DNA of 64,000 bases from positions 62,001 through 126,000 of the forward strand of contig NZ_JACYXL010000004.1 in assembly GCF_014842995.1 (NCBI RefSeq), written 5' to 3'. Position 1 is the stretch's first letter; each line of letters starts with the position of its first letter. The position numbers and the translations under genes were made by a program. Under the pieces are notes generated by a model, which was not told where the DNA came from, searched no databases, and saw only the letters and a list, made by a program, of their open reading frames with translations. Origin of the DNA: Rhodanobacter sp. 7MK24 (GTDB taxonomy: Bacteria; Pseudomonadota; Gammaproteobacteria; Xanthomonadales; Rhodanobacteraceae). This document shows positions 1 to 64,000 of the stretch, piece after piece.

Positions 1-702
1 GAGGCGGGCGTGGAATGCTTCGTGCTGATTTCCACGGACAAGGCGGTCAATCCCACCAGCGTGATGGGCGCATGCAAGCGCATTGCCGAAATCTGGTGCC
101 AGAACCTCGACGCGCACGCCAGCACCCGTTTCATGACCGTGCGTTTTGGCAACGTGCTCGATTCGGCTGGTTCGGTCGTGCCGTTGTTCCGCAAACAGAT
201 CCGCGATGGCGGCCCGGTCACCGTGACCCATCCGGAAGTTTCGCGCTACTTCATGACCATCCCGGAGGCCTGCCAGTTGATCTTGCAGGCGGCCAGCCTC
301 GGCAAGGGCGGCGAGATCTTCGCGCTCGATATGGGCGAGCCGATGAAGATTCGCGATCTTGCCGAGCAGATGATCCGGCTGGCCGGCAAGAAGCCGGGCA
401 GCGAGGTGCCCATCGTTTTCACCGGCCTGCGGGCAGGCGAGAAGCTGTTCGAGGAACTGTTCCATCCGCTCGAACAGTACAGCGCCACCACGCACGCCAA
501 GATCTTCCTGGCCCAGCATCGCCAAGTACCGTGGGAGCTGTTGCAAGCCACGATGCACAAGGCGGCCGACATGGTCGCAACAGATAACGACGAAGAGTTG
601 CGGCGATGCGTGTCCGGCTTGTTGCCGTCGTTCCGCTGGAGCGAAGCGCCGCAACCCGACAACGTGGTGTCGATCCGCCGCCACGAAACAGGAGAGAAGT
701 GA
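1..702 (+). CDS. Nucleotide-sugar epimerase/4,6-dehydratase (CapD/WbpM type), 3' part
   Basis: This is the C-terminal part (about 233 codons) of a gene whose start lies before the window; frame 1 is open from base 1. The visible protein begins with a short-chain dehydrogenase segment containing [17 protein letters not shown], the signature of membrane-linked FlaA1/CapD/WbpM nucleotide-sugar dehydratases, followed by [17 protein letters not shown] and [12 protein letters not shown], also typical of that family. These enzymes convert UDP-GlcNAc to a 4-keto-6-deoxy sugar for O-antigen, capsule or glycan synthesis. The stop codon abuts the galU start, so the two are probably co-transcribed. The exact sugar substrate cannot be told from this fragment. 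Confidence 0.9.
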
Positions 703-1578
703 GTGAGCAAGCCCTTGCGCAAAGTGGTCTTCCCCGTGGCCGGCCTGGGCACGCGCTTCCTGCCCGCCACCAAGGTGGTGGCCAAGGAAATGCTGCCGGT
801 GCTGGACAAGCCATTGATCCAGTATGCGGTGGACGAAGCGGTCGATGCCGGTGCCGATACGCTGATCTTCGTCACCAACCGCTACAAGCACGCCATCGCC
901 GACTACTTCGACAAAGCCTACGAACTGGAGGCCAAGTTGCAGGAGAAGGGCAAGGACGCGCTTCTGGCGCTGGTGCAGGGCACGCTTCCGAAACACGTGC
1001 GCGCGATCTTCGTCACCCAGCCCGAGGCACTGGGCTTGGGGCATGCCGTGCTGTGCGCCAAGCCCGTGGTGGGCGACGAGCCGTTCGGCGTGGTCTTGCC
1101 CGACGACCTCATCTGGAACGGTGCCGGCAAGGGCGCGCTGCGCCAGATGGCCGAATTGGGCCAACGCGAAGGTGCCGGCGTGATCGCGGTGGAAGAAGTG
1201 CCGCAGAACGAAACCGACAAATACGGCATCGTGGACGCCACGCGAATCGACGAGCGCAGCGCGCAGATCCGCCACATGGTTGAAAAGCCCAAGCCGGCCG
1301 ATGCGCCGTCGAACCTGGCCGTGGTGGGGCGTTACGTGCTGCCGGGCCGGATTTTCCAGTTGCTGGAGCAGACCACGCCGGGCGCGGGTGGCGAGATCCA
1401 GCTCACCGACGCGATCGATACCTTGCTGAAGGAACAGGGCAAGGTGCTGGCGTACCGCTTCGAGGGCACGCGTTTCGACTGCGGCAACAAGGCAGGGCTG
1501 GTACGCGCCACCATGCACATGGCGCTGCAGGATCCGAGCCTGGCGCCGGTGGTGCGCGAGATCGCCGCTACGCTCTGA
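703..1578 (+). CDS. galU: UTP-glucose-1-phosphate uridylyltransferase
   Basis: A protein of 291 residues, normal for GalU. It makes UDP-glucose from UTP and glucose 1-phosphate for polysaccharide and lipopolysaccharide synthesis in the cytoplasm. The N-terminus carries the nucleotidyltransferase signature GLGTRFLPATK followed by KEMLPVLDKPLIQYAV. Further family motifs are LPDDLIWN and VEKPKP, with CGNKAG near the end. The start is GTG at 703, directly after the TGA of the preceding gene, with GGAGAG at 691-696 as ribosome binding site. Together with the upstream dehydratase it forms a nucleotide-sugar unit. Confidence 0.97.
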   Translation: MSKPLRKVVFPVAGLGTRFLPATKVVAKEMLPVLDKPLIQYAVDEAVDAGADTLIFVTNRYKHAIADYFDKAYELEAKLQEKGKDALLALVQGTLPKHVRAIFVTQPEALGLGHAVLCAKPVVGDEPFGVVLPDDLIWNGAGKGALRQMAELGQREGAGVIAVEEVPQNETDKYGIVDATRIDERSAQIRHMVEKPKPADAPSNLAVVGRYVLPGRIFQLLEQTTPGAGGEIQLTDAIDTLLKEQGKVLAYRFEGTRFDCGNKAGLVRATMHMALQDPSLAPVVREIAATL

Positions 1579-1673
1579 CCGCCGTCGCTGGTTGGCGCGG
1601 CATGGCCGTGCCAGAATCGCGGCTGCGTCCTGCCATATTCATGGTGCAGGATGCGCATGGGGAAATCCATCCA

Positions 1674-1704
1674 ATCAGGCCTCGCATGCCGTGCGGGGCC
1701 TGAT
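1674..1704. other. Hairpin between galU and the macroglobulin gene
   Basis: ATCAGGCC at 1674-1681 pairs with GGCCTGAT at 1697-1704, and CGCA pairs with TGCG inside, giving a long GC-rich stem with a small loop. No run of T follows, so it is not a classical intrinsic terminator. It could slow transcription from galU or stabilise an mRNA end. The rest of the 196-base gap shows nothing recognisable. Confidence 0.5.
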
Positions 1705-1774
1705 CATGTGGCAGGAGCCCCGACACCGGCCGCAAGGGCCGGCGTCATTCGACGGATGAATCGAGGGAAGCATC

Positions 1775-4700
1775 ATGGATCTGCTGCGTTTCCTGCTCCT
1801 GTTGCCAGTGCGCCTGCTGCGCATGGCGGGGCATGTCCTTGGCTGGATCTTGCGGCCGCTGCTCGGCAACGTGCAATGGTCGGCGCCCGGCTGGATGCAT
1901 GTCGTGCGCCGCAATCCGTTGCGTTCGGCCGGTACCTTGCTGGCGGCAGTCGTGTTGGCTGGCGGTGGCTGGTACGGCTGGCGCTGGTACCAGAACCGAC
2001 CGCGTCCGCCGCAGCCGCAGCAGATCACCTGGACGGTGCAGGCACCGGCGCTCACCGACTACGGCAAGCAACCGGTCGTGGTGCATCCGCTGGAGCTCGC
2101 GTTCTCGGGATCGGCGGCGCCGATCGAGCGCGTCGGCAAGCCGGTGACCGAAGGCATTGCCATGAGCCCGGACACCAAGGGCCAATGGACCTGGGTGGAC
2201 GACCATACCTTGCGCTTTACGCCCGCGGCGGACTGGCCGATCGGCCAGCACTACAAGGTGCGCTTCGACGTGCGCAAGACCTTCGCGCCGCAGGCCTTGA
2301 TGGCGGATGACGGCTTCGAGTTCGACACTGCACCCTTCACCGCCACGCTGGGACGGGGCGAGTTCTACCAGGACCCGCAGGACGCCACCGCCAAGCAGGT
2401 GATCATGCCGGTGGACTTCAGCTATCCCATCGATGCCGCGCAATTCGAACGGCGCATCGCGCTGGCTCTGGCCGACAAGGATGGCAAGCGCGGCGACACG
2501 CTGAAGTACACCGTGACCTACGACCAGACCCGCCTGCATGCATGGATCCACTCGCAGCCGTTGGCCTTGCCGCACGACGACGGCGCGGTGGCGGTCACGA
2601 TCGACAGCGGCGTGCGCAGCACGCGTGGCGGCATGGGCACCAAGGATCCGCTCAAGGCCAGTGTGCGCATCCCCGGCCTCTACAGCCTCACGGTGGACGA
2701 TATTTCACCCACGCTGGTGAACAACGACAAGTACGAACCCGAACAGGTGATGGTGGCCAACTTCAGCGGCGCGGTACGCAGCAGCGACGTGGCTGACGTG
2801 ACCCAGGCCTGGGTGTTGCCGGCGAACAAGCCGGGTGAGCGGGCTTCCTACGATGGCAAGCCTTACGAGTGGGATGTATCCGAGGTTGGCGAGGACGTGC
2901 TGCGCAAGTCGCAGGTGCTCAAGCTCGACGTGGTGCCCACCGAGAACGACTATCAGGAGTTGCAGAGCTTCAAATACCAGGCCACGCCGGGGCAGCGCGT
3001 CTACGTGCGCATTGGCAAGGACGTGAAGTCCTTCGGTGGCTACGTGCTGGGCCGGCCGGTGGCGCGCGTGTTCACCGTGCCGGATTATCCCAAGCTGCTG
3101 CGCTTCATGGCGGACGGTTCGCTGCTGTCACTGGGTGGCAGCAAGCGCGTCTCGGTGGTCTCGCGCAACATGCCTGGCATGCGCGTGGAGATCGGCCGCG
3201 TGCTGCCCGACCAGTTGCAGCATCTGGTCAGCCTCAATTCGGGCGACTACAGCCATCCGCAGTTGCCTTATGACTTCGACGAGGGTCACATCGTCGAACG
3301 TTACGAGATCAAGCGTTCGTTTCCGCAAGGCGGCCCGAGCCAGGCGCATTACGAGGGTGTCGACCTCGGTCAATACCTCAAGCCGGGACGTCGCGGCGTG
3401 TTCTGGCTGCACCTTTCCAGTTACGACCCGGCCGCCGCTGCCAAGCGCGCGGACGAGGCGGTGAAGGCACGCGCGCTCGCGCAGCAGGGCCTGGCGCCTG
3501 CACCCGGTCGATCCGCGGCGGCGCCGGCTGCTGCAACCACGGTAGCGGCAGCCGACGACGCTGCAGACAACGCAGGTGACAACAATGAAGGCGACAACGG
3601 CGATGGCAACAACGATGCCTCGCCCAGCGACAACCGCCTCATCGTGGTCACCGACCTCGGCATGTTGGTGAAGCAGGCGCTGGACGGGAGCCAGGATGTG
3701 TTCGTGCAATCCATCGGCAACGGCCAACCGGTGGCAGGCGCCAGCGTGTCGGTGCTTGCGGTAAACGGGCAGACGCTCTTCACGCAGACCACCGGCGCCG
3801 AAGGCGTGGTGCATTTCCCCAGCCTCAAGGGGCTGGACCGCGAGAAGAAGCCCGCGCTCTACGTGGTGAGCAAGGGCGAGGATCTTTCCTTCCTGCCGGT
3901 AGGCAGCTCCGACCGCCAGCTCGACTTCTCGCGCTTCGACATCGGTGGCGAGGCAAATGCGGCAAACGCCGGCCAGCTCAGCGGTTATCTGTTTTCCGAC
4001 CGCGGCATCTATCGTCCCGGCGATACCTTTCACATCGGCCTGATCGTGCGCGCCGCGGAATGGGCGCGCAACGTGGCGGGCATTCCGCTGCAGGCCGAGA
4101 TCGTCGACCCGCGCGGCGTCACGGTGAAGCAGCAGCCCTTGGCGATGGACTCCAGCGGCTTCGGCGAATTGAGCTACACGCCGGCGGAAACCGCGCCCAC
4201 CGGCACGTGGGCGGTGAACCTCTACATCGTGCGCGGGGGTAAGGCCGATACGCAGATCGGCAGCACCACGGTGCAGGTGAAGGAATTCCTGCCCGACCGC
4301 ATGAAGGTGAGCGCCAAGCTCTCTCAGCAGGTCGCCGAGGGTTGGGTGAAGCCTGACCAGCTCAAGGGCCTGGTCGATGCGCAGAACCTGTTCGGCACGC
4401 CCGCCGCGGATCGCCGCGTGGAAGCCTCGCTCACGCTGCGTCCGGCGTGGCCGGCATTCCACAGCTGGCCGGACTACCACTTCTACGACATCCGCCGTGC
4501 CAAGGAGGGTTACGAGGAGAACCTTGCCGACGGCAAGACCGACGACAAGGGCCATGCCGAATTCGACCTCGACCTCAAGAAATACGCCGACGCCACCTAC
4601 CAGCTCTACTTCCTCGCCAAAGCGCACGAAGCGGACGGCGGCCGTAGCGTGGCCGCTGCCACGCAGACCCTGGTGTCCTCGAACGACTGGCTGGTGGGCT

Positions 4701-7700
4701 ACAAGAGCGACGACGCGCTGGACTACGTGAGCCGCAATGCAGAGCGCAAGGTGCGCCTGGTGGCGATCGGCCCCGATGCGAAATCCATCGCGCTGGACGG
4801 TCTCAAGGCGCAATTGGTCGAGCGCCGCTACGTCTCGATACTCACCAAGCAGGACTCCGGCGTCTACAAGTACGAGTCCAAGCTCAAGGAAATCCCGGTG
4901 GACGAGAAGCCGCTGGCGATTCCCGCGGGCGGCATGGATTACGCGCTCGCCACGGACAAGCCCGGCGACTACGCACTGCTGATCCTGCGTGGCAACGACC
5001 GCAAGGAGGTCAACCGCGTCAGCTATTCGGTGGCTGGCAACGCCAATTTGTCGCGTTCGCTGGATCGCAATGCCGAACTGCAACTAAGCCTGGACAAGCA
5101 GGACTACAAGCCTGGCGACACCATCCATATCGCCGTGCACGCGCCGTACGCGGGCAGCGGCCTGATCACCATCGAGCGCGACAAGGTCTACGCACACGCG
5201 TGGTTCCATGCCGACACCACCAGTTCGGTGCAGAGCATCACCTTGCCCAAGGACTTCGAAGGCAACGGCTACGTCAACGTGCAGTTCGTGCGCGACCCGT
5301 CCTCCGACGAGGTCTTCATGAGTCCGCTGTCCTACGGCGTGGAGCCGTTCTCCGTGAACCTCGACGCGCGGCGCGATGCACTGACGGTGGACACGCCCGC
5401 GCTGGTGAAACCGGGCGACACCGTGACCTTCAAGCTGCACGCGGCGCAACCGGCCAGGGTGGTGCTGTTCGCGGTGGACGAAGGCATCCTGCAGGTGGCG
5501 CGCTACAAGCTGGGCGACCCGCTGCAGTACTTCTTCCGAAAGAAGATGCTCGAGGTGAAGACCTCGCAGATCCTCGACCTGATCCTGCCCGAGTTCGAGA
5601 AGCTGATGGCGCTGTCCGCCGCTGCCGGTGGCGATGCCGACGCGGCGATCAGCCGCCAGCTCAACCCGTTCAAGCGCAAGCGCGACAAGCCGGTGGCCTA
5701 CTGGTCGGGCATCGTCGACGTCGATGGCGAGAAGGACTTCAGCTACACGGTTCCCGACTATTTCAACGGCCGCGTGCGTGTGATGGCCGTGGCGGTGTCG
5801 CCTGACCGCATTGGTACGTGGGAGGGCGCCACCACGGTGCGCGGCGACTTTGTGCTTTCGCCCAACGTGCCGACCACGATGGCCCCAGGGGACGAGGCCG
5901 AGGTGAGCGTGGGCGTGGCCAACAACCTCACGGACATCGGCACGAAGGCGGTACCGGTGGCAGTAACGCTGCAGACCGGTTCACAGCTGCAGGTGCTGGG
6001 GCCGGCCACGCAGGACGTGAGCCTCGCCTCGATGCGCGAAGGCGTGCTGCGCTTCCGCGTCAGGGCAACCGACAAGTTGGGTTCCGGCCATCTGGGCTTC
6101 GCCGCCAGCTATGGAGGCAAGTCGGCACAGCAGGGCATTGACGTGTCGGTGCGGCCGGCATCGGCCTATCGCACCCAGGTCGACGTGGGCCGCGTGGAAT
6201 CGGGCAGCCTGGCCGACCTGAAGCCGCTGCGTCCGCTGTACGACGCCTACGCCTCGCGTGATGCGGCGATCTCCTCCTTGCCAGTCGTGCTGGCGCAAGG
6301 CATCACCAGCTATCTGGTGAACTACCAGAACTACTGCAGCGAGCAGATCGTGAGTTCGGCGATGCCGCGGCTGGTGGTGTCGAAGTGGCCGGTGGTGCCG
6401 GTGTTCGCGCACGCGTTGCAGCCGGCCTTCGGCGACAAGACCATCAGCAACGACCAGGCACTGGCGAACTTCCTCGACGTGCTGCACTCGCGGCAGAACG
6501 GTGCTGGCGGTTTCGGCCTCTGGTCGGCCACGCCGGATGCCGAACCGTTCGTCTCCGATTACGCGATGAACTTCCTGATCGAGGCGCGCGAACGCGGCAT
6601 GGTGGTGCCGCAGGATATGCTCGACGCCGGCAACCAGTACCTCAGGCAACTGGCCGCCAACGACAGCATGGACACGCTGGACCAGCTGCGCGAGCGTGCC
6701 TACGCCGTGTACCTGCTGACCCGCCAGGGCAACGTCACCACCAATGAGTTGGCCGCGGTGCAGAAGCGTCTGCAGGACCAGTATCCGAAGGATTGGACGA
6801 ATGACCTGGCCGCCGCATGGCTGGCTGCTTCGTACAAGCTGCTCAAGCAGGATGCCGAGGCGAATCGCCTGATGGCAGGGCCGCTCAAGCTGCTCACCCG
6901 CGCCAAGGCCGCCGAGGACTTCGACTATGGCTACTACTACGACCCGCTGACCCGCGATGCCAGTGTGCTTTACCTGATCGCCAAACACTTCCCGCAGGAG
7001 GCGAAGTCGCTGCCCTCGCGCGTGTTCGAGAACGTCTCGTGGCCGCTCGCGCACAACGACTACAACACCTTGTCGTCCGCGATGACCGTACTGGCGCTGG
7101 ACAGTTACGCGCACGACACCGCCGCCGGCCTGGACAAGCTGGGCATCGCCGAAGTGCTGGCCGACGGCAGCGCCAAGCCCATCGGCCAGGCGCAAGGCGG
7201 CATGTTGCTGGGCGGTAGTTGGGACGGTGTGGCGAAGGCGCTGCGCTTCACTAACCAGGGCAGCCTGCCGGCATGGCGCATCGCCACGCAGGGCGGCTAT
7301 GACCGCAGCAGCTCGAAGGAGGCGATCAAGAACGGCATCGAGATCGTGCGCGAGTACACCAGCACCGACGGCAAGGCACTGGACAAGATCACGGTGGGCG
7401 AGGAAATCGACGTGCACATCAAGATCCGCGCCACCGGCGACGAGGGCGTGGGCAACGTGGCCATCGTCGATCTGCTGCCGGGCGGGTTCGATCCGGTGAT
7501 CCAGCCGCCACCTGCGGTACAGGCGGACAGCAATACGGCCGGCGACAACGGCAGTGGCGACGACAACAGCAACAGCGATGGCAGCGACACGCCCAAGCCT
7601 GCCGCGTGGCGTTCGCCCATCGGTCTTGACTCATCGACCTGGCAGCCCGAGTACGCGGACATTCGCGAGGATCGCGTGGTGATCTACGGCACGGCCACGC

Positions 7701-7846
7701 CGGACGTGCGTGAGTTCGTCTATCGCATCAAGGCCACCAACGCCGGCAAGTTCCAGGTCGCTCCGGCTTATGCCGAGCAGATGTACGACCGTGCCATCCA
7801 GGCACAGGCTCCCGGAGGCGCCGTGCTCGACGTGGTACAGCCGTGA
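1775..7846 (+). CDS. Bacterial alpha-2-macroglobulin family protein (MG domains, thioester)
   Basis: A protein of 2023 residues. The N-terminus has basic and hydrophobic segments with a probable membrane anchor at about residues 52-68, so the large domain should sit in the periplasm. The bait and macroglobulin domains are followed by the thioester motif CSEQ at residues 1521-1524, where Cys and Gln form the reactive bond that traps proteases. Bacterial homologues are thought to protect the envelope from proteases and usually neighbour pbpC, as here. Unlike many family members it has a membrane segment rather than a lipobox. Two Asp/Asn-rich linkers (about 591-619 and 1920-1938) are unusual. 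The start has GAGGGAAG upstream. Confidence 0.95.
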   Translation: MDLLRFLLLLPVRLLRMAGHVLGWILRPLLGNVQWSAPGWMHVVRRNPLRSAGTLLAAVVLAGGGWYGWRWYQNRPRPPQPQQITWTVQAPALTDYGKQPVVVHPLELAFSGSAAPIERVGKPVTEGIAMSPDTKGQWTWVDDHTLRFTPAADWPIGQHYKVRFDVRKTFAPQALMADDGFEFDTAPFTATLGRGEFYQDPQDATAKQVIMPVDFSYPIDAAQFERRIALALADKDGKRGDTLKYTVTYDQTRLHAWIHSQPLALPHDDGAVAVTIDSGVRSTRGGMGTKDPLKASVRIPGLYSLTVDDISPTLVNNDKYEPEQVMVANFSGAVRSSDVADVTQAWVLPANKPGERASYDGKPYEWDVSEVGEDVLRKSQVLKLDVVPTENDYQELQSFKYQATPGQRVYVRIGKDVKSFGGYVLGRPVARVFTVPDYPKLLRFMADGSLLSLGGSKRVSVVSRNMPGMRVEIGRVLPDQLQHLVSLNSGDYSHPQLPYDFDEGHIVERYEIKRSFPQGGPSQAHYEGVDLGQYLKPGRRGVFWLHLSSYDPAAAAKRADEAVKARALAQQGLAPAPGRSAAAPAAATTVAAADDAADNAGDNNEGDNGDGNNDASPSDNRLIVVTDLGMLVKQALDGSQDVFVQSIGNGQPVAGASVSVLAVNGQTLFTQTTGAEGVVHFPSLKGLDREKKPALYVVSKGEDLSFLPVGSSDRQLDFSRFDIGGEANAANAGQLSGYLFSDRGIYRPGDTFHIGLIVRAAEWARNVAGIPLQAEIVDPRGVTVKQQPLAMDSSGFGELSYTPAETAPTGTWAVNLYIVRGGKADTQIGSTTVQVKEFLPDRMKVSAKLSQQVAEGWVKPDQLKGLVDAQNLFGTPAADRRVEASLTLRPAWPAFHSWPDYHFYDIRRAKEGYEENLADGKTDDKGHAEFDLDLKKYADATYQLYFLAKAHEADGGRSVAAATQTLVSSNDWLVGYKSDDALDYVSRNAERKVRLVAIGPDAKSIALDGLKAQLVERRYVSILTKQDSGVYKYESKLKEIPVDEKPLAIPAGGMDYALATDKPGDYALLILRGNDRKEVNRVSYSVAGNANLSRSLDRNAELQLSLDKQDYKPGDTIHIAVHAPYAGSGLITIERDKVYAHAWFHADTTSSVQSITLPKDFEGNGYVNVQFVRDPSSDEVFMSPLSYGVEPFSVNLDARRDALTVDTPALVKPGDTVTFKLHAAQPARVVLFAVDEGILQVARYKLGDPLQYFFRKKMLEVKTSQILDLILPEFEKLMALSAAAGGDADAAISRQLNPFKRKRDKPVAYWSGIVDVDGEKDFSYTVPDYFNGRVRVMAVAVSPDRIGTWEGATTVRGDFVLSPNVPTTMAPGDEAEVSVGVANNLTDIGTKAVPVAVTLQTGSQLQVLGPATQDVSLASMREGVLRFRVRATDKLGSGHLGFAASYGGKSAQQGIDVSVRPASAYRTQVDVGRVESGSLADLKPLRPLYDAYASRDAAISSLPVVLAQGITSYLVNYQNYCSEQIVSSAMPRLVVSKWPVVPVFAHALQPAFGDKTISNDQALANFLDVLHSRQNGAGGFGLWSATPDAEPFVSDYAMNFLIEARERGMVVPQDMLDAGNQYLRQLAANDSMDTLDQLRERAYAVYLLTRQGNVTTNELAAVQKRLQDQYPKDWTNDLAAAWLAASYKLLKQDAEANRLMAGPLKLLTRAKAAEDFDYGYYYDPLTRDASVLYLIAKHFPQEAKSLPSRVFENVSWPLAHNDYNTLSSAMTVLALDSYAHDTAAGLDKLGIAEVLADGSAKPIGQAQGGMLLGGSWDGVAKALRFTNQGSLPAWRIATQGGYDRSSSKEAIKNGIEIVREYTSTDGKALDKITVGEEIDVHIKIRATGDEGVGNVAIVDLLPGGFDPVIQPPPAVQADSNTAGDNGSGDDNSNSDGSDTPKPAAWRSPIGLDSSTWQPEYADIREDRVVIYGTATPDVREFVYRIKATNAGKFQVAPAYAEQMYDRAIQAQAPGGAVLDVVQP

Positions 7847-7895
7847 TCCACAACCGTGAACACCCCTTCCTTGCCGGGGCACGCGGAGAGCTGCC

Positions 7896-10313
7896 ATGGA
7901 TGGCCGTGGTACCGGGGAGCGAGGCGACGGGTGGGGCGAGGAGCGGGTGTTCGCCATACGCTTGCTAAAGCGCCTGCTCATCCGCTGGCAGAACGGGTTG
8001 GTCGGCTTTGCGCTGCTGGCGGCTGTGCTCGTGGCTTGCCGCCTATGGCCGCACCAGCCATTGCGCGAGCGCCTGCCCAGTTCCACTGCGTTCTACGATG
8101 ACAGCGGCCACCTGCTGCGATTGACGCTTGCCAGCGACGAGCAATACCGCCAATGGGTGCCGTTGAAACAGGTCTCGCCGCAACTCGTGGAAGGCGTACT
8201 GTTGCACGAGGATCGCTGGTACTGGTGGCATCCGGGCTTCAATGCATGGGGCCTGCTGCGTGGCGGGTGGGTCACCTATGTGCGGCATCGCCATCCGCAA
8301 GGCGGCTCTACCATCACCATGCAGCTTGCGCGCCTGCTTTGGGGTCTGGATACGCGTACACCGTCGGGAAAATTGCGCCAGATCGCGCATGCGTTGCAGC
8401 TCGAGTTGTTCCATTCCAAGCGCGAGATCCTCGAGGCTTATCTCAACGACGCGCCCTACGGTAGCAACGTGCAAGGCGTGGGCGCGGCCAGCCTCGTGTA
8501 TTTCGGCAAGCCACCCAGCGACCTCACCCTGCCGGAAGCGCTGACGCTGGCGGTGATTCCGCAGGAGCCTTCGCGTCCGCTGCAGAAGGGCGGCGTGCTC
8601 ATCAATCCCGCCTTGGCGCGGGCACGCAACGATCTCTATGCGCGTTGGCTGCAAGAGCATCCGCGCGATGCCTCGTTCAAGCCGCTGTTCGACCTGCCGC
8701 TCACATTGCACCCCCTGGCCAGGTTGCCATTCGAGGCGCCGCATGCGGTGGACCAGTTGATCGCCGCGCAACGCGTGAGCGGCGAGCGCCTGCCGCCGCG
8801 CGTAGTCACAACCATCGATCTCGATTTGCAGCACAGCCTAGAACGGCAACTGTCCAACTATGTGCAGCGCAATGCCCCGCGCGGCATCCGCAATGCGGCT
8901 GCGCTGCTGATCGATACCCGCGATATGGGCATCAAGGCGATGGTGGGCTCGTCCAATTATTTCGACCCCGGCATCGAAGGGCAGAACAACGGCACGAACG
9001 CGAAGCGCTCGCCAGGCTCCGCACTCAAGCCCTTCATCTACGCATTGGGTTTCGATCAGGGTGTGCTGCATCCACAGACGGTGCTGCGCGACGTACCCAG
9101 TTCGTTCGGTCCCTATACGCCGGAAAATTTCGACGGGCATTTCCTCGGACCGATCACCGCCACCCAGGCGTTGATCCGCAGCCGCAACATCCCCGCCGTG
9201 TGGGTGGCCTCGCAGCTGCACCAGCCCAGCCTCTACGATTTCCTGCGGGAAGCCGGCATCAGCCGCCTCGCCAGCGAACAGCACTACGGTCTTGCCCTTG
9301 TGCTGGGCGGCGGCGAGGTGACCATGCAGGAACTGGGCGACCTCTACGCGATGCTTGCCAACCGCGGCGTGCTGCAGCCGTTGCGCCTGCGCGAGAGCGA
9401 CCCGCAGGTGGGCGGCACGCGCTTGCTGAGCGATGCATCCAGCTTCATGGTGATGGACATGCTGCGGCAGAACCCGCGTCCCGATGCGGCCTTCGGTGCA
9501 GAGAACACGCGCCTGCCGGTGTACTGGAAAACCGGTACCTCGTGGGCCTTCCACGATGCGTGGACGGCGGGCAGCTTCGGTCCCTACGTGCTGGTGGTGT
9601 GGGTGGGCAATTTCGATGGCTCGGCGAACCCCGCCTTCGTCGGCGTGGACGCCGCTGCGCCGCTGTTCTTCCAGGTGGTCGATGCGCTGCGGGCGGAACG
9701 CCCGCATATGCAGGAACCGTCGCGGCACATGCCGGCCAATCTCAAGCGCGTGGAAATCTGCCTCGCCAGCGGTGACCTGCCCAGCCAATGGTGTCCGCAG
9801 CGCGGCTGGACGTGGTTCATTCCCGGCAAGTCGCCGATCCGCGTGGACACCATCCACCGTCCGCTGGTGATCGACGATGCGACCGGCTTGCCCGCTTGCC
9901 CGCCGTACGCAGACAAGCACACCCACGTGGAAGTGTTCGAGTTCTGGCCGTCCGATCTTGCGCAGGTGTTCGCGCAGGCCGGCATCCCGCGGCGAAAGCC
10001 GCCGCAGAATCCGGCTTGCGTCGATGCAGGACGCCCGATCGGCTCGCCGCCGCAGATCACCTCGCCGCTGCGCGCCAGCACCTATGCGATGCGTCTCGGG
10101 CAGCGGGACAGGACGGCGATTGCGTTCACGGCTAACGCTGATGCCGACGTGCACGCACTGTACTGGTTCGTGGACGATGCCTACGTAGGGCAGGGCAGGC
10201 CCGGCAGCAGCCTGTTCTGGCAAGCGCACAACGCAGGCGATTACCGCGTGCGCGTGGTGGACGACCACGGGCGCAGCGATGAGCGGCCGCTGCAGGCGAG
10301 CCTGGTTCAATGA
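7896..10313 (+). CDS. pbpC: Penicillin-binding protein 1C (glycosyltransferase/transpeptidase)
   Basis: A bifunctional class A PBP of up to 805 residues (E. coli PBP1C is about 770). After a cytoplasmic N-terminus and a membrane helix (LVGFALLAAVLVA) comes the GT51 transglycosylase with catalytic Glu105 in HEDRWYWWHPG and the motif GGSTITMQ. The transpeptidase domain has Ser375-x-x-Lys378 (SALK), SRN and Lys545-Thr-Gly. The C-terminus matches the BiPBP_C extension of PBP1C. ATG at 7896 has GGAGAG five bases upstream; GTG at 7947 is a plausible alternative start with GAGGAG upstream. It lies 49 bases after the macroglobulin gene, its usual genomic partner, so joint transcription and a shared role in envelope repair are likely. 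Confidence 0.96.
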   Translation: MDGRGTGERGDGWGEERVFAIRLLKRLLIRWQNGLVGFALLAAVLVACRLWPHQPLRERLPSSTAFYDDSGHLLRLTLASDEQYRQWVPLKQVSPQLVEGVLLHEDRWYWWHPGFNAWGLLRGGWVTYVRHRHPQGGSTITMQLARLLWGLDTRTPSGKLRQIAHALQLELFHSKREILEAYLNDAPYGSNVQGVGAASLVYFGKPPSDLTLPEALTLAVIPQEPSRPLQKGGVLINPALARARNDLYARWLQEHPRDASFKPLFDLPLTLHPLARLPFEAPHAVDQLIAAQRVSGERLPPRVVTTIDLDLQHSLERQLSNYVQRNAPRGIRNAAALLIDTRDMGIKAMVGSSNYFDPGIEGQNNGTNAKRSPGSALKPFIYALGFDQGVLHPQTVLRDVPSSFGPYTPENFDGHFLGPITATQALIRSRNIPAVWVASQLHQPSLYDFLREAGISRLASEQHYGLALVLGGGEVTMQELGDLYAMLANRGVLQPLRLRESDPQVGGTRLLSDASSFMVMDMLRQNPRPDAAFGAENTRLPVYWKTGTSWAFHDAWTAGSFGPYVLVVWVGNFDGSANPAFVGVDAAAPLFFQVVDALRAERPHMQEPSRHMPANLKRVEICLASGDLPSQWCPQRGWTWFIPGKSPIRVDTIHRPLVIDDATGLPACPPYADKHTHVEVFEFWPSDLAQVFAQAGIPRRKPPQNPACVDAGRPIGSPPQITSPLRASTYAMRLGQRDRTAIAFTANADADVHALYWFVDDAYVGQGRPGSSLFWQAHNAGDYRVRVVDDHGRSDERPLQASLVQ

Positions 10314-10373
10314 GGCTGGCGCAATGAATAGGCTATGCTCGCTCGCCTTGCCGTCGCACAGGGGCGCTCGCGC

Positions 10374-11672
10374 ATGAAGCAACCATCGGTTTCGTCGTAC
10401 TACGCAGCCACGGCATCGCCATACGAAGCGTATGCGCCGCTGCAAGGGCGACAGGAAGCACGTGTAGCCGTTGTCGGCGGCGGCTACGCCGGACTCAACA
10501 CAGCGCTGGGCCTGGCCGAACGCGGCGTGCGCGATGTGGTGTTGCTGGAGCGCGAACGCGTCGGCTTCGGAGCATCGGGACGCAACGGCGGCTTCGTGTT
10601 CGCCGGGTATTCGCTGGGCGAACAGGCGTTGCTTGATCAGCTTGGCGAAACGCGTGCACGTGCGCTGTTCGGCCTCACGACGGCGGCCGTCGAACGGATT
10701 CGCGCACGCATTGCGCGGTACGCCATTGCCTGCGATGCGGTCGACGAAGGCGTGATCTGGGCCAACTGGTTCCGCGATCCCGAGGTGCTGCGCCGTCGGC
10801 AACAGTTGCTGTCCGAGCACTATGGCGTAGGTTGGGACTGGCTGCCGCAGGAGCAACTGCGCGAACGCGTCCGCAGTCCCCGCTACAGCGACGGCCTGTA
10901 CGAGCACAATGCATTGCACCTGCACCCGCTCAACTACGCCATCGGTCTTGCCTCGGCCGCTGCTGGGCAGGGTGTGCGCGTGCACGAGCAGAGCGAAGTG
11001 CGGCGACTCAAGCGCGAAGGTTCGCGTTGGCTGCTTGGCACGGCGCAGGGCGAGCTGCTTGCCGAGCAGGTGGTGCTCGCCTGCGGCGGCTACCTCGCCG
11101 ACTTGTACAAGCCCATCGACCGCGCCGTGCTGCCCATCGCCACTTATGTGATGGCTACCGAGCCGCTGGGTGAACGGCTCGACGAATGCCTCGCCACGCG
11201 CGCGGCGGTGTACGACAGCCGTTTTGCCTTCGACTACTACCGGCCGCTGCCCGACAAGCGCTTGCTGTGGGGCGGCCGCATCTCCATCCGCAACCGGTCG
11301 CCGCAAGCGGTGCAGCGCCTTCTCCGGCACGATCTGGCGCAGGTGTTCCCGCAACTCAAAGGCGCGAAGATCGAATACGCGTGGTCGGGTCTGATGAGCT
11401 ATGCGCGCCACCAGATGCCGCAACTCGGCCGTGGCGAAGGCGACGATGCGGGGTTATGGTGGGCGCAAGCCTTCGGCGGCCACGGCCTGGCGCCCACCTG
11501 CGCGCTCGGTGAATTGCTGGCCGCCGCCATCGCCGAGGGCGACGATGGCTGGCGTCAGTTTGCCGACTACGGTTTGGCCAATACCCACAAGCCCTTCGGC
11601 TTGCTTGCTGCACAACTCAACTATTGGTGGCAGCAAGCACGCGACGGATTGAAGACGAGATTGGAAGGATGA
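10374..11672 (+). CDS. FAD-dependent oxidoreductase (DAO family, PuuB-like)
   Basis: About 432 residues from ATG 10374; an in-frame ATG at 10335 would add 13 residues but overlaps a possible -10 element (TATGCT at 10334-10339), so the later start is preferred. The N-terminal FAD-binding motif [15 protein letters not shown] is followed by the flavin-contact segment [16 protein letters not shown], as in gamma-glutamylputrescine oxidase and other glycine/D-amino-acid oxidase-like enzymes. It probably oxidises a secondary or primary amine with release of hydrogen peroxide; the substrate is not determinable. Its stop overlaps the next gene by four bases (ATGA), giving a three-gene operon with a CsaA-like protein and an acetyltransferase. 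Confidence 0.85.
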
Positions 11673-12010
11673 GCGAGACCACGGAAATAACCTGGGCGGA
11701 CTTCGAGAAAGTGCTGATCGTGGCCGGCACGGTCACCAAGGTCGAGGCGTTCCCGGAGGCACGCAAACCTGCATGGAAAGTGTGGGCCGATTTCGGGCCC
11801 TACGGCGAAAGGAAGACCAGTGCGCAGATCGTGGCGTTGTACAAGTCCGAGAACCTGATCGGTCGGCAGATCGTTGGCATCATCAACTTCCCTGAGAAAC
11901 AGATCGGCCCGTTCCGTTCGCAGTTCCTGCTGACCGGATTCCCAACCTCGGATGGCGTGGTGCTCACCGCCATCGAACGCCCGGTACCGAACGGCACGCG
12001 GCTGGCCTGA
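11669..12010 (+). CDS. CsaA-like tRNA-binding domain protein
   Basis: A 113-residue protein starting at the ATG that overlaps the upstream stop. It is a single tRNA_bind (OB-fold) domain with the hallmarks [20 protein letters not shown] and [14 protein letters not shown], plus the C-terminal [16 protein letters not shown]. Such stand-alone domains (CsaA in Bacillus) bind tRNA and have been proposed to act as export chaperones. GGAAGG lies just upstream as ribosome binding site. Translational coupling to the oxidoreductase and the next acetyltransferase is evident, but the reason for the grouping is unknown. Confidence 0.88.
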
Positions 12011-12011
12011 G

Positions 12012-12446
12012 ATGGCCGCGCTGCGCACCGCGCGCGTCGATGACGCTATGGAAATCGCGCGGTTGGCCGGCGAATTGGGTTATCCGCTGGGCGTGGCCGC
12101 TATGGAAGATCGATTGCGCGCGATCCTGCCGTTGCCGCAACACCACGTGACCGTGGCGCAAGACGGGAATGGTGGGCTGCTCGGCTGGATCGCGATCGAG
12201 CGCCGTCTCACGCTGGAATCGGGCGAACGTATCGAGATCGTCGGGTTGGTGGTGGATGCGGCGGCGCGCGGCACGGGCATCGGGCGCGCACTGGTTGCCG
12301 ATGGCGAGCGATGGGCACACGCGCAGGGCTTCGAGTCGATCGGCGTGCGTTCCAACGTGGCGCGCGAGCGTTCGCACCCGTTTTACGAAAATCTCGGGTA
12401 TGCGCGGGTCAAGACGCAGCACGTATATCGCAAGGTACTGAAGTAA
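12012..12446 (+). CDS. GNAT family N-acetyltransferase
   Basis: About 144 residues from ATG 12012, one base after the preceding stop. The acetyl-CoA-binding motif appears as VVDAAARGTGIGRALV, followed by the family C-terminal segment HPFYENLGYARVKTQHVYRK. It transfers an acetyl group from acetyl-CoA to an amine, but the acceptor is not predictable. The tight spacing makes it the last gene of the oxidoreductase/CsaA-like operon. Confidence 0.88.
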   Translation: MAALRTARVDDAMEIARLAGELGYPLGVAAMEDRLRAILPLPQHHVTVAQDGNGGLLGWIAIERRLTLESGERIEIVGLVVDAAARGTGIGRALVADGERWAHAQGFESIGVRSNVARERSHPFYENLGYARVKTQHVYRKVLK

Positions 12447-12475
12447 GGCTCGCGGCTTTCAGGCGTGGTGTGTCG

Positions 12476-13396
12476 TCAAGCGCGATCCAGCCAAACTTCC
12501 AGACCCTGCGCGTTCAATTCGATATCCATGGCCAGCAATGAAGCGAGCGCATCGCGCCCTTCGGTCCAGCCATGCGCGATGGCGCGCGCCGCATACAGTG
12601 CAGTGAGCGCCTCGACCAAACTCGCGTGCCGGTTTGGTTTGCCATGTGCGGCACGCGCAATTGCCACCATGGCATCGATCTGTGCATGCAGGTCGCCGGC
12701 CAGACGGCCAACTTCTTCGACGCGGCCGTAATGGGTGAGGTATACCGCCGATGGGTTCAAAGCAACCAGGCGGCGCAAGGAAGCGTGCAGTGCTTCGGGA
12801 TCGAATTGCACCGGCGAGGTGGTGGGAAGCACGAAGGGACCGTTCGCCGTGTCGAACTCACGGTAGGAAAGGCCGAACACGTCGCCGGTAAAGCAGGCGT
12901 TGGTGCGTGCGTCATGCACTGCAAGGTGGTGCTTGGCGTGGCCTGGTGTGTCGAGGCAGTGCAGGCTCCGGCCGGCGAGATCGACGCTGTGACCGTCCGG
13001 TGCTTCGACCACCCGTTCGACGGGCACGGGGCGCAGCCGGCCGTAGGTCGATTCCATCACCTGTTCGCCGTATACCGCACTGGCTCCGGCCCATAGTTGG
13101 GATGGATCGACCATGTGCCGCGCACCGCGCGGATGCACCACCAGTTTTGCGTTCGGCAGGCATGCCATCAGTTCGCCAGCGCCGCCCGCATGATCCAGAT
13201 GTACGTGGGTAAGGATCAGCCAGTCCACATCCTCTGGTCGGAGACCGGCGTCCTCCAGAGCAGCCAGCATGCGCGGCACTGCATGATTGGTGCCGCAATC
13301 GACGAATGCGCCACGCCCGTTTTCCACGATGAGATAAGCCGCGTCGAAGCGCGGTCGCACAAAGCCGGTATCGATGGTGTGGATGCCTTGCGTCAT
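12476..13396 (-). CDS. MBL-fold metallo-hydrolase
   Basis: A 306-residue protein with the metallo-beta-lactamase metal motif THVHLDHAGG (HxHxDH) near residue 65, a downstream His in DTPGHAKHHL, and an Asp in FTGDVFGLSY, giving the di-metal site set. Family members hydrolyse thioesters, lactones or phosphodiesters; there is no signal peptide, so it acts in the cytoplasm. It is convergent with the acetyltransferase operon and divergent from the sulfotransferase gene. The substrate is unknown. Confidence 0.88.
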   Translation of the reverse strand: MTQGIHTIDTGFVRPRFDAAYLIVENGRGAFVDCGTNHAVPRMLAALEDAGLRPEDVDWLILTHVHLDHAGGAGELMACLPNAKLVVHPRGARHMVDPSQLWAGASAVYGEQVMESTYGRLRPVPVERVVEAPDGHSVDLAGRSLHCLDTPGHAKHHLAVHDARTNACFTGDVFGLSYREFDTANGPFVLPTTSPVQFDPEALHASLRRLVALNPSAVYLTHYGRVEEVGRLAGDLHAQIDAMVAIARAAHGKPNRHASLVEALTALYAARAIAHGWTEGRDALASLLAMDIELNAQGLEVWLDRA

Positions 13397-13580
13397 GGCA
13401 GGCTCCGTCGCTGTGAAGGCTGCAGCCTAGCAAACACACCAGCCAATCCCTTCGGCTCTTGGCCGATACGTTATATGTTGCGTTTTGTAAAGTGACATGA
13501 CGCAGTCAACCGCGTACGATCTTGCTCGTTGGCGTACAGTCAGGTTTGTGTACGGCCGTTAAAAAGAGGTATGCATCAAC

Positions 13581-14480
13581 ATGCAGCGCATCTTCATCGT
13601 CGGCTGCCCTCGTTCCGGCACTACACTCGTGCAGGCGATGTTGGCGCGGCATCCGACGATTCTGACCATGCCGGAAACAGCGTTTTTCGAGCACCTGTAT
13701 GGTGATCTGGCGTGGCGTTGGGGCGATCTTGATGCCAAGCCGCAGCGACGCCGCTTGCGACAGCACCTCGGCTTCGCACGCAAGCAGGCGCGCGGGGCGT
13801 TGCAACCCTTGCGCGACATCGATCCAGACATGTTCGCTCTCCCGGAGTGGCCGTTGCGCACCGGCAGTTGCGTGCGCGGTTTTATAAGATCGCTCGATGC
13901 ACGGGCGCAGGCCGAGGGACGTACGGCCTGGGTTGAAAAAACGCCGAGCCACTTGCTTTACATTCCGGAGATCGAGCGACACGTGCCGGACGCGCGTTTC
14001 GTGCACGTGATCCGCCCTGGCGAGGACGTACTGGCTTCGATCACGGATGCGAGCCTGCGTTACGCAGGTTTCAACACCATGGGCATTGGCCTCGTGCCCT
14101 GGTCGCGTCGCTGGAACCGTGCCGCGCAGATCCATGCCAGGCACGCGCAGCAGCCGCACCACCATTTCGTTTTCCTGGACGACCTTACCCGCGACATGCA
14201 CCACGAGTGGCAGCGCCTGTGCGCCTTCCTGCACATCGACGCCAGAGCCAAGCTTGGCGCCAGCTGCAACCAGCCCATTGCCGACCTGCGCAACGAACCG
14301 TGGAAGCACGACGCGGTGAGTGGTCTGCCTGGCAAGGCCAAGCGCAAGGCCGAGGGCCTGTTCGGGCCGCAGATGCGCGAATGGCTGCAACAGCAATTGG
14401 TGCCCTACGAGGAGCTCCGGCACAGCTGTGCCGGAAGCGAGCAGCAAGCGGAGTGCGGCGTCAGCTATCTGTTCAGTTGA
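13581..14480 (+). CDS. Sulfotransferase family protein
   Basis: A 299-residue protein beginning with the PAPS 5'-phosphosulfate loop GCPRSGTTLVQAML. The 3'-phosphate-binding region appears as VHVIRPGEDVLASI, where the more usual RDGRDV has become RPGEDV. Such proteins transfer sulfate from PAPS to carbohydrates, lipids or peptides; the acceptor is unknown. GAGG lies 11 bases before the start. The 184-base region shared with the divergent hydrolase is comparatively AT-rich around 13470-13500 and probably holds promoters. No sulfate-activation genes are nearby. Confidence 0.85.
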   Translation: MQRIFIVGCPRSGTTLVQAMLARHPTILTMPETAFFEHLYGDLAWRWGDLDAKPQRRRLRQHLGFARKQARGALQPLRDIDPDMFALPEWPLRTGSCVRGFIRSLDARAQAEGRTAWVEKTPSHLLYIPEIERHVPDARFVHVIRPGEDVLASITDASLRYAGFNTMGIGLVPWSRRWNRAAQIHARHAQQPHHHFVFLDDLTRDMHHEWQRLCAFLHIDARAKLGASCNQPIADLRNEPWKHDAVSGLPGKAKRKAEGLFGPQMREWLQQQLVPYEELRHSCAGSEQQAECGVSYLFS

Positions 14481-14649
14481 CGTAATCACGCGGTTCGCGG
14501 CTATTCCGCAAGTTCCAGCGTGAGTGATTCACACGACAAAGAGGCGAGCGGGTGCATCATCCGTCGTTTGGCGGCGACCCCGAAACGGCTGGAAATCCGA
14601 GCGCGGCACCCGCATATCGTGTAATCAGCCATAACTCGCGGAGGTTCCC

Positions 14650-14913
14650 ATGGCGACCGGATGGGCCGGCGATGGCGCCGTACAGGATCAGATCGACGCC
14701 ACAGTCGCCGATGCGGTGCAGCGTGCCCGCAATCAATTGAAGCGCGGTCCCAGTCTCAGCCATTGCGAGGAATGCGGCGCGTCGATTCCAGAGGCACGAC
14801 GTACTGCGATAGCCGGCGTGCGACTGTGTGTGAGCTGCCAGCAGGCCCACGACGCCGAGCATGCTGCCAATCTCTACAACCGCCGCGCCAGCAAGGACAG
14901 TCAGTTGCGCTGA
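14650..14913 (+). CDS. DksA/TraR C4-type zinc finger protein
   Basis: A small protein of 87 residues with the four-cysteine zinc finger CEECGASIPEARR...CVSCQ characteristic of the DksA/TraR family (YbiI-like short forms). It lacks the long N-terminal coiled coil of true DksA, so it is more like the short TraR-type proteins that may bind RNA polymerase through the secondary channel. GCGGAGG (14638-14644) gives a strong ribosome binding site. Confidence 0.9.
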   Translation: MATGWAGDGAVQDQIDATVADAVQRARNQLKRGPSLSHCEECGASIPEARRTAIAGVRLCVSCQQAHDAEHAANLYNRRASKDSQLR

Positions 14914-14995
14914 ACACCTGCGTGGTCTGCATTCATGCAAGGCCAAGTGCGATTGGGCGACACTTCGCCTCTTTGTTCCAGACGAGGCGAGCCAC

Positions 14996-16162
14996 TTGCC
15001 CGATTCCATTGCTAAACATGGCACGAGATTTCTGTTGATCGCGGCCGGAAGCCTGTTGATGCTTCCGCTTTTCGCGAAATCTCCGCCGACGGCGGCAGGT
15101 CCGCTCAACGTACATGTGCGCAACGACAGCATGACGCTGCGCGTGGCCAAGGCGCCGCAAGCCTATCTCGCCGGTACCATCAACGACGCGGCCGTGGCGC
15201 AGGTGCGGCAACTGCTGGACGCGGGGAAGCTGATGCCTGGCTCGGACGTGTATCTGGATTCGTCTGCAGGCGACATTGCGGCTGGCATGGAGCTAGGCAA
15301 GCTGTTTCGCACTTCGCGCTTCAACACGCATTTGGGAACCTGGCATACCGGCAATTCGCCGGCGCTTCCGGCCACCTGCCTTGACGCCTGCGCCTATGCC
15401 TACCTGGGCGGCGTGTACCGTTGGTCGCCCAGCGGCTCCGACCGCATTGGTCTGCACGACAACCTGCAGGCGAACCGTGCCACCGATCCTTCTTCGCAAG
15501 CGGCGGACACGGACAGCTATGTAGAGTCGATGGGCGTGCGTCCGGCCGATTTCGCACAGGTGGCCGGTCTGGTGGTGAATGGCGTTGCATGGTGGAACAC
15601 GGAAAAGCTGGTTGCCACACAGGTGGCCAACAACGGTCGCTTGCCGTTGGAGGCGTCCTATCAAAAAGCACCGGGCGCGCCGCCCTCGTTGCTGCTGTCA
15701 CAGATGGTGCACGGCAGGCAGAATCAGGTGACGCTGCAATGCTCGCCCGGGCAGGTCACGTTGACTGCCCGCTACGTCGTGGGTTCCGAGCGCACGGAGC
15801 TGCTGGCTGCGCGCGCCATGTATGCCTACTTCCAGGTGGGCGACCAGGCGTGGCAACAGCATCAGGGTGACCGCCCCCATGCGGATGGCGACGCATTGGT
15901 GTTCTCGCGCCAGATGCCGTTCACCCAGCTCACGCCGGTGTTACAGGCGATGTCACTGGGCATATGGTTCGAGATCACCGGTAGTCCGATTCGCGTGGGT
16001 TTCTGGGTTGCCCCGGCACAAGTCCAAAAACTCACACAACCCTTCTTGTCGGATTGCCAGGCCATGCAGCCCGGATATATACCCCCGAAGCCCTCCGATA
16101 GTCAGTCGCTGCAGACCAAACCTTCGTTCTGGAAACGGATGGTGGACAAGCTGCGGAACTGA
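14996..16162 (+). CDS. ClpP-like-fold periplasmic protein (COG3904 type), catalytic Ser missing
   Basis: The frame is open from 14861, but that start lies inside the zinc-finger gene. TTG at 14996, with GAGGCGAG upstream, gives 388 residues with a good signal peptide (KHGTR then LLIAAGSLLMLPLFA). The body resembles COG3904 proteins: a strand-helix region DVYLDSSAGDIAAGMELGKL, then CLDACAYAYLGGVYR and IGLHDN. In the crotonase/ClpP fold the residue before ACA is normally the nucleophilic Ser; here it is Asp130, so peptidase activity is doubtful. The distal 200 residues are not recognised. A strong terminator follows. The start choice is an inference. Confidence 0.7.
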   Translation: MPDSIAKHGTRFLLIAAGSLLMLPLFAKSPPTAAGPLNVHVRNDSMTLRVAKAPQAYLAGTINDAAVAQVRQLLDAGKLMPGSDVYLDSSAGDIAAGMELGKLFRTSRFNTHLGTWHTGNSPALPATCLDACAYAYLGGVYRWSPSGSDRIGLHDNLQANRATDPSSQAADTDSYVESMGVRPADFAQVAGLVVNGVAWWNTEKLVATQVANNGRLPLEASYQKAPGAPPSLLLSQMVHGRQNQVTLQCSPGQVTLTARYVVGSERTELLAARAMYAYFQVGDQAWQQHQGDRPHADGDALVFSRQMPFTQLTPVLQAMSLGIWFEITGSPIRVGFWVAPAQVQKLTQPFLSDCQAMQPGYIPPKPSDSQSLQTKPSFWKRMVDKLRN

Positions 16163-16174
16163 TCTTCCCGACAC

Positions 16175-16206
16175 GAAAACGGCGCCCGATGATGGGCGCC
16201 GTTTTC
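16175..16206. terminator. Bidirectional intrinsic terminator
   Basis: GAAAACGGCGCCC at 16175-16187 and GGGCGCCGTTTTC at 16194-16206 form a 13-bp perfect stem with a six-base loop. The A-run and T-run at the two ends allow it to terminate both the ClpP-like gene on the plus strand and the thiolase gene on the minus strand. Confidence 0.92.
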
Positions 16207-16285
16207 GCTTTCGAAGAGTGCAGCCAAGCGTGGCCTTCTTTGACTTTTGCAGCCTGACGAAGGTCGCCAAGCTCAATGGCACCCG

Positions 16286-17491
16286 TCAAACCGCTTCGAA
16301 GATGCCTGCCGCGCCCATGCCGGTGCCGATGCACATGGTCACCATGCCGTACTTCTGCCTGCGGCGGCGCAGGCCGTGCAGAAGGGTGGCGATGCGTACC
16401 GCGCCGGTGGCGCCGAGCGGGTGGCCCAGAGCGATGGCGCCGCCCAGCGGATTGACCTTGGCGGGGTCGAGCTTGAGGTCGCCCATCACGGCCAGGGCCT
16501 GCGCGGCGAAGGCTTCGTTGAGTTCGATCCAGTCGAGCTGGTCCTGCGTGATGCCGGTCTGCTTGAGCGCCTTCGGGATCGCTTCCTTCGGGCCGATGCC
16601 CATGATCTCGGGCTTGACGCCGGCCACGGAGAAGCCCACGAAGCGGGCCAGCGGCTGCAGGTTGTATTCCTTGATCGCCTTCTCGCTGGCCAGCAGCACG
16701 GCGCCAGCGCCGTCGGACATCTGCGAGGAGTTGCCGGCGGTGACGGTGCCGCCGAACTGGCCGTTGCGGAACACGGTCTTGAGCTTGCCCAGCACCTCGG
16801 CCGTGGTCCCGGCACGCGGGCCTTCGTCGGCGGCGATGGTACGGCTGTCGGTGGCGATGCCGCGGGTGGCGAGGTCGGGGTAGCGGTCGTCGAGTTGGAA
16901 GGGACTGATCTCGTCATTGAACTCGCCGGCTGCCTGCGCGGCCAGCGCGCGGCGGTGGCTTTCCACGGCGAAGGCGTCCTGCGCCTCGCGACTGACCTTC
17001 CACTGCTTGGCCACGTTCTCGGCGGTGATGCCCATGCCGTAGGCGATGCCGATGTGCTCGTTGCTGAAGATCGCGGGGTTCATCGCGATCTTGTGGCCCA
17101 TCATCGGCACCATGCTCATGCTCTCGGTGCCGCCGGCGAGCATCAGGTCGTCTTCGCCGAGGCGGATGCGGTCGGCGGCCATCGCCACGGCCTGCAGGCC
17201 TGATGAGCAGAAGCGGTTGATGGTGACGCCGGGCACGGTGTCGGGCAGGCCGGCCAGCAGCACGCCGATGCGTGCCACGTTCATGCCTTGCTCGGCTTCC
17301 GGCATGGCGCAGCCGATGATGGCGTCGCCGATGCGGTGCGGATCGATACCCGGCGCCTGGGCCATCACGGCCTTGATGACGTGGGCCAGCATGTCGTCGG
17401 GGCGGGTGTTGCGGAACACGCCGCGCGGCGCCTTGCCGACCGGGGTACGGGTGGCGGCGACGATGTAGGCGTCCTGGATTTGCTTGCTCAT
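16286..17491 (-). CDS. fadA: Acetyl-CoA C-acyltransferase (3-ketoacyl-CoA thiolase)
   Basis: A protein of 401 residues with all thiolase signatures: the nucleophilic Cys95 in NRFCSSGLQ, the active His in GGAIALGHPLGATGA, and the C-terminal CIGTGMGAAGIFE cysteine. It performs the last step of fatty-acid beta-oxidation, cleaving 3-ketoacyl-CoA to acetyl-CoA and a shortened acyl-CoA. GGAGC lies upstream of the ATG. It follows the multifunctional FadN-type gene in the same direction with a palindromic repeat in the 155-base gap, and the pair should form the beta-oxidation complex. The symbol reflects function; an acetyl-CoA acetyltransferase role is less likely from this context. Confidence 0.93.
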   Translation of the reverse strand: MSKQIQDAYIVAATRTPVGKAPRGVFRNTRPDDMLAHVIKAVMAQAPGIDPHRIGDAIIGCAMPEAEQGMNVARIGVLLAGLPDTVPGVTINRFCSSGLQAVAMAADRIRLGEDDLMLAGGTESMSMVPMMGHKIAMNPAIFSNEHIGIAYGMGITAENVAKQWKVSREAQDAFAVESHRRALAAQAAGEFNDEISPFQLDDRYPDLATRGIATDSRTIAADEGPRAGTTAEVLGKLKTVFRNGQFGGTVTAGNSSQMSDGAGAVLLASEKAIKEYNLQPLARFVGFSVAGVKPEIMGIGPKEAIPKALKQTGITQDQLDWIELNEAFAAQALAVMGDLKLDPAKVNPLGGAIALGHPLGATGAVRIATLLHGLRRRRQKYGMVTMCIGTGMGAAGIFEAV

Positions 17492-17549
17492 GGTGCTTGC
17501 TCCGTGGCGTCGCGCGGGTGTGCGGCGACGCGTCTTGGGTTGTCTTGTT

Positions 17550-17630
17550 CGTCATTCCGGCGTAGGCCGGAATCCAGTCGCAGCAACGATCGGTCTTCGC
17601 TACTGGATCCCGGCCTGCGCCGGGATGACG
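17550..17630. repeat. Interspersed palindromic repeat (GTCATTCCGG type), copy 1
   Basis: The left arm CGTCATTCCGGCGTAGGCCG, continuing to CCAGT at 17578, and the right arm ACTGGATCCCGGCCTGCGCC, ending GATGACG at 17630, are inverted relative to each other, and each arm also has an internal CCGGC/GCCGG dyad. This element type is scattered in many proteobacterial genomes. It lies between fadN and fadA. A second copy is at 32355-32435. Confidence 0.85.
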
Positions 17631-17646
17631 CACTGGTGGGATGCGA

Positions 17647-20034
17647 TCAGTTCCTGAGCGGCTTGCCGGTGGTCATGGTGTGCGCGATGCGGGCCTGGGT
17701 CTTCTCGGTCTTGGCCAGCTCCACGAAGTGCTTGCGCTCCAGTTCCAGCAGCCACTCCTCGTCCACCAGCGAACCGCGCTCCACGTTGCCGCCGCACAGG
17801 CAGTCGGCGATGCGGGTGGCGATGGCGATGTCGTGCTCGGAGGCGAAGTAGCCGGCCTGTAGGTTGGCCAGCGAGGCCTTGAAGGTGGCGGTGCCCACGT
17901 CGCCGGCGACCGGCACGGAACGCTGATACAGCGGCGGTCGGTAACCGGATTCGGCCAGGGACAACGCGATCCTCTTCGCCACGTAGAGCAGTTCGTAGGC
18001 GTTGAACACGATGACGTCGCTGTCGCGCAGCAGGCCCATGTTCTTCGCCTCGATGGCACTGGGCGAGACCTTGGCCATCGCCACGGTTTCGAACACCTTC
18101 TTCAGCGACTCGAACGGATCGGCCGGATTGGCCTTGGCCGCGCGTACGGCCAGCTCATGCAGGCCGCCGCCGGCAGGCAGCAGGCCCACGCCGGCCTCGA
18201 CCAGGCCGATGTAGCTTTCCAGCGCGGCCACAGTGCGCGCGGAGTGCATCTGGAACTCGCAGCCGCCGCCCAGTGCGAGCCCGCGCACGGCGGAGACCAC
18301 CGGCACCAGCGCATGCTTGATGCGCATGCTGGTGCGCTGAAAGTTGGCGACCATCTGCTCGAAGTCGTCGAACTTGCCCGCCTGCAGCAGGCCCAGTGCA
18401 CCCTTCAGGTCCGCGCCGGCTGAGAACGGCTCGCCGTTCTGCCAGATCACCACGGCCCTGAGCTTTTCCTCGGCGACGCCGATGGCGTGCTGGATGCCGT
18501 CGAGCACCTGGTCGTTGACCGTGTGCATCTTGGTCTTGAACGAGATGATGCCGACGCCGTCGTCGCCCAGCGTCCACAGGCGCACGCCGTCGTTCTCCCA
18601 CACCGTGCTGCCCTGGTCGAACTTCTCGCCGAGGATGGGATCGGGGAACAGCTGGCGCTGGTAGACCGGGTGCGCGGAACGCGGCTTGTACTTGCCGTCG
18701 GCGGCCGACCAGGAGCCGTCCTTGCCGTGCACGCCGTCGCGGTCGTCCAGCACCCATGCGGGAAGCGGCGCGCTGCTCATGGCCTTGCCGGCGGCAATGT
18801 CTTCCTGCACCCACTGCGCCACCTGCTGCCAGCCGGCGGCCTGCCAGGTCTCGAACGGGCCAAGCTTCCAGCCGTAGCCCCAGCGAATGGCGAAGTCCAC
18901 GTCGCGCGCGGTGTCGGCAATGTTAGCGAGATGGTAGGCGGTGTAGTGGAACAGGTCGCGGAAGGTGGCCCACAGGAACTGCGCCTGCTTGTCCTGCGAG
19001 GCGCGCAGCTTGGCGAATTTCTCGGCGGGGTTCTTGATCGCCAGGATGGCGGCGACTTCGTCCGAAGCCTTCTGCTCGGAGGCGCGGTAATCCTGTTTGG
19101 CGACGTCGAGCACCACGATGTCTTTGCCGGCCTTCCTGTAGAAGCCGGCGCCGTTCTTCTGGCCCAGCGCACCCTTTTCGATCAGCGCGGAGAGCCATGC
19201 GGGCGCCTTGAAGTAGGCATGCCACGGGTCGTCGGGCAGGGTGTCGGCCATGGTCTTGATGACATGCGCCATGGTGTCCAGGCCCACCACGTCGGCGGTT
19301 CGGTAGGTGGCGCTCTTCGGGCGGCCCACGGCGGGGCCGGTGAGCGCGTCCACCACGTCGAAGCCCAGGCCGAACTGTTCGGTATGGTGCATGGTGGCCA
19401 GCATCGAGAACACGCCGATGCGGTTGCCGATGAAGTTGGGCGTGTCGCGGGCGATCACCACGCCCTTGCCCACGGTAGTGACCAGGAAGGCCTCGAGGCC
19501 TTCGACCACCTTCGGGTCAGTGAGGCGGGTCGGGATCACTTCGACCAGGTGCATGTAGCGCGGCGGGTTGAAGAAATGCACGCCGCAGAAACGGTGGCGC
19601 ATTTCTTCCGGGAGTGCCTCGGCGAGGCCATTGATGGACAGGCCCGAGGTGTTCGACGCCAGCACCGCGGTGGGCGAGACGTGTGGGGCGATCTTTTTGT
19701 AGAGATCCAGCTTCCAGTCCATCCGTTCGGCGATGGCTTCCACGATCAGGTCGCAGCCTTCCAGGAGGGCGAGATGCTGGTCGTAGTTGGCAGGGATGAT
19801 GGCGGTGGCGAGGTTGGCGTCGGCCAGTGGGGCGGGGGAGAGCTTCTTCAGGTGTTCGATGGCCTTCAGCGCGATGCCGCTCTTGGGGCCTTCCTTCGTG
19901 GCAAGGTCGAAGAGCACGGTTTCGACGCCGGCGTTGGTCAGATGCGCGGCGATCTGCGCACCCATGACGCCGGCGCCGAGCACGGCCGCCTTGTGGATGC
20001 GCAGCGTCGGGGTGGTGGTGGATGAAGCGGTCAT
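17647..20034 (-). CDS. fadN: 3-hydroxyacyl-CoA dehydrogenase/enoyl-CoA hydratase (FadN type)
   Basis: A 795-residue fusion. The NAD-binding motif GAGVMGAQIAAHL lies near residue 20, and the dehydrogenase catalytic region VHFFNPPRYMHLVEVI near residue 155. The hydratase domain is C-terminal (GLALGGGCEFQMHS, then YIGLVEAGVGLLPAGGG). This dehydrogenase-first order is that of Bacillus FadN and differs from E. coli FadB/FadJ, where the hydratase is first. It hydrates enoyl-CoA and oxidises the 3-hydroxyacyl-CoA with NAD. GGAGA precedes the ATG. It sits between a TetR regulator and the thiolase, forming a fatty-acid degradation operon. Confidence 0.93.
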   Translation of the reverse strand: MTASSTTTPTLRIHKAAVLGAGVMGAQIAAHLTNAGVETVLFDLATKEGPKSGIALKAIEHLKKLSPAPLADANLATAIIPANYDQHLALLEGCDLIVEAIAERMDWKLDLYKKIAPHVSPTAVLASNTSGLSINGLAEALPEEMRHRFCGVHFFNPPRYMHLVEVIPTRLTDPKVVEGLEAFLVTTVGKGVVIARDTPNFIGNRIGVFSMLATMHHTEQFGLGFDVVDALTGPAVGRPKSATYRTADVVGLDTMAHVIKTMADTLPDDPWHAYFKAPAWLSALIEKGALGQKNGAGFYRKAGKDIVVLDVAKQDYRASEQKASDEVAAILAIKNPAEKFAKLRASQDKQAQFLWATFRDLFHYTAYHLANIADTARDVDFAIRWGYGWKLGPFETWQAAGWQQVAQWVQEDIAAGKAMSSAPLPAWVLDDRDGVHGKDGSWSAADGKYKPRSAHPVYQRQLFPDPILGEKFDQGSTVWENDGVRLWTLGDDGVGIISFKTKMHTVNDQVLDGIQHAIGVAEEKLRAVVIWQNGEPFSAGADLKGALGLLQAGKFDDFEQMVANFQRTSMRIKHALVPVVSAVRGLALGGGCEFQMHSARTVAALESYIGLVEAGVGLLPAGGGLHELAVRAAKANPADPFESLKKVFETVAMAKVSPSAIEAKNMGLLRDSDVIVFNAYELLYVAKRIALSLAESGYRPPLYQRSVPVAGDVGTATFKASLANLQAGYFASEHDIAIATRIADCLCGGNVERGSLVDEEWLLELERKHFVELAKTEKTQARIAHTMTTGKPLRN

Positions 20035-20110
20035 GGAAGTCTCCGGATGAAGGACAGCATGCGAAACGAAGTTGATCGAAGCGGCGGCGCAGCCGTGGCG
20101 GCGCGATAAG

Positions 20111-20725
20111 TCAGGTGGCGTTGAGTCCGGCGGCAGCGAAGCGGATCAGGTGCTGCACGGTCTGCTCGCGATGGGCGCGTTCGCTGACGTCGCTCTTGCG
20201 CTGGATGATGCCGAAGCCGGACATGGCATGAGTCAACGCGCCGGTCGCCAGGTCGATGCGCCAGTACAGTTCCTCCTTGCTCAGTCGCGGCAGCAGGCGG
20301 GCGAACTCGGCGGTGAACTGGCGCATCACATGCCCATAGTTCTCGGACAGGAATTTGCGCAGGCCGTCGTCGTGCTCCGCGAAGGCTCGCGCCAGCACGC
20401 GCATGAACAGCGAGCCTTCGTCCTCGTGCGACAGCTCCAGGGCGGGGCGGATGAAGGCATCGAGCACATCTTCCAACCGTGTGTCGGGTTTGCCTGCGAC
20501 CTTGGCCAGTGCGGCGAGGCGCTGGGCGTTCAGCGCGTCCAGCCGGCGCCGGAACACCTGCTCGACCAGTTTTTCCTTGGAGCCGAAATGGTAGTTGACC
20601 GCCGCGAGGTTGACCCCGGCGGCACTGGTCAACTGGCGCAGCGAGGCCCCATCGAAGCCACGTTGAGCGAACAGGGTCTCGGCGGCGCCGAGTATGCGTT
20701 CCTTGGTGGAGCCGGTGCGGTTCAC
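20111..20725 (-). CDS. TetR/AcrR family regulator, probable PsrA-like fatty-acid regulator
   Basis: About 204 residues from GTG 20725; an in-frame ATG at 20779 would add 18 residues but would place a perfect 16-bp palindrome inside codons 2-7. The N-terminal helix-turn-helix reads RILGAAETLFAQRGFDGASL then LTSAAGVNLAAVNYHFGSKE, typical of TetR and particularly of the CerR/PsrA subgroup (AVNYHFGSK). Given its place ahead of fadN and fadA and the PsrA-like operator, it most likely represses the operon and is relieved by a long-chain acyl-CoA. The ribosome binding site is weak for every candidate start. Confidence 0.9.
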   Translation of the reverse strand: MNRTGSTKERILGAAETLFAQRGFDGASLRQLTSAAGVNLAAVNYHFGSKEKLVEQVFRRRLDALNAQRLAALAKVAGKPDTRLEDVLDAFIRPALELSHEDEGSLFMRVLARAFAEHDDGLRKFLSENYGHVMRQFTAEFARLLPRLSKEELYWRIDLATGALTHAMSGFGIIQRKSDVSERAHREQTVQHLIRFAAAGLNAT

Positions 20726-20759
20726 GGGTCGGGTCAATCCACGTGGCCAAGGGAAGGAT

Positions 20760-20775
20760 TCAAACGATCGTTTGA
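20760..20775. promoter_or_regulatory. PsrA-like operator palindrome upstream of the TetR regulator
   Basis: TCAAACGATCGTTTGA is a perfect 16-bp palindrome. Its core fits the (G/C)AAAC-N4-GTTTG pattern known for the Pseudomonas fatty-acid regulator PsrA. It lies 35 bases before the preferred GTG start of the tetR gene, so it probably mediates autoregulation and control of the fad operon. A weaker partial copy (GAAAC-GAA-GTTGA) is seen at 20063-20075, before fadN. Confidence 0.75.
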
Positions 20776-20952
20776 GCATACGCGTGCGGATTGGTCGGCG
20801 TCAAACCATGAGGGGCGCCGGCCCTACTTCGGCTTGCGAATGGAATAGAATCTGTCAAACTTCGCGTTCTAAACCCGCATTCCAAGTCGGTTTTGGCCAT
20901 TCCTGGCGCGATGCCGGCTTCACATTTCGATCCCCTTTACCGGAGCACACCC

Positions 20953-21378
20953 ATGGCGCTGGAGCGCACCCTTTCCATCATCAAGCCTGACGCCGTCGCC
21001 AAGAACGTGATCGGCGAGATCTACGCCCGTTTCGAAAAGGCCGGTCTCAAGGTTGTCGCCGCCAAGCAGAAGCAGCTGTCGCGCGCCGAAGCCGAAGGTT
21101 TCTATGCAGTGCACAAGGAGCGTCCGTTCTTCAAGGCGCTGGTGGATTTCATGATCTCCGGCCCGGTGATGATCCAGGTGCTGCAGGGCGAGAACGCCGT
21201 CCTCAAGAACCGCGAGCTGATGGGCGCCACCAATCCGAAGGAAGCCGCGCCCGGCACGATCCGCGCCGACTTCGCCGACTCCATCGACGCGAACGCCGTG
21301 CACGGTTCCGACGCTGCCGAGACGGCTGCAGTCGAGATCGCCTACTTCTTCGCTTCTACCGAAGTGCACGCGAGGTAA
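20953..21378 (+). CDS. ndk: Nucleoside diphosphate kinase
   Basis: A protein of 141 residues, the usual length. It balances NTP pools by phosphate transfer through a histidine. The N-terminus [15 protein letters not shown] and the active-site segment [20 protein letters not shown], with the phosphorylated His, are diagnostic. GGAG lies just before ATG 20953. It leads the conserved ndk-rlmN-pilF-rodZ gene block. A possible -10 (TAGAAT at 20846-20851) lies upstream, but no convincing -35 was found. Confidence 0.97.
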
Positions 21379-21379
21379 T

Positions 21380-21493
21380 GCGTTCATCTTTAGAACGCAA
21401 AGATCAAGAAGCGGCCGTCCACGGCCGCACGAGTTAAACCAAAGCGTTCATCCGTGAACGCGAAAATCAAAAAGCGGCCATCCATGGCCGCAC
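21380..21493 (+). repeat. Two tandem double-hairpin units between ndk and rlmN
   Basis: Unit 1 (21380-21430) and unit 2 (21444-21493) are near-identical, about 50 bases each. Each holds a first stem (GCGTTC...GAACGC) and a second stem (GCGGCCGT CC ACGGCCGC in unit 1, GCGGCCAT CC ATGGCCGC in unit 2). The G-C pair at one step of the second stem is A-T in unit 2, a compensatory change that argues for selection on RNA structure. They may stabilise the ndk message end, attenuate rlmN or bind a protein. Confidence 0.8.
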
Positions 21494-21507
21494 TCTGAAA
21501 CAAGGAC

Positions 21508-22648
<1,141 letters not shown>

Positions 22649-22659
<11 letters not shown>

Positions 22660-23446
22660 ATCGCTGGTTGGACTCAGCCTCATGCTGGCGCTGGCCGGCT
22701 GCGTGACAGTGCACAACGACGGCAACGGCCCCGGGCCGACCGACCATATCCCCAAGGCCAGCAAAGCCGATCAGCGCGAGGATGCAGCCCGTATCCATAC
22801 CGACCTGGCCCAGCACTACCTGGCCGCGGGCAATCTGGAAGGGGCGCTGGACAAACTGAAGCTGGCGTTGCAGTTCGACCCGAACTACATCCCTGCTCAC
22901 ACCGTGATCGCGTTCGTCTACGAGAAGATCAACAAGCTCCCCGAGGCGGAGACCAATTACCGCCAAGCGGTTGCGCTCGCCCCGGACAAGGGCGATGTGA
23001 ACAACAATCTGGGCCAGTTCTTGTGCAGCACCGGCAAGGAGCAGGAGTCCCTCGGCTATTTCAGGAAGGCCGTGGCCGACCCGTTCTACGCCACGCCGGA
23101 TATGGCACTTACCAACGCCGGTATCTGCCAGTTGAAGATGGGTGATCAGGCCGGCGCAGAAGCGAGTTTTCGTGACGCAATCGCGCGAAATCCGGGCAAT
23201 GGCGATGCACTTTTCCACCTTGCCGAAGTACTCTATACGCAAGGGGATGCATTTCGTGCCAGGGCTTTCATCCAGCGCTTCGATGCGTTGGGCAAGCCGA
23301 CTGCGGCCTCCCTCAAGCTTGGTTACGATATCGAATCGCGCTTGGGCAATACGGATGCAGCCCAGTCTTATCTCGGGCGTTTGCAGGGCCAGTTCCCGGA
23401 CTCGGAACAGGCCCGCGCCCTGAAAGCCACCGCCAGTCGTCCATGA
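22649..23446 (+). CDS. pilF: Type IV pilus biogenesis/stability lipoprotein (PilW/PilF)
   Basis: About 265 residues from ATG 22649, which has GGGGAGG upstream and lies inside the rlmN end. A lipoprotein signal ends in LALAGC. The rest consists of tetratricopeptide repeats (for example [18 protein letters not shown]), as in PilF/PilW, the outer-membrane pilotin needed for PilQ secretin assembly. Its position between rlmN and a RodZ-like gene is conserved in gammaproteobacteria. The stop overlaps the next start (ATGA). Confidence 0.93.
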
Positions 23447-24462
23447 ACAACATGCAGCCTTCCCAGTCCGGCCAAGATCCGGCCGCGCCCGATCTGTTCG
23501 CCCAGCAGGATGGAAACACGGAAGCCAGCTTTGCAATGGTTGTGCAAGCCGACCCCGATGTCGCCTTCGGCAATCGCCTGCGCGCGGCGCGCGAAGCTCG
23601 CGGGCTTGAGCTGGGGGCTTGCGCGCATGCCTTGAGGTTGCCGCTGCGCATCCTCCGCAAGCTGGAGCATGGCGAGCACGACGGCATCGATTCGCGGGTC
23701 TACCTGGCCAGCTATATCGGCAAGTACAGCCAGTACCTGGGCATCGACGATACGGCGATCCAGGCCGAACTGGCGCGTGCCCACCATGTCGAGCCGGCAC
23801 TTGTCGCCACTGGCGGCATTTCGCACTCGCGTTTCCTGTTCGACCGTTATGCCACCGCTGCCACCTATGTGGTGCTGACCCTGGTCATCGCGGTACCCAC
23901 GGTTTGGTTTGGTGTGCGCAGCACGCTGGATCGCGACCTCAGCCACCTGACTCCGCTGGACGCCTCGCCGGTGGCCCAGCAGGACACGCAACAGGCTGCG
24001 GCGCCAGCCAAGTCGACTGCGCCGACCCTGGTGGCAAAAGCCCCAGATGCGCAACCTTCGGACGACCAGCCGCTGATGGCTTCGATGGCGCCGTTCCCGA
24101 GCATGGACAATGGCAGCTTGGCATCGCCGAAGGCCAGCGTACCAGCGCCAGCGGAGAGTGCAGGCGCCGCGGCGGCTACCGTCGGTACGGGTGGCCACAG
24201 CATCACGCTGAGCCTGACTGCTGCCAGTTGGGTCGAGGTGGTCGGGCAGGATGGCTCGCGGCTGGAATACGGTCTGCTGCCCGCCGGAACCAGCAAGACA
24301 TGGCGCAGCGACCAACCGCTGGATGTGCGCATCGGCAATGCCGATGGTGCGCAGATGAGCATCGATGGCCAACCCGTGGCACTCGATGCGTTGCGCCATG
24401 CCAACGTGGCGCATTTCCGCATGCAGATTGCTGCCGGCAAGGCTACTGCAGCCGTTCTCTGA
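23443..24462 (+). CDS. rodZ: RodZ-like helix-turn-helix membrane protein
   Basis: A protein of 339 residues. An N-terminal HTH_25 domain (FGNRLRAAREARGLELGAC through SYIGKYSQYLGID, about residues 45-110) is followed by a single membrane helix (TYVVLTLVIAVPTVWFGV, about 140-158), a Pro/Ala-rich linker and a C-terminal DUF4115 beta domain (ITLSLTAASWVEVVGQDGSR). This is the RodZ layout, which links MreB to the inner membrane and controls rod shape. It starts at an ATGA overlap with pilF. In E. coli ispG and hisS follow, but here the next gene is yfgM. Confidence 0.92.
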   Translation: MNNMQPSQSGQDPAAPDLFAQQDGNTEASFAMVVQADPDVAFGNRLRAAREARGLELGACAHALRLPLRILRKLEHGEHDGIDSRVYLASYIGKYSQYLGIDDTAIQAELARAHHVEPALVATGGISHSRFLFDRYATAATYVVLTLVIAVPTVWFGVRSTLDRDLSHLTPLDASPVAQQDTQQAAAPAKSTAPTLVAKAPDAQPSDDQPLMASMAPFPSMDNGSLASPKASVPAPAESAGAAAATVGTGGHSITLSLTAASWVEVVGQDGSRLEYGLLPAGTSKTWRSDQPLDVRIGNADGAQMSIDGQPVALDALRHANVAHFRMQIAAGKATAAVL

Positions 24463-24540
24463 CGCGCGCTGCCGCGCCTGCGAACCATTCATTTCGGTTA
24501 TGCTTGCCCATTCTTCGTCCGACTTCGGGCGAAGGGTGAA

Positions 24541-24559
24541 GGCGAGCCGTTTTCTCGCC
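24541..24559 (+). other. Hairpin in the leader of yfgM
   Basis: GGCGAG at 24541-24546 pairs with CTCGCC at 24554-24559 around the loop CCGTTTT. It lies in the 143-base gap between rodZ and yfgM. A TATGCT -10-like sequence is at 24499-24504, so a promoter for yfgM-bamB-der may start here and the hairpin would be in its leader. No T-run follows, so it is unlikely to be a terminator. Confidence 0.4.
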
Positions 24560-24605
24560 TCCGGCCGGCGTGCGCATAGCGCGCGGCACCCACGAACGGT
24601 GAAGC

Positions 24606-25256
24606 ATGGCATTCGACGCATACGACGATTACGAACAAAGCGAACGTGTCCAGAAATGGCTGCGCGAAAACGGCCTCTCCATCGCCGTTGGCATCGCGAT
24701 CGGCCTGGTCGGCATTTTCGGTCTGCAGCAGTGGCGCAAGCACCAGGCCAATAGCGAGGCCGCTGCGGCCACGCTGTACCAGCAGGCCGATGTGGCGATC
24801 GCCAGCGGCAAGCCGGATGCTGCAACGGCCTTCGTCGACGAGTTGATGAAGGACTACGCCAAGTCGCCCTATGCACTGTTTGCAGTCAGCGACCGTGCGA
24901 AGCAGCAAGTGCAGGACAAGCAGTTCGACAAAGCCATCGTTTCGCTGCAGTGGGCTGCGGCGCATGCCGCCAGTCCGGCGCTGAAGTCGTTGGTGCAGTT
25001 GCGCATGGCTCGCGTGCAATTGGCCAAGGGCGACGGTCAGGCCGCTTTGGCCACGCTGGAAGCCATGCCGGCCGGCGATTACACCGGCCTGAATCAGGAA
25101 CTCCGCGGCGACGCACTGGTCAAGTTGGGACGCGCCGACGACGCACGCAGGGCATACCAGGCGGCGATGGCGGCATTGGGTGAGGACGCGCCGCAACACG
25201 CCGTCCTGCAGATGAAAATCGACGATCTGGCCGTGGCCGGGAAGCAGGGTGCATGA
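24606..25256 (+). CDS. yfgM: YfgM family tetratricopeptide membrane protein
   Basis: A 216-residue protein. The N-terminal cytoplasmic stretch MAFDAYDDYEQSERVQKWLR is followed by a membrane helix (LSIAVGIAIGLVGIFGLQQW) and a periplasmic TPR-like domain, the layout of YfgM/TPR_21 proteins. In E. coli YfgM is an ancillary SecYEG-PpiD translocon subunit. GGTGAAG lies before the ATG. Its stop overlaps the bamB start (ATGA), so it is co-translated with bamB. Confidence 0.93.
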   Translation: MAFDAYDDYEQSERVQKWLRENGLSIAVGIAIGLVGIFGLQQWRKHQANSEAAAATLYQQADVAIASGKPDAATAFVDELMKDYAKSPYALFAVSDRAKQQVQDKQFDKAIVSLQWAAAHAASPALKSLVQLRMARVQLAKGDGQAALATLEAMPAGDYTGLNQELRGDALVKLGRADDARRAYQAAMAALGEDAPQHAVLQMKIDDLAVAGKQGA

Positions 25257-26476
25257 AAGACGTGGTGAAGAAGAGCGCATGGCTGCTTGCTTTGGGTTCG
25301 CTGGCGCTGCTGGCTGGCTGTAATTCGTTCAAGAAGAAGAACATCGAGCCGCCGACCCCGCTGGACAAGCACTTCACGCCCACCGTACAGGTCAGCAAGG
25401 TCTGGACGGCGCGCATTGGCGATGGCGCCGGCATCAGCGGTGTGCGCCTGCGTCCGACCGTGGTTGACGGCGTGCTGTATGCGGTGAGCACCGACGGCAA
25501 GATTGCCGCGTTCGACGCCGCCAGCGGCAAGCAGCTGTGGGAAAAGACCACCAAGGTCAAGAAGGGCTGGTTCGGCTTCGGCGGCAAGAAAGGGAAGGCG
25601 ATTCCCGACGGCTCCTATGCCGGCAGCCCTGCCGTGGCCGGCAACCTGCTCGCGGTGGGAACACTGGACGGGTATGTCTACGGCATGAACCCGAAGGACG
25701 GCAGCCCGTTGTGGTCGTCCGAGCTGGATTCCGAAGTGACCGCCGCACCGGCGATCAGCGGGGATCTGGTGATCGCGCGCACCCAGGACGGCCGCGTGTA
25801 CGGCCTCGACGCCGCCACCGGCAAGCGCCGCTGGGTTTACGACCAGGGTACCGTGCCCTCGCTCAGCCTCCGCGGCTACGGTACGCCGCTGGCAGCGAAC
25901 GGCGTGGTATTCATCGGCAGCGACGACGGCAAGCTGGTCGCGCTGCGCCAGGACAACGGCGAGAAGCTGTGGGAACAGCGGCTGGCCAATGGCGACGGTC
26001 GTACCGATATCGAGCGTCTCGACGACGCGGACGGCACGATCCTGCTCGATGGCAGCACGCTGTATGGTTCCGCCTATCATGGCGACCTCACCGCGATCGA
26101 CGGCCCCAGCGGCCGCCCGCTGTGGTCGCACCCGTTCTCCACCTACACCTCGCTGAGCCTGGGAGGCAGTGCCCTCTATGGCGTGGACGACCAGGGCGAA
26201 GTGTGGGCATTCGACCGCAGCAGCGGCTCCGACATGTGGAAGGACGCCAAGCTCAAGTACCGCTGGCTCACTGGCCCCGCGGTGCAGGGCAACTATGTGG
26301 TGGTCGCTGACGCCTACGGTTTTGTGCATTGGTTGCAGACCAGCGACGGCGCACTGGCCGCGCGCATCCGCCTGTCCAAGAAGCCGATCCAGGCCCAGCC
26401 GCTGGTAGTGGGCGACACTGTGTACGTCGAGGATGTGAAGGGCCATATCGGCGCTTACCGCCTCGCTGCGCACTGA
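25253..26476 (+). CDS. bamB: Outer membrane protein assembly factor BamB
   Basis: A lipoprotein of 407 residues with signal LALGSLALLAGC and mature Cys near residue 23. The remainder is a PQQ-type eight-bladed beta-propeller with repeated blade motifs such as AFDAASGKQLWEK, GLDAATGKRRWVYD and AFDRSSGSDMWKD. It is the BamA-binding scaffold that helps fold beta-barrel proteins in the outer membrane. It sits between yfgM and der as in other gammaproteobacteria. Confidence 0.96.
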   Translation: MKDVVKKSAWLLALGSLALLAGCNSFKKKNIEPPTPLDKHFTPTVQVSKVWTARIGDGAGISGVRLRPTVVDGVLYAVSTDGKIAAFDAASGKQLWEKTTKVKKGWFGFGGKKGKAIPDGSYAGSPAVAGNLLAVGTLDGYVYGMNPKDGSPLWSSELDSEVTAAPAISGDLVIARTQDGRVYGLDAATGKRRWVYDQGTVPSLSLRGYGTPLAANGVVFIGSDDGKLVALRQDNGEKLWEQRLANGDGRTDIERLDDADGTILLDGSTLYGSAYHGDLTAIDGPSGRPLWSHPFSTYTSLSLGGSALYGVDDQGEVWAFDRSSGSDMWKDAKLKYRWLTGPAVQGNYVVVADAYGFVHWLQTSDGALAARIRLSKKPIQAQPLVVGDTVYVEDVKGHIGAYRLAAH

Positions 26477-26498
26477 TCGCCGGGAACCATGCGCTGTC

Positions 26499-27902
26499 AT
26501 GCTGCCCGTCGTCGCCCTGGTCGGTCGCCCCAATGTCGGTAAATCGACCCTTTTCAACGCGCTGACGCGCAGCCGCGACGCCCTGGTGGCCGACCTGCCG
26601 GGCGTCACGCGCGATCGCCATTACGGTATCTGCCATCTCGTAGAAGAGCGACCATTCGTGGTGGTCGATACCGGCGGTCTTTCCGGCGTGGAAGAAGGTC
26701 TCGATGCGCTCACTGCGCAGCAGGTGCGCCTCGCCATCGACGAAGCGCAGGCGCTGGTGTTCGTGCTGGACGCGCGCGACGGCCTGCTGCCGCAGGATCG
26801 CACCATCCTCGACGAGCTGCGCCGTAGCGGCAAGCCCATCATCGCCGCGGTCAACAAGACCGACGGCCTCGACGAGCAGGCCGCGCTGGCCGAGTTCGCC
26901 GCCTTCGGCATCGCCGCCACGCTGCCGTTGTCCGCCGCGCACAACCGCGGCACCGATCGCCTGCTCGCCACGCTGCAGCCGCTGTTGCCGGAGGACACGG
27001 ACGGGGAACTTGCGCCGGACGAGAGCGACAGCATCCGCGTCGCCATCGTCGGCCGACCGAACGCGGGCAAGTCCACCCTGATCAATCGCCTGCTCGGCGA
27101 AGACCGGCTCATCGTCTCCGACGTCGCCGGCACCACGCGCGACCCGATCCGCGTGCCGCTGGAGCGCGACGGCCGCAAGTACACCCTGATCGACACCGCC
27201 GGCGTCCGTCGCCGCGCGCGCGTCGAGGAAGCGGTGGAGAAGTTCAGCGTCATCAAGACCCTGCAGTCGATGGCCGCCGCGCAGGTCGTGGTGATGTTGA
27301 TCGACGCGCGCGAAAACCTCGCCGACCAGGACCTCACCCTGATCGGCCACGCGCTGGACGAGGGCAGGGCACTGGTGATCGCGGTGAACAAGTGGGATGG
27401 CCTCGATGCCTACCAGCGCGAACGCTGTCAGGAAGCGCTGGCGCGCCGCCTGCAGTTCGTGGAGTGGGCGAAGCACGTCTACATCTCCGCCTTGCACGGC
27501 TCCGGTCTGCGCGAGCTGATGCGGGCCGTCGTGCGCGCGCATGCTTCCGCGACCAAGGAATTGAATTCGTCCGACCTCACCCGTTCGCTGGAAAAGGCCT
27601 ACCAGAACTACCAGCCGCCGTTGGTGCGCGGGCACGCACCCAAGCTGCGCTTCGCCCATCCCGGCGGCAGTAATCCGCCGACTATCGTGATCCATGGCAG
27701 CCGCACCAAGCACATCGCGCCGGCCTACCAGCGCTACCTCGAAAACTTCTTCCGCAAGCGCTACAAGCTCGAAGGCACCTCGATCCGCATCGTGTTCCGC
27801 GAAGGCGAGAATCCCTATGCCGGCAAGAAGAACGTGCTCACTGAAGGCCAGATGCGCAAGCGCCAGCGCATGATCCGCGAGATGAAGAAGCGCAAGAAAT
27901 AG
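26499..27902 (+). CDS. der: Ribosome biogenesis GTPase Der (EngA)
   Basis: A 467-residue protein with two tandem GTPase domains and a C-terminal KH-like domain. G1 motifs are GRPNVGKSTL near residue 9 and GRPNAGKSTL near residue 184; G3 motifs are DTGG and DTAG; G4 motifs are NKTD and NKWD. It assists late assembly of the 50S subunit. The Lys/Arg-rich tail (KKRKK) is typical of the family. No clear ribosome binding site precedes ATG 26499, which suggests coupling to bamB 22 bases upstream. Confidence 0.97.
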   Translation: MLPVVALVGRPNVGKSTLFNALTRSRDALVADLPGVTRDRHYGICHLVEERPFVVVDTGGLSGVEEGLDALTAQQVRLAIDEAQALVFVLDARDGLLPQDRTILDELRRSGKPIIAAVNKTDGLDEQAALAEFAAFGIAATLPLSAAHNRGTDRLLATLQPLLPEDTDGELAPDESDSIRVAIVGRPNAGKSTLINRLLGEDRLIVSDVAGTTRDPIRVPLERDGRKYTLIDTAGVRRRARVEEAVEKFSVIKTLQSMAAAQVVVMLIDARENLADQDLTLIGHALDEGRALVIAVNKWDGLDAYQRERCQEALARRLQFVEWAKHVYISALHGSGLRELMRAVVRAHASATKELNSSDLTRSLEKAYQNYQPPLVRGHAPKLRFAHPGGSNPPTIVIHGSRTKHIAPAYQRYLENFFRKRYKLEGTSIRIVFREGENPYAGKKNVLTEGQMRKRQRMIREMKKRKK

Positions 27903-27991
27903 GCCGCTTCGATCGAACCGGCATCCATGGCACCCGTGCCGGTTGCAGGTCGCCACTTCGCGGAAAGCACAAACCCGCTTGGCCCGTTCGC

Positions 27992-28030
27992 CTCCTCTCC
28001 CTGCCGGGGTGAGGATTGAGGTGAGGGGGG
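27992..28030. repeat. GC-rich imperfect inverted repeat (CTCTCC/GGTGAGG type), element A
   Basis: CTCCTCTCCCTGCCGGGGTG followed by AGGATTGAGGTGAGGGGG forms an imperfect hairpin of pyrimidine-rich and purine-rich arms. Such elements are scattered between genes in Xanthomonadales. It lies just after der and may mark the transcript end. A related element is at 28086-28130. Confidence 0.6.
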
Positions 28031-28085
28031 GCTCGCAAAAGCACACCATCGAAGCACGCTTCGTAGCTCCTTCATCGCCAGCCCG

Positions 28086-28130
28086 TCTCCTCTCCCCCCC
28101 TCTCCCCGCTGGGGAGTGGGGGGGGGGCGG
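28086..28130. repeat. GC-rich inverted repeat, element B
   Basis: TCTCCTCTCCCCCCCTCTCC is followed by CCGCTGGGGAGTGGGGGGGG, a near-complementary arm with a nine-base G run. It resembles element A at 27992-28030 and ends 18 bases before the moeB-like ATG. The long C and G runs could be unstable in replication or sequencing. Confidence 0.6.
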
Positions 28131-28147
28131 CGCGCTACACTTCGCGC

Positions 28148-29317
28148 ATGCCTCCCCATACCCATCGCGACACCTTGCTGGCCGAGCTCCGCGGTCGCAT
28201 TCCCGAGCTGTCTCCTGCCGATGCGCTCGCGTGCCAGACGCAAGGCGCCTTGCTGGTCGACGTGCGCGAGGACGGCGAACGCGCCATCGGCATGCCGGCG
28301 GATGCGCTGGGCTTGTCGCGTGGCTTCCTGGAACTGCGCATCGAGCAGGCCGAGCCGGATCGCGCACGTCCCATCCTCACTTTGTGCGGCAGCGGCGTGC
28401 GTTCGTTGCTGGCAGCGGAAACCCTGCAACGCATGGGCTATCGCGACGTGCGTTCTGTGGCCGGCGGCTTTGAGCGCTGGAAAAGTGAGGGCTTGCCCAT
28501 CGTTACTGGGGCACTGGATGCCGATGCGGCCGAGCGGTATGCGCGCCAGTTGCGCCTGCCGCAAGTGGGCGAAGCGGGGCAGGCAAGGCTTGCGGAAGCG
28601 AAGGTCGTGCTGCTCGGCGCCGGCGGCCTGGGTGCGCCGGCGTCGCTGTATCTCGCCGCGGCTGGCGTGGGGCAACTCACGCTGATCGACGACGACCGCG
28701 TGGAACGTTCCAACCTGCACCGGCAGGTGATCCACGCCGACGCGCGCGTGGGCATGGCCAAGACCGAATCGGCACGTATCGCGCTGAGTGCATTGAACCC
28801 GCGCGCGCGCATCCGGACATGCAACGAACGCCTGCATGCAGGCAACGTGGAACGTCTGCTCGAAGGCCACGATGTGCTGATCGATGGCGCCGACAATTTC
28901 CCCGCACGTTACCTGCTCGCCGCGGCTTCGCAGCGACTGAAGCTGCCGATGGTCTACGGCGCGGTGGAGCGCTTCACCGGCCAGGTCAGCGTGTTCGATC
29001 CGCGCCGGGCGGATTCGCCGTGCTACCGCTGCCTGTTTCCCGAGCCGCCGGCGGCGGCCGATGCGCCGAATTGCAGCGAAGCAGGCGTGCTCGGCGTGCT
29101 GCCCGGCATCGTGGGCCTGCTGCAGGCCACCGAGGCGCTCAAGCTGATCCTCGGGTTGGGCGACTCCCTGGTCGGCCGCCTGCTGTCCTTCGACGCGCTG
29201 GGCATGCGTTTCCGCGAGACGCGCCTGCCGCGTGATCCGGCTTGCCCGGGCTGCGGAGTGGGCGCATGTTTCACGGGTTACGAAGACGTCGCCGCATTCT
29301 GCGCCGCGGCCGGCTGA
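28148..29317 (+). CDS. moeB: Rhodanese-MoeB fusion (ThiF-family adenylyltransferase)
   Basis: A 389-residue protein. Residues 1-115 form a rhodanese domain with the active-site loop CGSGVRS. The rest is a ThiF/MoeB E1-like domain: LGAGGLGAPASLYLAAAG binds ATP, then DDRVERSNLHRQ, and zinc ligands lie in CYRC and CPGC. It activates the C-terminal glycine of a sulfur carrier (MoaD or ThiS type) by adenylation, and the rhodanese could supply sulfur. In many homologues the rhodanese is C-terminal; here it is N-terminal. The C-terminus ends close to a convergent acetyltransferase gene, with 40 bases of overlap. Confidence 0.9.
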   Translation: MPPHTHRDTLLAELRGRIPELSPADALACQTQGALLVDVREDGERAIGMPADALGLSRGFLELRIEQAEPDRARPILTLCGSGVRSLLAAETLQRMGYRDVRSVAGGFERWKSEGLPIVTGALDADAAERYARQLRLPQVGEAGQARLAEAKVVLLGAGGLGAPASLYLAAAGVGQLTLIDDDRVERSNLHRQVIHADARVGMAKTESARIALSALNPRARIRTCNERLHAGNVERLLEGHDVLIDGADNFPARYLLAAASQRLKLPMVYGAVERFTGQVSVFDPRRADSPCYRCLFPEPPAAADAPNCSEAGVLGVLPGIVGLLQATEALKLILGLGDSLVGRLLSFDALGMRFRETRLPRDPACPGCGVGACFTGYEDVAAFCAAAG

Positions 29318-29877
29318 TCGAGGTCGGTCGGCACCAACCCGTAGACCACGGCATCTTCGGATTGCCCGTGCATCAACACGCGGCTTCTTGCAATACCTTC
29401 GCGCCTGGCGCCGATGCGCTCGGCACAGCGCTGGCTGGCGAGGTTGCCTGTGGCCGCGACGATCTCGATCCGCTGCAATCCCAGCGTTTCAAAGCCGAAT
29501 ACCGCAACAGCGCGTGCAGCGTGCGCGGCATACCCACGGCCGTTGACGGAAGTGCGCATCCAGTAGCCGAGATTGCCGCGCATATTGCGTTCGTCCAACT
29601 GGTTGAGGCCAACACCACCCGCCAGCCGCCCGGTCGCGTCGAATACCGCGAAGGCGTACTGGCCGCCTGCATCCCAGCCCTGCTTGCAGGCGGCGATGCG
29701 CTGGCGCGCGGCGTCCAGGTCATAGTTCACGTGGCACCACTGCAGCCATCGCCCCACGCTGTCCAGCGACTCCCGGATGGCCTCGTGCAAGGCTTGCGCG
29801 TCATCGTCCCGCCAGGGACGCAAGGCGAGTGGCGGGATAGCGAGCTCCGCGGGTCCAGGGGGATTTGGTAAGGGCAT
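29278..29877 (-). CDS. GNAT acetyltransferase, RimJ/RimL type
   Basis: About 199 residues from ATG 29877; the frame is open further upstream, but that part overlaps folD on the other strand and shows no family features. The N-terminus [20 protein letters not shown] and the central [20 protein letters not shown], followed by [12 protein letters not shown] and [18 protein letters not shown], match RimJ/RimL-like Acetyltransf_3 proteins. It may acetylate a protein N-terminus or a small amine. It is convergent with moeB, overlapping it by 40 bases at the 3' ends, and divergent from folD. Confidence 0.88.
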
Positions 29878-29946
29878 GGGCAAAGTAGGTTTGTGCGGGT
29901 GGCGGACAGTCAGGATAATGTTGCGCTTTGCAAACAGAAAAGCCCC

Positions 29947-30795
29947 ATGAGCGCACGCATCCTCGACGGCAAACGCATCGCGCAGGAACTGCTGGACCGG
30001 ATCGGCAGGCGCGTCGCCGAGCGCAAGGCCCAGGGCCGTCCTGCACCCGGGCTGGCCGTGGTGCTCGTGGGCGACGACGCGGCGTCCTCGGTGTACGTGC
30101 GCAACAAGCGCAAGGCCTGCCACCAGGTGGGTTTCCGCTCGTTCGACTACGACCTTCCGGCCAGCACGACCCAGGAAGAACTGTTCGCGCTGATCGATCG
30201 GCTCAACGCCGATCCGGAGGTGCACGGCATCCTGGTGCAGTCGCCGTTGCCGGAGCACATCGACGAGGATGCGCTGGTCGACCGCATCGATCCGGCCAAG
30301 GACGTGGACGGCTTCCAGGCGGTGAACGTGGGGCGCCTCGCGCTGCGTCGCTTCGGCCTGCGTCCGTGCACGCCCAAAGGTGTGATGACCCTGCTGGGCC
30401 ACACCGACCGACCGGTGCGCGGACAGCATGCCGTGGTCGTTGGCGTCTCCAACCACGTCGGCCGTCCGCTGGCGCTGGAGCTGCTGATTGCCGGCTGCAC
30501 CACCACCTGCTGCCACAAGTTCACCCGCGACCTGGAAGGCCATGTGCGCCAGGCCGACATCGTGATCGTCGCCGTGGGCCGTCCGGGGCTGGTGAAGGGC
30601 GAATGGATCAAGCCTGGCGCCGTGGTGGTCGACGTCGGCATCAACCGCCTCGACGACGGTCGGCTGGTGGGCGACGTGGAATTCGCACCGGCTGCCGAAC
30701 GTGCCAGCTGGATCACGCCGGTACCCGGCGGCGTCGGCCCGATGACCGTGGCCACGCTGATGGAAAATACGCTGGAAGCCGCCGAAGCGCGTTGA
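29947..30795 (+). CDS. folD: Methylenetetrahydrofolate dehydrogenase/cyclohydrolase
   Basis: A protein of 282 residues from ATG 29947 (an upstream in-frame start at 29893 has no family sequence). Motifs are [17 protein letters not shown] with the catalytic Lys, [36 protein letters not shown] and the C-terminal [15 protein letters not shown]. It interconverts 5,10-methylene- and 10-formyl-tetrahydrofolate, supplying one-carbon units for purine synthesis. It lies upstream of guaB and guaA, giving a purine theme to this stretch. Confidence 0.97.
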
Positions 30796-32325
<1,530 letters not shown>

Positions 32326-32332
32326 CGAATGC

Positions 32333-32350
32333 GGGGGCGCTTGCGCTCCC
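32333..32350 (+). terminator. Probable intrinsic terminator of guaB
   Basis: GGGGGCGC at 32333-32340 pairs with GCGCTCCC at 32343-32350 (one G-T pair) across a two-base loop and is followed by TCTTGTCGTT. It lies seven bases after the guaB stop. The tail has only a weak T-run, so read-through to guaA is possible. Confidence 0.5.
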
Positions 32351-32354
32351 TCTT

Positions 32355-32435
32355 GTCGTTCCGGCGCAGGCCGGAGTCCAGTGCCTCAGGTGCCGCGAAA
32401 AAAGTCACTGGATCCCGGCCCTCGCCGGGATGACG
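32355..32435. repeat. Interspersed palindromic repeat (GTCATTCCGG type), copy 2
   Basis: The left arm starts GTCGTTCCGGCGCAGGCCGG (32355) and the right arm CACTGGATCCCGGCCCTCGC (32406) ends GATGACG at 32435. It is the same element as at 17550-17630 with small differences, separated by a different spacer. It occupies most of the guaB-guaA gap. Confidence 0.85.
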
Positions 32436-32509
32436 GTCATGAAGACATTCGCAGGTCAGAGCGTTGCGGCGTTCCGGCCTTTCTCTCTCGATTTCCGATC
32501 AACGCCGCC

Positions 32510-34090
32510 ATGACCAACATCCATAGCGACAAAATCCTCATCCTCGACTTCGGTGCGCAGTACACGCAGCTGATCGCGCGTCGCGTGCGCGAGCTTGGCG
32601 TGTACTGCGAAATCTGGGCGTGGGATCACGACCCGGCCGAGATCGCCGCGTTCGGCGCCAAGGGCATCATCCTTTCCGGCGGCCCGGAATCCACCACGCT
32701 GCCAGATGCACCAAGCGCGCCGCAGGAAGTGTTCGACTCCGGTCTGCCCATCCTCGGCATCTGCTACGGCATGCAGACTTTGGCCGCGCAGTTGGGCGGC
32801 GCCACGGAAGCCGCCGACCAGCGCGAGTTCGGCCACGCGGAAGTGGACATCGTGGCGAAAAGCCGGCTGTTCGACGGTCTCTCCGATCACGGCGATGCGC
32901 ACCGCCTCGACGTCTGGATGAGCCATGGCGACCACGTCAGCAAGGCGCCGCCGGGTTTTGCCATCACCGGCAGCACCGACCGCATTCCCGTCGCGGTGAT
33001 GGAGGACGAGGCCCGTCGCTGGTACGGCGTGCAGTTCCATCCCGAAGTGACACACACGAAGCAGGGCAGCGCGCTGCTCAAGCGCTTCGTCACCGACATT
33101 TGCGGCTGCGCCACGCTGTGGACCGCGGCCAACATCATCGAAGACCAGATCGCCCGCGTGCGCGCGCAGGTGGGCAGCGACCACGTGTTGCTCGGCCTTT
33201 CCGGTGGCGTGGATTCCTCGGTGGTCGCCGCGCTGCTGCACCGCGCGATCGGCGAGCAGTTGACCTGCGTGTTCGTGGACACCGGCCTGTTGCGTTGGCA
33301 GGAGGGCGACCAGGTGATGGCCACGATGGCCGAGCACATGGGCGTCAAGGTCATCCGCGTCAATGCCGCCGAGCGCTATTTCAAGGCGCTGGAAGGCGTG
33401 GCCGACCCGGAAGCCAAGCGCAAGATCATCGGCCGCCTGTTCGTGGAGATCTTCGACGAGGAATCCGCCAAAGTCACCGCCGCCGGCCACGGCCAGGTGA
33501 AGTGGCTGGCACAAGGCACCATCTATCCCGACGTGATCGAGTCGGCCGGCAGCAAGACCGGCAAGGCCCACGTCATCAAGAGCCACCACAACGTGGGCGG
33601 CCTGCCCGAGCACATGAAGCTCAAGCTGGTCGAGCCGCTGCGCGAACTGTTCAAGGACGAGGTGCGCCGCATCGGCGTGGAACTCGGCCTGCCGCGCGCG
33701 ATGGTCTATCGCCATCCGTTCCCCGGCCCGGGCCTGGGCGTGCGCATCCTCGGCGAAGTGAAGCCGGAGTACGCCGAACTGCTGGCACGCGCCGACGCCA
33801 TCTTCATCGAAGAGCTGCGCGCCTGGGATCTCTACGACAAGACCAGCCAGGCCTTTGCCGTGTTCCTGCCGGTGAAATCGGTGGGCGTGGTGGGCGACGC
33901 GCGCGCCTACGAATGGGTGATCGCACTGCGCGCCGTGGAAACCATCGACTTCATGACCGCGCACTGGGCGCACCTGCCGTACGACTTCCTCGGCAAGGTC
34001 TCCAACCGCATCATCAACGAACTGCGCGGCGTTTCCCGCGTGGTCTACGACATCAGCGGCAAGCCGCCGGCGACCATCGAGTGGGAGTGA
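32510..34090 (+). CDS. guaA: GMP synthase (glutamine-hydrolysing)
   Basis: A protein of 526 residues from ATG 32510 ([20 protein letters not shown]); the longer open frame upstream runs into a palindromic repeat and is rejected. The class I glutaminase has the nucleophile in [14 protein letters not shown] and the His-Glu pair in [10 protein letters not shown]. The ATP-pyrophosphatase loop is [11 protein letters not shown], followed by the dimerisation domain [15 protein letters not shown]-like region. It aminates XMP to GMP. A terminator follows. Confidence 0.97.
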
Positions 34091-34102
34091 GTCTATTTAT
34101 AG

Positions 34103-34648
<546 letters not shown>

Positions 34649-34823
34649 GCCGTTGCGCCTCGCTGGTCAGGGCCGAGCCGTCGTTGGACTTCTGCACGAC
34701 GGTGAATTGGCCCACGATCACAATGCACTGAAGAAGCTCCGGCAGTCGTTCTTCCAGCGGCAAACCAGCTGACCAGGATGCGCATGTCAGCCCGCGGAAG
34801 CGGCGGCCCGCGACGGGTCCCGT

Positions 34824-35888
34824 TCAACCGGCGCCTTGCTTGCTTCCCGCGGCGTGCAAGGTTGGCGGTTCAGGCAACGTGGCGATGGCCGCGGACGGTG
34901 GTCCGGGCGACGCCAGCGGCACATGTGCATCATTTGCTGACACGGGCGGAACAGAAGGCGCCGGTGTCGGCGAAGCCGGAGTATCGCGGTTGGACTGCGG
35001 AGCGTTGTCCACCATGCCGCGTGAAAGCGCCTCGGCCTCGGCTTCCTTGGTCATCACGATGATGCTGATGCGCCGGTTGATCGGATCACTGGGGTTGGCC
35101 TTGTCCAGCGGTACCGAGGCGGCCAGGCCCACCACCCGGGTCACCTTGTCGTCCAGCATGCCGCCGGCGATCAGGGCCCGACGCGCGGCGTTGGCGCGGT
35201 CGGTGGACAGTTCCCAGTTGCTGTAGCCATTGTTGTTGTCGTAGGAGGCGTCGTCGGTGTGGCCGGTGATGCTGATGTGGTTGGGCACGCGGTTGATGAA
35301 CTTGGCCAGTTCCGCCAGCAGCGTTTGCGTGTAGTCCCGCAGCCGCGCGCTACCCAGGTCGAACATCGGCCGGTTGAGCTTGTCCACGATCTGGATGCGC
35401 AGTCCCTCGGATGTGATGTCCAGCAGCAACTGGTCCTTGAACGGCGCCAGTGCCTGGCTCTTCTGGATCGCTGCGTTCAGTTCGTCTTTCAGTTCTTCCA
35501 GGTGGGCACGATCGAGTTCGCGGGCGCGCTTTTCGATCTCGTCCTTCGAGGGAGCGCCAACCGGACCGTTGTGTCTATCCTTGCCTGGGCCGTGCGAGAG
35601 ATCCATCGCTCCGCCCAGTTGGATCAGGGAGTCGCTGGCGCCGCCGGGCCCAGCCTTGCCGGGTGGCGCCACCGTGGCAGTGCCTGGCGTGGCGCTGGGG
35701 TTGCGGAAATATTCGGAGATCGCGGCTTTCTGCTCGCGCGTGCCGACGCCGATGATCCACATCACCAGAAAGAACGCCATCATCGCGGTGACGAAGTCGG
35801 CGTAGGCGACCTTCCAGGCACCGCCATGGTGACCGTGGCCGCGCTTCTTCACCCGCTTGATGATGATTGGCGGGGCGGCGTCGCTCAC
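34824..35888 (-). CDS. motB: Flagellar motor stator protein MotB
   Basis: A protein of 354 residues from GTG 35888, which overlaps the motA stop (GTGA); the longer open frame reaches back into motA. The Arg/Lys/His-rich start precedes the single membrane helix YADFVTAMMAFFLVMW, whose Asp is the proton carrier. The OmpA-like peptidoglycan-binding domain carries ITGHTDDASYDNNNGYSNWE and LSTDRANAARRAL. The C-terminal 60 residues are Pro/Ser/Ala-rich. With MotA it forms the proton-driven stator. No other flagellar genes are in the window. Confidence 0.94.
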   Translation of the reverse strand: MSDAAPPIIIKRVKKRGHGHHGGAWKVAYADFVTAMMAFFLVMWIIGVGTREQKAAISEYFRNPSATPGTATVAPPGKAGPGGASDSLIQLGGAMDLSHGPGKDRHNGPVGAPSKDEIEKRARELDRAHLEELKDELNAAIQKSQALAPFKDQLLLDITSEGLRIQIVDKLNRPMFDLGSARLRDYTQTLLAELAKFINRVPNHISITGHTDDASYDNNNGYSNWELSTDRANAARRALIAGGMLDDKVTRVVGLAASVPLDKANPSDPINRRISIIVMTKEAEAEALSRGMVDNAPQSNRDTPASPTPAPSVPPVSANDAHVPLASPGPPSAAIATLPEPPTLHAAGSKQGAG

Positions 35889-36754
35889 GCGCCGGCTCCG
35901 GAATGCACCTTGCCGAGATGCTCCTCCAGGTCCTGGAAGTTCGGGCGAGCGTGCGCGGAGAGCACCTTGCGGGCGAACTCGACGGAGACCTTGGGGTTGT
36001 AGCCGCGCAGGTTGGCCATCAGGCCCACCTTCACGCATTCGAAGGCCTTGCCGTCCTCGCGCACGCGAGCCTCCATGGCTGCCGCCAACGGGCCGATGAA
36101 GCCGTAGCACAGCAGGATGCCCAGAAAGGTGCCGACCAGCGCGCCGGCGATGTGCTCGCCGATCTTGGAGGTATCGCCAGAGAGATTGGACATGGTGGTG
36201 ACGATGCCGAGCACGGCCGCCACGATGCCGAAGCCCGGCAGCGCGTCGGCCATCTTCGAAACGGCCATCGCGGGTACCTCGGCCTCCATGTGGTGGGTCT
36301 CCACCTCGGCGTCGAGCAGCGACTCCAGCTCGATCGCCTCCATGTTTCCGCCAACGATCAGGCGCAGGCAGTCGGTGATGAATTCAACCATGTGCCGTTC
36401 GCCGAGCAGCCGCGGGTAGGCCGCAAACAGCGGGCTCGATTGCGGGTCCTCGATGTGCGCCTCCATGCCGAGCAGGCCTTCCTTGCGCATGGCGCTGAAG
36501 ATGTCGTACAGCAGCGAAAGCAGGTCCACGAAATCCTGCCGGCGGTAGGCCGGCCCCTTGAACAGGGCCGCCATGTCGTGCAGCGCGGCCTTCACCACCT
36601 TGCTGGAGTTGGCGGTGAGAAAGGCGCCGATCGAGCCACCGAAGATGATCAGCAGTTCGTAAGGTTGCCACAGTGCCAACAGATGGCCATGCGACAGCAC
36701 GTAGCCGCCCAGCACGCAACCGATGACGACTAACGATCCGACGAGAACCAGCAT
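35885..36754 (-). CDS. motA: Flagellar motor stator protein MotA
   Basis: A protein of 289 residues from ATG 36754, with TCGGAG upstream; the open frame extends further but the family N-terminus MLVLVGSLVVIGCVLGGYVL starts here. Four membrane segments are visible, including FGIVAAVLGIVTTMSNL and LVGTFLGILLCYGFIGPLAA, with the conserved cytoplasmic loop between helices 2 and 3. It forms the proton channel of the flagellar motor with MotB, which it overlaps by four bases. Confidence 0.95.
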   Translation of the reverse strand: MLVLVGSLVVIGCVLGGYVLSHGHLLALWQPYELLIIFGGSIGAFLTANSSKVVKAALHDMAALFKGPAYRRQDFVDLLSLLYDIFSAMRKEGLLGMEAHIEDPQSSPLFAAYPRLLGERHMVEFITDCLRLIVGGNMEAIELESLLDAEVETHHMEAEVPAMAVSKMADALPGFGIVAAVLGIVTTMSNLSGDTSKIGEHIAGALVGTFLGILLCYGFIGPLAAAMEARVREDGKAFECVKVGLMANLRGYNPKVSVEFARKVLSAHARPNFQDLEEHLGKVHSGAGA

Positions 36755-36839
36755 GTATGACTCCGAATAGCGCGCGCGTTGCTGCCATGCGTATCGGTCG
36801 TTGCGAGCGAAGCTTGAGCGCGGAACGCTCGACCGCGGA

Positions 36840-36857
36840 CGGTACGCGTGCGTACCG
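36840..36857. other. Hairpin upstream of motA
   Basis: CGGTACG at 36840-36846 and CGTACCG at 36851-36857 form a 7-bp stem with loop CGTG, 86 bases before the motA start. The neighbouring GAGCGCGGAACGCTC also has dyad symmetry. It could end the RND efflux transcript, which finishes at 36967 only from the other side, or lie in a motA leader; the role is unclear. Confidence 0.35.
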
Positions 36858-36966
36858 TTCCGTGTCGATAGGCTTCTCCAAAGCGGATGCCACGTCGCTC
36901 CGACGGCCGAACCTAAGCCTGCAGGCCGGCTCGCCGATGCCGGCGCAGTCCGCCTCGGACGAAGGA

Positions 36967-39900
36967 TCACACCTGCAGGCGGTCGTCCTTGCGCGCGACG
37001 AGGCTGTACAGGGCGGGCATCAGGAAGATGCTGATTGCCAGCCGCGTGAACAGGCCGCTGACGATCACCAGCGCGAACGGCTTTTGCGTGTCGGTGCCGA
37101 CGCCGACCGCGATGGCGGCCGGCAACAGGCCCAGCGCGGCCACGAGCGCGGTCATCATGATCGGGCGCAGGCGCAGGATCGCTCCCTCGCGGATGGCCTC
37201 GTCGATCGGCGTGCCGCCCAGGCGCAACTCGTTGACGTAGGAGATGTAGACCACTGCGGTCTGCACCGACACGCCGAACAGCGCCAGGAAGCCGATGCCG
37301 GATGACACGGAAAACGGCGTGTGCGTGAGCCATAGAGCGACGATGCCACCCACCGGCGCCGACAGCAGCACACCAAGCACGGTGATCAGCGGGAACTTGA
37401 AGTTGCCGTACAGCGCGAACAGCAGCAGGAAGATGACGGCCAGCGTGAGCGGCAACACGATGTTCAGCTGCCGGTGCGAGGCCGTGTATTCCTTGTATTC
37501 GCCGCCCCAGTCGAGACGGTAGCCCTGGGGCAGTTTCACCTGCTTCGTAACCTGCGCCATCGCATCCTCCACCGCGCCGGCGAGGTCGCGGCCCTGTACC
37601 GAGAACTGCACGCCGATATAGCGCGAATCGTTCTCGCGGTAGATGAAGGAGGCGCCGTTCTCGACCGTGATGTCAGCGAATTCCTTCAACGGGATCTGCT
37701 GGCCGCCCGGTGTCGCGACCGGGATGTCGCCGATCTGCTGCGGGTTGTTGCGGTACTGCGGGAGCAGGCGTACCACCAGGTCGAACTGCTTCTCGCCCTG
37801 TACCACCTCGGTGGCGACGTCGCCGCCGACCGCGGTATTGATCAGATTGTTGATGTCGTCGACGTTGATGCCGTAGCGCGCGGTCTTGGCGCGGTCGATC
37901 TTGATTGCGAGATTGGGCTGGCCCAGCTCGTGCACCAGCGTCACATCGGTGATGCCGCGCACTTTCTCCATCACCGCCTTGATCTGCTTGCCCTTGGCCT
38001 GCAGCGTGCGCAGGTCCGACCCGTACACCTTCACCGCCAGCGCGCTCTTCAGCCCGGTCTCGGCCTCGTCCACCGCATCTTCGGCGGGCTGGGTGTAGTT
38101 GAACTGGATGCCGGGGAATTTCTGCAGCTTGGCGTCGATCGCGGCGATCAGCGCCTGCTTGTCGCGGTAGGCGCCATGCCATTCCGAATACGGCTTCAGG
38201 CCGACGAAGAATTCGTCGTTGAAGAAGCCGGTGGAATCGGTGCCGTCATCGGGACGCGCCAGTTCCGATGCCACCGTGGTGACGACCGGGAAGGAGCGCA
38301 GAACTTCGCGGATCTGCGGCGAGATTTTCGCGGCCTCGTCGAACGAGATCGTGTAGGGCATCGTCGCGCGCACCCACAAGGCGCCTTCATCGAGCTGCGG
38401 CATGAATTCCGCGCCCATGAAAGGCACCAGCAGCAGCGACAGACCGAGCAGCGCGAGGGTGGCGATCGTGATGCGCCACGGATGCGCCAGGCACGTATCC
38501 AGCCATTTCGCATAGCGCGTCTTGATGGACTCGAAGATCGCGTTGCGGCGTTCGCGCACGCCCTTGCGCATGAACCACGCGCACAGCACCGGCAGCAGGG
38601 TCAGCGTGACGATCAGGGAGCCGACGATCGCGAAGATCATGGTGTCGGCCATCGGCTTGAACAGCGTGCCGGACGGCCCGCTCAGCACGTAGATCGGCAG
38701 GAAGCCGGCCACGATGACGCCCACTGCGTAGAACAGTGGGCGATCGACCTCGGCCGCCGCGTCGCGGATGACGCCGCCGATGTCCAGCGAGGTGCCCTGG
38801 CGCAGGGCGAGCTGGCGGTAGATGTTCTCCACCATCACCACCGCGGCATCCACCAGGATGCCGAAGTCCACCGCGCCGATCGAGAGCAGGTTCGCCGAGG
38901 CGTTCTGCAGGTGCAGCCCGCAGAACGCGAACATCAGGGCCAGCGGGATCGTGACCGCGACGATCAGGCCGGCGCGCAAGTCGTACAGGAAGAACACCAG
39001 CACCGCGATCACCAGCAGCATCCCGACCAGCAGGTTGTGCCGCACCACTTCCTTGGTCTGCTGGATCAGGTCGGTGAGGTCGTAGAACGGATGGATCTTG
39101 ACGTCTTTCGGCAGGATCTCGTCGTTGAGTTCCTTGGTCTTGGCCTCGACACGCTGCAGCACGTTCTGGGTCTTGGCCCCGGTCAGCGTCAGGATCACGC
39201 CCTCGACCGCGTCGTCCTGGCCCATGTAGCCGAACTCGCCCAGGCGCGGTGCAATGCCGATCTCGACCTTGCCCACGTCCTTCACCAGCACGGGTGTGCC
39301 GTTGTGCACGGCCAGCACCACGTTGCCGATGTCCTCCAGCGTCACCATCCGCCCGAGTCCGCGCACGTAGAAGAACTGGCCGCCTTGCTGGTAGAAGCCG
39401 CCGCCGGCGTTGCTGTTGTTCGCGGTGAGCGAGGCTTCGATCTGCGTCACGCTGAGGCCCAGCGCAGCGACCTTCACCGGGTCGAGCAGCACCTGGTATT
39501 GCATGTTGCCGCCGCCGAACGCGGAATCGTCGGCGACGCCCGGCACCGACCGGTACTGCGGCGCGATCACCCAGTCTTCCAGGGTCTTCAGCTCCATCGG
39601 CGAGCGGTCGGAGCTCTGCAGCACGTAGCGGTAGACCAGGCCAGATGGCGGCGACATCGGCGAGAGCGATGGCGTGACGCCGCTGGGCAGGGTGATGCCA
39701 GGCAGGCGGTTGTACACCTGCTGCTGCGCGAAATAGTCGTCGACGCCGTTGGCATAGGTGAGCGTGACGTCCGACAGCCCGTAGAGCGAGATCGAGCGCT
39801 TGGTCACCAGGCCCGGGATCGCGTTCATTCCCAGTTCCACCGGCACCGAAATCAGGCGTTCGACTTCCTCAGCCGAATGGCCGGGCCACTGGGTGATGAT

Positions 39901-40089
39901 TTCCGCCATGGGTGGCGACAGATCCGGATACGCATCCATCGGCAGGGAGTTGTAGGCCCAGATGCCGGCGACCGTGAGCGCGCACGACAGCAGTACGATG
40001 AGCAAGCGCTGCTGCAACGCGAAGGCGACGATGCGGTTGATGATCGAAGCGTCGCGCTTCGCTGCGTCGGGGGGCGGGGCGGCGATCAT
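36967..40089 (-). CDS. Heavy-metal RND efflux pump, inner-membrane subunit (CzcA/CusA family)
   Basis: A protein of 1040 residues with the full RND layout: membrane helix near residue 30, a large periplasmic porter loop, a helix bundle around 340-540, a second loop and a second bundle at the end. Helix 4 carries VDFGILVDAAVVMVENIYRQ, whose DFG-x3-D pattern is the proton-relay signature of the divalent-cation (CzcA/CnrA) pumps; CusA-type pumps lack that first Asp. It exports metal ions such as zinc, cobalt, nickel or copper across both membranes with the next two gene products. It starts at an ATGA overlap with the adaptor gene. Confidence 0.95.
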   Translation of the reverse strand: MIAAPPPDAAKRDASIINRIVAFALQQRLLIVLLSCALTVAGIWAYNSLPMDAYPDLSPPMAEIITQWPGHSAEEVERLISVPVELGMNAIPGLVTKRSISLYGLSDVTLTYANGVDDYFAQQQVYNRLPGITLPSGVTPSLSPMSPPSGLVYRYVLQSSDRSPMELKTLEDWVIAPQYRSVPGVADDSAFGGGNMQYQVLLDPVKVAALGLSVTQIEASLTANNSNAGGGFYQQGGQFFYVRGLGRMVTLEDIGNVVLAVHNGTPVLVKDVGKVEIGIAPRLGEFGYMGQDDAVEGVILTLTGAKTQNVLQRVEAKTKELNDEILPKDVKIHPFYDLTDLIQQTKEVVRHNLLVGMLLVIAVLVFFLYDLRAGLIVAVTIPLALMFAFCGLHLQNASANLLSIGAVDFGILVDAAVVMVENIYRQLALRQGTSLDIGGVIRDAAAEVDRPLFYAVGVIVAGFLPIYVLSGPSGTLFKPMADTMIFAIVGSLIVTLTLLPVLCAWFMRKGVRERRNAIFESIKTRYAKWLDTCLAHPWRITIATLALLGLSLLLVPFMGAEFMPQLDEGALWVRATMPYTISFDEAAKISPQIREVLRSFPVVTTVASELARPDDGTDSTGFFNDEFFVGLKPYSEWHGAYRDKQALIAAIDAKLQKFPGIQFNYTQPAEDAVDEAETGLKSALAVKVYGSDLRTLQAKGKQIKAVMEKVRGITDVTLVHELGQPNLAIKIDRAKTARYGINVDDINNLINTAVGGDVATEVVQGEKQFDLVVRLLPQYRNNPQQIGDIPVATPGGQQIPLKEFADITVENGASFIYRENDSRYIGVQFSVQGRDLAGAVEDAMAQVTKQVKLPQGYRLDWGGEYKEYTASHRQLNIVLPLTLAVIFLLLFALYGNFKFPLITVLGVLLSAPVGGIVALWLTHTPFSVSSGIGFLALFGVSVQTAVVYISYVNELRLGGTPIDEAIREGAILRLRPIMMTALVAALGLLPAAIAVGVGTDTQKPFALVIVSGLFTRLAISIFLMPALYSLVARKDDRLQV

Positions 40090-41252
40090 TGGGTCTGGAT
40101 GAAATTGAGGAAGATCGCGCCGTCCATGACCACCTTGTCGCCGGTATGGAGACCTTGCGGGATCACGTAACGGTCGTCGATCCGCTCGCCCAGCGTAACG
40201 GGCATGCGTGCATAGCCGCCGTCCTGCGCGACCACGTAGACGAAGGGCAGGTTCTCGTCGTCGCGCAACACCGCCGACACGGGGACCAGGATGCCCGTCC
40301 GTGCGTCGCGCGACCGGATCCGCACCGAGACGTACATCTGCTGCTTCAATACGCCGTCCGCATTGTCGACCGCGACGCGGGCGGTCGCCGAACGCGTATT
40401 CGGGTCGATCACCGAGCCGACGTTGGTGACCTTGCCGGCGATGGGCTTGTCGCCGTCGCCGATTTCGACCTCGGCGGGATCACCTACCTTCACCGCACCG
40501 AATTCGCGGTCGAACAGTTGACCCATCACCCACATCTTCGAGGTATCGGCGATGGTGAAGCAGTCGGTGGTTCCCGCCGACAGCAATTGCCCGGGCGTGA
40601 TCGACTTGACGACGACGGTGCCGGCGATCGGGGCGCGGATCACGCCGGAGCCGCCTGTGACCGGCCGGCCGGCCTGGATGTCGGCGATGGTTTTCGGGTC
40701 GACGTGCAAGCCGACCAGCACCTGCAACGCGGCGTCGCGGTCGGAATCGGCACCGGCCGCGTCGGATTGCGCCTGCGCGTATTCGCGCTGCGACACCGCC
40801 TGGTGTGCGTAGAGGTCGCGGTCGGTCGAGGCGATCTGGTCGGCCGCCTTGGCCGCGGCCAGGTTCTTGCGGTACGTGTCTATCGCGGCGGCGAAGTCGG
40901 GCGAATCCACGAGGGCCAGCGCCTCTCCCTGCTTCACCGTCTGGCCCAGCGTCACCAGCAGTTTCGCGACCGGCCCCGAGATCGGCGCGAGCACGTCGGT
41001 CGAGCGGTTGTGGTCGAAATCCACCATGCCGGTGGTGTTGATCACGGTCTGGTAGGACGAGGGTTCGACCGTGTACAGATGGATGCTCTGCTGCTGCGCC
41101 TGGGTCAGGGTGACGTTCTGCGGCGTCGTCGCAGCGGACTCCGGTTCGCCCGTATTGGACGAGCAGGCGCCAAGTGCGGCAGCCGCGAGCAGGACCGCGA
41201 GCGCAGCGCCATGGCGCATGGAGGCAGGGAAGGGCGAGGCAGGTTTATTCAT
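40086..41252 (-). CDS. RND efflux periplasmic adaptor (CzcB/CusB type), lipoprotein
   Basis: About 388 residues from ATG 41252, two bases after the outer-membrane subunit gene. The signal LAVLLAAAALGAC is a lipobox. The membrane-fusion layout is visible: a barrel-sandwich half-motif around ILAPISGPVAKLLVTLGQTV, a helical hairpin, then APIAGTVVVKSITPGQLL and the beta domain PVSAVLRDDENLPFVYVVAQ. It bridges the RND pump and the TolC-like channel. It lacks the extra metal-binding N-terminal domain of some CusB proteins. Confidence 0.93.
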   Translation of the reverse strand: MNKPASPFPASMRHGAALAVLLAAAALGACSSNTGEPESAATTPQNVTLTQAQQQSIHLYTVEPSSYQTVINTTGMVDFDHNRSTDVLAPISGPVAKLLVTLGQTVKQGEALALVDSPDFAAAIDTYRKNLAAAKAADQIASTDRDLYAHQAVSQREYAQAQSDAAGADSDRDAALQVLVGLHVDPKTIADIQAGRPVTGGSGVIRAPIAGTVVVKSITPGQLLSAGTTDCFTIADTSKMWVMGQLFDREFGAVKVGDPAEVEIGDGDKPIAGKVTNVGSVIDPNTRSATARVAVDNADGVLKQQMYVSVRIRSRDARTGILVPVSAVLRDDENLPFVYVVAQDGGYARMPVTLGERIDDRYVIPQGLHTGDKVVMDGAIFLNFIQTQ

Positions 41253-41254
41253 CG

Positions 41255-42754
41255 TCACTGCGTGCTCAGATCGGAGTGGTGCCACCAGCCGCCACCCAGC
41301 GCCTGGTACAGCGCGGCCGTGTCGGCGAAGCGATTGGCCTGGGCTTGCACGAGGGTGATTCGTGCCTGCTGCCAGGTTTGTTCGGCGGTCAGCCATTGCA
41401 GGTTGCTGGCATAACCGGCCTTGAGTTGGTGCTCGGTGAGGTCCAGCGTCAGCTTCGCGGCCTGCTCGGCCTTTGCCGCGGATTGCAGTGCCTTCGCGTC
41501 CTGATCGAGTGCGACCAGCGTGTCGGCGACGTTCTGGAACGCCGCAAGCACGGTGCTGCGGTATTGCTCGTCGGCCTCGACAAAGGCGGCCTTCGCCGCG
41601 CGCTGCTGGTGCAACAGGGTGCCGCCCTCGAAGATCGGTGCGGTGATGCCTGCCGCCATGTCCCAGAAGCCGGTGCCCCCGGTGAACAGTTTGGAAAACT
41701 CCAGCGAGGTGCTGCCGGTGTCGGCGGTGAGCGTGAGGTTAGGCAACCGCGCAGCCGTGGCCACGCCGACCTCGGCGCTGGCGGCATGCAGGTTGGCCTG
41801 CGCCTGGCGCACGTCCGGCCGTTGCGCCACCAGGGCCGAAGGCAGGGAGAGCGGCAGAGCCTCGGGCAGGTGCAGGCTGTCCAGCGTGATCTGGTCGCCG
41901 GCTGCCTGCGACGGGAAGCGGCCCGCCAGCACCGCCAGCAGGTCGCGTTGTTGCGCCAGTTGCTTCTCCAGTGGCGGCAGTGTTGCCTCGGTCTGCGCCA
42001 GTTGGGATTCCTGCGCGGCCAGATCGACCCGGCTCGCGTAACCCTTGGCGAACTGGTAGCGCAGGATGTCGAGCATCTTCGTGTTCTCGTCGACCAATTG
42101 CCGCGTGGCGTCTATCTGCGCCTGCAGTGCGGCCAACTGGATCGCCGCCACTGCTACGTTCGAGGCCAGCGTGTTCCAGGCCGCGATCATCTGGAAGCGT
42201 GCGGACTGCTCCTGCGCCTTGAGCGACTCGACCGAGCGCCGGTTCGCGCCGAACACGTCGGGCGTGTAGGAAATCGAGAGCTGCGGCGTGTACAGGTTGT
42301 ACAGGAAGGCATTGGAATCCGGCACGGGAGCCAGCGAACCGGCCTGGCGCTGGCGGCTGGCCGACAGGTTCGCCGACACGCTGGGGAAGAATGCGCCGCG
42401 TTGCGCCAGCATGTTCTCGTGCGCCACGCGCAGGGCTGCCTGCGCGGCCTTCAGGTCCGGGTTGTGCGCCAGCGCCTGCTTGATCAGCGCGTCGAGTGGC
42501 GCGCAATGGAACAGGGTCCACCAGTCGCCGGGAATGTCCGCGCCCGATTCGAAATGCTGGGCCGAGCCGGCTGCCACGCCTGGCGTGGCAGCCGTCGCCG
42601 CCACGGGATGCGGGGTGTAGCTGCTGACGGCTGGTGGCGCAGGCGCCTTGAAATTCGGGCCCACCGCGCAAGCCGCAAGCAGCATGGCGGCGGCCGGCAC
42701 GGTGAATCGCAGGGCTTGCGCCACGGGGATGCGGACAAACGGCAAGGCAACCAT
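41255..42754 (-). CDS. Outer-membrane efflux channel (NodT/CusC family)
   Basis: A protein of 499 residues with lipoprotein signal ending MLLAAC. Repeats of the OMF family (LIKQALAHNPDLKAAQAALR and LVAQRPDVRQAQANLHAASA) form the alpha-barrel. It starts the three-gene efflux operon and delivers exported ions across the outer membrane. The 2-base and 4-base junctions downstream show tight coupling to the adaptor and pump genes. Confidence 0.94.
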   Translation of the reverse strand: MVALPFVRIPVAQALRFTVPAAAMLLAACAVGPNFKAPAPPAVSSYTPHPVAATAATPGVAAGSAQHFESGADIPGDWWTLFHCAPLDALIKQALAHNPDLKAAQAALRVAHENMLAQRGAFFPSVSANLSASRQRQAGSLAPVPDSNAFLYNLYTPQLSISYTPDVFGANRRSVESLKAQEQSARFQMIAAWNTLASNVAVAAIQLAALQAQIDATRQLVDENTKMLDILRYQFAKGYASRVDLAAQESQLAQTEATLPPLEKQLAQQRDLLAVLAGRFPSQAAGDQITLDSLHLPEALPLSLPSALVAQRPDVRQAQANLHAASAEVGVATAARLPNLTLTADTGSTSLEFSKLFTGGTGFWDMAAGITAPIFEGGTLLHQQRAAKAAFVEADEQYRSTVLAAFQNVADTLVALDQDAKALQSAAKAEQAAKLTLDLTEHQLKAGYASNLQWLTAEQTWQQARITLVQAQANRFADTAALYQALGGGWWHHSDLSTQ

Positions 42755-43443
42755 GGCGAACCCGTACTCTCCTCATGCATTGTTCTGCCAAGCGGCATGG
42801 CCGCTTGAATTTGGCGAAAGACGAACTCCGCGTCCCCTCATGCTTCGACTCTGGACGCCGCCGCCGCGCGGACATCGCTTGGATGCATTGCGTGCGGCAG
42901 AAAGCTCAGGACCGGATCAAGAGGTGCAAGCTCCCGGCGCTGCTTGTCGCAGGCACCTCGAGCGAGCACAAGTCGCTGAAGATATTCCCTCATGGCAGGC
43001 GCGGCAACGATGAATTTTCTTGCGGTGGGGCCATCGCGATGGGGCGGGTATCCAGCCGTCCTTTCCTGTCCATTCTTTCGAGCTTGCGGCGCGGACGTCT
43101 GTGTCATTGCAAGGAACAAGGTGGTTTCAGATGCCTACCGGCGTCAGGTTTTCTTCTCTTTGCTGGCCCATGCCGCCGCGGGCGCGATGGCGAACGGCGA
43201 GGCAGGCCGATGGGTCGAGAGCAGGATGCTCTGACCAAAGAGAAGCAAGCCGGAGAAGCGGCTTGGCTTCAAGCCGCCGGGACTGCCGGCGCGTTGTGTC
43301 GTGGATTTGGGGATTGCTTTCGCCCGTGCGACAGACGATGCGCTGCGCCGCGTCTGGGAACCGGGGGAAAGTAAAGGCGCGATTGAAGCAAACGGCGCTG
43401 GCGGAGGCTAAGCTGCTCTCGGTGTCCGGCCAAAGGGGCAAAG
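42755..43443. other. 689-base gene-poor region between the efflux operon and the AI-2E gene
   Basis: No gene with recognisable features was found on either strand. It holds two clear palindromes: CAAGCGGCATGGCCGCTTG at 42789-42807, close to the efflux operon start and possibly part of its regulation, and GCGGCTTGGCTTCAAGCCGC at 43258-43277. A minus-strand frame ending near 43127 reads like the spurious low-complexity reading frames found around repeated DNA in related genomes. Promoters of the efflux operon and of the AI-2E gene should lie at the two ends. Confidence 0.5.
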
Positions 43444-45345
43444 ATGTCAACGAACGAGGTTGCCGCACCCAGGTTGCAGGCGATGGGGATACTGGCCACC
43501 GCCGCGATGCTTGCTCTGCTGTACTTCGGGCGCGAAGTGCTGGTTCCCGTGATGCTTGCCTTGTTTCTCGGCGCGCTGCTGAACCCATGGGTGCGGCTTG
43601 GCTTGAGGCTTGGGCTCGGGCATGGCCTCTCCGTCCTTCTGGTGGTGCTCGTCACCTTGGGCATCACGCTCGGTATGGCTCTCGTGCTCGGTTCGCAGGC
43701 GACGCACCTGGCGCGAAGCCTGCCGCAGTATCAGTCCACCATCCACGCCAAGTTGCAAACCCTGCGTGGCCTGACGGTAGACCGTTTCGAAAGCATGCAA
43801 GGCGAATTGGGCCGCGTCATCGAGCCGGCGACCTTGCCTGCCGGACCGGAGCAGACTGCTGCCGTCGCGACAGCCCCTAGCCCAGCGGTCGTCACTTCCG
43901 ATGCATCGGCCGCCATTCCGGGCACGTCGCTGACCATGCTTTCGCACCTGCTGACGGTGGCATGGGTGCCGTTGCAGACGGGCGGCATCGTGCTGGTGGT
44001 TCTGGCGTTCGTCCTGCTGGAACACGAATCCTTGCGCGACCGCTTCATCCGCCTGGCCGGGGGCGCCGACCTGCGCGCCACCACCATGGCGATCAACGAT
44101 GCGGCGGAGCGCCTTTCCCGCTTCTTCATATCGACGTTCTCGGTGAATACGGCCGTCGGCGTGGCGATCGGGGCCGGCCTGTGGTGGATCGGCTTGCCCA
44201 ATGCGCTGCTGTGGGGGGCGCTGGCGGCGATATTCCGGTTTGTGCCTTATGTGGGCGTGTGGCTGGTGGCCGGATTGACGGTGCTGTTTGCCGCCGCCGT
44301 GGTGCCGGGCTGGTCGCTGGTGGCGATGACGGCGATCCTGTTCGCCGTCGTGGAACTGATCGTGTCGCAAGTGATCGAGCCGCTGCTCTACGGACACACC
44401 ACGGGACTGTCGCCGCTGGCGGTGGTGGTCGCCGCGATTTTCTGGAGCTGGTTGTGGGGGCCGATCGGGCTGGTGATGTCCACGCCATTGACCTTGTGCC
44501 TGGTGGCGGCAGGCCGGCACGTGAAAGCCCTGGATCTGTTGACCATTCTGCTGGGCGACGCGCCTGCGTTGACGATGCCGCAGCGGCTCTACCAGAGGGC
44601 GCTTTCCGGCGACGCCCAGGAAATCCTGGACGAGGCACGCCGCTATCTCAGGAGCAGAACCTTCGGTGCCTATTGCGACGCCATCGTGCTGCCGGCCCTG
44701 CAGTTCGGTCGCATGGATCTCGAACGCGGGGTGATTCGCGCCGAGCAGTTGAGGATCCTGCGCGAAACCATCGTGGCGGTGATCGAGACGTTGAGCGGGG
44801 AAGGGCGGACGCGGTCATGGCGCCGGCGTCGCCCGGGTGTCCTCAACGAGGCGAATATCGGGCGCCAGCTCCGGCAACGCCGCGAGGAGACGCATGGGCG
44901 CTGGCAGGGCTCGCTGGCGGTGCCCGCCGGTTCGATCGCGATTTGCATGGGGATGGGAACAGCTTACGACGACCTGACCACGGAGTTGCTAACGCGCGTG
45001 TTGCGCGGATTGCGTGTCGATGCGCGCCATCTGGCAATCGACGATCTGCAGAACTTCGACGACGAGCCGCACCCGGATCTCACCCCCGGTGCGGTCGCGT
45101 TGATCTATCTGGTCGATACCGGAACCGAGGCGATGCGCGAGCGCGTGGATGCGCTTGCCGCGAGACTGCGCCAGCGCATGCCCGGGGCCCGCATCATTGT
45201 CCTGTGCCTCCCCGGGTTGCTGGCCCCGAACCCGCTCGACTTGTCCGAATGCCCGCATGTCGATGCCGTGACCGGTTTGCTGGAAGAGGCGGCGCAGTAC
45301 GCTCTTCCGGTCGCAACGAAGACCGGCGTCCAGGACGTGGCTTGA
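43444..45345 (+). CDS. AI-2E family transporter with long cytoplasmic C-terminal extension
   Basis: A protein of 633 residues, against about 350 for the usual AI-2E/PerM family. Residues 1-360 hold the membrane domain: an N-terminal pair of helices, an Ala/Pro-rich insertion around 105-165, then LPNALLWGALAAIFRFVPYVGVW and SQVIEPLLYGHTTGLSP, family signatures. Residues 361-633 are soluble: an all-helical part (SGDAQEILDEARRYL near 389, then LPALQFGRMDLERGVI), an Arg-rich linker, and a Rossmann-like part (SIAICMGMGTAYDDL near 497; IIVLCLPGLL). The transported substrate is unknown. GGGG lies just before the start. Confidence 0.88.
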   Translation: MSTNEVAAPRLQAMGILATAAMLALLYFGREVLVPVMLALFLGALLNPWVRLGLRLGLGHGLSVLLVVLVTLGITLGMALVLGSQATHLARSLPQYQSTIHAKLQTLRGLTVDRFESMQGELGRVIEPATLPAGPEQTAAVATAPSPAVVTSDASAAIPGTSLTMLSHLLTVAWVPLQTGGIVLVVLAFVLLEHESLRDRFIRLAGGADLRATTMAINDAAERLSRFFISTFSVNTAVGVAIGAGLWWIGLPNALLWGALAAIFRFVPYVGVWLVAGLTVLFAAAVVPGWSLVAMTAILFAVVELIVSQVIEPLLYGHTTGLSPLAVVVAAIFWSWLWGPIGLVMSTPLTLCLVAAGRHVKALDLLTILLGDAPALTMPQRLYQRALSGDAQEILDEARRYLRSRTFGAYCDAIVLPALQFGRMDLERGVIRAEQLRILRETIVAVIETLSGEGRTRSWRRRRPGVLNEANIGRQLRQRREETHGRWQGSLAVPAGSIAICMGMGTAYDDLTTELLTRVLRGLRVDARHLAIDDLQNFDDEPHPDLTPGAVALIYLVDTGTEAMRERVDALAARLRQRMPGARIIVLCLPGLLAPNPLDLSECPHVDAVTGLLEEAAQYALPVATKTGVQDVA

Positions 45346-45621
45346 AGCGGCGACGAGGCGCCTTCTCCGGAGCAGGTCCGGGCGTGTGATCCAACCGCCC
45401 GGTTCGGAAATCTTGCAAGGAGCCGACGGGAAATCCTGAAGGCGCCAGAGGCGACAGAGAAGCCCAATGGCCAATCGGAAAGATGGCCGGGCAGCCGATC
45501 CACGTTTTGATGCGAAATAGCTGAGATTTTTCCGGGCAGCTTGTCGAATTCCGGCCGCGCCGTTCGTCGCTATGGCAAAGGTTGGTTACCCGTCCGGTCG
45601 ATGCCCTGTCAGGAGACGAAA

Positions 45622-45978
45622 ATGCCGCAATATTTGATCTCTACCTACATTCCCGATGACTTCGATCCGTCGCTTGTCACCAAAGAGACCATCGATGCCA
45701 TCCACGCGCTCAATCGGGAAATGATTGCGGCTGGCGTCAGGAAGTTCGCGTGCGGCCTGAGCCCGAAGGCCGTAACAATCCGATCGCAGCCCGACGGTGA
45801 AGTGGTCGTTACCGATGGACCGTATGCGGAGGCGAAAGAGTTCGTGGGAGGTCTTTCGATACTGGAAACCGAGAGTCTGGACGACGTGCTGGCGTGGGTG
45901 CGCAAAGGCGCCAAGGTGATTCCTGGCGTGGCCGAGGTGCGGGAGATCTTCTTCAATCCGGCTCCCGCGGAAAGTTGA
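45622..45978 (+). CDS. YCII-related (DGPF-domain) protein
   Basis: A 118-residue protein from ATG 45622 with AGGAGA upstream; an open frame reaches back to 45541 without family sequence. The signature VTDGPYAEAKEFVGG matches the YCII/DGPF domain, a small ferredoxin-like dimer of unclear biochemical function. Such genes often precede an ECF sigma factor gene; none follows here. Confidence 0.85.
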   Translation: MPQYLISTYIPDDFDPSLVTKETIDAIHALNREMIAAGVRKFACGLSPKAVTIRSQPDGEVVVTDGPYAEAKEFVGGLSILETESLDDVLAWVRKGAKVIPGVAEVREIFFNPAPAES

Positions 45979-46354
45979 GCGACAACGTCGGCGGCGGGCG
46001 TAGTTGCGCGAAAAATCGGGCGTCGGCGCGTTTCTGCGCGGAATGGTCGATCTTCGGAAGCGGGTACTGTGCAAGAACAAGGTCGGCGCAACGGCTGTCA
46101 CGAACTTCGCACCGCTAGCAAGGCTCCACACCCTCTTCCGCACGTTGGAAAGAAGATTTTGAACGGACTCCTGGAACAAGGGCGGGGCGGCATGGACGGA
46201 GAGAACGCCTCAGTCATGGACTGAACTCAAGGTCCTGGCGCCAGCCTTACGCGCACCCAAGAACTGAGGCCGGTGCTTCCACGACCAAGGCGCTTTCTCT
46301 CCCATGCGGAGACGAGAAAACGCCTATGCGACGTGGCTGTCCGTTGGCATCACG
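45979..46354. other. 376-base intergenic region
   Basis: I see no gene in it. It lies between the YCII gene on the plus strand and the 3' end of the thioredoxin-like gene on the minus strand. No strong hairpin with a T-run was found, so terminators for the two converging genes are not evident. Confidence 0.4.
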
Positions 46355-47680
46355 TTACGACTGGAGCTCCGCCTTCAGTGCGGCTGCCTGCCTTGGGTAC
46401 CACGGGCCGTTGGCAGCCAGCACGTCGCTGGCGAGCTTCCTGGCCTCGGCATCCTTGTGCAGTGCCTTGAGCGCGCGTACCTGCTGCAAGGTTACGGCCA
46501 GGCGGTTGGCACCGTAGGACTTGTCCGCCGCCTTGTTCAAATAGGGCAGCGCTTCCGCCGGGTTGCCGCCATCCAGCAGGCTGCGGCCATAGCGGTAGGC
46601 GTAGACGTAATCGTCGGGATAGGCGGCGATCAGCTGCCGCTGCACGGCATCCAGTTCGTCCTTGCGTCCGGCGCGAACGAGATAGGCACGCAGGTTGTCG
46701 GCCTGGTTGCGATCGCTGGCGAGGTTGGTGCCGAGGTGCTGGCGGGTGAGTGCGATGGCGCGGTCGAGCACGGCCTTTTCGGCGGCGCTGTCGCCCAGCA
46801 GCTTGTCGACGTCGGCGCTGGTGAGCACGGCGCTGCGCTGGTCGGCGCAGGCGGGTGAAGGGACCAGCACCTGGGTGTTGACGTAATCGTCCAGTGCCGC
46901 GCGCTGCGGTGCCAGCAGCGCCTTGCGCCTGGCCTCGGGGAGCTTGGCGCTGGCTTCGAGCAGGTTGTCCAGCACATAGGGACGCTGGCAGCCGATATTC
47001 TGCGCCAGCACTTTCTGCGCGCTGCGTATCACGGCCGGGTCGTTGTTGGCGTCGCTTGCCTTGAGCAGGGTGAGCTGGTCGAGCGCCAGCGTGACGCGGG
47101 GCTGCTTGCGCGCGGCTTTTTGCGTGGCGGCCGGCAGGCTGGCGAACCAGCCCAGGCCTGCCACGCCGTCGTTGCGGGCCTGGTAAGCCTCCAGTGCGTT
47201 GGCGACGTCATCGACGGAACCCTGCCTGGCCTGCTTCTCGAAGTCCTGCAGCGTATCGCCGTGCGCAAGGATGGCGTCGATGCGTGCGTAGAACTTGTCG
47301 CGCGGCTGTTCTGCCGCGATGCGGCCAAGCTCGTTGCCGTTGGCATCGAGCACCACGTAGCTGGGCAGGAAGCTGATGTTGAGCTTCTTCATCCAGAGTT
47401 GCGCATCAGGCGAATCGGCATCGGATTCCACCACGATGGCTTTGTGCTTCACCGCATTCCATTCCGGCCCGGTCAGCACGTGACTGGCCATGTAGTAGCA
47501 GGAGTAGCACCACACCGCGGAGAAATCGACCAGGACCGGACGATGCTGCTGCGCGGCTTCCTTGAGTGCGTCGGCGACGGTGGCGGGCGCTTGTTCGTCG
47601 GCCGCGTGGGCCAGCGCCGGAGCCAGCAGTACGAAGGAGAACGCCAGCGTCGCCTGGCGGAGCAAGCTTGGGAAGCGCAT
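46355..47680 (-). CDS. Secreted thioredoxin-like protein with C-terminal TPR-type region
   Basis: About 441 residues from ATG 47680 (25 bases after the receptor stop; an ATG at 47716 would overlap that stop). The signal peptide ends APALAHA. The thioredoxin domain follows with Cys58-Tyr-Ser-Cys61 in AVWCYSCYYM, as in DsbD C-terminal-like domains, then FLPSYVVLDANGNELGR with the cis-Pro. Residues 150-441 are helical with TPR-like repeats (YAYRYGRSLLDGGNPAEALP). It is probably a periplasmic thiol oxidoreductase. It is co-directional with and just downstream of the TonB receptor gene. Confidence 0.85.
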   Translation of the reverse strand: MRFPSLLRQATLAFSFVLLAPALAHAADEQAPATVADALKEAAQQHRPVLVDFSAVWCYSCYYMASHVLTGPEWNAVKHKAIVVESDADSPDAQLWMKKLNISFLPSYVVLDANGNELGRIAAEQPRDKFYARIDAILAHGDTLQDFEKQARQGSVDDVANALEAYQARNDGVAGLGWFASLPAATQKAARKQPRVTLALDQLTLLKASDANNDPAVIRSAQKVLAQNIGCQRPYVLDNLLEASAKLPEARRKALLAPQRAALDDYVNTQVLVPSPACADQRSAVLTSADVDKLLGDSAAEKAVLDRAIALTRQHLGTNLASDRNQADNLRAYLVRAGRKDELDAVQRQLIAAYPDDYVYAYRYGRSLLDGGNPAEALPYLNKAADKSYGANRLAVTLQQVRALKALHKDAEARKLASDVLAANGPWYPRQAAALKAELQS

Positions 47681-47705
47681 GGGAATGGCCTTGCGGGTGG
47701 TGGCG

Positions 47706-50700
47706 TCAGAAATCATAGGTGGCGCTCAGGCGTGCGAAGCGGGGCTGCTGGCGTACCACGGCCGAACCATACAGCGGGTCAGGGGTGTTCGGCGAAATCT
47801 GGTAGTACGGATAGGCGTTGAGTATGGCCTGCGAATTGAACAGGTTGAACACGCTCAGCGACAGGCCGAGCTTGTGGTCGGCGAAGGCCGGGCGATACGT
47901 GACCCCCACGTCCACCTGCTTGTTCCACGGCAGGCGGTGCGTGCCCGGCGGCGAGGGCTGGCCGCCGCACCAGTGGTAATAGCTGCCGTAGCCGTCCGGG
48001 TCGGTCTGGTTCGGGCCGTAGAAGCCCAGGCAGTTGCGCGGGTTGCCCGACACCAGCGACAGGTTGCCCGACACCAGCCATTCCGGCGTGAACTGGTAGT
48101 AGCCGAACAGCTTGATCTGGTGCCTGTGGTCGTTGCTCTGCGCGCCGTTGCTGTAGGACATCAGTTCCGGGAAATCCCAGTCGATGCTGGTGGACGCCGC
48201 GGTCTGCTGGATGTCCGAGCGCAGTTGGCCCTCGGTGTCGCCGTAGCTGTGCGAGAGCACGTAGTCGATCTTGCCGTACCAGTGGCCGTCGAACGGATGC
48301 TCCAGGAAGGTTTCCAGTGCGTCGTACTGGCGCTTGAGCTGCGGGAAGCCGAACTCGGCATTGGACAGCGTGACGCTGCGATAGGCGCCACTGGTATCCA
48401 CCACGGTGAAGGTATTGGCGCGCCCCGGGTTGATCAGATAGCAGCTATTGGTGGCGCTGACGTCGTAGCCCAGCGCCGCGGCCTTTGCTTCGATGGTGGC
48501 CACGTCGCAGTAGTCGTCGATGCCGTTGCGCAGCACGCGCCGGGTGAGCTTGGCACCGTAGGTCCACGCCTCGCCGAGGGTCTTGTTGAAGCCGAGGATG
48601 AATTCGTCCTGGTACTCCGACTTGATGTTCTGCGCCGTCACCGTCTTCGGGTCGGGCAGCACGCCGTAGGTGTTGTTGGGCGACACCGGATTGGAGAACG
48701 CGGTGACGCCGGTGGGCGTGCCGTCGGCGGCGATGCCGCTGTAGGTGAAGTATTGCTGGGTCGCCACATAGGCGCCCGCGGCGTTCAACGCGGGGTTGAG
48801 CGGCAGCCCCAGGTAGTAGCGGCCGGCGTTGCCGTAGACCTTGAAGCTGGCATCGCCGTTCACGTCCCAGCTGAAGCCCAGGCGCGGCGCCCATTGCGCG
48901 CTGCGCTGGCGGATGTAGGGCTGGCCATCGGCGTTGTAGTCGGTGAACTGGTCGTTGCGCAGGCCCAGCGAGAGCAGCCAGCGGTCGTTGAGCTGCCACT
49001 TGTCCTCGATGTACTGCGCGCGCTGTGCCGAGCGCACGCTGGCGATGGAGCTGTCGACATACTTGATGGCGTAATAGCCCGACGCACCGCCCGGGTAATT
49101 GGCCGGCGCGCCCACGCCGAGATTGGGGATCAGCGCGACGGTGGGTGTCGTGGTGTAGGCGTAGTCCCAGTAATAGCCGGGCCCGGAGGTCTGGCTGCCC
49201 TGGTCGATGGCGCGCGAGTTCTGGTTGTCGATGCCGACCGACAGCGTATGCGGGCCCAACTGGTAGCTCAGGTCGATGCGCAGGTTGTTGGTGGTGTCGT
49301 GGCGGTTCGGGTTGTACAGCGAGGAAGTGACCTGGCTGTTGCCGATGGGCGATCCACCGCCGAGGTAGGCCGGGTTCTGGTTCTGCGTGCCGGTGACGTA
49401 GGTGAGGTCGCTGTCGTAGTTGCCCGGCACGTCGTAGTTGGCCAGGTTCATCTTGCCGTACAGCGCCGAAAAGGTGAGGTCGTCGGTGACGTAGCTGGTG
49501 AACTTGGCGGTGTACAGGTTGCCGCCGGTCTTGGTGTTGTCCGCGTCGTTGATGAAGCTGCCGCGCGCCAGCGTGCTGTAGTCGTAGTTGTAGATGCTGC
49601 CGGAGGTCTCGTCCTTGTTGGACGCGGCGGTCACTTCCAGGATGTTGCTGTCGGTGATGTTCCAGTCCAGCTTGCCGTACCACTTCGGCAGGTCGTAGTG
49701 GTAGCTCACGTAGGGCGAGGCGCTGCTCACGTTGTTCACCGTGTCGCCTTCCTGCCTCGATGCTTCGGCTGCCAGGAACAGGAACAGCTTGTCCTTGATC
49801 AACGGGCCGCCGAGGTAGGCGTCGTAGGTGGTGGTCCATTCGCGGTTCTTGCTGTTCGGGTCGTACAGGCTGCCGGCGATGGGCGAGGCGGGCAGGCCGT
49901 TGGTGTAGTAGGTGTTGGTGCCATTGGCCTGGGCGAACTCCGGCTGCCACAGCACCTGCGCACCGAAGTGCCACTCGTCGGTGCCGCGCTTGCCGACCAC
50001 GTTGATCACGCCGCCGTCCGACCGCCCGTACTGCGCGCTGTAGCCGCCGGTATAGATTTCCTGCTGTTCGATGGCGCCGTAGGGCAGGGTGAGGCCGCCC
50101 AGCCCGCGTTGCGGCTCGGTGGTGTTGAAACCGTTGATGTAATACGCGTTCTCGCTGGCCGACGAGCCACCGAAGGTCGCCAGCGACTGGCCGGTGGGGC
50201 CGGTGTAGCCGCCGCTGTTGTTGACCACGCCGGGCGCCAGCAGGGCGATCGCTTCGGCCGAACGGGCCAGCGGCAGGCTGGCCAGTTCCTGCGAGGTGAT
50301 GACGGTGCGCGAGTCCACGGTGGTCACGTCGATGGCGGGCGTGGCATTGGCCGTGACGTTGACCGCGCCGAGGTTCCTGGCCGCCTCGAACGACACATCG
50401 GTGCCCGCACCCACGCGCAGTGAAATGTCATTGCGCGTGTCCACGACGTTGCCGCCACGCAGCAGCGACACCGCATAGGTGCCCAGGGGGAGTTCCGTCG
50501 CGTTGTAATGGCCATGGCTGTCCACCGTCACGGTGCGGCTGATGCCGGTGCTGCTCTTGATCAGCACGCTGTCGCCGCGGGCATCGGGCACCTGGCCGAA
50601 GATGCTGCCGGTGGTGGACTGGCCCAGTACGGGCGCAGCATTGAGCGCGAGCAAGGTGGCCACGGCAAGGGCGCCAAGACGAAGTCGGGGAAGGCTGGAG

Positions 50701-50708
50701 CGATTCAA
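47706..50708 (-). CDS. TonB-dependent receptor with N-terminal CarboxypepD regulatory domain (Oar-like)
   Basis: With TTG at 50708 as start (GAGAG upstream) the protein has 1000 residues. The signal peptide is LRLGALAVATLLALNAAPVLG; ATG starts further upstream would add about 116 residues of non-family sequence. After the beta-sandwich (GHYNATELPLGTYAVSLLRG) comes the plug (DVTTVDSRTVITSQELASLP, GGYSAQYGRSDGGVINVVGK) and a large barrel that ends in Phe (YDF), as outer-membrane barrels do. It imports a large substrate using TonB energy, or acts as an Oar-like adhesion protein. Operator-like palindromes lie about 190-250 bases upstream. Confidence 0.9.
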   Translation of the reverse strand: MNRSSLPRLRLGALAVATLLALNAAPVLGQSTTGSIFGQVPDARGDSVLIKSSTGISRTVTVDSHGHYNATELPLGTYAVSLLRGGNVVDTRNDISLRVGAGTDVSFEAARNLGAVNVTANATPAIDVTTVDSRTVITSQELASLPLARSAEAIALLAPGVVNNSGGYTGPTGQSLATFGGSSASENAYYINGFNTTEPQRGLGGLTLPYGAIEQQEIYTGGYSAQYGRSDGGVINVVGKRGTDEWHFGAQVLWQPEFAQANGTNTYYTNGLPASPIAGSLYDPNSKNREWTTTYDAYLGGPLIKDKLFLFLAAEASRQEGDTVNNVSSASPYVSYHYDLPKWYGKLDWNITDSNILEVTAASNKDETSGSIYNYDYSTLARGSFINDADNTKTGGNLYTAKFTSYVTDDLTFSALYGKMNLANYDVPGNYDSDLTYVTGTQNQNPAYLGGGSPIGNSQVTSSLYNPNRHDTTNNLRIDLSYQLGPHTLSVGIDNQNSRAIDQGSQTSGPGYYWDYAYTTTPTVALIPNLGVGAPANYPGGASGYYAIKYVDSSIASVRSAQRAQYIEDKWQLNDRWLLSLGLRNDQFTDYNADGQPYIRQRSAQWAPRLGFSWDVNGDASFKVYGNAGRYYLGLPLNPALNAAGAYVATQQYFTYSGIAADGTPTGVTAFSNPVSPNNTYGVLPDPKTVTAQNIKSEYQDEFILGFNKTLGEAWTYGAKLTRRVLRNGIDDYCDVATIEAKAAALGYDVSATNSCYLINPGRANTFTVVDTSGAYRSVTLSNAEFGFPQLKRQYDALETFLEHPFDGHWYGKIDYVLSHSYGDTEGQLRSDIQQTAASTSIDWDFPELMSYSNGAQSNDHRHQIKLFGYYQFTPEWLVSGNLSLVSGNPRNCLGFYGPNQTDPDGYGSYYHWCGGQPSPPGTHRLPWNKQVDVGVTYRPAFADHKLGLSLSVFNLFNSQAILNAYPYYQISPNTPDPLYGSAVVRQQPRFARLSATYDF

Positions 50709-50895
50709 GGGCTGATTTCTCTCGAGGGGACGGGACGTGGGGGCCGCCCGGCGCATCCATGCGCAGGGTGCAGGCTGGGTTGGCAATGCATGACCCCATG
50801 CCAGGAAGAGGGGAGGGAGCCGTTCCTGGCGGCCTGCCGGCTTGCCTCGCGTCACGTCGCGAGGTGCCGGGCTGGATGTCGATGTAATCGCATCT

Positions 50896-50909
50896 TTGAA
50901 TCGGTTTAA
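50896..50909. promoter_or_regulatory. LacI-family operator-like palindrome upstream of the TonB receptor
   Basis: TTGAATCGGTTTAA has the symmetric pattern TTnAAnCGnTTnAA with a central CG, the hallmark of LacI-family operators. It lies 188 bases before the receptor start. LacI-type regulators often control sugar-specific TonB receptors in Xanthomonadales, but no lacI gene is in the window. Confidence 0.45.
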
Positions 50910-50941
50910 AGGCCGGATGGCATGAAGATTCAGGCCGTTCA

Positions 50942-50958
50942 TATAGCCATTGGTTATA
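50942..50958. promoter_or_regulatory. Near-perfect 17-base palindrome upstream of the TonB receptor
   Basis: TATAGCCATTGGTTATA reads TATA-n-CCA-n-TGG-n-TATA, symmetric around the central T. On the minus strand it could also contain a -10 element for the receptor gene. The regulator is unknown. Confidence 0.4.
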
Positions 50959-51233
50959 GGGCGCCTGCCGTTTGCCGGGCGATGGGATGGACGTCCAAAT
51001 GCCAAGTCACCCATCCAAGTCATCCATCCTGGACGAGCATTCGCATGTCCGGTCACGAAGAGAATCGGGACGGACGGATACCTTTTGCGGAACAGCCCGG
51101 CGAGCTGTCATCCGTTCTTGTCCGGCAGCGCCACGTCGGGATCAAGGAGGTCAACGGGATACCGTAACCATCCGGTGTCGACGTGGAATGAGGTGGACGC
51201 GGGCGGAAGGGGACTCGCAATTCGTCACGGCGA

Positions 51234-51251
51234 GGTGTACAAATGTCCACC
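51234..51251. promoter_or_regulatory. LexA2-type operator covering the lexA2 start codon
   Basis: GGTGTACAAATGTCCACC is an 18-bp inverted repeat (GGTG-n-ACA-nn-TGT-n-CACC). Its core TGTACAAATGTCCA differs by one base from TGTACAAATGTACA, which I recall as the box described for LexA2 of Xanthomonas citri. It spans the ATG at 51243, so repressor binding would block initiation of the whole cassette. Confidence 0.75.
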
Positions 51252-51854
51252 ATGTCCCCCGAAACCTCCAGACGCCATCAGATCCTCGCCTTTATCCAGC
51301 GCCGGATCGCTGTCGGGCAGCCGCCCAGCCTCGCGGAGATCGCCGAAACGTTCGGATTCGCCTCGCGCAACGCCGCGCAGAAACACGTGCTGGCGCTGGC
51401 CGAAGCCGGATTGATCGAGCTGGTGCCGAATCAGAAGCGCGGTATCCGCCTGCCTGGGGCGGGGCGGCCGGACGTGGTGGCGCTGCCGATCCTGGGCCGC
51501 GTCGCCGCGGGTTCCCCGATCGGACCGGACCCCGGCCAGGGCCAGGAACTCTGGCTGGATGGACGCCTGTTCGCCCGGCGCCCGGATTACCTGCTCCGGG
51601 TCCAGGGTGACTCGATGATCGACGATGGCATCTTCGATGGCGACCTCGTCGGCGTGCACCGCACGCCGGAAGCCCGGGACGGGCAGGTCGTCGTCGCCCG
51701 CGTCGATGGCGAAATGACGATCAAGCGCCTGCAGCGCAAGCGCGACGGTATCCGGCTGTTGCCGCGCAATCCGGCCTATGCACCCATCGTGGTCTCGCCC
51801 AGCCAGGACTTCGCGATCGAAGGCATCTACTGCGGCCTGGTGCGTCGGGGCTGA
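51243..51854 (+). CDS. lexA2: LexA2 repressor of the mutagenesis cassette
   Basis: A 203-residue LexA-type repressor. The N-terminal winged helix (RRHQILAFIQRRIAVGQPPS, then LAEIAETFGFASRNAAQKHV) has Asn-Ala-Ala in the recognition helix, a deviation from E. coli LexA. Self-cleavage elements are complete: Ala89-Gly90 site in GRVAAGSP, Ser124 in VQGDSMIDDG and Lys161 in MTIKRL. Damage-activated RecA would trigger cleavage. The start ATG 51243 overlaps its own operator; GCGAGG lies upstream. An ATG at 51252 is an alternative but has no ribosome binding site. It heads a six-gene operon. Confidence 0.95.
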   Translation: MSTMSPETSRRHQILAFIQRRIAVGQPPSLAEIAETFGFASRNAAQKHVLALAEAGLIELVPNQKRGIRLPGAGRPDVVALPILGRVAAGSPIGPDPGQGQELWLDGRLFARRPDYLLRVQGDSMIDDGIFDGDLVGVHRTPEARDGQVVVARVDGEMTIKRLQRKRDGIRLLPRNPAYAPIVVSPSQDFAIEGIYCGLVRRG

Positions 51855-51855
51855 C

Positions 51856-52482
51856 ATGGCGGGTATTGCCGTGCTCGAATCCCTGTTGGCCACGCAGACC
51901 TTGTGGCATGCCGGTCGCGCCACGGCCGGCACCGCGGATGGCGAGTCTACCGGCCATGCGAATCTCGACGTGCTGTTGCCACAACGCGGGTGGCCGCGGC
52001 GCGCGCTCACCGAGTTGCTGCTGCCGGCCGACGGCGTCGGCGAGCTGTCGCTGCTGCTGCCCACGCTGGCGCGCTTCACCCGGGCCGGCGCCACAGTCGT
52101 CCTGGTCGCGCCGCCGTATCTGCCCTATGCCCCGGCTTGGCAGGCCGCCGGTGTGGACCTGCTGCAACTGGAAGTGATCGATGCGACACCGCGCGATGCG
52201 CTATGGGCGTTCGAGCAATGCCTGCGCAGTGGCGCTTGTGCAGCGGTCGTCGGCTGGCCGCTGCAGGCCGACGCCGCGGCGCTGCGCCGCCTGCAGGTGG
52301 CGGCCGACAGCGGTGGCTGCGTGGGCTTCGCACTGCGCGATCGCTCGCATGCGGACAACCCGTCGCCTGCGGCACTGCGCCTGGAATACAGCCGCGACGG
52401 TCAGCGCACCGGTGCCTGGCATGTGCGCAAGTGCCGCGGCGGCCCGGTGCCGGCGCAGGCCTTCGCCGCGGGGGCGTGGTGA
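51856..52482 (+). CDS. imuA: Translesion synthesis accessory protein ImuA
   Basis: About 208 residues starting at ATG 51856, one base after the lexA2 stop. It begins MAGIAVLESLLATQTLWHAG and contains WPRRALTELLLPADGVGELS, a SulA/RecA-like fold segment typical of ImuA. Together with ImuB it forms the mutasome that delivers DnaE2 to lesions and may interact with RecA. The sequence lacks a clear Walker A motif, as expected for ImuA. Order and spacing place it in the lexA2-imuA-imuB-dnaE2 cassette. Confidence 0.93.
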   Translation: MAGIAVLESLLATQTLWHAGRATAGTADGESTGHANLDVLLPQRGWPRRALTELLLPADGVGELSLLLPTLARFTRAGATVVLVAPPYLPYAPAWQAAGVDLLQLEVIDATPRDALWAFEQCLRSGACAAVVGWPLQADAAALRRLQVAADSGGCVGFALRDRSHADNPSPAALRLEYSRDGQRTGAWHVRKCRGGPVPAQAFAAGAW

Positions 52483-52491
52483 GGCGCGCGC

Positions 52492-53910
52492 ATGTTGTGG
52501 GCCTGCATACTGTTGCCGCAGCTGGCGCTGGACGCTGTCCTTCGCCGTCTGCCTGATCCTTCCGCGCCGCTGGCGCTGATCGGTGGGCCGGCACAGCTGC
52601 GTACGCTGCACGCGGTCAATCCGGCCGCGGCCGCGGCCGGCCTGCGCGCGGGCATGCGTCTGACTGCGGCCCACGCCTTGCTGCCTGATGTCGCGATGGT
52701 CGATCACGATCCGCAGGCCGAGGCGTGCTGGCAACGATTCCTCGCCGCCTGGGCCTATCGCCACAGTTCGCAGGTCAGTGCGCAGTGGCCGGGCTGCATC
52801 GTGCTGGAGGTGCGTGCGAGCTTCGGCCTGCTCGGACCCTGGCCGCGGATCGAGGCGCGATTGCGCGAGGAACTCGACGCGCTGGGTTTCACGCATCGCA
52901 TCGCCATGGCGCCAACGCCACGTGCTGCGCGCGTGCTGGCCGGGCTCCGCGATGGATTGGCGGTTGTCGATCCCGCCGCCCTGCATGACTTGCTGGATCG
53001 CGTGCCGGCGCGTCGTGCGCTCTTGCCCGATGACGCGGGCGAGCGGCTTCATCGGATGGGCCTGCGCGAGCTGCGCGCCGTGCGGGCGCTGCCCGCCGAC
53101 AGTGTGCGCCGCCGATTCGGCCTGCTCCTGCTCCAGCACCTCGATCGGTTGTACGGCAATGCGGATGATCCGCTGGCTTACTACGCGCCACCCGACCGCT
53201 TCGACAGCCGGATCGAGCTGGAGTGTGAGGTGGAGAGCCACACCGCGCTGCTGTTCCCGCTGCGCCGGATGATCGGCGACCTGTGCACCTGCCTGTCGAT
53301 CCGGGACGGTGGCGTGCAGCGCTTCGTACTGCGGTTGGAGCACGAGGGAACGCACACCGACGTGGAGGTCGGCCTGCTGGCCGCCGAACGCGAGCCGGCG
53401 ATGCTGTTCGAGCTGACCCGCGGTCGGCTGGAGCGGGTGCAGCTCGGCCGCCCCGTGGTGGCGATGCGGCTACTGGTGCGGGAACTGCCGCCGTTCGTGC
53501 CGGCGACACGGGATCTCTTTGAGGTGCGCATGCACCAGGCACTGCCGTGGTCGCAACTGCGCGAGCGCCTGCGTGCCCGCCTTGGCGACACGGCCGTGCA
53601 CCGTGTGGCACCGACCAGCGACCCGCGCCCGGAGCGCGCCTGGCGACGCGTGGAAGGAGCGGCGGCATGCATCGGCCAGGCGCCGGTCCGCCCGTCGCGG
53701 CCGCTATGGCTGCTACCCAAGCCCATTCCGCTGCGCGATGCGCGCCTGCGCATCGTTGCGGGCCCGGAACGCCTGGAAAGCGGCTGGTGGGACGGCGACG
53801 AGGCGCGCCGCGACTACTACATCCTGGAGACTTCGCAGGGGCAGCGGGCCTGGGCGTTCGCACCGCCGGGCGAGCAGGGCGGCTGGATGCTGCACGGGTG
53901 GTTTGCGTGA
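52492..53910 (+). CDS. imuB: ImuB, catalytically degenerate Y-family polymerase-like protein
   Basis: A 472-residue member of the Y-family fold ([20 protein letters not shown] at the N-terminus). The catalytic acidic residues of active Y polymerases are not seen: the first motif lacks its Asp, and the second reads [13 protein letters not shown] instead of an SxDE pattern. This fits the known role of ImuB as a non-catalytic hub that binds the beta clamp and links ImuA to DnaE2. The C-terminus has [13 protein letters not shown], a conserved ImuB feature. ATG 52492 lies nine bases after imuA; the stop overlaps the dnaE2 start. Confidence 0.94.
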
Positions 53911-56900
53911 GCGGGGACGAGCTGGTGAACGGTGTGGCACCCGATACGCCGGGTGGCCGCCCACCGCGCGCGTGGACGGTGGCGCAGCGGCTGCATCGGA
54001 CGGCGGCCAACGACGATGTGCAGGCGGACAGCTTCCCGGCCTACGCGGAATTGCACTGCCTGTCGGATTTCTCGTTCCTGCGTGGCGCGGCCAACGCGGA
54101 AGAACTGTTTTCGCGCGCCACGCAATGCGGCTACGAGGCGCTGGCGATCACCGACGAGTGTTCGCTGGCCGGCATCGTGCGTGGGCTGGAGGCCGCACGC
54201 GCCACCGGACTCACGTTGATCGTCGGCAGCGAATTCACGCTGGCTTGCGGGCTCCGCTTCGTGCTGCTGGTCGAGACGCTGGCCGGCTACACCCGACTGT
54301 GCGAGCTGATCACCCTCGCGCGGCGTGCGGCGCGCAAGGGCGAGTACCAGCTGACGCGCGAGAACGTGGCGAGTGTCCTGGCGGCAAATCCGAAGGACGG
54401 GGCCGGCTGCGGGTTATTCGCGCTATGGCTGCCGGCGGCGGAACCTGACGAGGCGCAGGGACGCTGGCTGCAGGAACAGCTGGGCGAGCGAGCGCACCTT
54501 GCCGTGGAGCTGCACCGCGAACAGGACGATGCCGCGCGTCTGCGCCAGTTGCTGGGCCTGGCATCGCGGCTGGCCATGACGCCGGTGGCTGCCGGCGACG
54601 TGCACATGGACGTGCGACGCCGACGCGTACTGCAGGACACGATGACCGCGATTCGCCACAACATGCCGCTGGCGGACTGCGGCGAGCATCTGTTCCGCAA
54701 CGGCGAGCACCATCTGCGCACGCGGCGTGCGCTGGGCAACATCTATCCACACGCCTTGCTCGATGCGGCCGTGAAGCTGGCGCGACGCTGCACCTTCCGC
54801 ATGGACGAGGTGCGCTATGCCTATCCAGCCGAGCTGGTGCCTGCCGGCCACACGCCGACGAGCTGGCTGCGCGCCCTGACCGAAGCGGGCCTGCGCGCGC
54901 GCTGGCCGGAAGGCGCGCCGCCCGCGGTCGCGGCACAGATCGAGGACGAACTGGCGCTGATCGCGGAACTCAAGTACGAGGCGTTCTTCCTCACCGTCGA
55001 GGACATCGTTCGCTTCGCCCGCTCGCGCGCCATCCTGTGCCAGGGCCGCGGCTCCTCCGCCAATTCGGCGGTGTGCTATGCGTTGGGCATCACGGTGGTC
55101 AACCCCGCCGAGAGCCGATTGCTGATGGCGCGCTTCCTGTCGCGCGCGCGCAACGAGCCACCCGACATCGACGTAGATTTCGAGCACGAACGGCGCGAGG
55201 AAGTGTTGCAGTACGTCTATGCGAAGTACGGCCGTGCGCGTGCGGCGCTGGCTGCAACCGTGATTCGCTACCGCGGCAAGAGCGCGGTGCGTGACGTTGC
55301 CAGGGCCTTCGGGTTGCCGCCGGACCAGTTGGGACTGCTCGCCGAATGCTATGGCTGGGGCAACGGTGAGACACCGATGGAGCAGCGCCTGCGCGATGCC
55401 GGCTTCGATCCGGACAATCCGCTGATTGCGCGCGTGCTGGCGGTGACGGCCCAACTGCGCGGTCATCCGCGGCACCTGTCGCAGCACGTGGGCGGCTTCA
55501 TCATCAGCGATGCGCCGCTGTCGACCGTGGTGCCGGTGGAGAACGCGGCAATGGCCGAGCGCACCATCATCCAGTGGGACAAGGACGACCTGGAGACGAT
55601 GCGCCTGCTCAAGGTCGACTGCCTGGCGCTCGGCATGCTGACCTGCATCCGCAAGGCGGTCGAGCTGGTCGAGCGGCATCGCGGCTACCGCATCGATCTT
55701 GCCCGGCTGCCGCCTGGCGATCCGGCGACTTACGCGCTGATCCAGGCCGCCGACACCATCGGCGTGTTCCAGATCGAATCGCGCGCGCAGATGAGCATGC
55801 TGCCGCGTCTGAAGCCGAAGACCTTCTACGACCTGGTGGTCGAGGTCGCCATCGTGCGGCCCGGCCCGATCCAGGGCGGCATGGTGCACCCCTACTTGCG
55901 ACGCCGGCAAGGCAAGGAGCCGGTGGTATACCCCTCCACGGAGATCGAGGACATCCTCAAGCCCACCCTGGGCGTGCCGCTGTTCCAGGAACAGGTGATG
56001 GAACTGGTGATCCACGCCGGCTACTCGGCGGAAGAGGCCGATGGTTTGCGTCGTTCGATGGCGGCCTGGGGGCACGGTGGCGACATGGAGCCCCATCGCG
56101 TGCGTATCCGCCAACTGATGGAGGGCAAGGGCTATTCGTCCGCCTTCATCGATCAGATCTTCGAGCAGATCAAGGGCTTCGGTTCCTATGGTTTCCCGCA
56201 GTCGCACGCGGCCTCGTTTGCCAAGCTGGTCTACATCAGCTGCTGGCTGAAGCGGCACGAGCCGGCCGCGTTCGCGTGTGCACTGCTCAACGCGCAACCG
56301 ATGGGTTTCTACTCGCCCAGCCAGATCGTGCAGGACGCGCGCCGCAGCGCAGGGGCGCGACCTCCCTTGGAGATCCGTCCGGTCGACGTGACCCGCAGCG
56401 CCTGGGACAACACGCTGGAAGGCGGCCACGCGCGACAAGGCATGGACGACGATGGGCAGCCCGCGTTGCGGCTGGGCATGCGGCAGGTGGCAGGACTGTC
56501 GGAGACGATGGCGCAGGCGATTGTCGCGGCGCGTGCGCAAGGAGCATTCCGCGATGTGCGAGATCTGTGCCAGCGCGCCGGACTGGACGAGAAGGCACGC
56601 CGGGTACTGGCGGAGGCGGGTGCGCTGCAGACGCTGGCCGGGCACCGTCACGCAGCACGCTGGGCGGTGGCCGGCATCGAGCAGCGTCGCCCGCTGTTGC
56701 CAGGCAGCCCTGACGAGGACGAAGTGACCTTGTCCGCACCGACAACGGGCGAGGATGTGCTGTCGGACTACCGCATCACCGGTCTGACTCTGCAGGCGCA
56801 TCCGCTTTCGCTGTTGCGCCATCGGCTTCGCCAGCAGCGCGTGCTCGATTCCAATCAGCTACGTGGCTTGCCACACGGCCGCATCGTCCGGGTGGCAGGT

Positions 56901-57161
56901 ATCGTTACCCAGCGGCAGCGCCCGGGCACCGCCAAAGGCACGGTCTTCGTCACGCTGGAAGACGAGCACGGCATGGTCAATATCGTGGTCTGGCCGGACG
57001 TGGCACTGCGCCGGCGCAAGACCCTGGTGGGCGCGCGCCTGATGCTCGTGCGCGGGCGCTGGGAGCAGGTGGACGGAGTACGGCATCTCATCGCCTGGGA
57101 CCTGCACGACCTGAGTCAGCTGCTCGGCGAACTGCGCACCACTTCGCGTGATTTCCACTGA
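53907..57161 (+). CDS. dnaE2: Error-prone DNA polymerase III alpha-like subunit DnaE2 (ImuC)
   Basis: About 1084 residues from GTG 53907, which overlaps the imuB TGA; the frame is open back to 53547 but that part overlaps imuB and has no family sequence. The PHP domain opens [20 protein letters not shown] and ITDECSLAG. The C-family polymerase palm carries [20 protein letters not shown] with catalytic Asp residues. A C-terminal OB fold ([20 protein letters not shown]) binds DNA. It performs mutagenic bypass synthesis after damage. It is the fourth gene of the cassette, and alkB follows two bases later. Confidence 0.96.
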
Positions 57162-57163
57162 CC

Positions 57164-57796
57164 ATGCGCGCGCTCTCCACCCTGACGGACGACCTGTTCG
57201 CGCCATCCATGCAGCCACTGGTATCGGATGCCGAAGGCGGCATCCGCTATTGGCCACGTTTTGTCGACATGGACACGGCCACGTTGTGGTTCGAACGCCT
57301 ACGGGCGAATGCCGAGTGGTCTTCGCTGCAGCGCCCCATGTACGACCGCGTCGTCGACGTGCCGCGACTGCTCGCCGGTTACCTACTCGACGCGCTGCCC
57401 GACACGCTGCCTCTGGCCGACATGCTGGCGCGCGTGCAAGCGTTCGTGCCCGCGCCGTACAGCCATGTCGGCATGAACTTCTACCGCGATGGCCGCGACA
57501 GCGTGGCGATGCATCACGACAAGTTGCACTCATTGGCGGTCGGCCAGCCGATCACGCTGGTGTCGCTGGGGTCGACCCGCCGCATGCTGATCCGTGCCAT
57601 CGGCGGCCGTCGCGAGACGCTCGCGGTCGACCTCGCGCCAGGCAGCCTGCTGTGCATGAGCCATGCCTCCCAGCTCACCCACGAGCACGGCATCCCGAAG
57701 ACCCGGCGCGAACAGCCGGCGCGGATCAGCGCGGCCTTCCGCGTAAGGACCGCACCGGTGGCGCACGCCTCCTGGCCCATCTCGCGGGACGCATGA
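57164..57796 (+). CDS. alkB: AlkB-type 2-oxoglutarate/Fe(II) dioxygenase
   Basis: A 210-residue protein. The iron site is His-x-Asp in MHHDKL and the distal His in THEHGIPK; the 2-oxoglutarate-binding Arg residues lie in ARISAAFRVR. The N-terminal nucleotide-recognition lid contains MYDRVVDVPRLLAGYLLD, and FYRDGRDSVAMHHD is typical of AlkB. It removes methyl groups (1-meA, 3-meC) from DNA by oxidation. The start lies two bases after dnaE2, so it belongs to the SOS cassette. The classical ada-alkB arrangement is not present. Confidence 0.9.
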   Translation: MRALSTLTDDLFAPSMQPLVSDAEGGIRYWPRFVDMDTATLWFERLRANAEWSSLQRPMYDRVVDVPRLLAGYLLDALPDTLPLADMLARVQAFVPAPYSHVGMNFYRDGRDSVAMHHDKLHSLAVGQPITLVSLGSTRRMLIRAIGGRRETLAVDLAPGSLLCMSHASQLTHEHGIPKTRREQPARISAAFRVRTAPVAHASWPISRDA

Positions 57797-57809
57797 AGCC
57801 GGACCGGCG

Positions 57810-58352
57810 GTGAGCATCTGCTACCTCTACGTGCTGCCCCTGGCCTATGAGGACATCCTCAAGGTCGGGATCTCGCACGATCCGTTCGCGCGGGCGCTCG
57901 CGTTCTCACACCGCTACTACGAGTTCTTCGACCTTTCGCGCAGCGTGCTGGTCGAGTTCGATTCCCGCAAGCAGGCACAGGCACGCGAGACGGCGCTGCA
58001 TCGCCGGCTGCGCGAATGGAACGCGATGCAGCCGATCACGGTGCCACGGGCTGCTGCCGGCAAGAGGGAGTGGTATCGCGGCGCTTACGAGATGGTGCTC
58101 GCGCAAGTTGAGACCGACGAGAGAGAAGGGCGTACCGTGCACCGGCCGGCACGGTCGTGGTGGCAGGCGCGGCTGTGCGCTGAACGCGAGAAGCTTTACG
58201 AATGGACCATCCAACTGATGCGCGACGAAGCATCTCCATTGTCGCTGCATGAGCGGCGCCAGCGACTGGCCGATGTGCTGGATGCCTATGCACAACTGGG
58301 CGTTCCACTGGAGGGCGTACTGCCTCGAGAGTGCCATGAATACGGAAGGTGA
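57810..58352 (+). CDS. GIY-YIG fold (T5orf172-like) protein
   Basis: A 180-residue protein from GTG 57810, 13 bases after alkB. Its N-terminal 110 residues fit the GIY-YIG/T5orf172 fold: the first strand ICYLYVLPLAYEDILKVGIS with Lys-Val-Gly-Ile-Ser, an Arg in DPFARALAF, a helix with the metal-ligand Glu in ARETALHRRLRE, and the terminal EWYRGAYEMV. These nucleases cut DNA at repair, restriction or mobile-element sites. The C-terminal 60 residues are helical and not recognised. It ends the SOS cassette, so a damage-processing role is the simplest idea, though its activity is unproven. Confidence 0.82.
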   Translation: MSICYLYVLPLAYEDILKVGISHDPFARALAFSHRYYEFFDLSRSVLVEFDSRKQAQARETALHRRLREWNAMQPITVPRAAAGKREWYRGAYEMVLAQVETDEREGRTVHRPARSWWQARLCAEREKLYEWTIQLMRDEASPLSLHERRQRLADVLDAYAQLGVPLEGVLPRECHEYGR

Positions 58353-58516
58353 CCAGGCAAGTCATCGACAGTGAGAGGAAGCGGTCGGTCAAACTGGCTC
58401 CGTTGAACGTGAAGCTCAAGACGAAAACGGTCAGCGAATACGGGCGCGCCGTATCCGGCGCAGCACCAGCCCCACTACATGGGCAGCGCGCCGCTCCAAG
58501 CTCAGGCGGGTGACTT

Positions 58517-58915
58517 TTACTGGGCTGCCTGCGCCAACAGCGCTGCTGCGCCTGCGATGTTGGCTGCGAGGGAAGAGGATAGGCCATGCCGCTGGAGCAC
58601 ATAAGCAGCGTCGTTATAGGCGATCCACACCGCATCCTGCTCGTCCTGCCAGACCAGGGCCTTGAGCGGGAGATCCAGGCCGACCGAGGGCGATGCCTGC
58701 AATAGGGGAGTGCCGGCCTTGGGGTTGCCGAAGATGAGCATCTCTTCCTGCCGCATCGACAGTCCCGCACGCGTGGCATCGCCGCTGAAGTCGATCCGCG
58801 CGAATACGGTGAGGCCATGGGCCTTGAAGATGTCTTCCAGACGTCGGAGCGTGGTAGGCACATCGTGTGCCGAACGGATCTGCACAATGCCTTGTGCTGT
58901 TTGTGTGTTGCCCAT
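58517..58915 (-). CDS. DUF302 domain protein
   Basis: A 132-residue protein from ATG 58915; the frame is open further upstream but the extra residues are not family-like. The core IRSAHDVPTTLRRLEDIFKA, followed by LTVFARIDFSGDATRAGL and LIFGNPKAGTPLLQASPSVG, is diagnostic of DUF302. The biochemical function is unknown. No signal peptide is seen. It lies convergent to the GIY-YIG gene, 165 bases apart; that gap shows no clear gene. Confidence 0.85.
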   Translation of the reverse strand: MGNTQTAQGIVQIRSAHDVPTTLRRLEDIFKAHGLTVFARIDFSGDATRAGLSMRQEEMLIFGNPKAGTPLLQASPSVGLDLPLKALVWQDEQDAVWIAYNDAAYVLQRHGLSSSLAANIAGAAALLAQAAQ

Positions 58916-59212
58916 GGCTGCATGTCCTGATGGTTGGATAAGGCGGCAGAAAGCGAATGCCCGGCCCCTATGAGATCGGAGGGGTGGCATCCAGACGCCG
59001 AGTCGTCGGATGCCATTCATTACCGGTCCCATCAAGCATGGATCGGAAAAGCTAAGCACCTTCCGACGCATGGAGAGAGTGGGCCCGCCAGCCTACTTCA
59101 AACAGGTCGCAGCGCAGGCCCCCGCCTGAGCGCGGATCGTACCCACCCTGTCGGAAGGCACGGTGTCCCATGCAAATCATGTTGCCTCTGAATGTAATTC
59201 AATATACCCGCG

Positions 59213-59728
59213 TCATATCAAATTATCGACAAATATTTCATTACGTGAAATGCATTCTCCATTATTAACCGCGTCAACTCTTATTCTATAAAATTTAATA
59301 TATCCGTTTATTAATTTCACAAATTCTTCAAAATTGTACATACGACTAGAGAAGACCACTCTCCCGCCGCTTAAGATGTGAATCTTTGATTTTTTTATTG
59401 GGTGTACATGAAAAAATCTGCTCACCTTTCCACCGGGCGCCACAATGGTTAAATCCTTAAATGATTTAATGTTTTCCCAGTCAAGCGACTGGAGCGTCTT
59501 ACCCTTAAATGCCCTGGAAATGCCAGTATCATCGATAACAAGATCTGATTCCATAATAAACGCTGAATACCAGGCAATGGCCAAAAGGGGAAATAGACCT
59601 AAGACGGCAAGGGCGCCCTGACCAAAACCAGCACTCACCGTCACCGCTACCGTCACGCATGTGTATATAAAAAAAATCACAATAGCCCCGAGAGATAGGG
59701 ATGGAAAATTCAAAAATTTAAACACCAT
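59213..59728 (-). CDS. Unrecognised two-helix membrane protein in AT-rich DNA
   Basis: A 171-residue protein with AAGGA nine bases before the ATG. Two membrane helices lie at about residues 12-33 and 38-57, then a soluble domain with ITGISRAFKG-like strands (LVIDDTGISRAFKGKTLQSL, IHILSGGRVVFSSRMY), resembling a PH-like domain of small membrane proteins. The gene is strikingly AT-rich: the 60 bases at 59281-59340 contain only 10 G or C. It was probably acquired from another organism. The layout is reminiscent of an immunity protein next to a toxin, but no toxin domain is recognised. Confidence 0.7.
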   Translation of the reverse strand: MVFKFLNFPSLSLGAIVIFFIYTCVTVAVTVSAGFGQGALAVLGLFPLLAIAWYSAFIMESDLVIDDTGISRAFKGKTLQSLDWENIKSFKDLTIVAPGGKVSRFFHVHPIKKSKIHILSGGRVVFSSRMYNFEEFVKLINGYIKFYRIRVDAVNNGECISRNEIFVDNLI

Positions 59729-59769
59729 ATCTTCGATCCTTGTAGTGAATAGAAAGCAATCAACTATTT

Positions 59770-60051
59770 TTACGTAAAATATTGCTGATAGGTTATACCA
59801 ACTCTTGAAGATTGTCCATTCGTTAATGATGCGCCTTGATGGCTAAATGTAGCGTTAGCCGAATTTAGATCTAACGCAATCCCGAGGAGATTATTTGACA
59901 CGGCCGTGGCGCTTAATATCGCATCCGTCACTCGGTCTGCAGTTTCGTCATGCGTTAATTGTCCCAGCAGCCAAGCCAGAACCAAAGCCAACAAAAAGAC
60001 CTTTCCAGCCTCCGGCCGCATAACGGCTGGCTTCGCCACTCGTAGCGCCAA
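59770..60051 (-). CDS. Small hypothetical protein with signal-like helix
   Basis: A 93-residue product from TTG 60051, with GAGGG six bases upstream; ATG at 60021 is an alternative. A hydrophobic segment (VFLLALVLAWLLGQL) near residue 18 could be a signal peptide or anchor; the remainder is polar (NNLLGIALDLNSANATFSHQ). No family is recognised. The TTG lies just after the TGA at 60061-60063 that ends the preceding frame, so the two are in one continuous frame broken by a stop, meaning either translational coupling or a decayed single gene. Confidence 0.5.
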   Translation of the reverse strand: MALRVAKPAVMRPEAGKVFLLALVLAWLLGQLTHDETADRVTDAILSATAVSNNLLGIALDLNSANATFSHQGASLTNGQSSRVGITYQQYFT

Positions 60052-60060
60052 CTCTCGCCC

Positions 60061-60261
60061 TCAAGAAAGTAGCCTTCCGCTCAATTCTGGAACCCAACCT
60101 GTGGCAACTGAGATATTCAAAAATTCTTGTGCTGTTATCACTTGAAAAATCTGGCCTCCACTCTGGTTGTTGAAACTCGTGTAGCCTTGGCCATCGACAC
60201 TGTTCGTGCCTGATCGTTGGACCTTGTCGGGGGGATGCCGCGGGGTTGCCAGCTTCAACAT
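60061..60261 (-). CDS. 66-residue hypothetical or 3' remnant of a larger gene
   Basis: From ATG 60261 the frame gives 66 residues ending WVPELSGRLLS. The middle (GQGYTSFNNQSGGQIFQVIT) is Gly/Asn/Gln-rich and not like its neighbours. The frame is open further upstream but only as the reverse of the fosX-like gene. It may be a truncated end of a secreted or polymorphic-toxin-like gene, or a short gene. I do not recognise it. Confidence 0.35.
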   Translation of the reverse strand: MLKLATPRHPPDKVQRSGTNSVDGQGYTSFNNQSGGQIFQVITAQEFLNISVATGWVPELSGRLLS

Positions 60262-60273
60262 GGGTAAAGATGC

Positions 60274-60693
60274 ATGCATGCCATCAGCCACATCACCTTC
60301 ATGGCGCACGACCTGGATCGCATGAAGGCGGTCCTGTGCGAGGTGCTCGGGGCACGCGAAATCTACGACAGCATCGAACGCAATTTTTCTCTTTCGCGCG
60401 AGAAGTTCTTCCTGTTGAATGGCTTGTGGATTGCCGTGATGGAAGGCGATTCGCGCGAGCGCAGGTCTTATGAGCATGTTGCCTTCCGCGTTAACCGCGA
60501 GGATCTTGCAGCCTGTATTCCGAAGATCGAGGCAATGGGCCTGGACATCCTTCCTCCGCGACCCAGGAAGGATGGGGAAGGGGAGTCGCTTTATTTCTAC
60601 GACTTCGACAACCATCTTTTTGAACTGCATACGGGGACGCTGGAAGAGCGCCTCGCCTGCTATGGGAAGCTGTCGCCGGCCGAAGAATGTTGA
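60274..60693 (+). CDS. fosX: FosX-type fosfomycin epoxide hydrolase
   Basis: A 139-residue vicinal-oxygen-chelate protein. It matches FosX closely: HITFMAHDL at the start, SLSREKFFLLNGLWIAVMEG, SYEHVAFRV, and YFYDFDNHLFELHTGTLEER. Metal ligands are His6, the His of YEHVAF and the Glu of FELHTG. Glu43 in REKFF occupies the place of the catalytic Glu that activates water in FosX, so hydrolysis rather than glutathione transfer is expected. It would destroy fosfomycin. A FosA-type enzyme is less likely from the REKFF and FYDFDNH features. It borders the AT-rich island. Confidence 0.9.
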   Translation: MHAISHITFMAHDLDRMKAVLCEVLGAREIYDSIERNFSLSREKFFLLNGLWIAVMEGDSRERRSYEHVAFRVNREDLAACIPKIEAMGLDILPPRPRKDGEGESLYFYDFDNHLFELHTGTLEERLACYGKLSPAEEC

Positions 60694-60974
60694 GGAAGAC
60701 CGGGCGATATCCGGGACGCCATCGCGGTCTGCGCATCGGAGGTCGGCCAGGGCGGGATGCCGAAGCTTACCGCCTCGCTTTCGTACCGCCGTGCATGGGT
60801 CATCGGCCCGCGAAAGCGCCATTCGCCGGTGAGCGTCAAATGCGTTCAAGACACCGACGGTTCCGGCAGGCAACTTACGGCGCAATGAACATATCCTTCC
60901 TTGCCAACGATGCCATGCCGCTTGCTCCGAGCCCCTCCCGGTTGCGCTGCGACTTCCGAGTACGGGGAACACCT

Positions 60975-63500
60975 GTGGTGCGCAGTTCATGGTGGCGCAC
61001 CGGATTCCGGCGCATGGGTCTGCTCCTGGCGCTGCTTTTTACCGGAGTGCTCCATGCCGCGCCGGACGCGGACAGTCCTGCGGCCATGCGTTGGGCACCG
61101 AGCCGGAGCTACCACGTCGAGAACTACAAGCTGCGGCTCCACTTCGACCAGGCCAGACGGGAAGTATTCGGTGACGAGATTGTCACCATCCGGCCCTTTG
61201 CTGCCGGGTTCGACCGGTTTTGCATCAACAGCGAAGACATGACGATCGAGTCCGTGGCGCTCGTTCGCACCGACGGTGCTGTCGAGGCACTGCCGCACGA
61301 AACGGACAACAGCTGTCTCTGGATCAGCTTGCAGCGCGCTTACGGTCCGTCGGACTCACTGGGTATCCGCATCGTCTATCACGGCGTTCCCAGCGCCGGA
61401 CTTTACTTCGTCAATCCTGGCAAGGACGACCCGGGTGTGCCGCCGCAGATCTACACGCAGGGGGAGCCCGAGTTCAACCACCACTGGTTTCCGTGCTGGG
61501 ACTATCCCAACGACATGGCCACCAGCGAAACGATCACCACCGTACCCGAAGGGCAAGTCGTCGTTTCCAATGGCACCCTGGAGAGCGTGAAGCATGCAGG
61601 CGGCCAGGTGACGTACGACTGGGTGGAGCATGTTCCGCATAGCGCATATCTGCTGTCCCTGGCGATCGGTCCATGGAAGCAATTGCATGACAGCTACGAC
61701 GGCAAGCCGGTGGATTACTTCGTCGATCGGCGCGTCGACGACGCGACGGCGTTACGCACCTTCCATCTCACGCCCGACATGATCGGATTCTTCTCGCGCG
61801 CCACGGGCATTGGATATCCCTACGAGAAATACGATCAGGTGACCGTGCACGACTTCATTTTCGGCGGTCAGGAAAATGTCAGCGCCACGACCCTGGTCGA
61901 CGAGGCGCTGCACGATGCGAGAGCCGAAGCAGACTATCCCAGCACCATCCTTGTCGCGCACGAGCTCGGTCAGCACTGGTTCGGTGATTACGTGCAAGGC
62001 CGGGACTGGGCCAATATCTGGCTCAACGAGGGTTTCGCCACGTACCTGACCGCGCTGTATACGCAGTACCACGAGAGCAACGACGCATACCGCTACGAAA
62101 TCTACGGCGACCAGAAAGCCGCCCTTCATGCCGATGCGACGGAGAACAACCGTCCGATCGTCTATCGCAAATATGTCGATCCGATGGACATGCTCGAGCA
62201 GATCACCCACGAGAAAGGCGCTTCCGTGCTGGACATGATGCGCTACGTGCTGGACGGCGAGAGCGCCATGACGATCCCGGCGTCGCAGAACGAAATCATG
62301 TTCCACGCGCTCAACGATTACCTTGCCGCGCATCATGCCCAGACTGCCGATACGGCTGATCTCATCAGCAGTATCCGGTCCAGCAGCGGGCAGGACCTCT
62401 CTTGGTTCTTCTACGAGTGGGTGTTCAAGGGTGGCCACCCTGCCTATCGCGTCTCGGCGAGCTACGACCCGGCACGTCGGATGGAAATCGTGAAAGTGGC
62501 GCAGACACGGGAGGTGAATGCGAACACGCCGATCTTCGATATGCCGATCCATCTCGCCTTCTTCGGCGACAACAACCGGCAGGTCGACAGGCAGGTGCGA
62601 GATGATGCCGCGAACCAGGAGTTCGACATTCCGTTGGTCTTCAAGCCCAAGTGGGTCGATTTCGATCCTGACGACGTACTCTTCAAGACGGTCGCATTTC
62701 CCAAGCCGGACGAAGAGCTCGGCGTACAGGCGTTGCACGATCCGCACATGATGAGTCGCCTGTGGGCGGTCAAGCAGTTGGGCGAGCATGCCGCGGCAGA
62801 CAAGGACTGTTGCGTGCAGGCCATCGACAGCGTGTTGAACAACGACGCGTTCTACGGGGTCCGCATCGAAGCAGCATCCAGCCTGGGGCAGAGCCATGCC
62901 GAACAGGCAAAGCGGGCGTTGTTATCCGCACTGGGACAAGACAATAGCCAGGTGCGCACCGCGGTGGTCGGCGCGATGGGCCATTTCCTCGGCGACCCGG
63001 GCGTGCGGCAGGCGTTGCTGAAGGCGATGCGGGACGACCCAAGCTATGCGGTGCAGGCCGCGGCGGCCGAGCAGATCGGCCGCTCCGGCAGTCCCAGGGC
63101 GTTTGATGCACTGCGGGCAGTGTTGGCTTCCACCCGGGATATCAACGTGACGATCGGTGCATTGAACGGGCTGGCTGCGATGAAGACGCCGCAGGCCACG
63201 CACGTCGTCTTCACCTATGCGAAGCCTGGACCTCCGAAACGCGTCCGCCTAGTCGCTCTGACGCACCTGCAGACGTTGAAGGACTCATTGCCTCCCGACG
63301 ACAGGCAAGCGGTGACTCAGCTCGTCGGTGATGCCATCGAGGACTCCTTCCTGGAGATACACGAAATCGGCGTACAGCTGGTCGGCACCTTCGGGCTCAG
63401 GCAGTTCAGGCCGGAAGTTGAGCGCGATGCCAGGAGGGCCGTGATCATGGACGACCGCGTGGACGCGCAGCACGTGCTTGAGGGCCTGGACAAGAAGTGA
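60975..63500 (+). CDS. M1-family aminopeptidase-like protein with altered active site and HEAT-type tail
   Basis: About 841 residues from GTG 60975 (GGGGA upstream), giving a signal peptide (RTGFRRMGLLLALLFTGVLHA); longer starts at 60687-60885 are also in frame. The M1 fold is clear, but key positions deviate: GGQEN replaces GxMEN; the zinc motif is His329-Glu-Leu-Gly-Gln333-His334 instead of HExxH, with Glu352 in NEGFATY kept; and the usual Tyr of YEKG is His412. Residues from about 570 on form HEAT-like repeats (ALHDPHMMSRLWAVKQLGEH, VLASTRDINVTIGALNGLAA). It is periplasmic or secreted. Whether it is an active peptidase is uncertain. Confidence 0.85.
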   Translation: MVRSSWWRTGFRRMGLLLALLFTGVLHAAPDADSPAAMRWAPSRSYHVENYKLRLHFDQARREVFGDEIVTIRPFAAGFDRFCINSEDMTIESVALVRTDGAVEALPHETDNSCLWISLQRAYGPSDSLGIRIVYHGVPSAGLYFVNPGKDDPGVPPQIYTQGEPEFNHHWFPCWDYPNDMATSETITTVPEGQVVVSNGTLESVKHAGGQVTYDWVEHVPHSAYLLSLAIGPWKQLHDSYDGKPVDYFVDRRVDDATALRTFHLTPDMIGFFSRATGIGYPYEKYDQVTVHDFIFGGQENVSATTLVDEALHDARAEADYPSTILVAHELGQHWFGDYVQGRDWANIWLNEGFATYLTALYTQYHESNDAYRYEIYGDQKAALHADATENNRPIVYRKYVDPMDMLEQITHEKGASVLDMMRYVLDGESAMTIPASQNEIMFHALNDYLAAHHAQTADTADLISSIRSSSGQDLSWFFYEWVFKGGHPAYRVSASYDPARRMEIVKVAQTREVNANTPIFDMPIHLAFFGDNNRQVDRQVRDDAANQEFDIPLVFKPKWVDFDPDDVLFKTVAFPKPDEELGVQALHDPHMMSRLWAVKQLGEHAAADKDCCVQAIDSVLNNDAFYGVRIEAASSLGQSHAEQAKRALLSALGQDNSQVRTAVVGAMGHFLGDPGVRQALLKAMRDDPSYAVQAAAAEQIGRSGSPRAFDALRAVLASTRDINVTIGALNGLAAMKTPQATHVVFTYAKPGPPKRVRLVALTHLQTLKDSLPPDDRQAVTQLVGDAIEDSFLEIHEIGVQLVGTFGLRQFRPEVERDARRAVIMDDRVDAQHVLEGLDKK

Positions 63501-63588
63501 CCACCGCCAGTGCAAGGCATACCGGCGTCGTCCGGCCTCGATCGTCATCTCAAGTGTTTTCCATTGCCAAGCCAAGGGAGCGTCGCCC

Positions 63589-64000
63589 GTGACCAAGCTT
63601 TCGCTGATGTCCATGCCGCTGCTGATGGCAGCATGCCTGGCCTGTTACGCACAGGATTCGGGCACGATGACCCGGGAAGAGTTGGTGCGCCTGACACAGG
63701 AGCGCATGCATGCCGTCGATGCCGGAAACCCCAAGCCGTTCGACGAGCAGTTCGCCGACGATGCGCTGGTCTTCGATGAGCGCGGGCGCAGCATGGACAA
63801 GGCGCGCTTGTTGAAGGAGATCACGCCGCTGTCGAAAGGGGATGTCGGAACACTCGATCTGGTGAACCCGGTCAGCCGCACGGTCGGGGACACCATCGTG
63901 CTCGGCTACGACCTCAACGAGACGGAAACCATCTTCGGCCAGCTCAACACGGCGCGCTATCACGGGACGGATACGTGGATAAGGCGCAACGGGAAATGGC
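63589..64000 (+). CDS. SnoaL/DUF4440-like secreted protein, cut by the window end
   Basis: From GTG 63589 (AAGGGAG upstream) the frame stays open to the window end (137 codons seen). A signal-like start (LSLMSMPLLMAACLACYA) could be a lipobox around MAAC. The body has the layout of NTF2-like DUF4440 proteins: a helix (MTREELVRLTQERMHAVDAG), a FADDALVFDERGRSM strand pair and HGTDTWIRRNGKW at the visible end. Such domains bind small ligands or act in peptide processing. It lies 88 bases after the M1 gene and may be co-transcribed. Confidence 0.75.
   Translation, partial: MTKLSLMSMPLLMAACLACYAQDSGTMTREELVRLTQERMHAVDAGNPKPFDEQFADDALVFDERGRSMDKARLLKEITPLSKGDVGTLDLVNPVSRTVGDTIVLGYDLNETETIFGQLNTARYHGTDTWIRRNGKW

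Follow-up and report, generated by a model that had tools for sequence, protein, structure and literature searches.

A small conserved group of M1-homologous HEAT-repeat proteins with a displaced second histidine and a possibly rebuilt metal site

The 64,000-nucleotide stretch of Rhodanobacter sp. 7MK24 DNA analysed here (the window) encodes a protein of the M1 aminopeptidase fold in which the second metal-ligand position holds glutamine, with histidine one place later (HELGQH), and in which the catalytic tyrosine is replaced by histidine (HEKG). Four proteins from other genomes carry the same two motifs, and the five together (the QH group) appear to be a small, conserved side branch of presumably secreted, aminopeptidase-like proteins that end in HEAT repeats (M1-HEAT proteins). 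The explanation that we tentatively favor, while rating its chances somewhat below even, is that these proteins bind metal through an HExxxH-type site in which His364 serves as the second ligand and His442 assumes the role of the tyrosine, and that they are probably catalytic. If all three ligand arrangements considered below are taken together, it is fairly likely that the site still binds metal and does chemistry. As far as open-access searches can say, the HELGQH variant of the M1 fold is undescribed, and no account of it was found in the open-access literature on M1 proteins with altered motifs.

The gene lies within an uninterrupted open reading frame on the forward strand (60687-63500). 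Residues are numbered here from the ATG at 60885, which adds 30 to the numbers used in an earlier note on this sequence. The GTG at 60975 is the likelier start, because a signal-peptide-like stretch begins there, and the mature protein would be secreted. The matches to M1_N, M1 and HEAT_2 each exceed their own Pfam cut-off. The features of the gene are as follows:

60975..63500, + strand: gene for the M1-homologous protein (open reading frame listing, translation, and Pfam M1_N, M1 and HEAT_2)
60975..61061, + strand: probable signal peptide, WRTGFRRMGLLLALLFTGVLHAA (read from the translation; low-confidence model helix 39-56)
61119..61652, + strand: Peptidase_M1_N, residues 79-256 (Pfam PF17900, E 1.2e-17, 65.1 bits, cut-off 25.8)
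61761..62420, + strand: Peptidase_M1 catalytic domain, residues 293-512 (Pfam PF01433, E 1.4e-36, 126.6 bits, cut-off 27.7)
61863..61877, + strand: GGQEN in place of GxMEN, residues 327-331, with Glu330 retained
61959..61976, + strand: HELGQH, H359-H364, with Gln at the second-ligand place, His one later, and Gly preceding both
61995..61997, + strand: Gln371 (Thr in 67 of 69 other M1 rows)
62028..62030, + strand: Glu382, the third metal-ligand position, retained, as is the preceding Asn381
62208..62219, + strand: HEKG, residues 442-445, with H442 in place of the catalytic Tyr of YEKG
62709..63482, + strand: HEAT-repeat C-terminal part, residues about 609-866 (best Pfam HEAT_2 stretch 710-793; model helices)

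The unusual letters first reported for this protein (GGQEN, HELGQH and HEKG) are borne out by the codons, with no insertion or deletion. Codons 359-364 read CAC GAG CTC GGT CAG CAC (H359 E360 L361 G362 Q363 H364), and the Gln-His order differs from CAC CAG by two base changes, without an indel or frameshift. The motif spacing is HELGQH-x17-E, with E382 lying 23 residues past H359, and the normal spacing claimed for the first histidine and both glutamates (Glu330 and Glu352 in the earlier numbering, Glu360 and Glu382 here) likewise holds, these residues being kept in all five members. Three altered positions had been proposed, and two of them, HELGQH and HEKG, are fixed throughout the group. 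The third varies: Glu330 is retained in every member, the Met of GxMEN is replaced by Gln in four (GGQEN), L010 has Asp for Asn (GGMED), and the canonical sister protein from Granulicella has GGTEN. All five members depart from the M1 motif HExxH-x18-E in having Gln for the second His, with E382 retained, and from the catalytic tyrosine motif (YxKG) in having HEKG, yet all five lie above both the M1_N and the M1 Pfam cut-offs. Because two defining M1 features are absent, we call these proteins M1-homologous and not M1 peptidases.

The four further HELGQH and HEKG proteins are 48-56% identical to the window protein (L078, 56%; L079, 55%; L091, 54%; and L010, from a Pseudomonadota MAG, 48%), and M1_N, M1 and HEAT domains are recognized by Pfam in all five. 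An alignment of M1 homologues had been suggested as a check on conservation of the Gln-His pair, and it finds Q363 and H364 identical in every group member. The close homologues with the normal order that might have pointed to a strain-specific change were not found; the four nearest proteins found share the Gln-His order, and the nearest normal-order relative found, encoded on Granulicella tundricola plasmid pACIX901, is 47% identical and reads GGTEN, HELAHQ and YQKG.

Comparison with 69 other M1 rows reveals five letters that are fixed in all five members and absent from every other row: A362G, H363Q, T371Q, Y442H and G457D. The earlier list of changes was right about the Gln-His and Tyr-to-His replacements but overlooked A362G, T371Q and G457D. 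The 69 rows comprise one best-hit open reading frame per locus (E <= 1e-8 over 250 or more aligned residues), with L072, L073, L074, L080 and L082 added by hand; 29 are M1-HEAT rows, all but L029 and L035 confirmed by Pfam. Outside the set stand L007, L008 and the ninth M1 place of the host genome (no hit or locus), L081, L084 and L085 (HExxH and Tyr present), and the decayed L075 and L076. H363 and Y442 are invariant across the 69 rows, and E330, H359, E360, N381 and E382 are retained in all five members of the QH group. His364 occurs in three of the 69 rows, always beside the normal His. Four canonical M1 relatives (L080, L081, L082 and L028) read HELAHH and so have a His in the shifted position as well as in the usual one, and this arrangement is a plausible intermediate state.

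Four of the five fixed changes fall within active-site motifs. When columns conserved at >=60, 80 and 90% are considered, the hypergeometric P values for this clustering are 0.0014, 0.0059 and 0.050 against the M1-HEAT rows and 0.0099, 0.038 and 0.20 against all rows. A sixth change, E394Q, enters the count at 60% against the M1-HEAT rows; at 90% the count drops to four changes, three of them in motifs. The fixed changes cluster in the active site, a pattern that we treat as weak support because the active-site columns were chosen after the changes had been seen.

In a tree built without the trait columns, the four QH rows form one branch (SH-aLRT 94) that is nested in a 100% branch with the Granulicella protein. 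This tree holds 55 of 73 rows, most of L048-L069 having been omitted as near-duplicates of one actinobacterial group, and L091, which was found later, is in neither the tree nor the conservation regression described below. The dN/dS ratio is about 0.26 for L079/L091 (dN 0.065, dS 0.253) and about 0.19 for L078/L079 (dN 0.172, dS 0.900), the wider pairs being little informative at dS values of at least 1.4. In each of the ten pairwise comparisons among the five members, residues 293-400 are more conserved than the other parts compared (69-97% identity, versus 37-84% in the HEAT part). For the six pairs of the four QH rows, once identity elsewhere in the protein is allowed for, this stretch falls +0.1 to +2.4 s.d. 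from the regression on 300 canonical pairs. Decay in this family is exemplified by L075 (genome G241) and L076 (genome G248), two M1-HEAT proteins by Pfam from the window's order with open reading frames of 861 and 953 amino acids, in which the first His, the base Glu, the second His, the third-ligand Glu, the Glu of GxMEN and the Tyr are all gone. The QH group presents a different picture, and its catalytic domain appears undecayed. At the level of sequence, then, the existence of one clade with fixed substitutions, low dN/dS and retention of the other ligands and the base lends backing to the original proposal of a subfamily with a rearranged zinc site.

An AlphaFold2 model of the window protein has a confident M1 fold (pLDDT 87.9) and matches IRAP, factor F3, PepN, LTA4H and ERAP1 at Z about 41. 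The active-site helix spans residues 354-362 in this model and the equivalent residues, 305-313, in the canonical control L012, and a widening of the helix sought by comparing the two was not seen, its extent being the same. A helix break at Gly362 was rejected as evidence of widening, since the control helix ended at the equivalent residue. Confidence is lower around the GGQEN loop (block means of 67 and 74, versus 79 and 82 for the corresponding control region). The model may merely follow the canonical rows, because these make up 25 of the 27 rows in the model alignments, from which the fragments L029 and L035 were omitted.

We also asked what helix geometry permits, using a crude ideal-backbone calculation. 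On a straight alpha helix, two His residues at i,i+5 cannot share a zinc ion (best mismatch 3.8 Å), whereas a pair at i,i+4 can (0.15 Å), as can Gln at i+4 with His at i (0.2 Å). Sharing at i,i+5 also fails on an ideal pi helix (mismatch 2.0 Å). Among 486 clash-filtered local distortions of the helix end, 10 are compatible with i,i+5 sharing and 66 with i,i+4 sharing, counts that compare distortions and prove neither site, because the clash-filtered ideal alpha helix itself gives 0.78 Å for i,i+4, just over the counting limit of 0.6 Å. The best i,i+5 distortions have O(i)-N(i+5) distances of 3.2-3.9 Å. From these results we judge a shifted second-ligand site to be possible but demanding.

If the QH proteins do carry an HExxxH-type site, then His359, the shifted His364 and Glu382 would hold a divalent metal, and the last turn of the active-site helix would be widened at Gly362-Gln363, as it is in the HExxxH site of the M49 enzyme dipeptidyl peptidase III (DPP III). 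Glu360 would remain the general base, Glu330 of GGQEN would anchor the amino end of the substrate, and His442 would replace the tyrosine in stabilizing the transition state, such that the protein would remain a peptide-trimming enzyme of the periplasm or the extracellular space. The metal, the ligand role of His364, the widening of the helix, the function of His442 and catalysis itself are all predictions of this scheme. Histidine can do the work of tyrosine, as in thermolysin or DPP III, and the asparagine at position 381 presumably supports the second His.

Several observations fit such a site. Q363, H364 and H442 are fixed in all five members while H363 and Y442 are kept in all 69 other rows, and A362G, a change of the kind that would allow the helix to widen, is fixed alongside them, with Gly found at this position in none of the 69. 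Gly362 and His364, both fixed, and the retained Asn381 suit a shifted second ligand, and E330, H359, E360, N381 and E382 all persist. The four QH rows form a single well-supported branch (SH-aLRT 94) with a canonical sister and low dN/dS, and residues 293-400 are conserved at least as well as in canonical pairs, whereas the decayed L075 and L076 lose all ligands. The i,i+5 zinc sharing is reachable after some local widenings (10 of 486). There is also a precedent for a working HExxxH zinc site in DPP III, whose HELLGH motif binds zinc via both histidines on a helix described as having five residues per turn, and which is also active when the motif is shortened to HExxH (PMC3268031). A zinc site that is not significantly different is reported for an M49 enzyme that naturally carries the short motif (PMC5805324).

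Other observations weigh against the HExxxH-type site. The modeled helix has the same extent as that of the canonical control, and a straight helix puts Gln363 at the metal; the pi helix fails for i,i+5, and i,i+4 sharing is reached by more of the distortions (66 of 486). The active-site enrichment loses significance at the strictest threshold when all rows serve as the reference (P 0.20), and only five members of the group were found. In simulation, lengthening the motif of an M49 enzyme disturbed zinc coordination (PMC5805324), a result that counts against the shifted ligand. So does the loss of function in rat aminopeptidase B, where changing the second His to A, Y or F leaves 0% activity (PMC2241622), Gln not being among the replacements listed there. 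We hold only tentatively, at roughly a third of our belief, the scenario in which a working HExxxH site arose inside M1 through a His-Gln to Gln-His exchange, together with a Gly that loosens the helix and a replacement of Tyr by His. Such a site would have converged on that of M49 from another starting point and without an insertion, and the enzymes would be active as peptidases but changed in metal tolerance or specificity.

The same substitutions could instead mark the loss of peptidase chemistry, with the fold and the substrate-anchoring residues kept in a non-catalytic protein that would bind peptide ends or a partner protein in the manner of other M1 pseudoenzymes. Both the second-ligand position and the catalytic tyrosine are altered in every member, L075 and L076 of the window's order lack the whole motif, aminopeptidase B had 0% activity after its ligand was changed (PMC2241622), and M1 pseudoenzymes exist, Tma108 being listed as one (PMC11266112). 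Yet the first His, the base Glu, the third-ligand Glu and Glu330 are fixed in all five members and are all lost in L075 and L076, the stretch from 293 to 400 is the most conserved part in all ten member pairs, and a His is retained adjoining the lost one. A purely binding function is unlikely in our estimation, although it deserves serious weight. A sequencing error or strain-specific mutation, which the occurrence of the gene in only one of 233 family genomes at the threshold used might have favored, is refuted by the four relatives in other genomes, where the same motif is surrounded by synonymous differences (codon 362 is GGT, GGC or GGG), and has practically no probability left.

Two further possibilities keep the metal but assign its missing ligand to another residue. 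Gln363 might coordinate it on a normal M1 helix (HExxQ), creating a weaker or different site in which His364 would lie in the second shell and His442 would compensate in catalysis. Gln363 is fixed in all five members, the extent of the AlphaFold2 helix is like that of the canonical control, and the crude geometry lets Gln at i+4 and His at i share zinc on a straight helix with a mismatch of 0.2 Å. However, this arrangement leaves the fixed His364 and Gly362 unexplained, HExxQ was not found in the open-access literature searched, and Gln is a rare and weak ligand of catalytic zinc; we regard it as improbable. His442 might otherwise furnish the ligand from the place of the tyrosine, forming a new His-Glu-His site with chemistry other than peptide hydrolysis, and H363Q and Y442H are indeed fixed together in five of five members and found in none of the 69 other rows. 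The histidine side chain is shorter than that of tyrosine, and therefore, judging from general side-chain lengths, its nitrogen should sit further from the metal than the tyrosine oxygen on the same backbone. We consider this last arrangement very unlikely.

Known M1 aminopeptidases (PepN, IRAP, ERAP1, LTA4H and tricorn factor F3) share with the window protein the M1_N and M1 domains, the first His, the base Glu, the third-ligand Glu and the Glu of GxxEN. The window protein differs from them in having HELGQH and not HExxH, His and not the catalytic Tyr, Gln371, and a C-terminal end recognized by Pfam as HEAT. It also scores below the NCBIfam equivalog cut-offs for PepN and LTA4H (TIGR02412, 158.2 against 591.2; TIGR02414, 77.3 against 718.2; TIGR02411, 77.6 against 761.7). 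M1-HEAT proteins from Planctomycetota, Neomarinimicrobiota, Ignavibacteriota, Nitrososphaerota, Calditrichota and other groups are 27-34% identical to the window protein, and the three-domain layout is found by Pfam in all 27 M1-HEAT alignment rows (the window protein and L010 included) and in the Granulicella and Hymenobacter proteins. Unlike the QH group, these relatives have HExxH and Tyr in 29 of the 29 rows compared.

M49 DPP III (HELLGH) resembles the window protein in its first His, in the Glu, and in placing the second His one residue beyond the HExxH position. HELGQH has the HExxxH spacing but lacks the Gly directly before the second His (M49 HEXXGH), and no M49 model is among the Pfam matches of the window protein at E <= 0.001. 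In contrast to DPP III, the third ligand of the window protein lies in an M1-type NEGFAT segment and not in EECRAE, and letters have been exchanged with no residue inserted. The M1 pseudoenzymes, yeast Tma108 and TAF2, are alike in combining the M1 fold with altered catalytic positions, and a profile of the four QH rows and the Granulicella row matches TAF2. Of the 27 rows in the bacterial and archaeal M1-HEAT alignment, eight match the Pfam model for the Ig-like domain of TAF2 and one the model for its C-terminal repeats, which hints at a possible origin of this eukaryotic transcription factor within the M1-HEAT family. Tma108 shows the opposite pattern to the QH group in that it is listed as keeping HExxHx18E (PMC11266112).

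The window gene is present in one of the 233 genomes of its family (E <= 1e-60). Near it, positions 59100-60270 have 45% G+C versus 65% in the window and hold an open reading frame of 171 amino acids (59213-59728, - strand) with no Pfam match at 1e-5; this composition suggests an inserted segment. Taking the rarity of the gene and the low-G+C stretch together, we think that the gene was probably acquired. The host genome has nine M1 places. Seven besides the window gene are readable, six of them with HExxH (L001, L002, L003, L004, L006 and L008), while at L007 the motif pattern picked up no HExxH; the ninth place gave no locus. In 1898 genome searches with protein or alignment queries (repeats included), the group appeared in only five genomes, at thresholds of 1e-60 and 1e-100 (one search at 0.001) that would miss distant members. 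Of the 60 loci from a single genome-contig scan, one (L010) belongs to the QH group. Viral contigs yielded no group member with an alignment profile, and the motif pattern picked out 10 stretches in them, all translated, none of which is an M1 gene by eye. A plasmid search returned 10 records, the Granulicella one close (47%) but canonical and the others at most 33% identical, and phage records gave seven distant matches of at most 28%.

A comparison of gene neighborhoods among the group genomes revealed no clear shared gene order. Genes of the DUF4440 family lie near three members:

63589..64000, + strand: DUF4440 gene of the window, running past the window end (Pfam PF14534, E 6.5e-12)
L088 6971-7795 and L087 12872-13372: DUF4440 genes near other group members

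In three of the five group genomes, a DUF4440 gene lies no more than 3 kb from the M1 gene (1/7, 1/6 and 1/7 of each genome's matches) and is possibly linked to it. The window and G501 copies are 28.7% identical and the G518 copy is of another type, and we do not build on the association because only the first two are alike. In G233 and G1445 there is no DUF4440 gene on the available contig piece; upstream of the M1 gene, these contigs continue for no more than about 1.2 kb. In G501 the neighbors of the M1 gene, out to 6 kb, include S9, M19 and S15 peptidase genes, a setting that suits a peptide-degrading role and proves nothing. A gene with a TIR domain and TPR repeats (L087 10851-12725) adjoins the group member L078 on the opposite strand. 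Directly upstream of the window gene is a small open reading frame of the glyoxalase superfamily (60274-60693, PF00903) that by eye looks like a Fos-type fosfomycin-modifying protein, and further away two adjoining open reading frames (52492-57161) resemble, also by eye, a putative ImuB-DnaE2 mutagenesis cassette.

Few signatures in enzymology are as well conserved as HExxH, and proteins are judged active or dead by it. A clade whose second ligand has shifted while its other catalytic residues stay fixed makes a stepwise rebuilding of a zinc-peptidase site (HQ to HH to QH) testable, and it bears on how safe motif-based calls of pseudoenzymes are. If the QH proteins are inactive, the clade would be a clean case of a pseudoenzyme that retains most catalytic residues. 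The window protein may thus represent nature's own reworking of a very widespread enzyme site.
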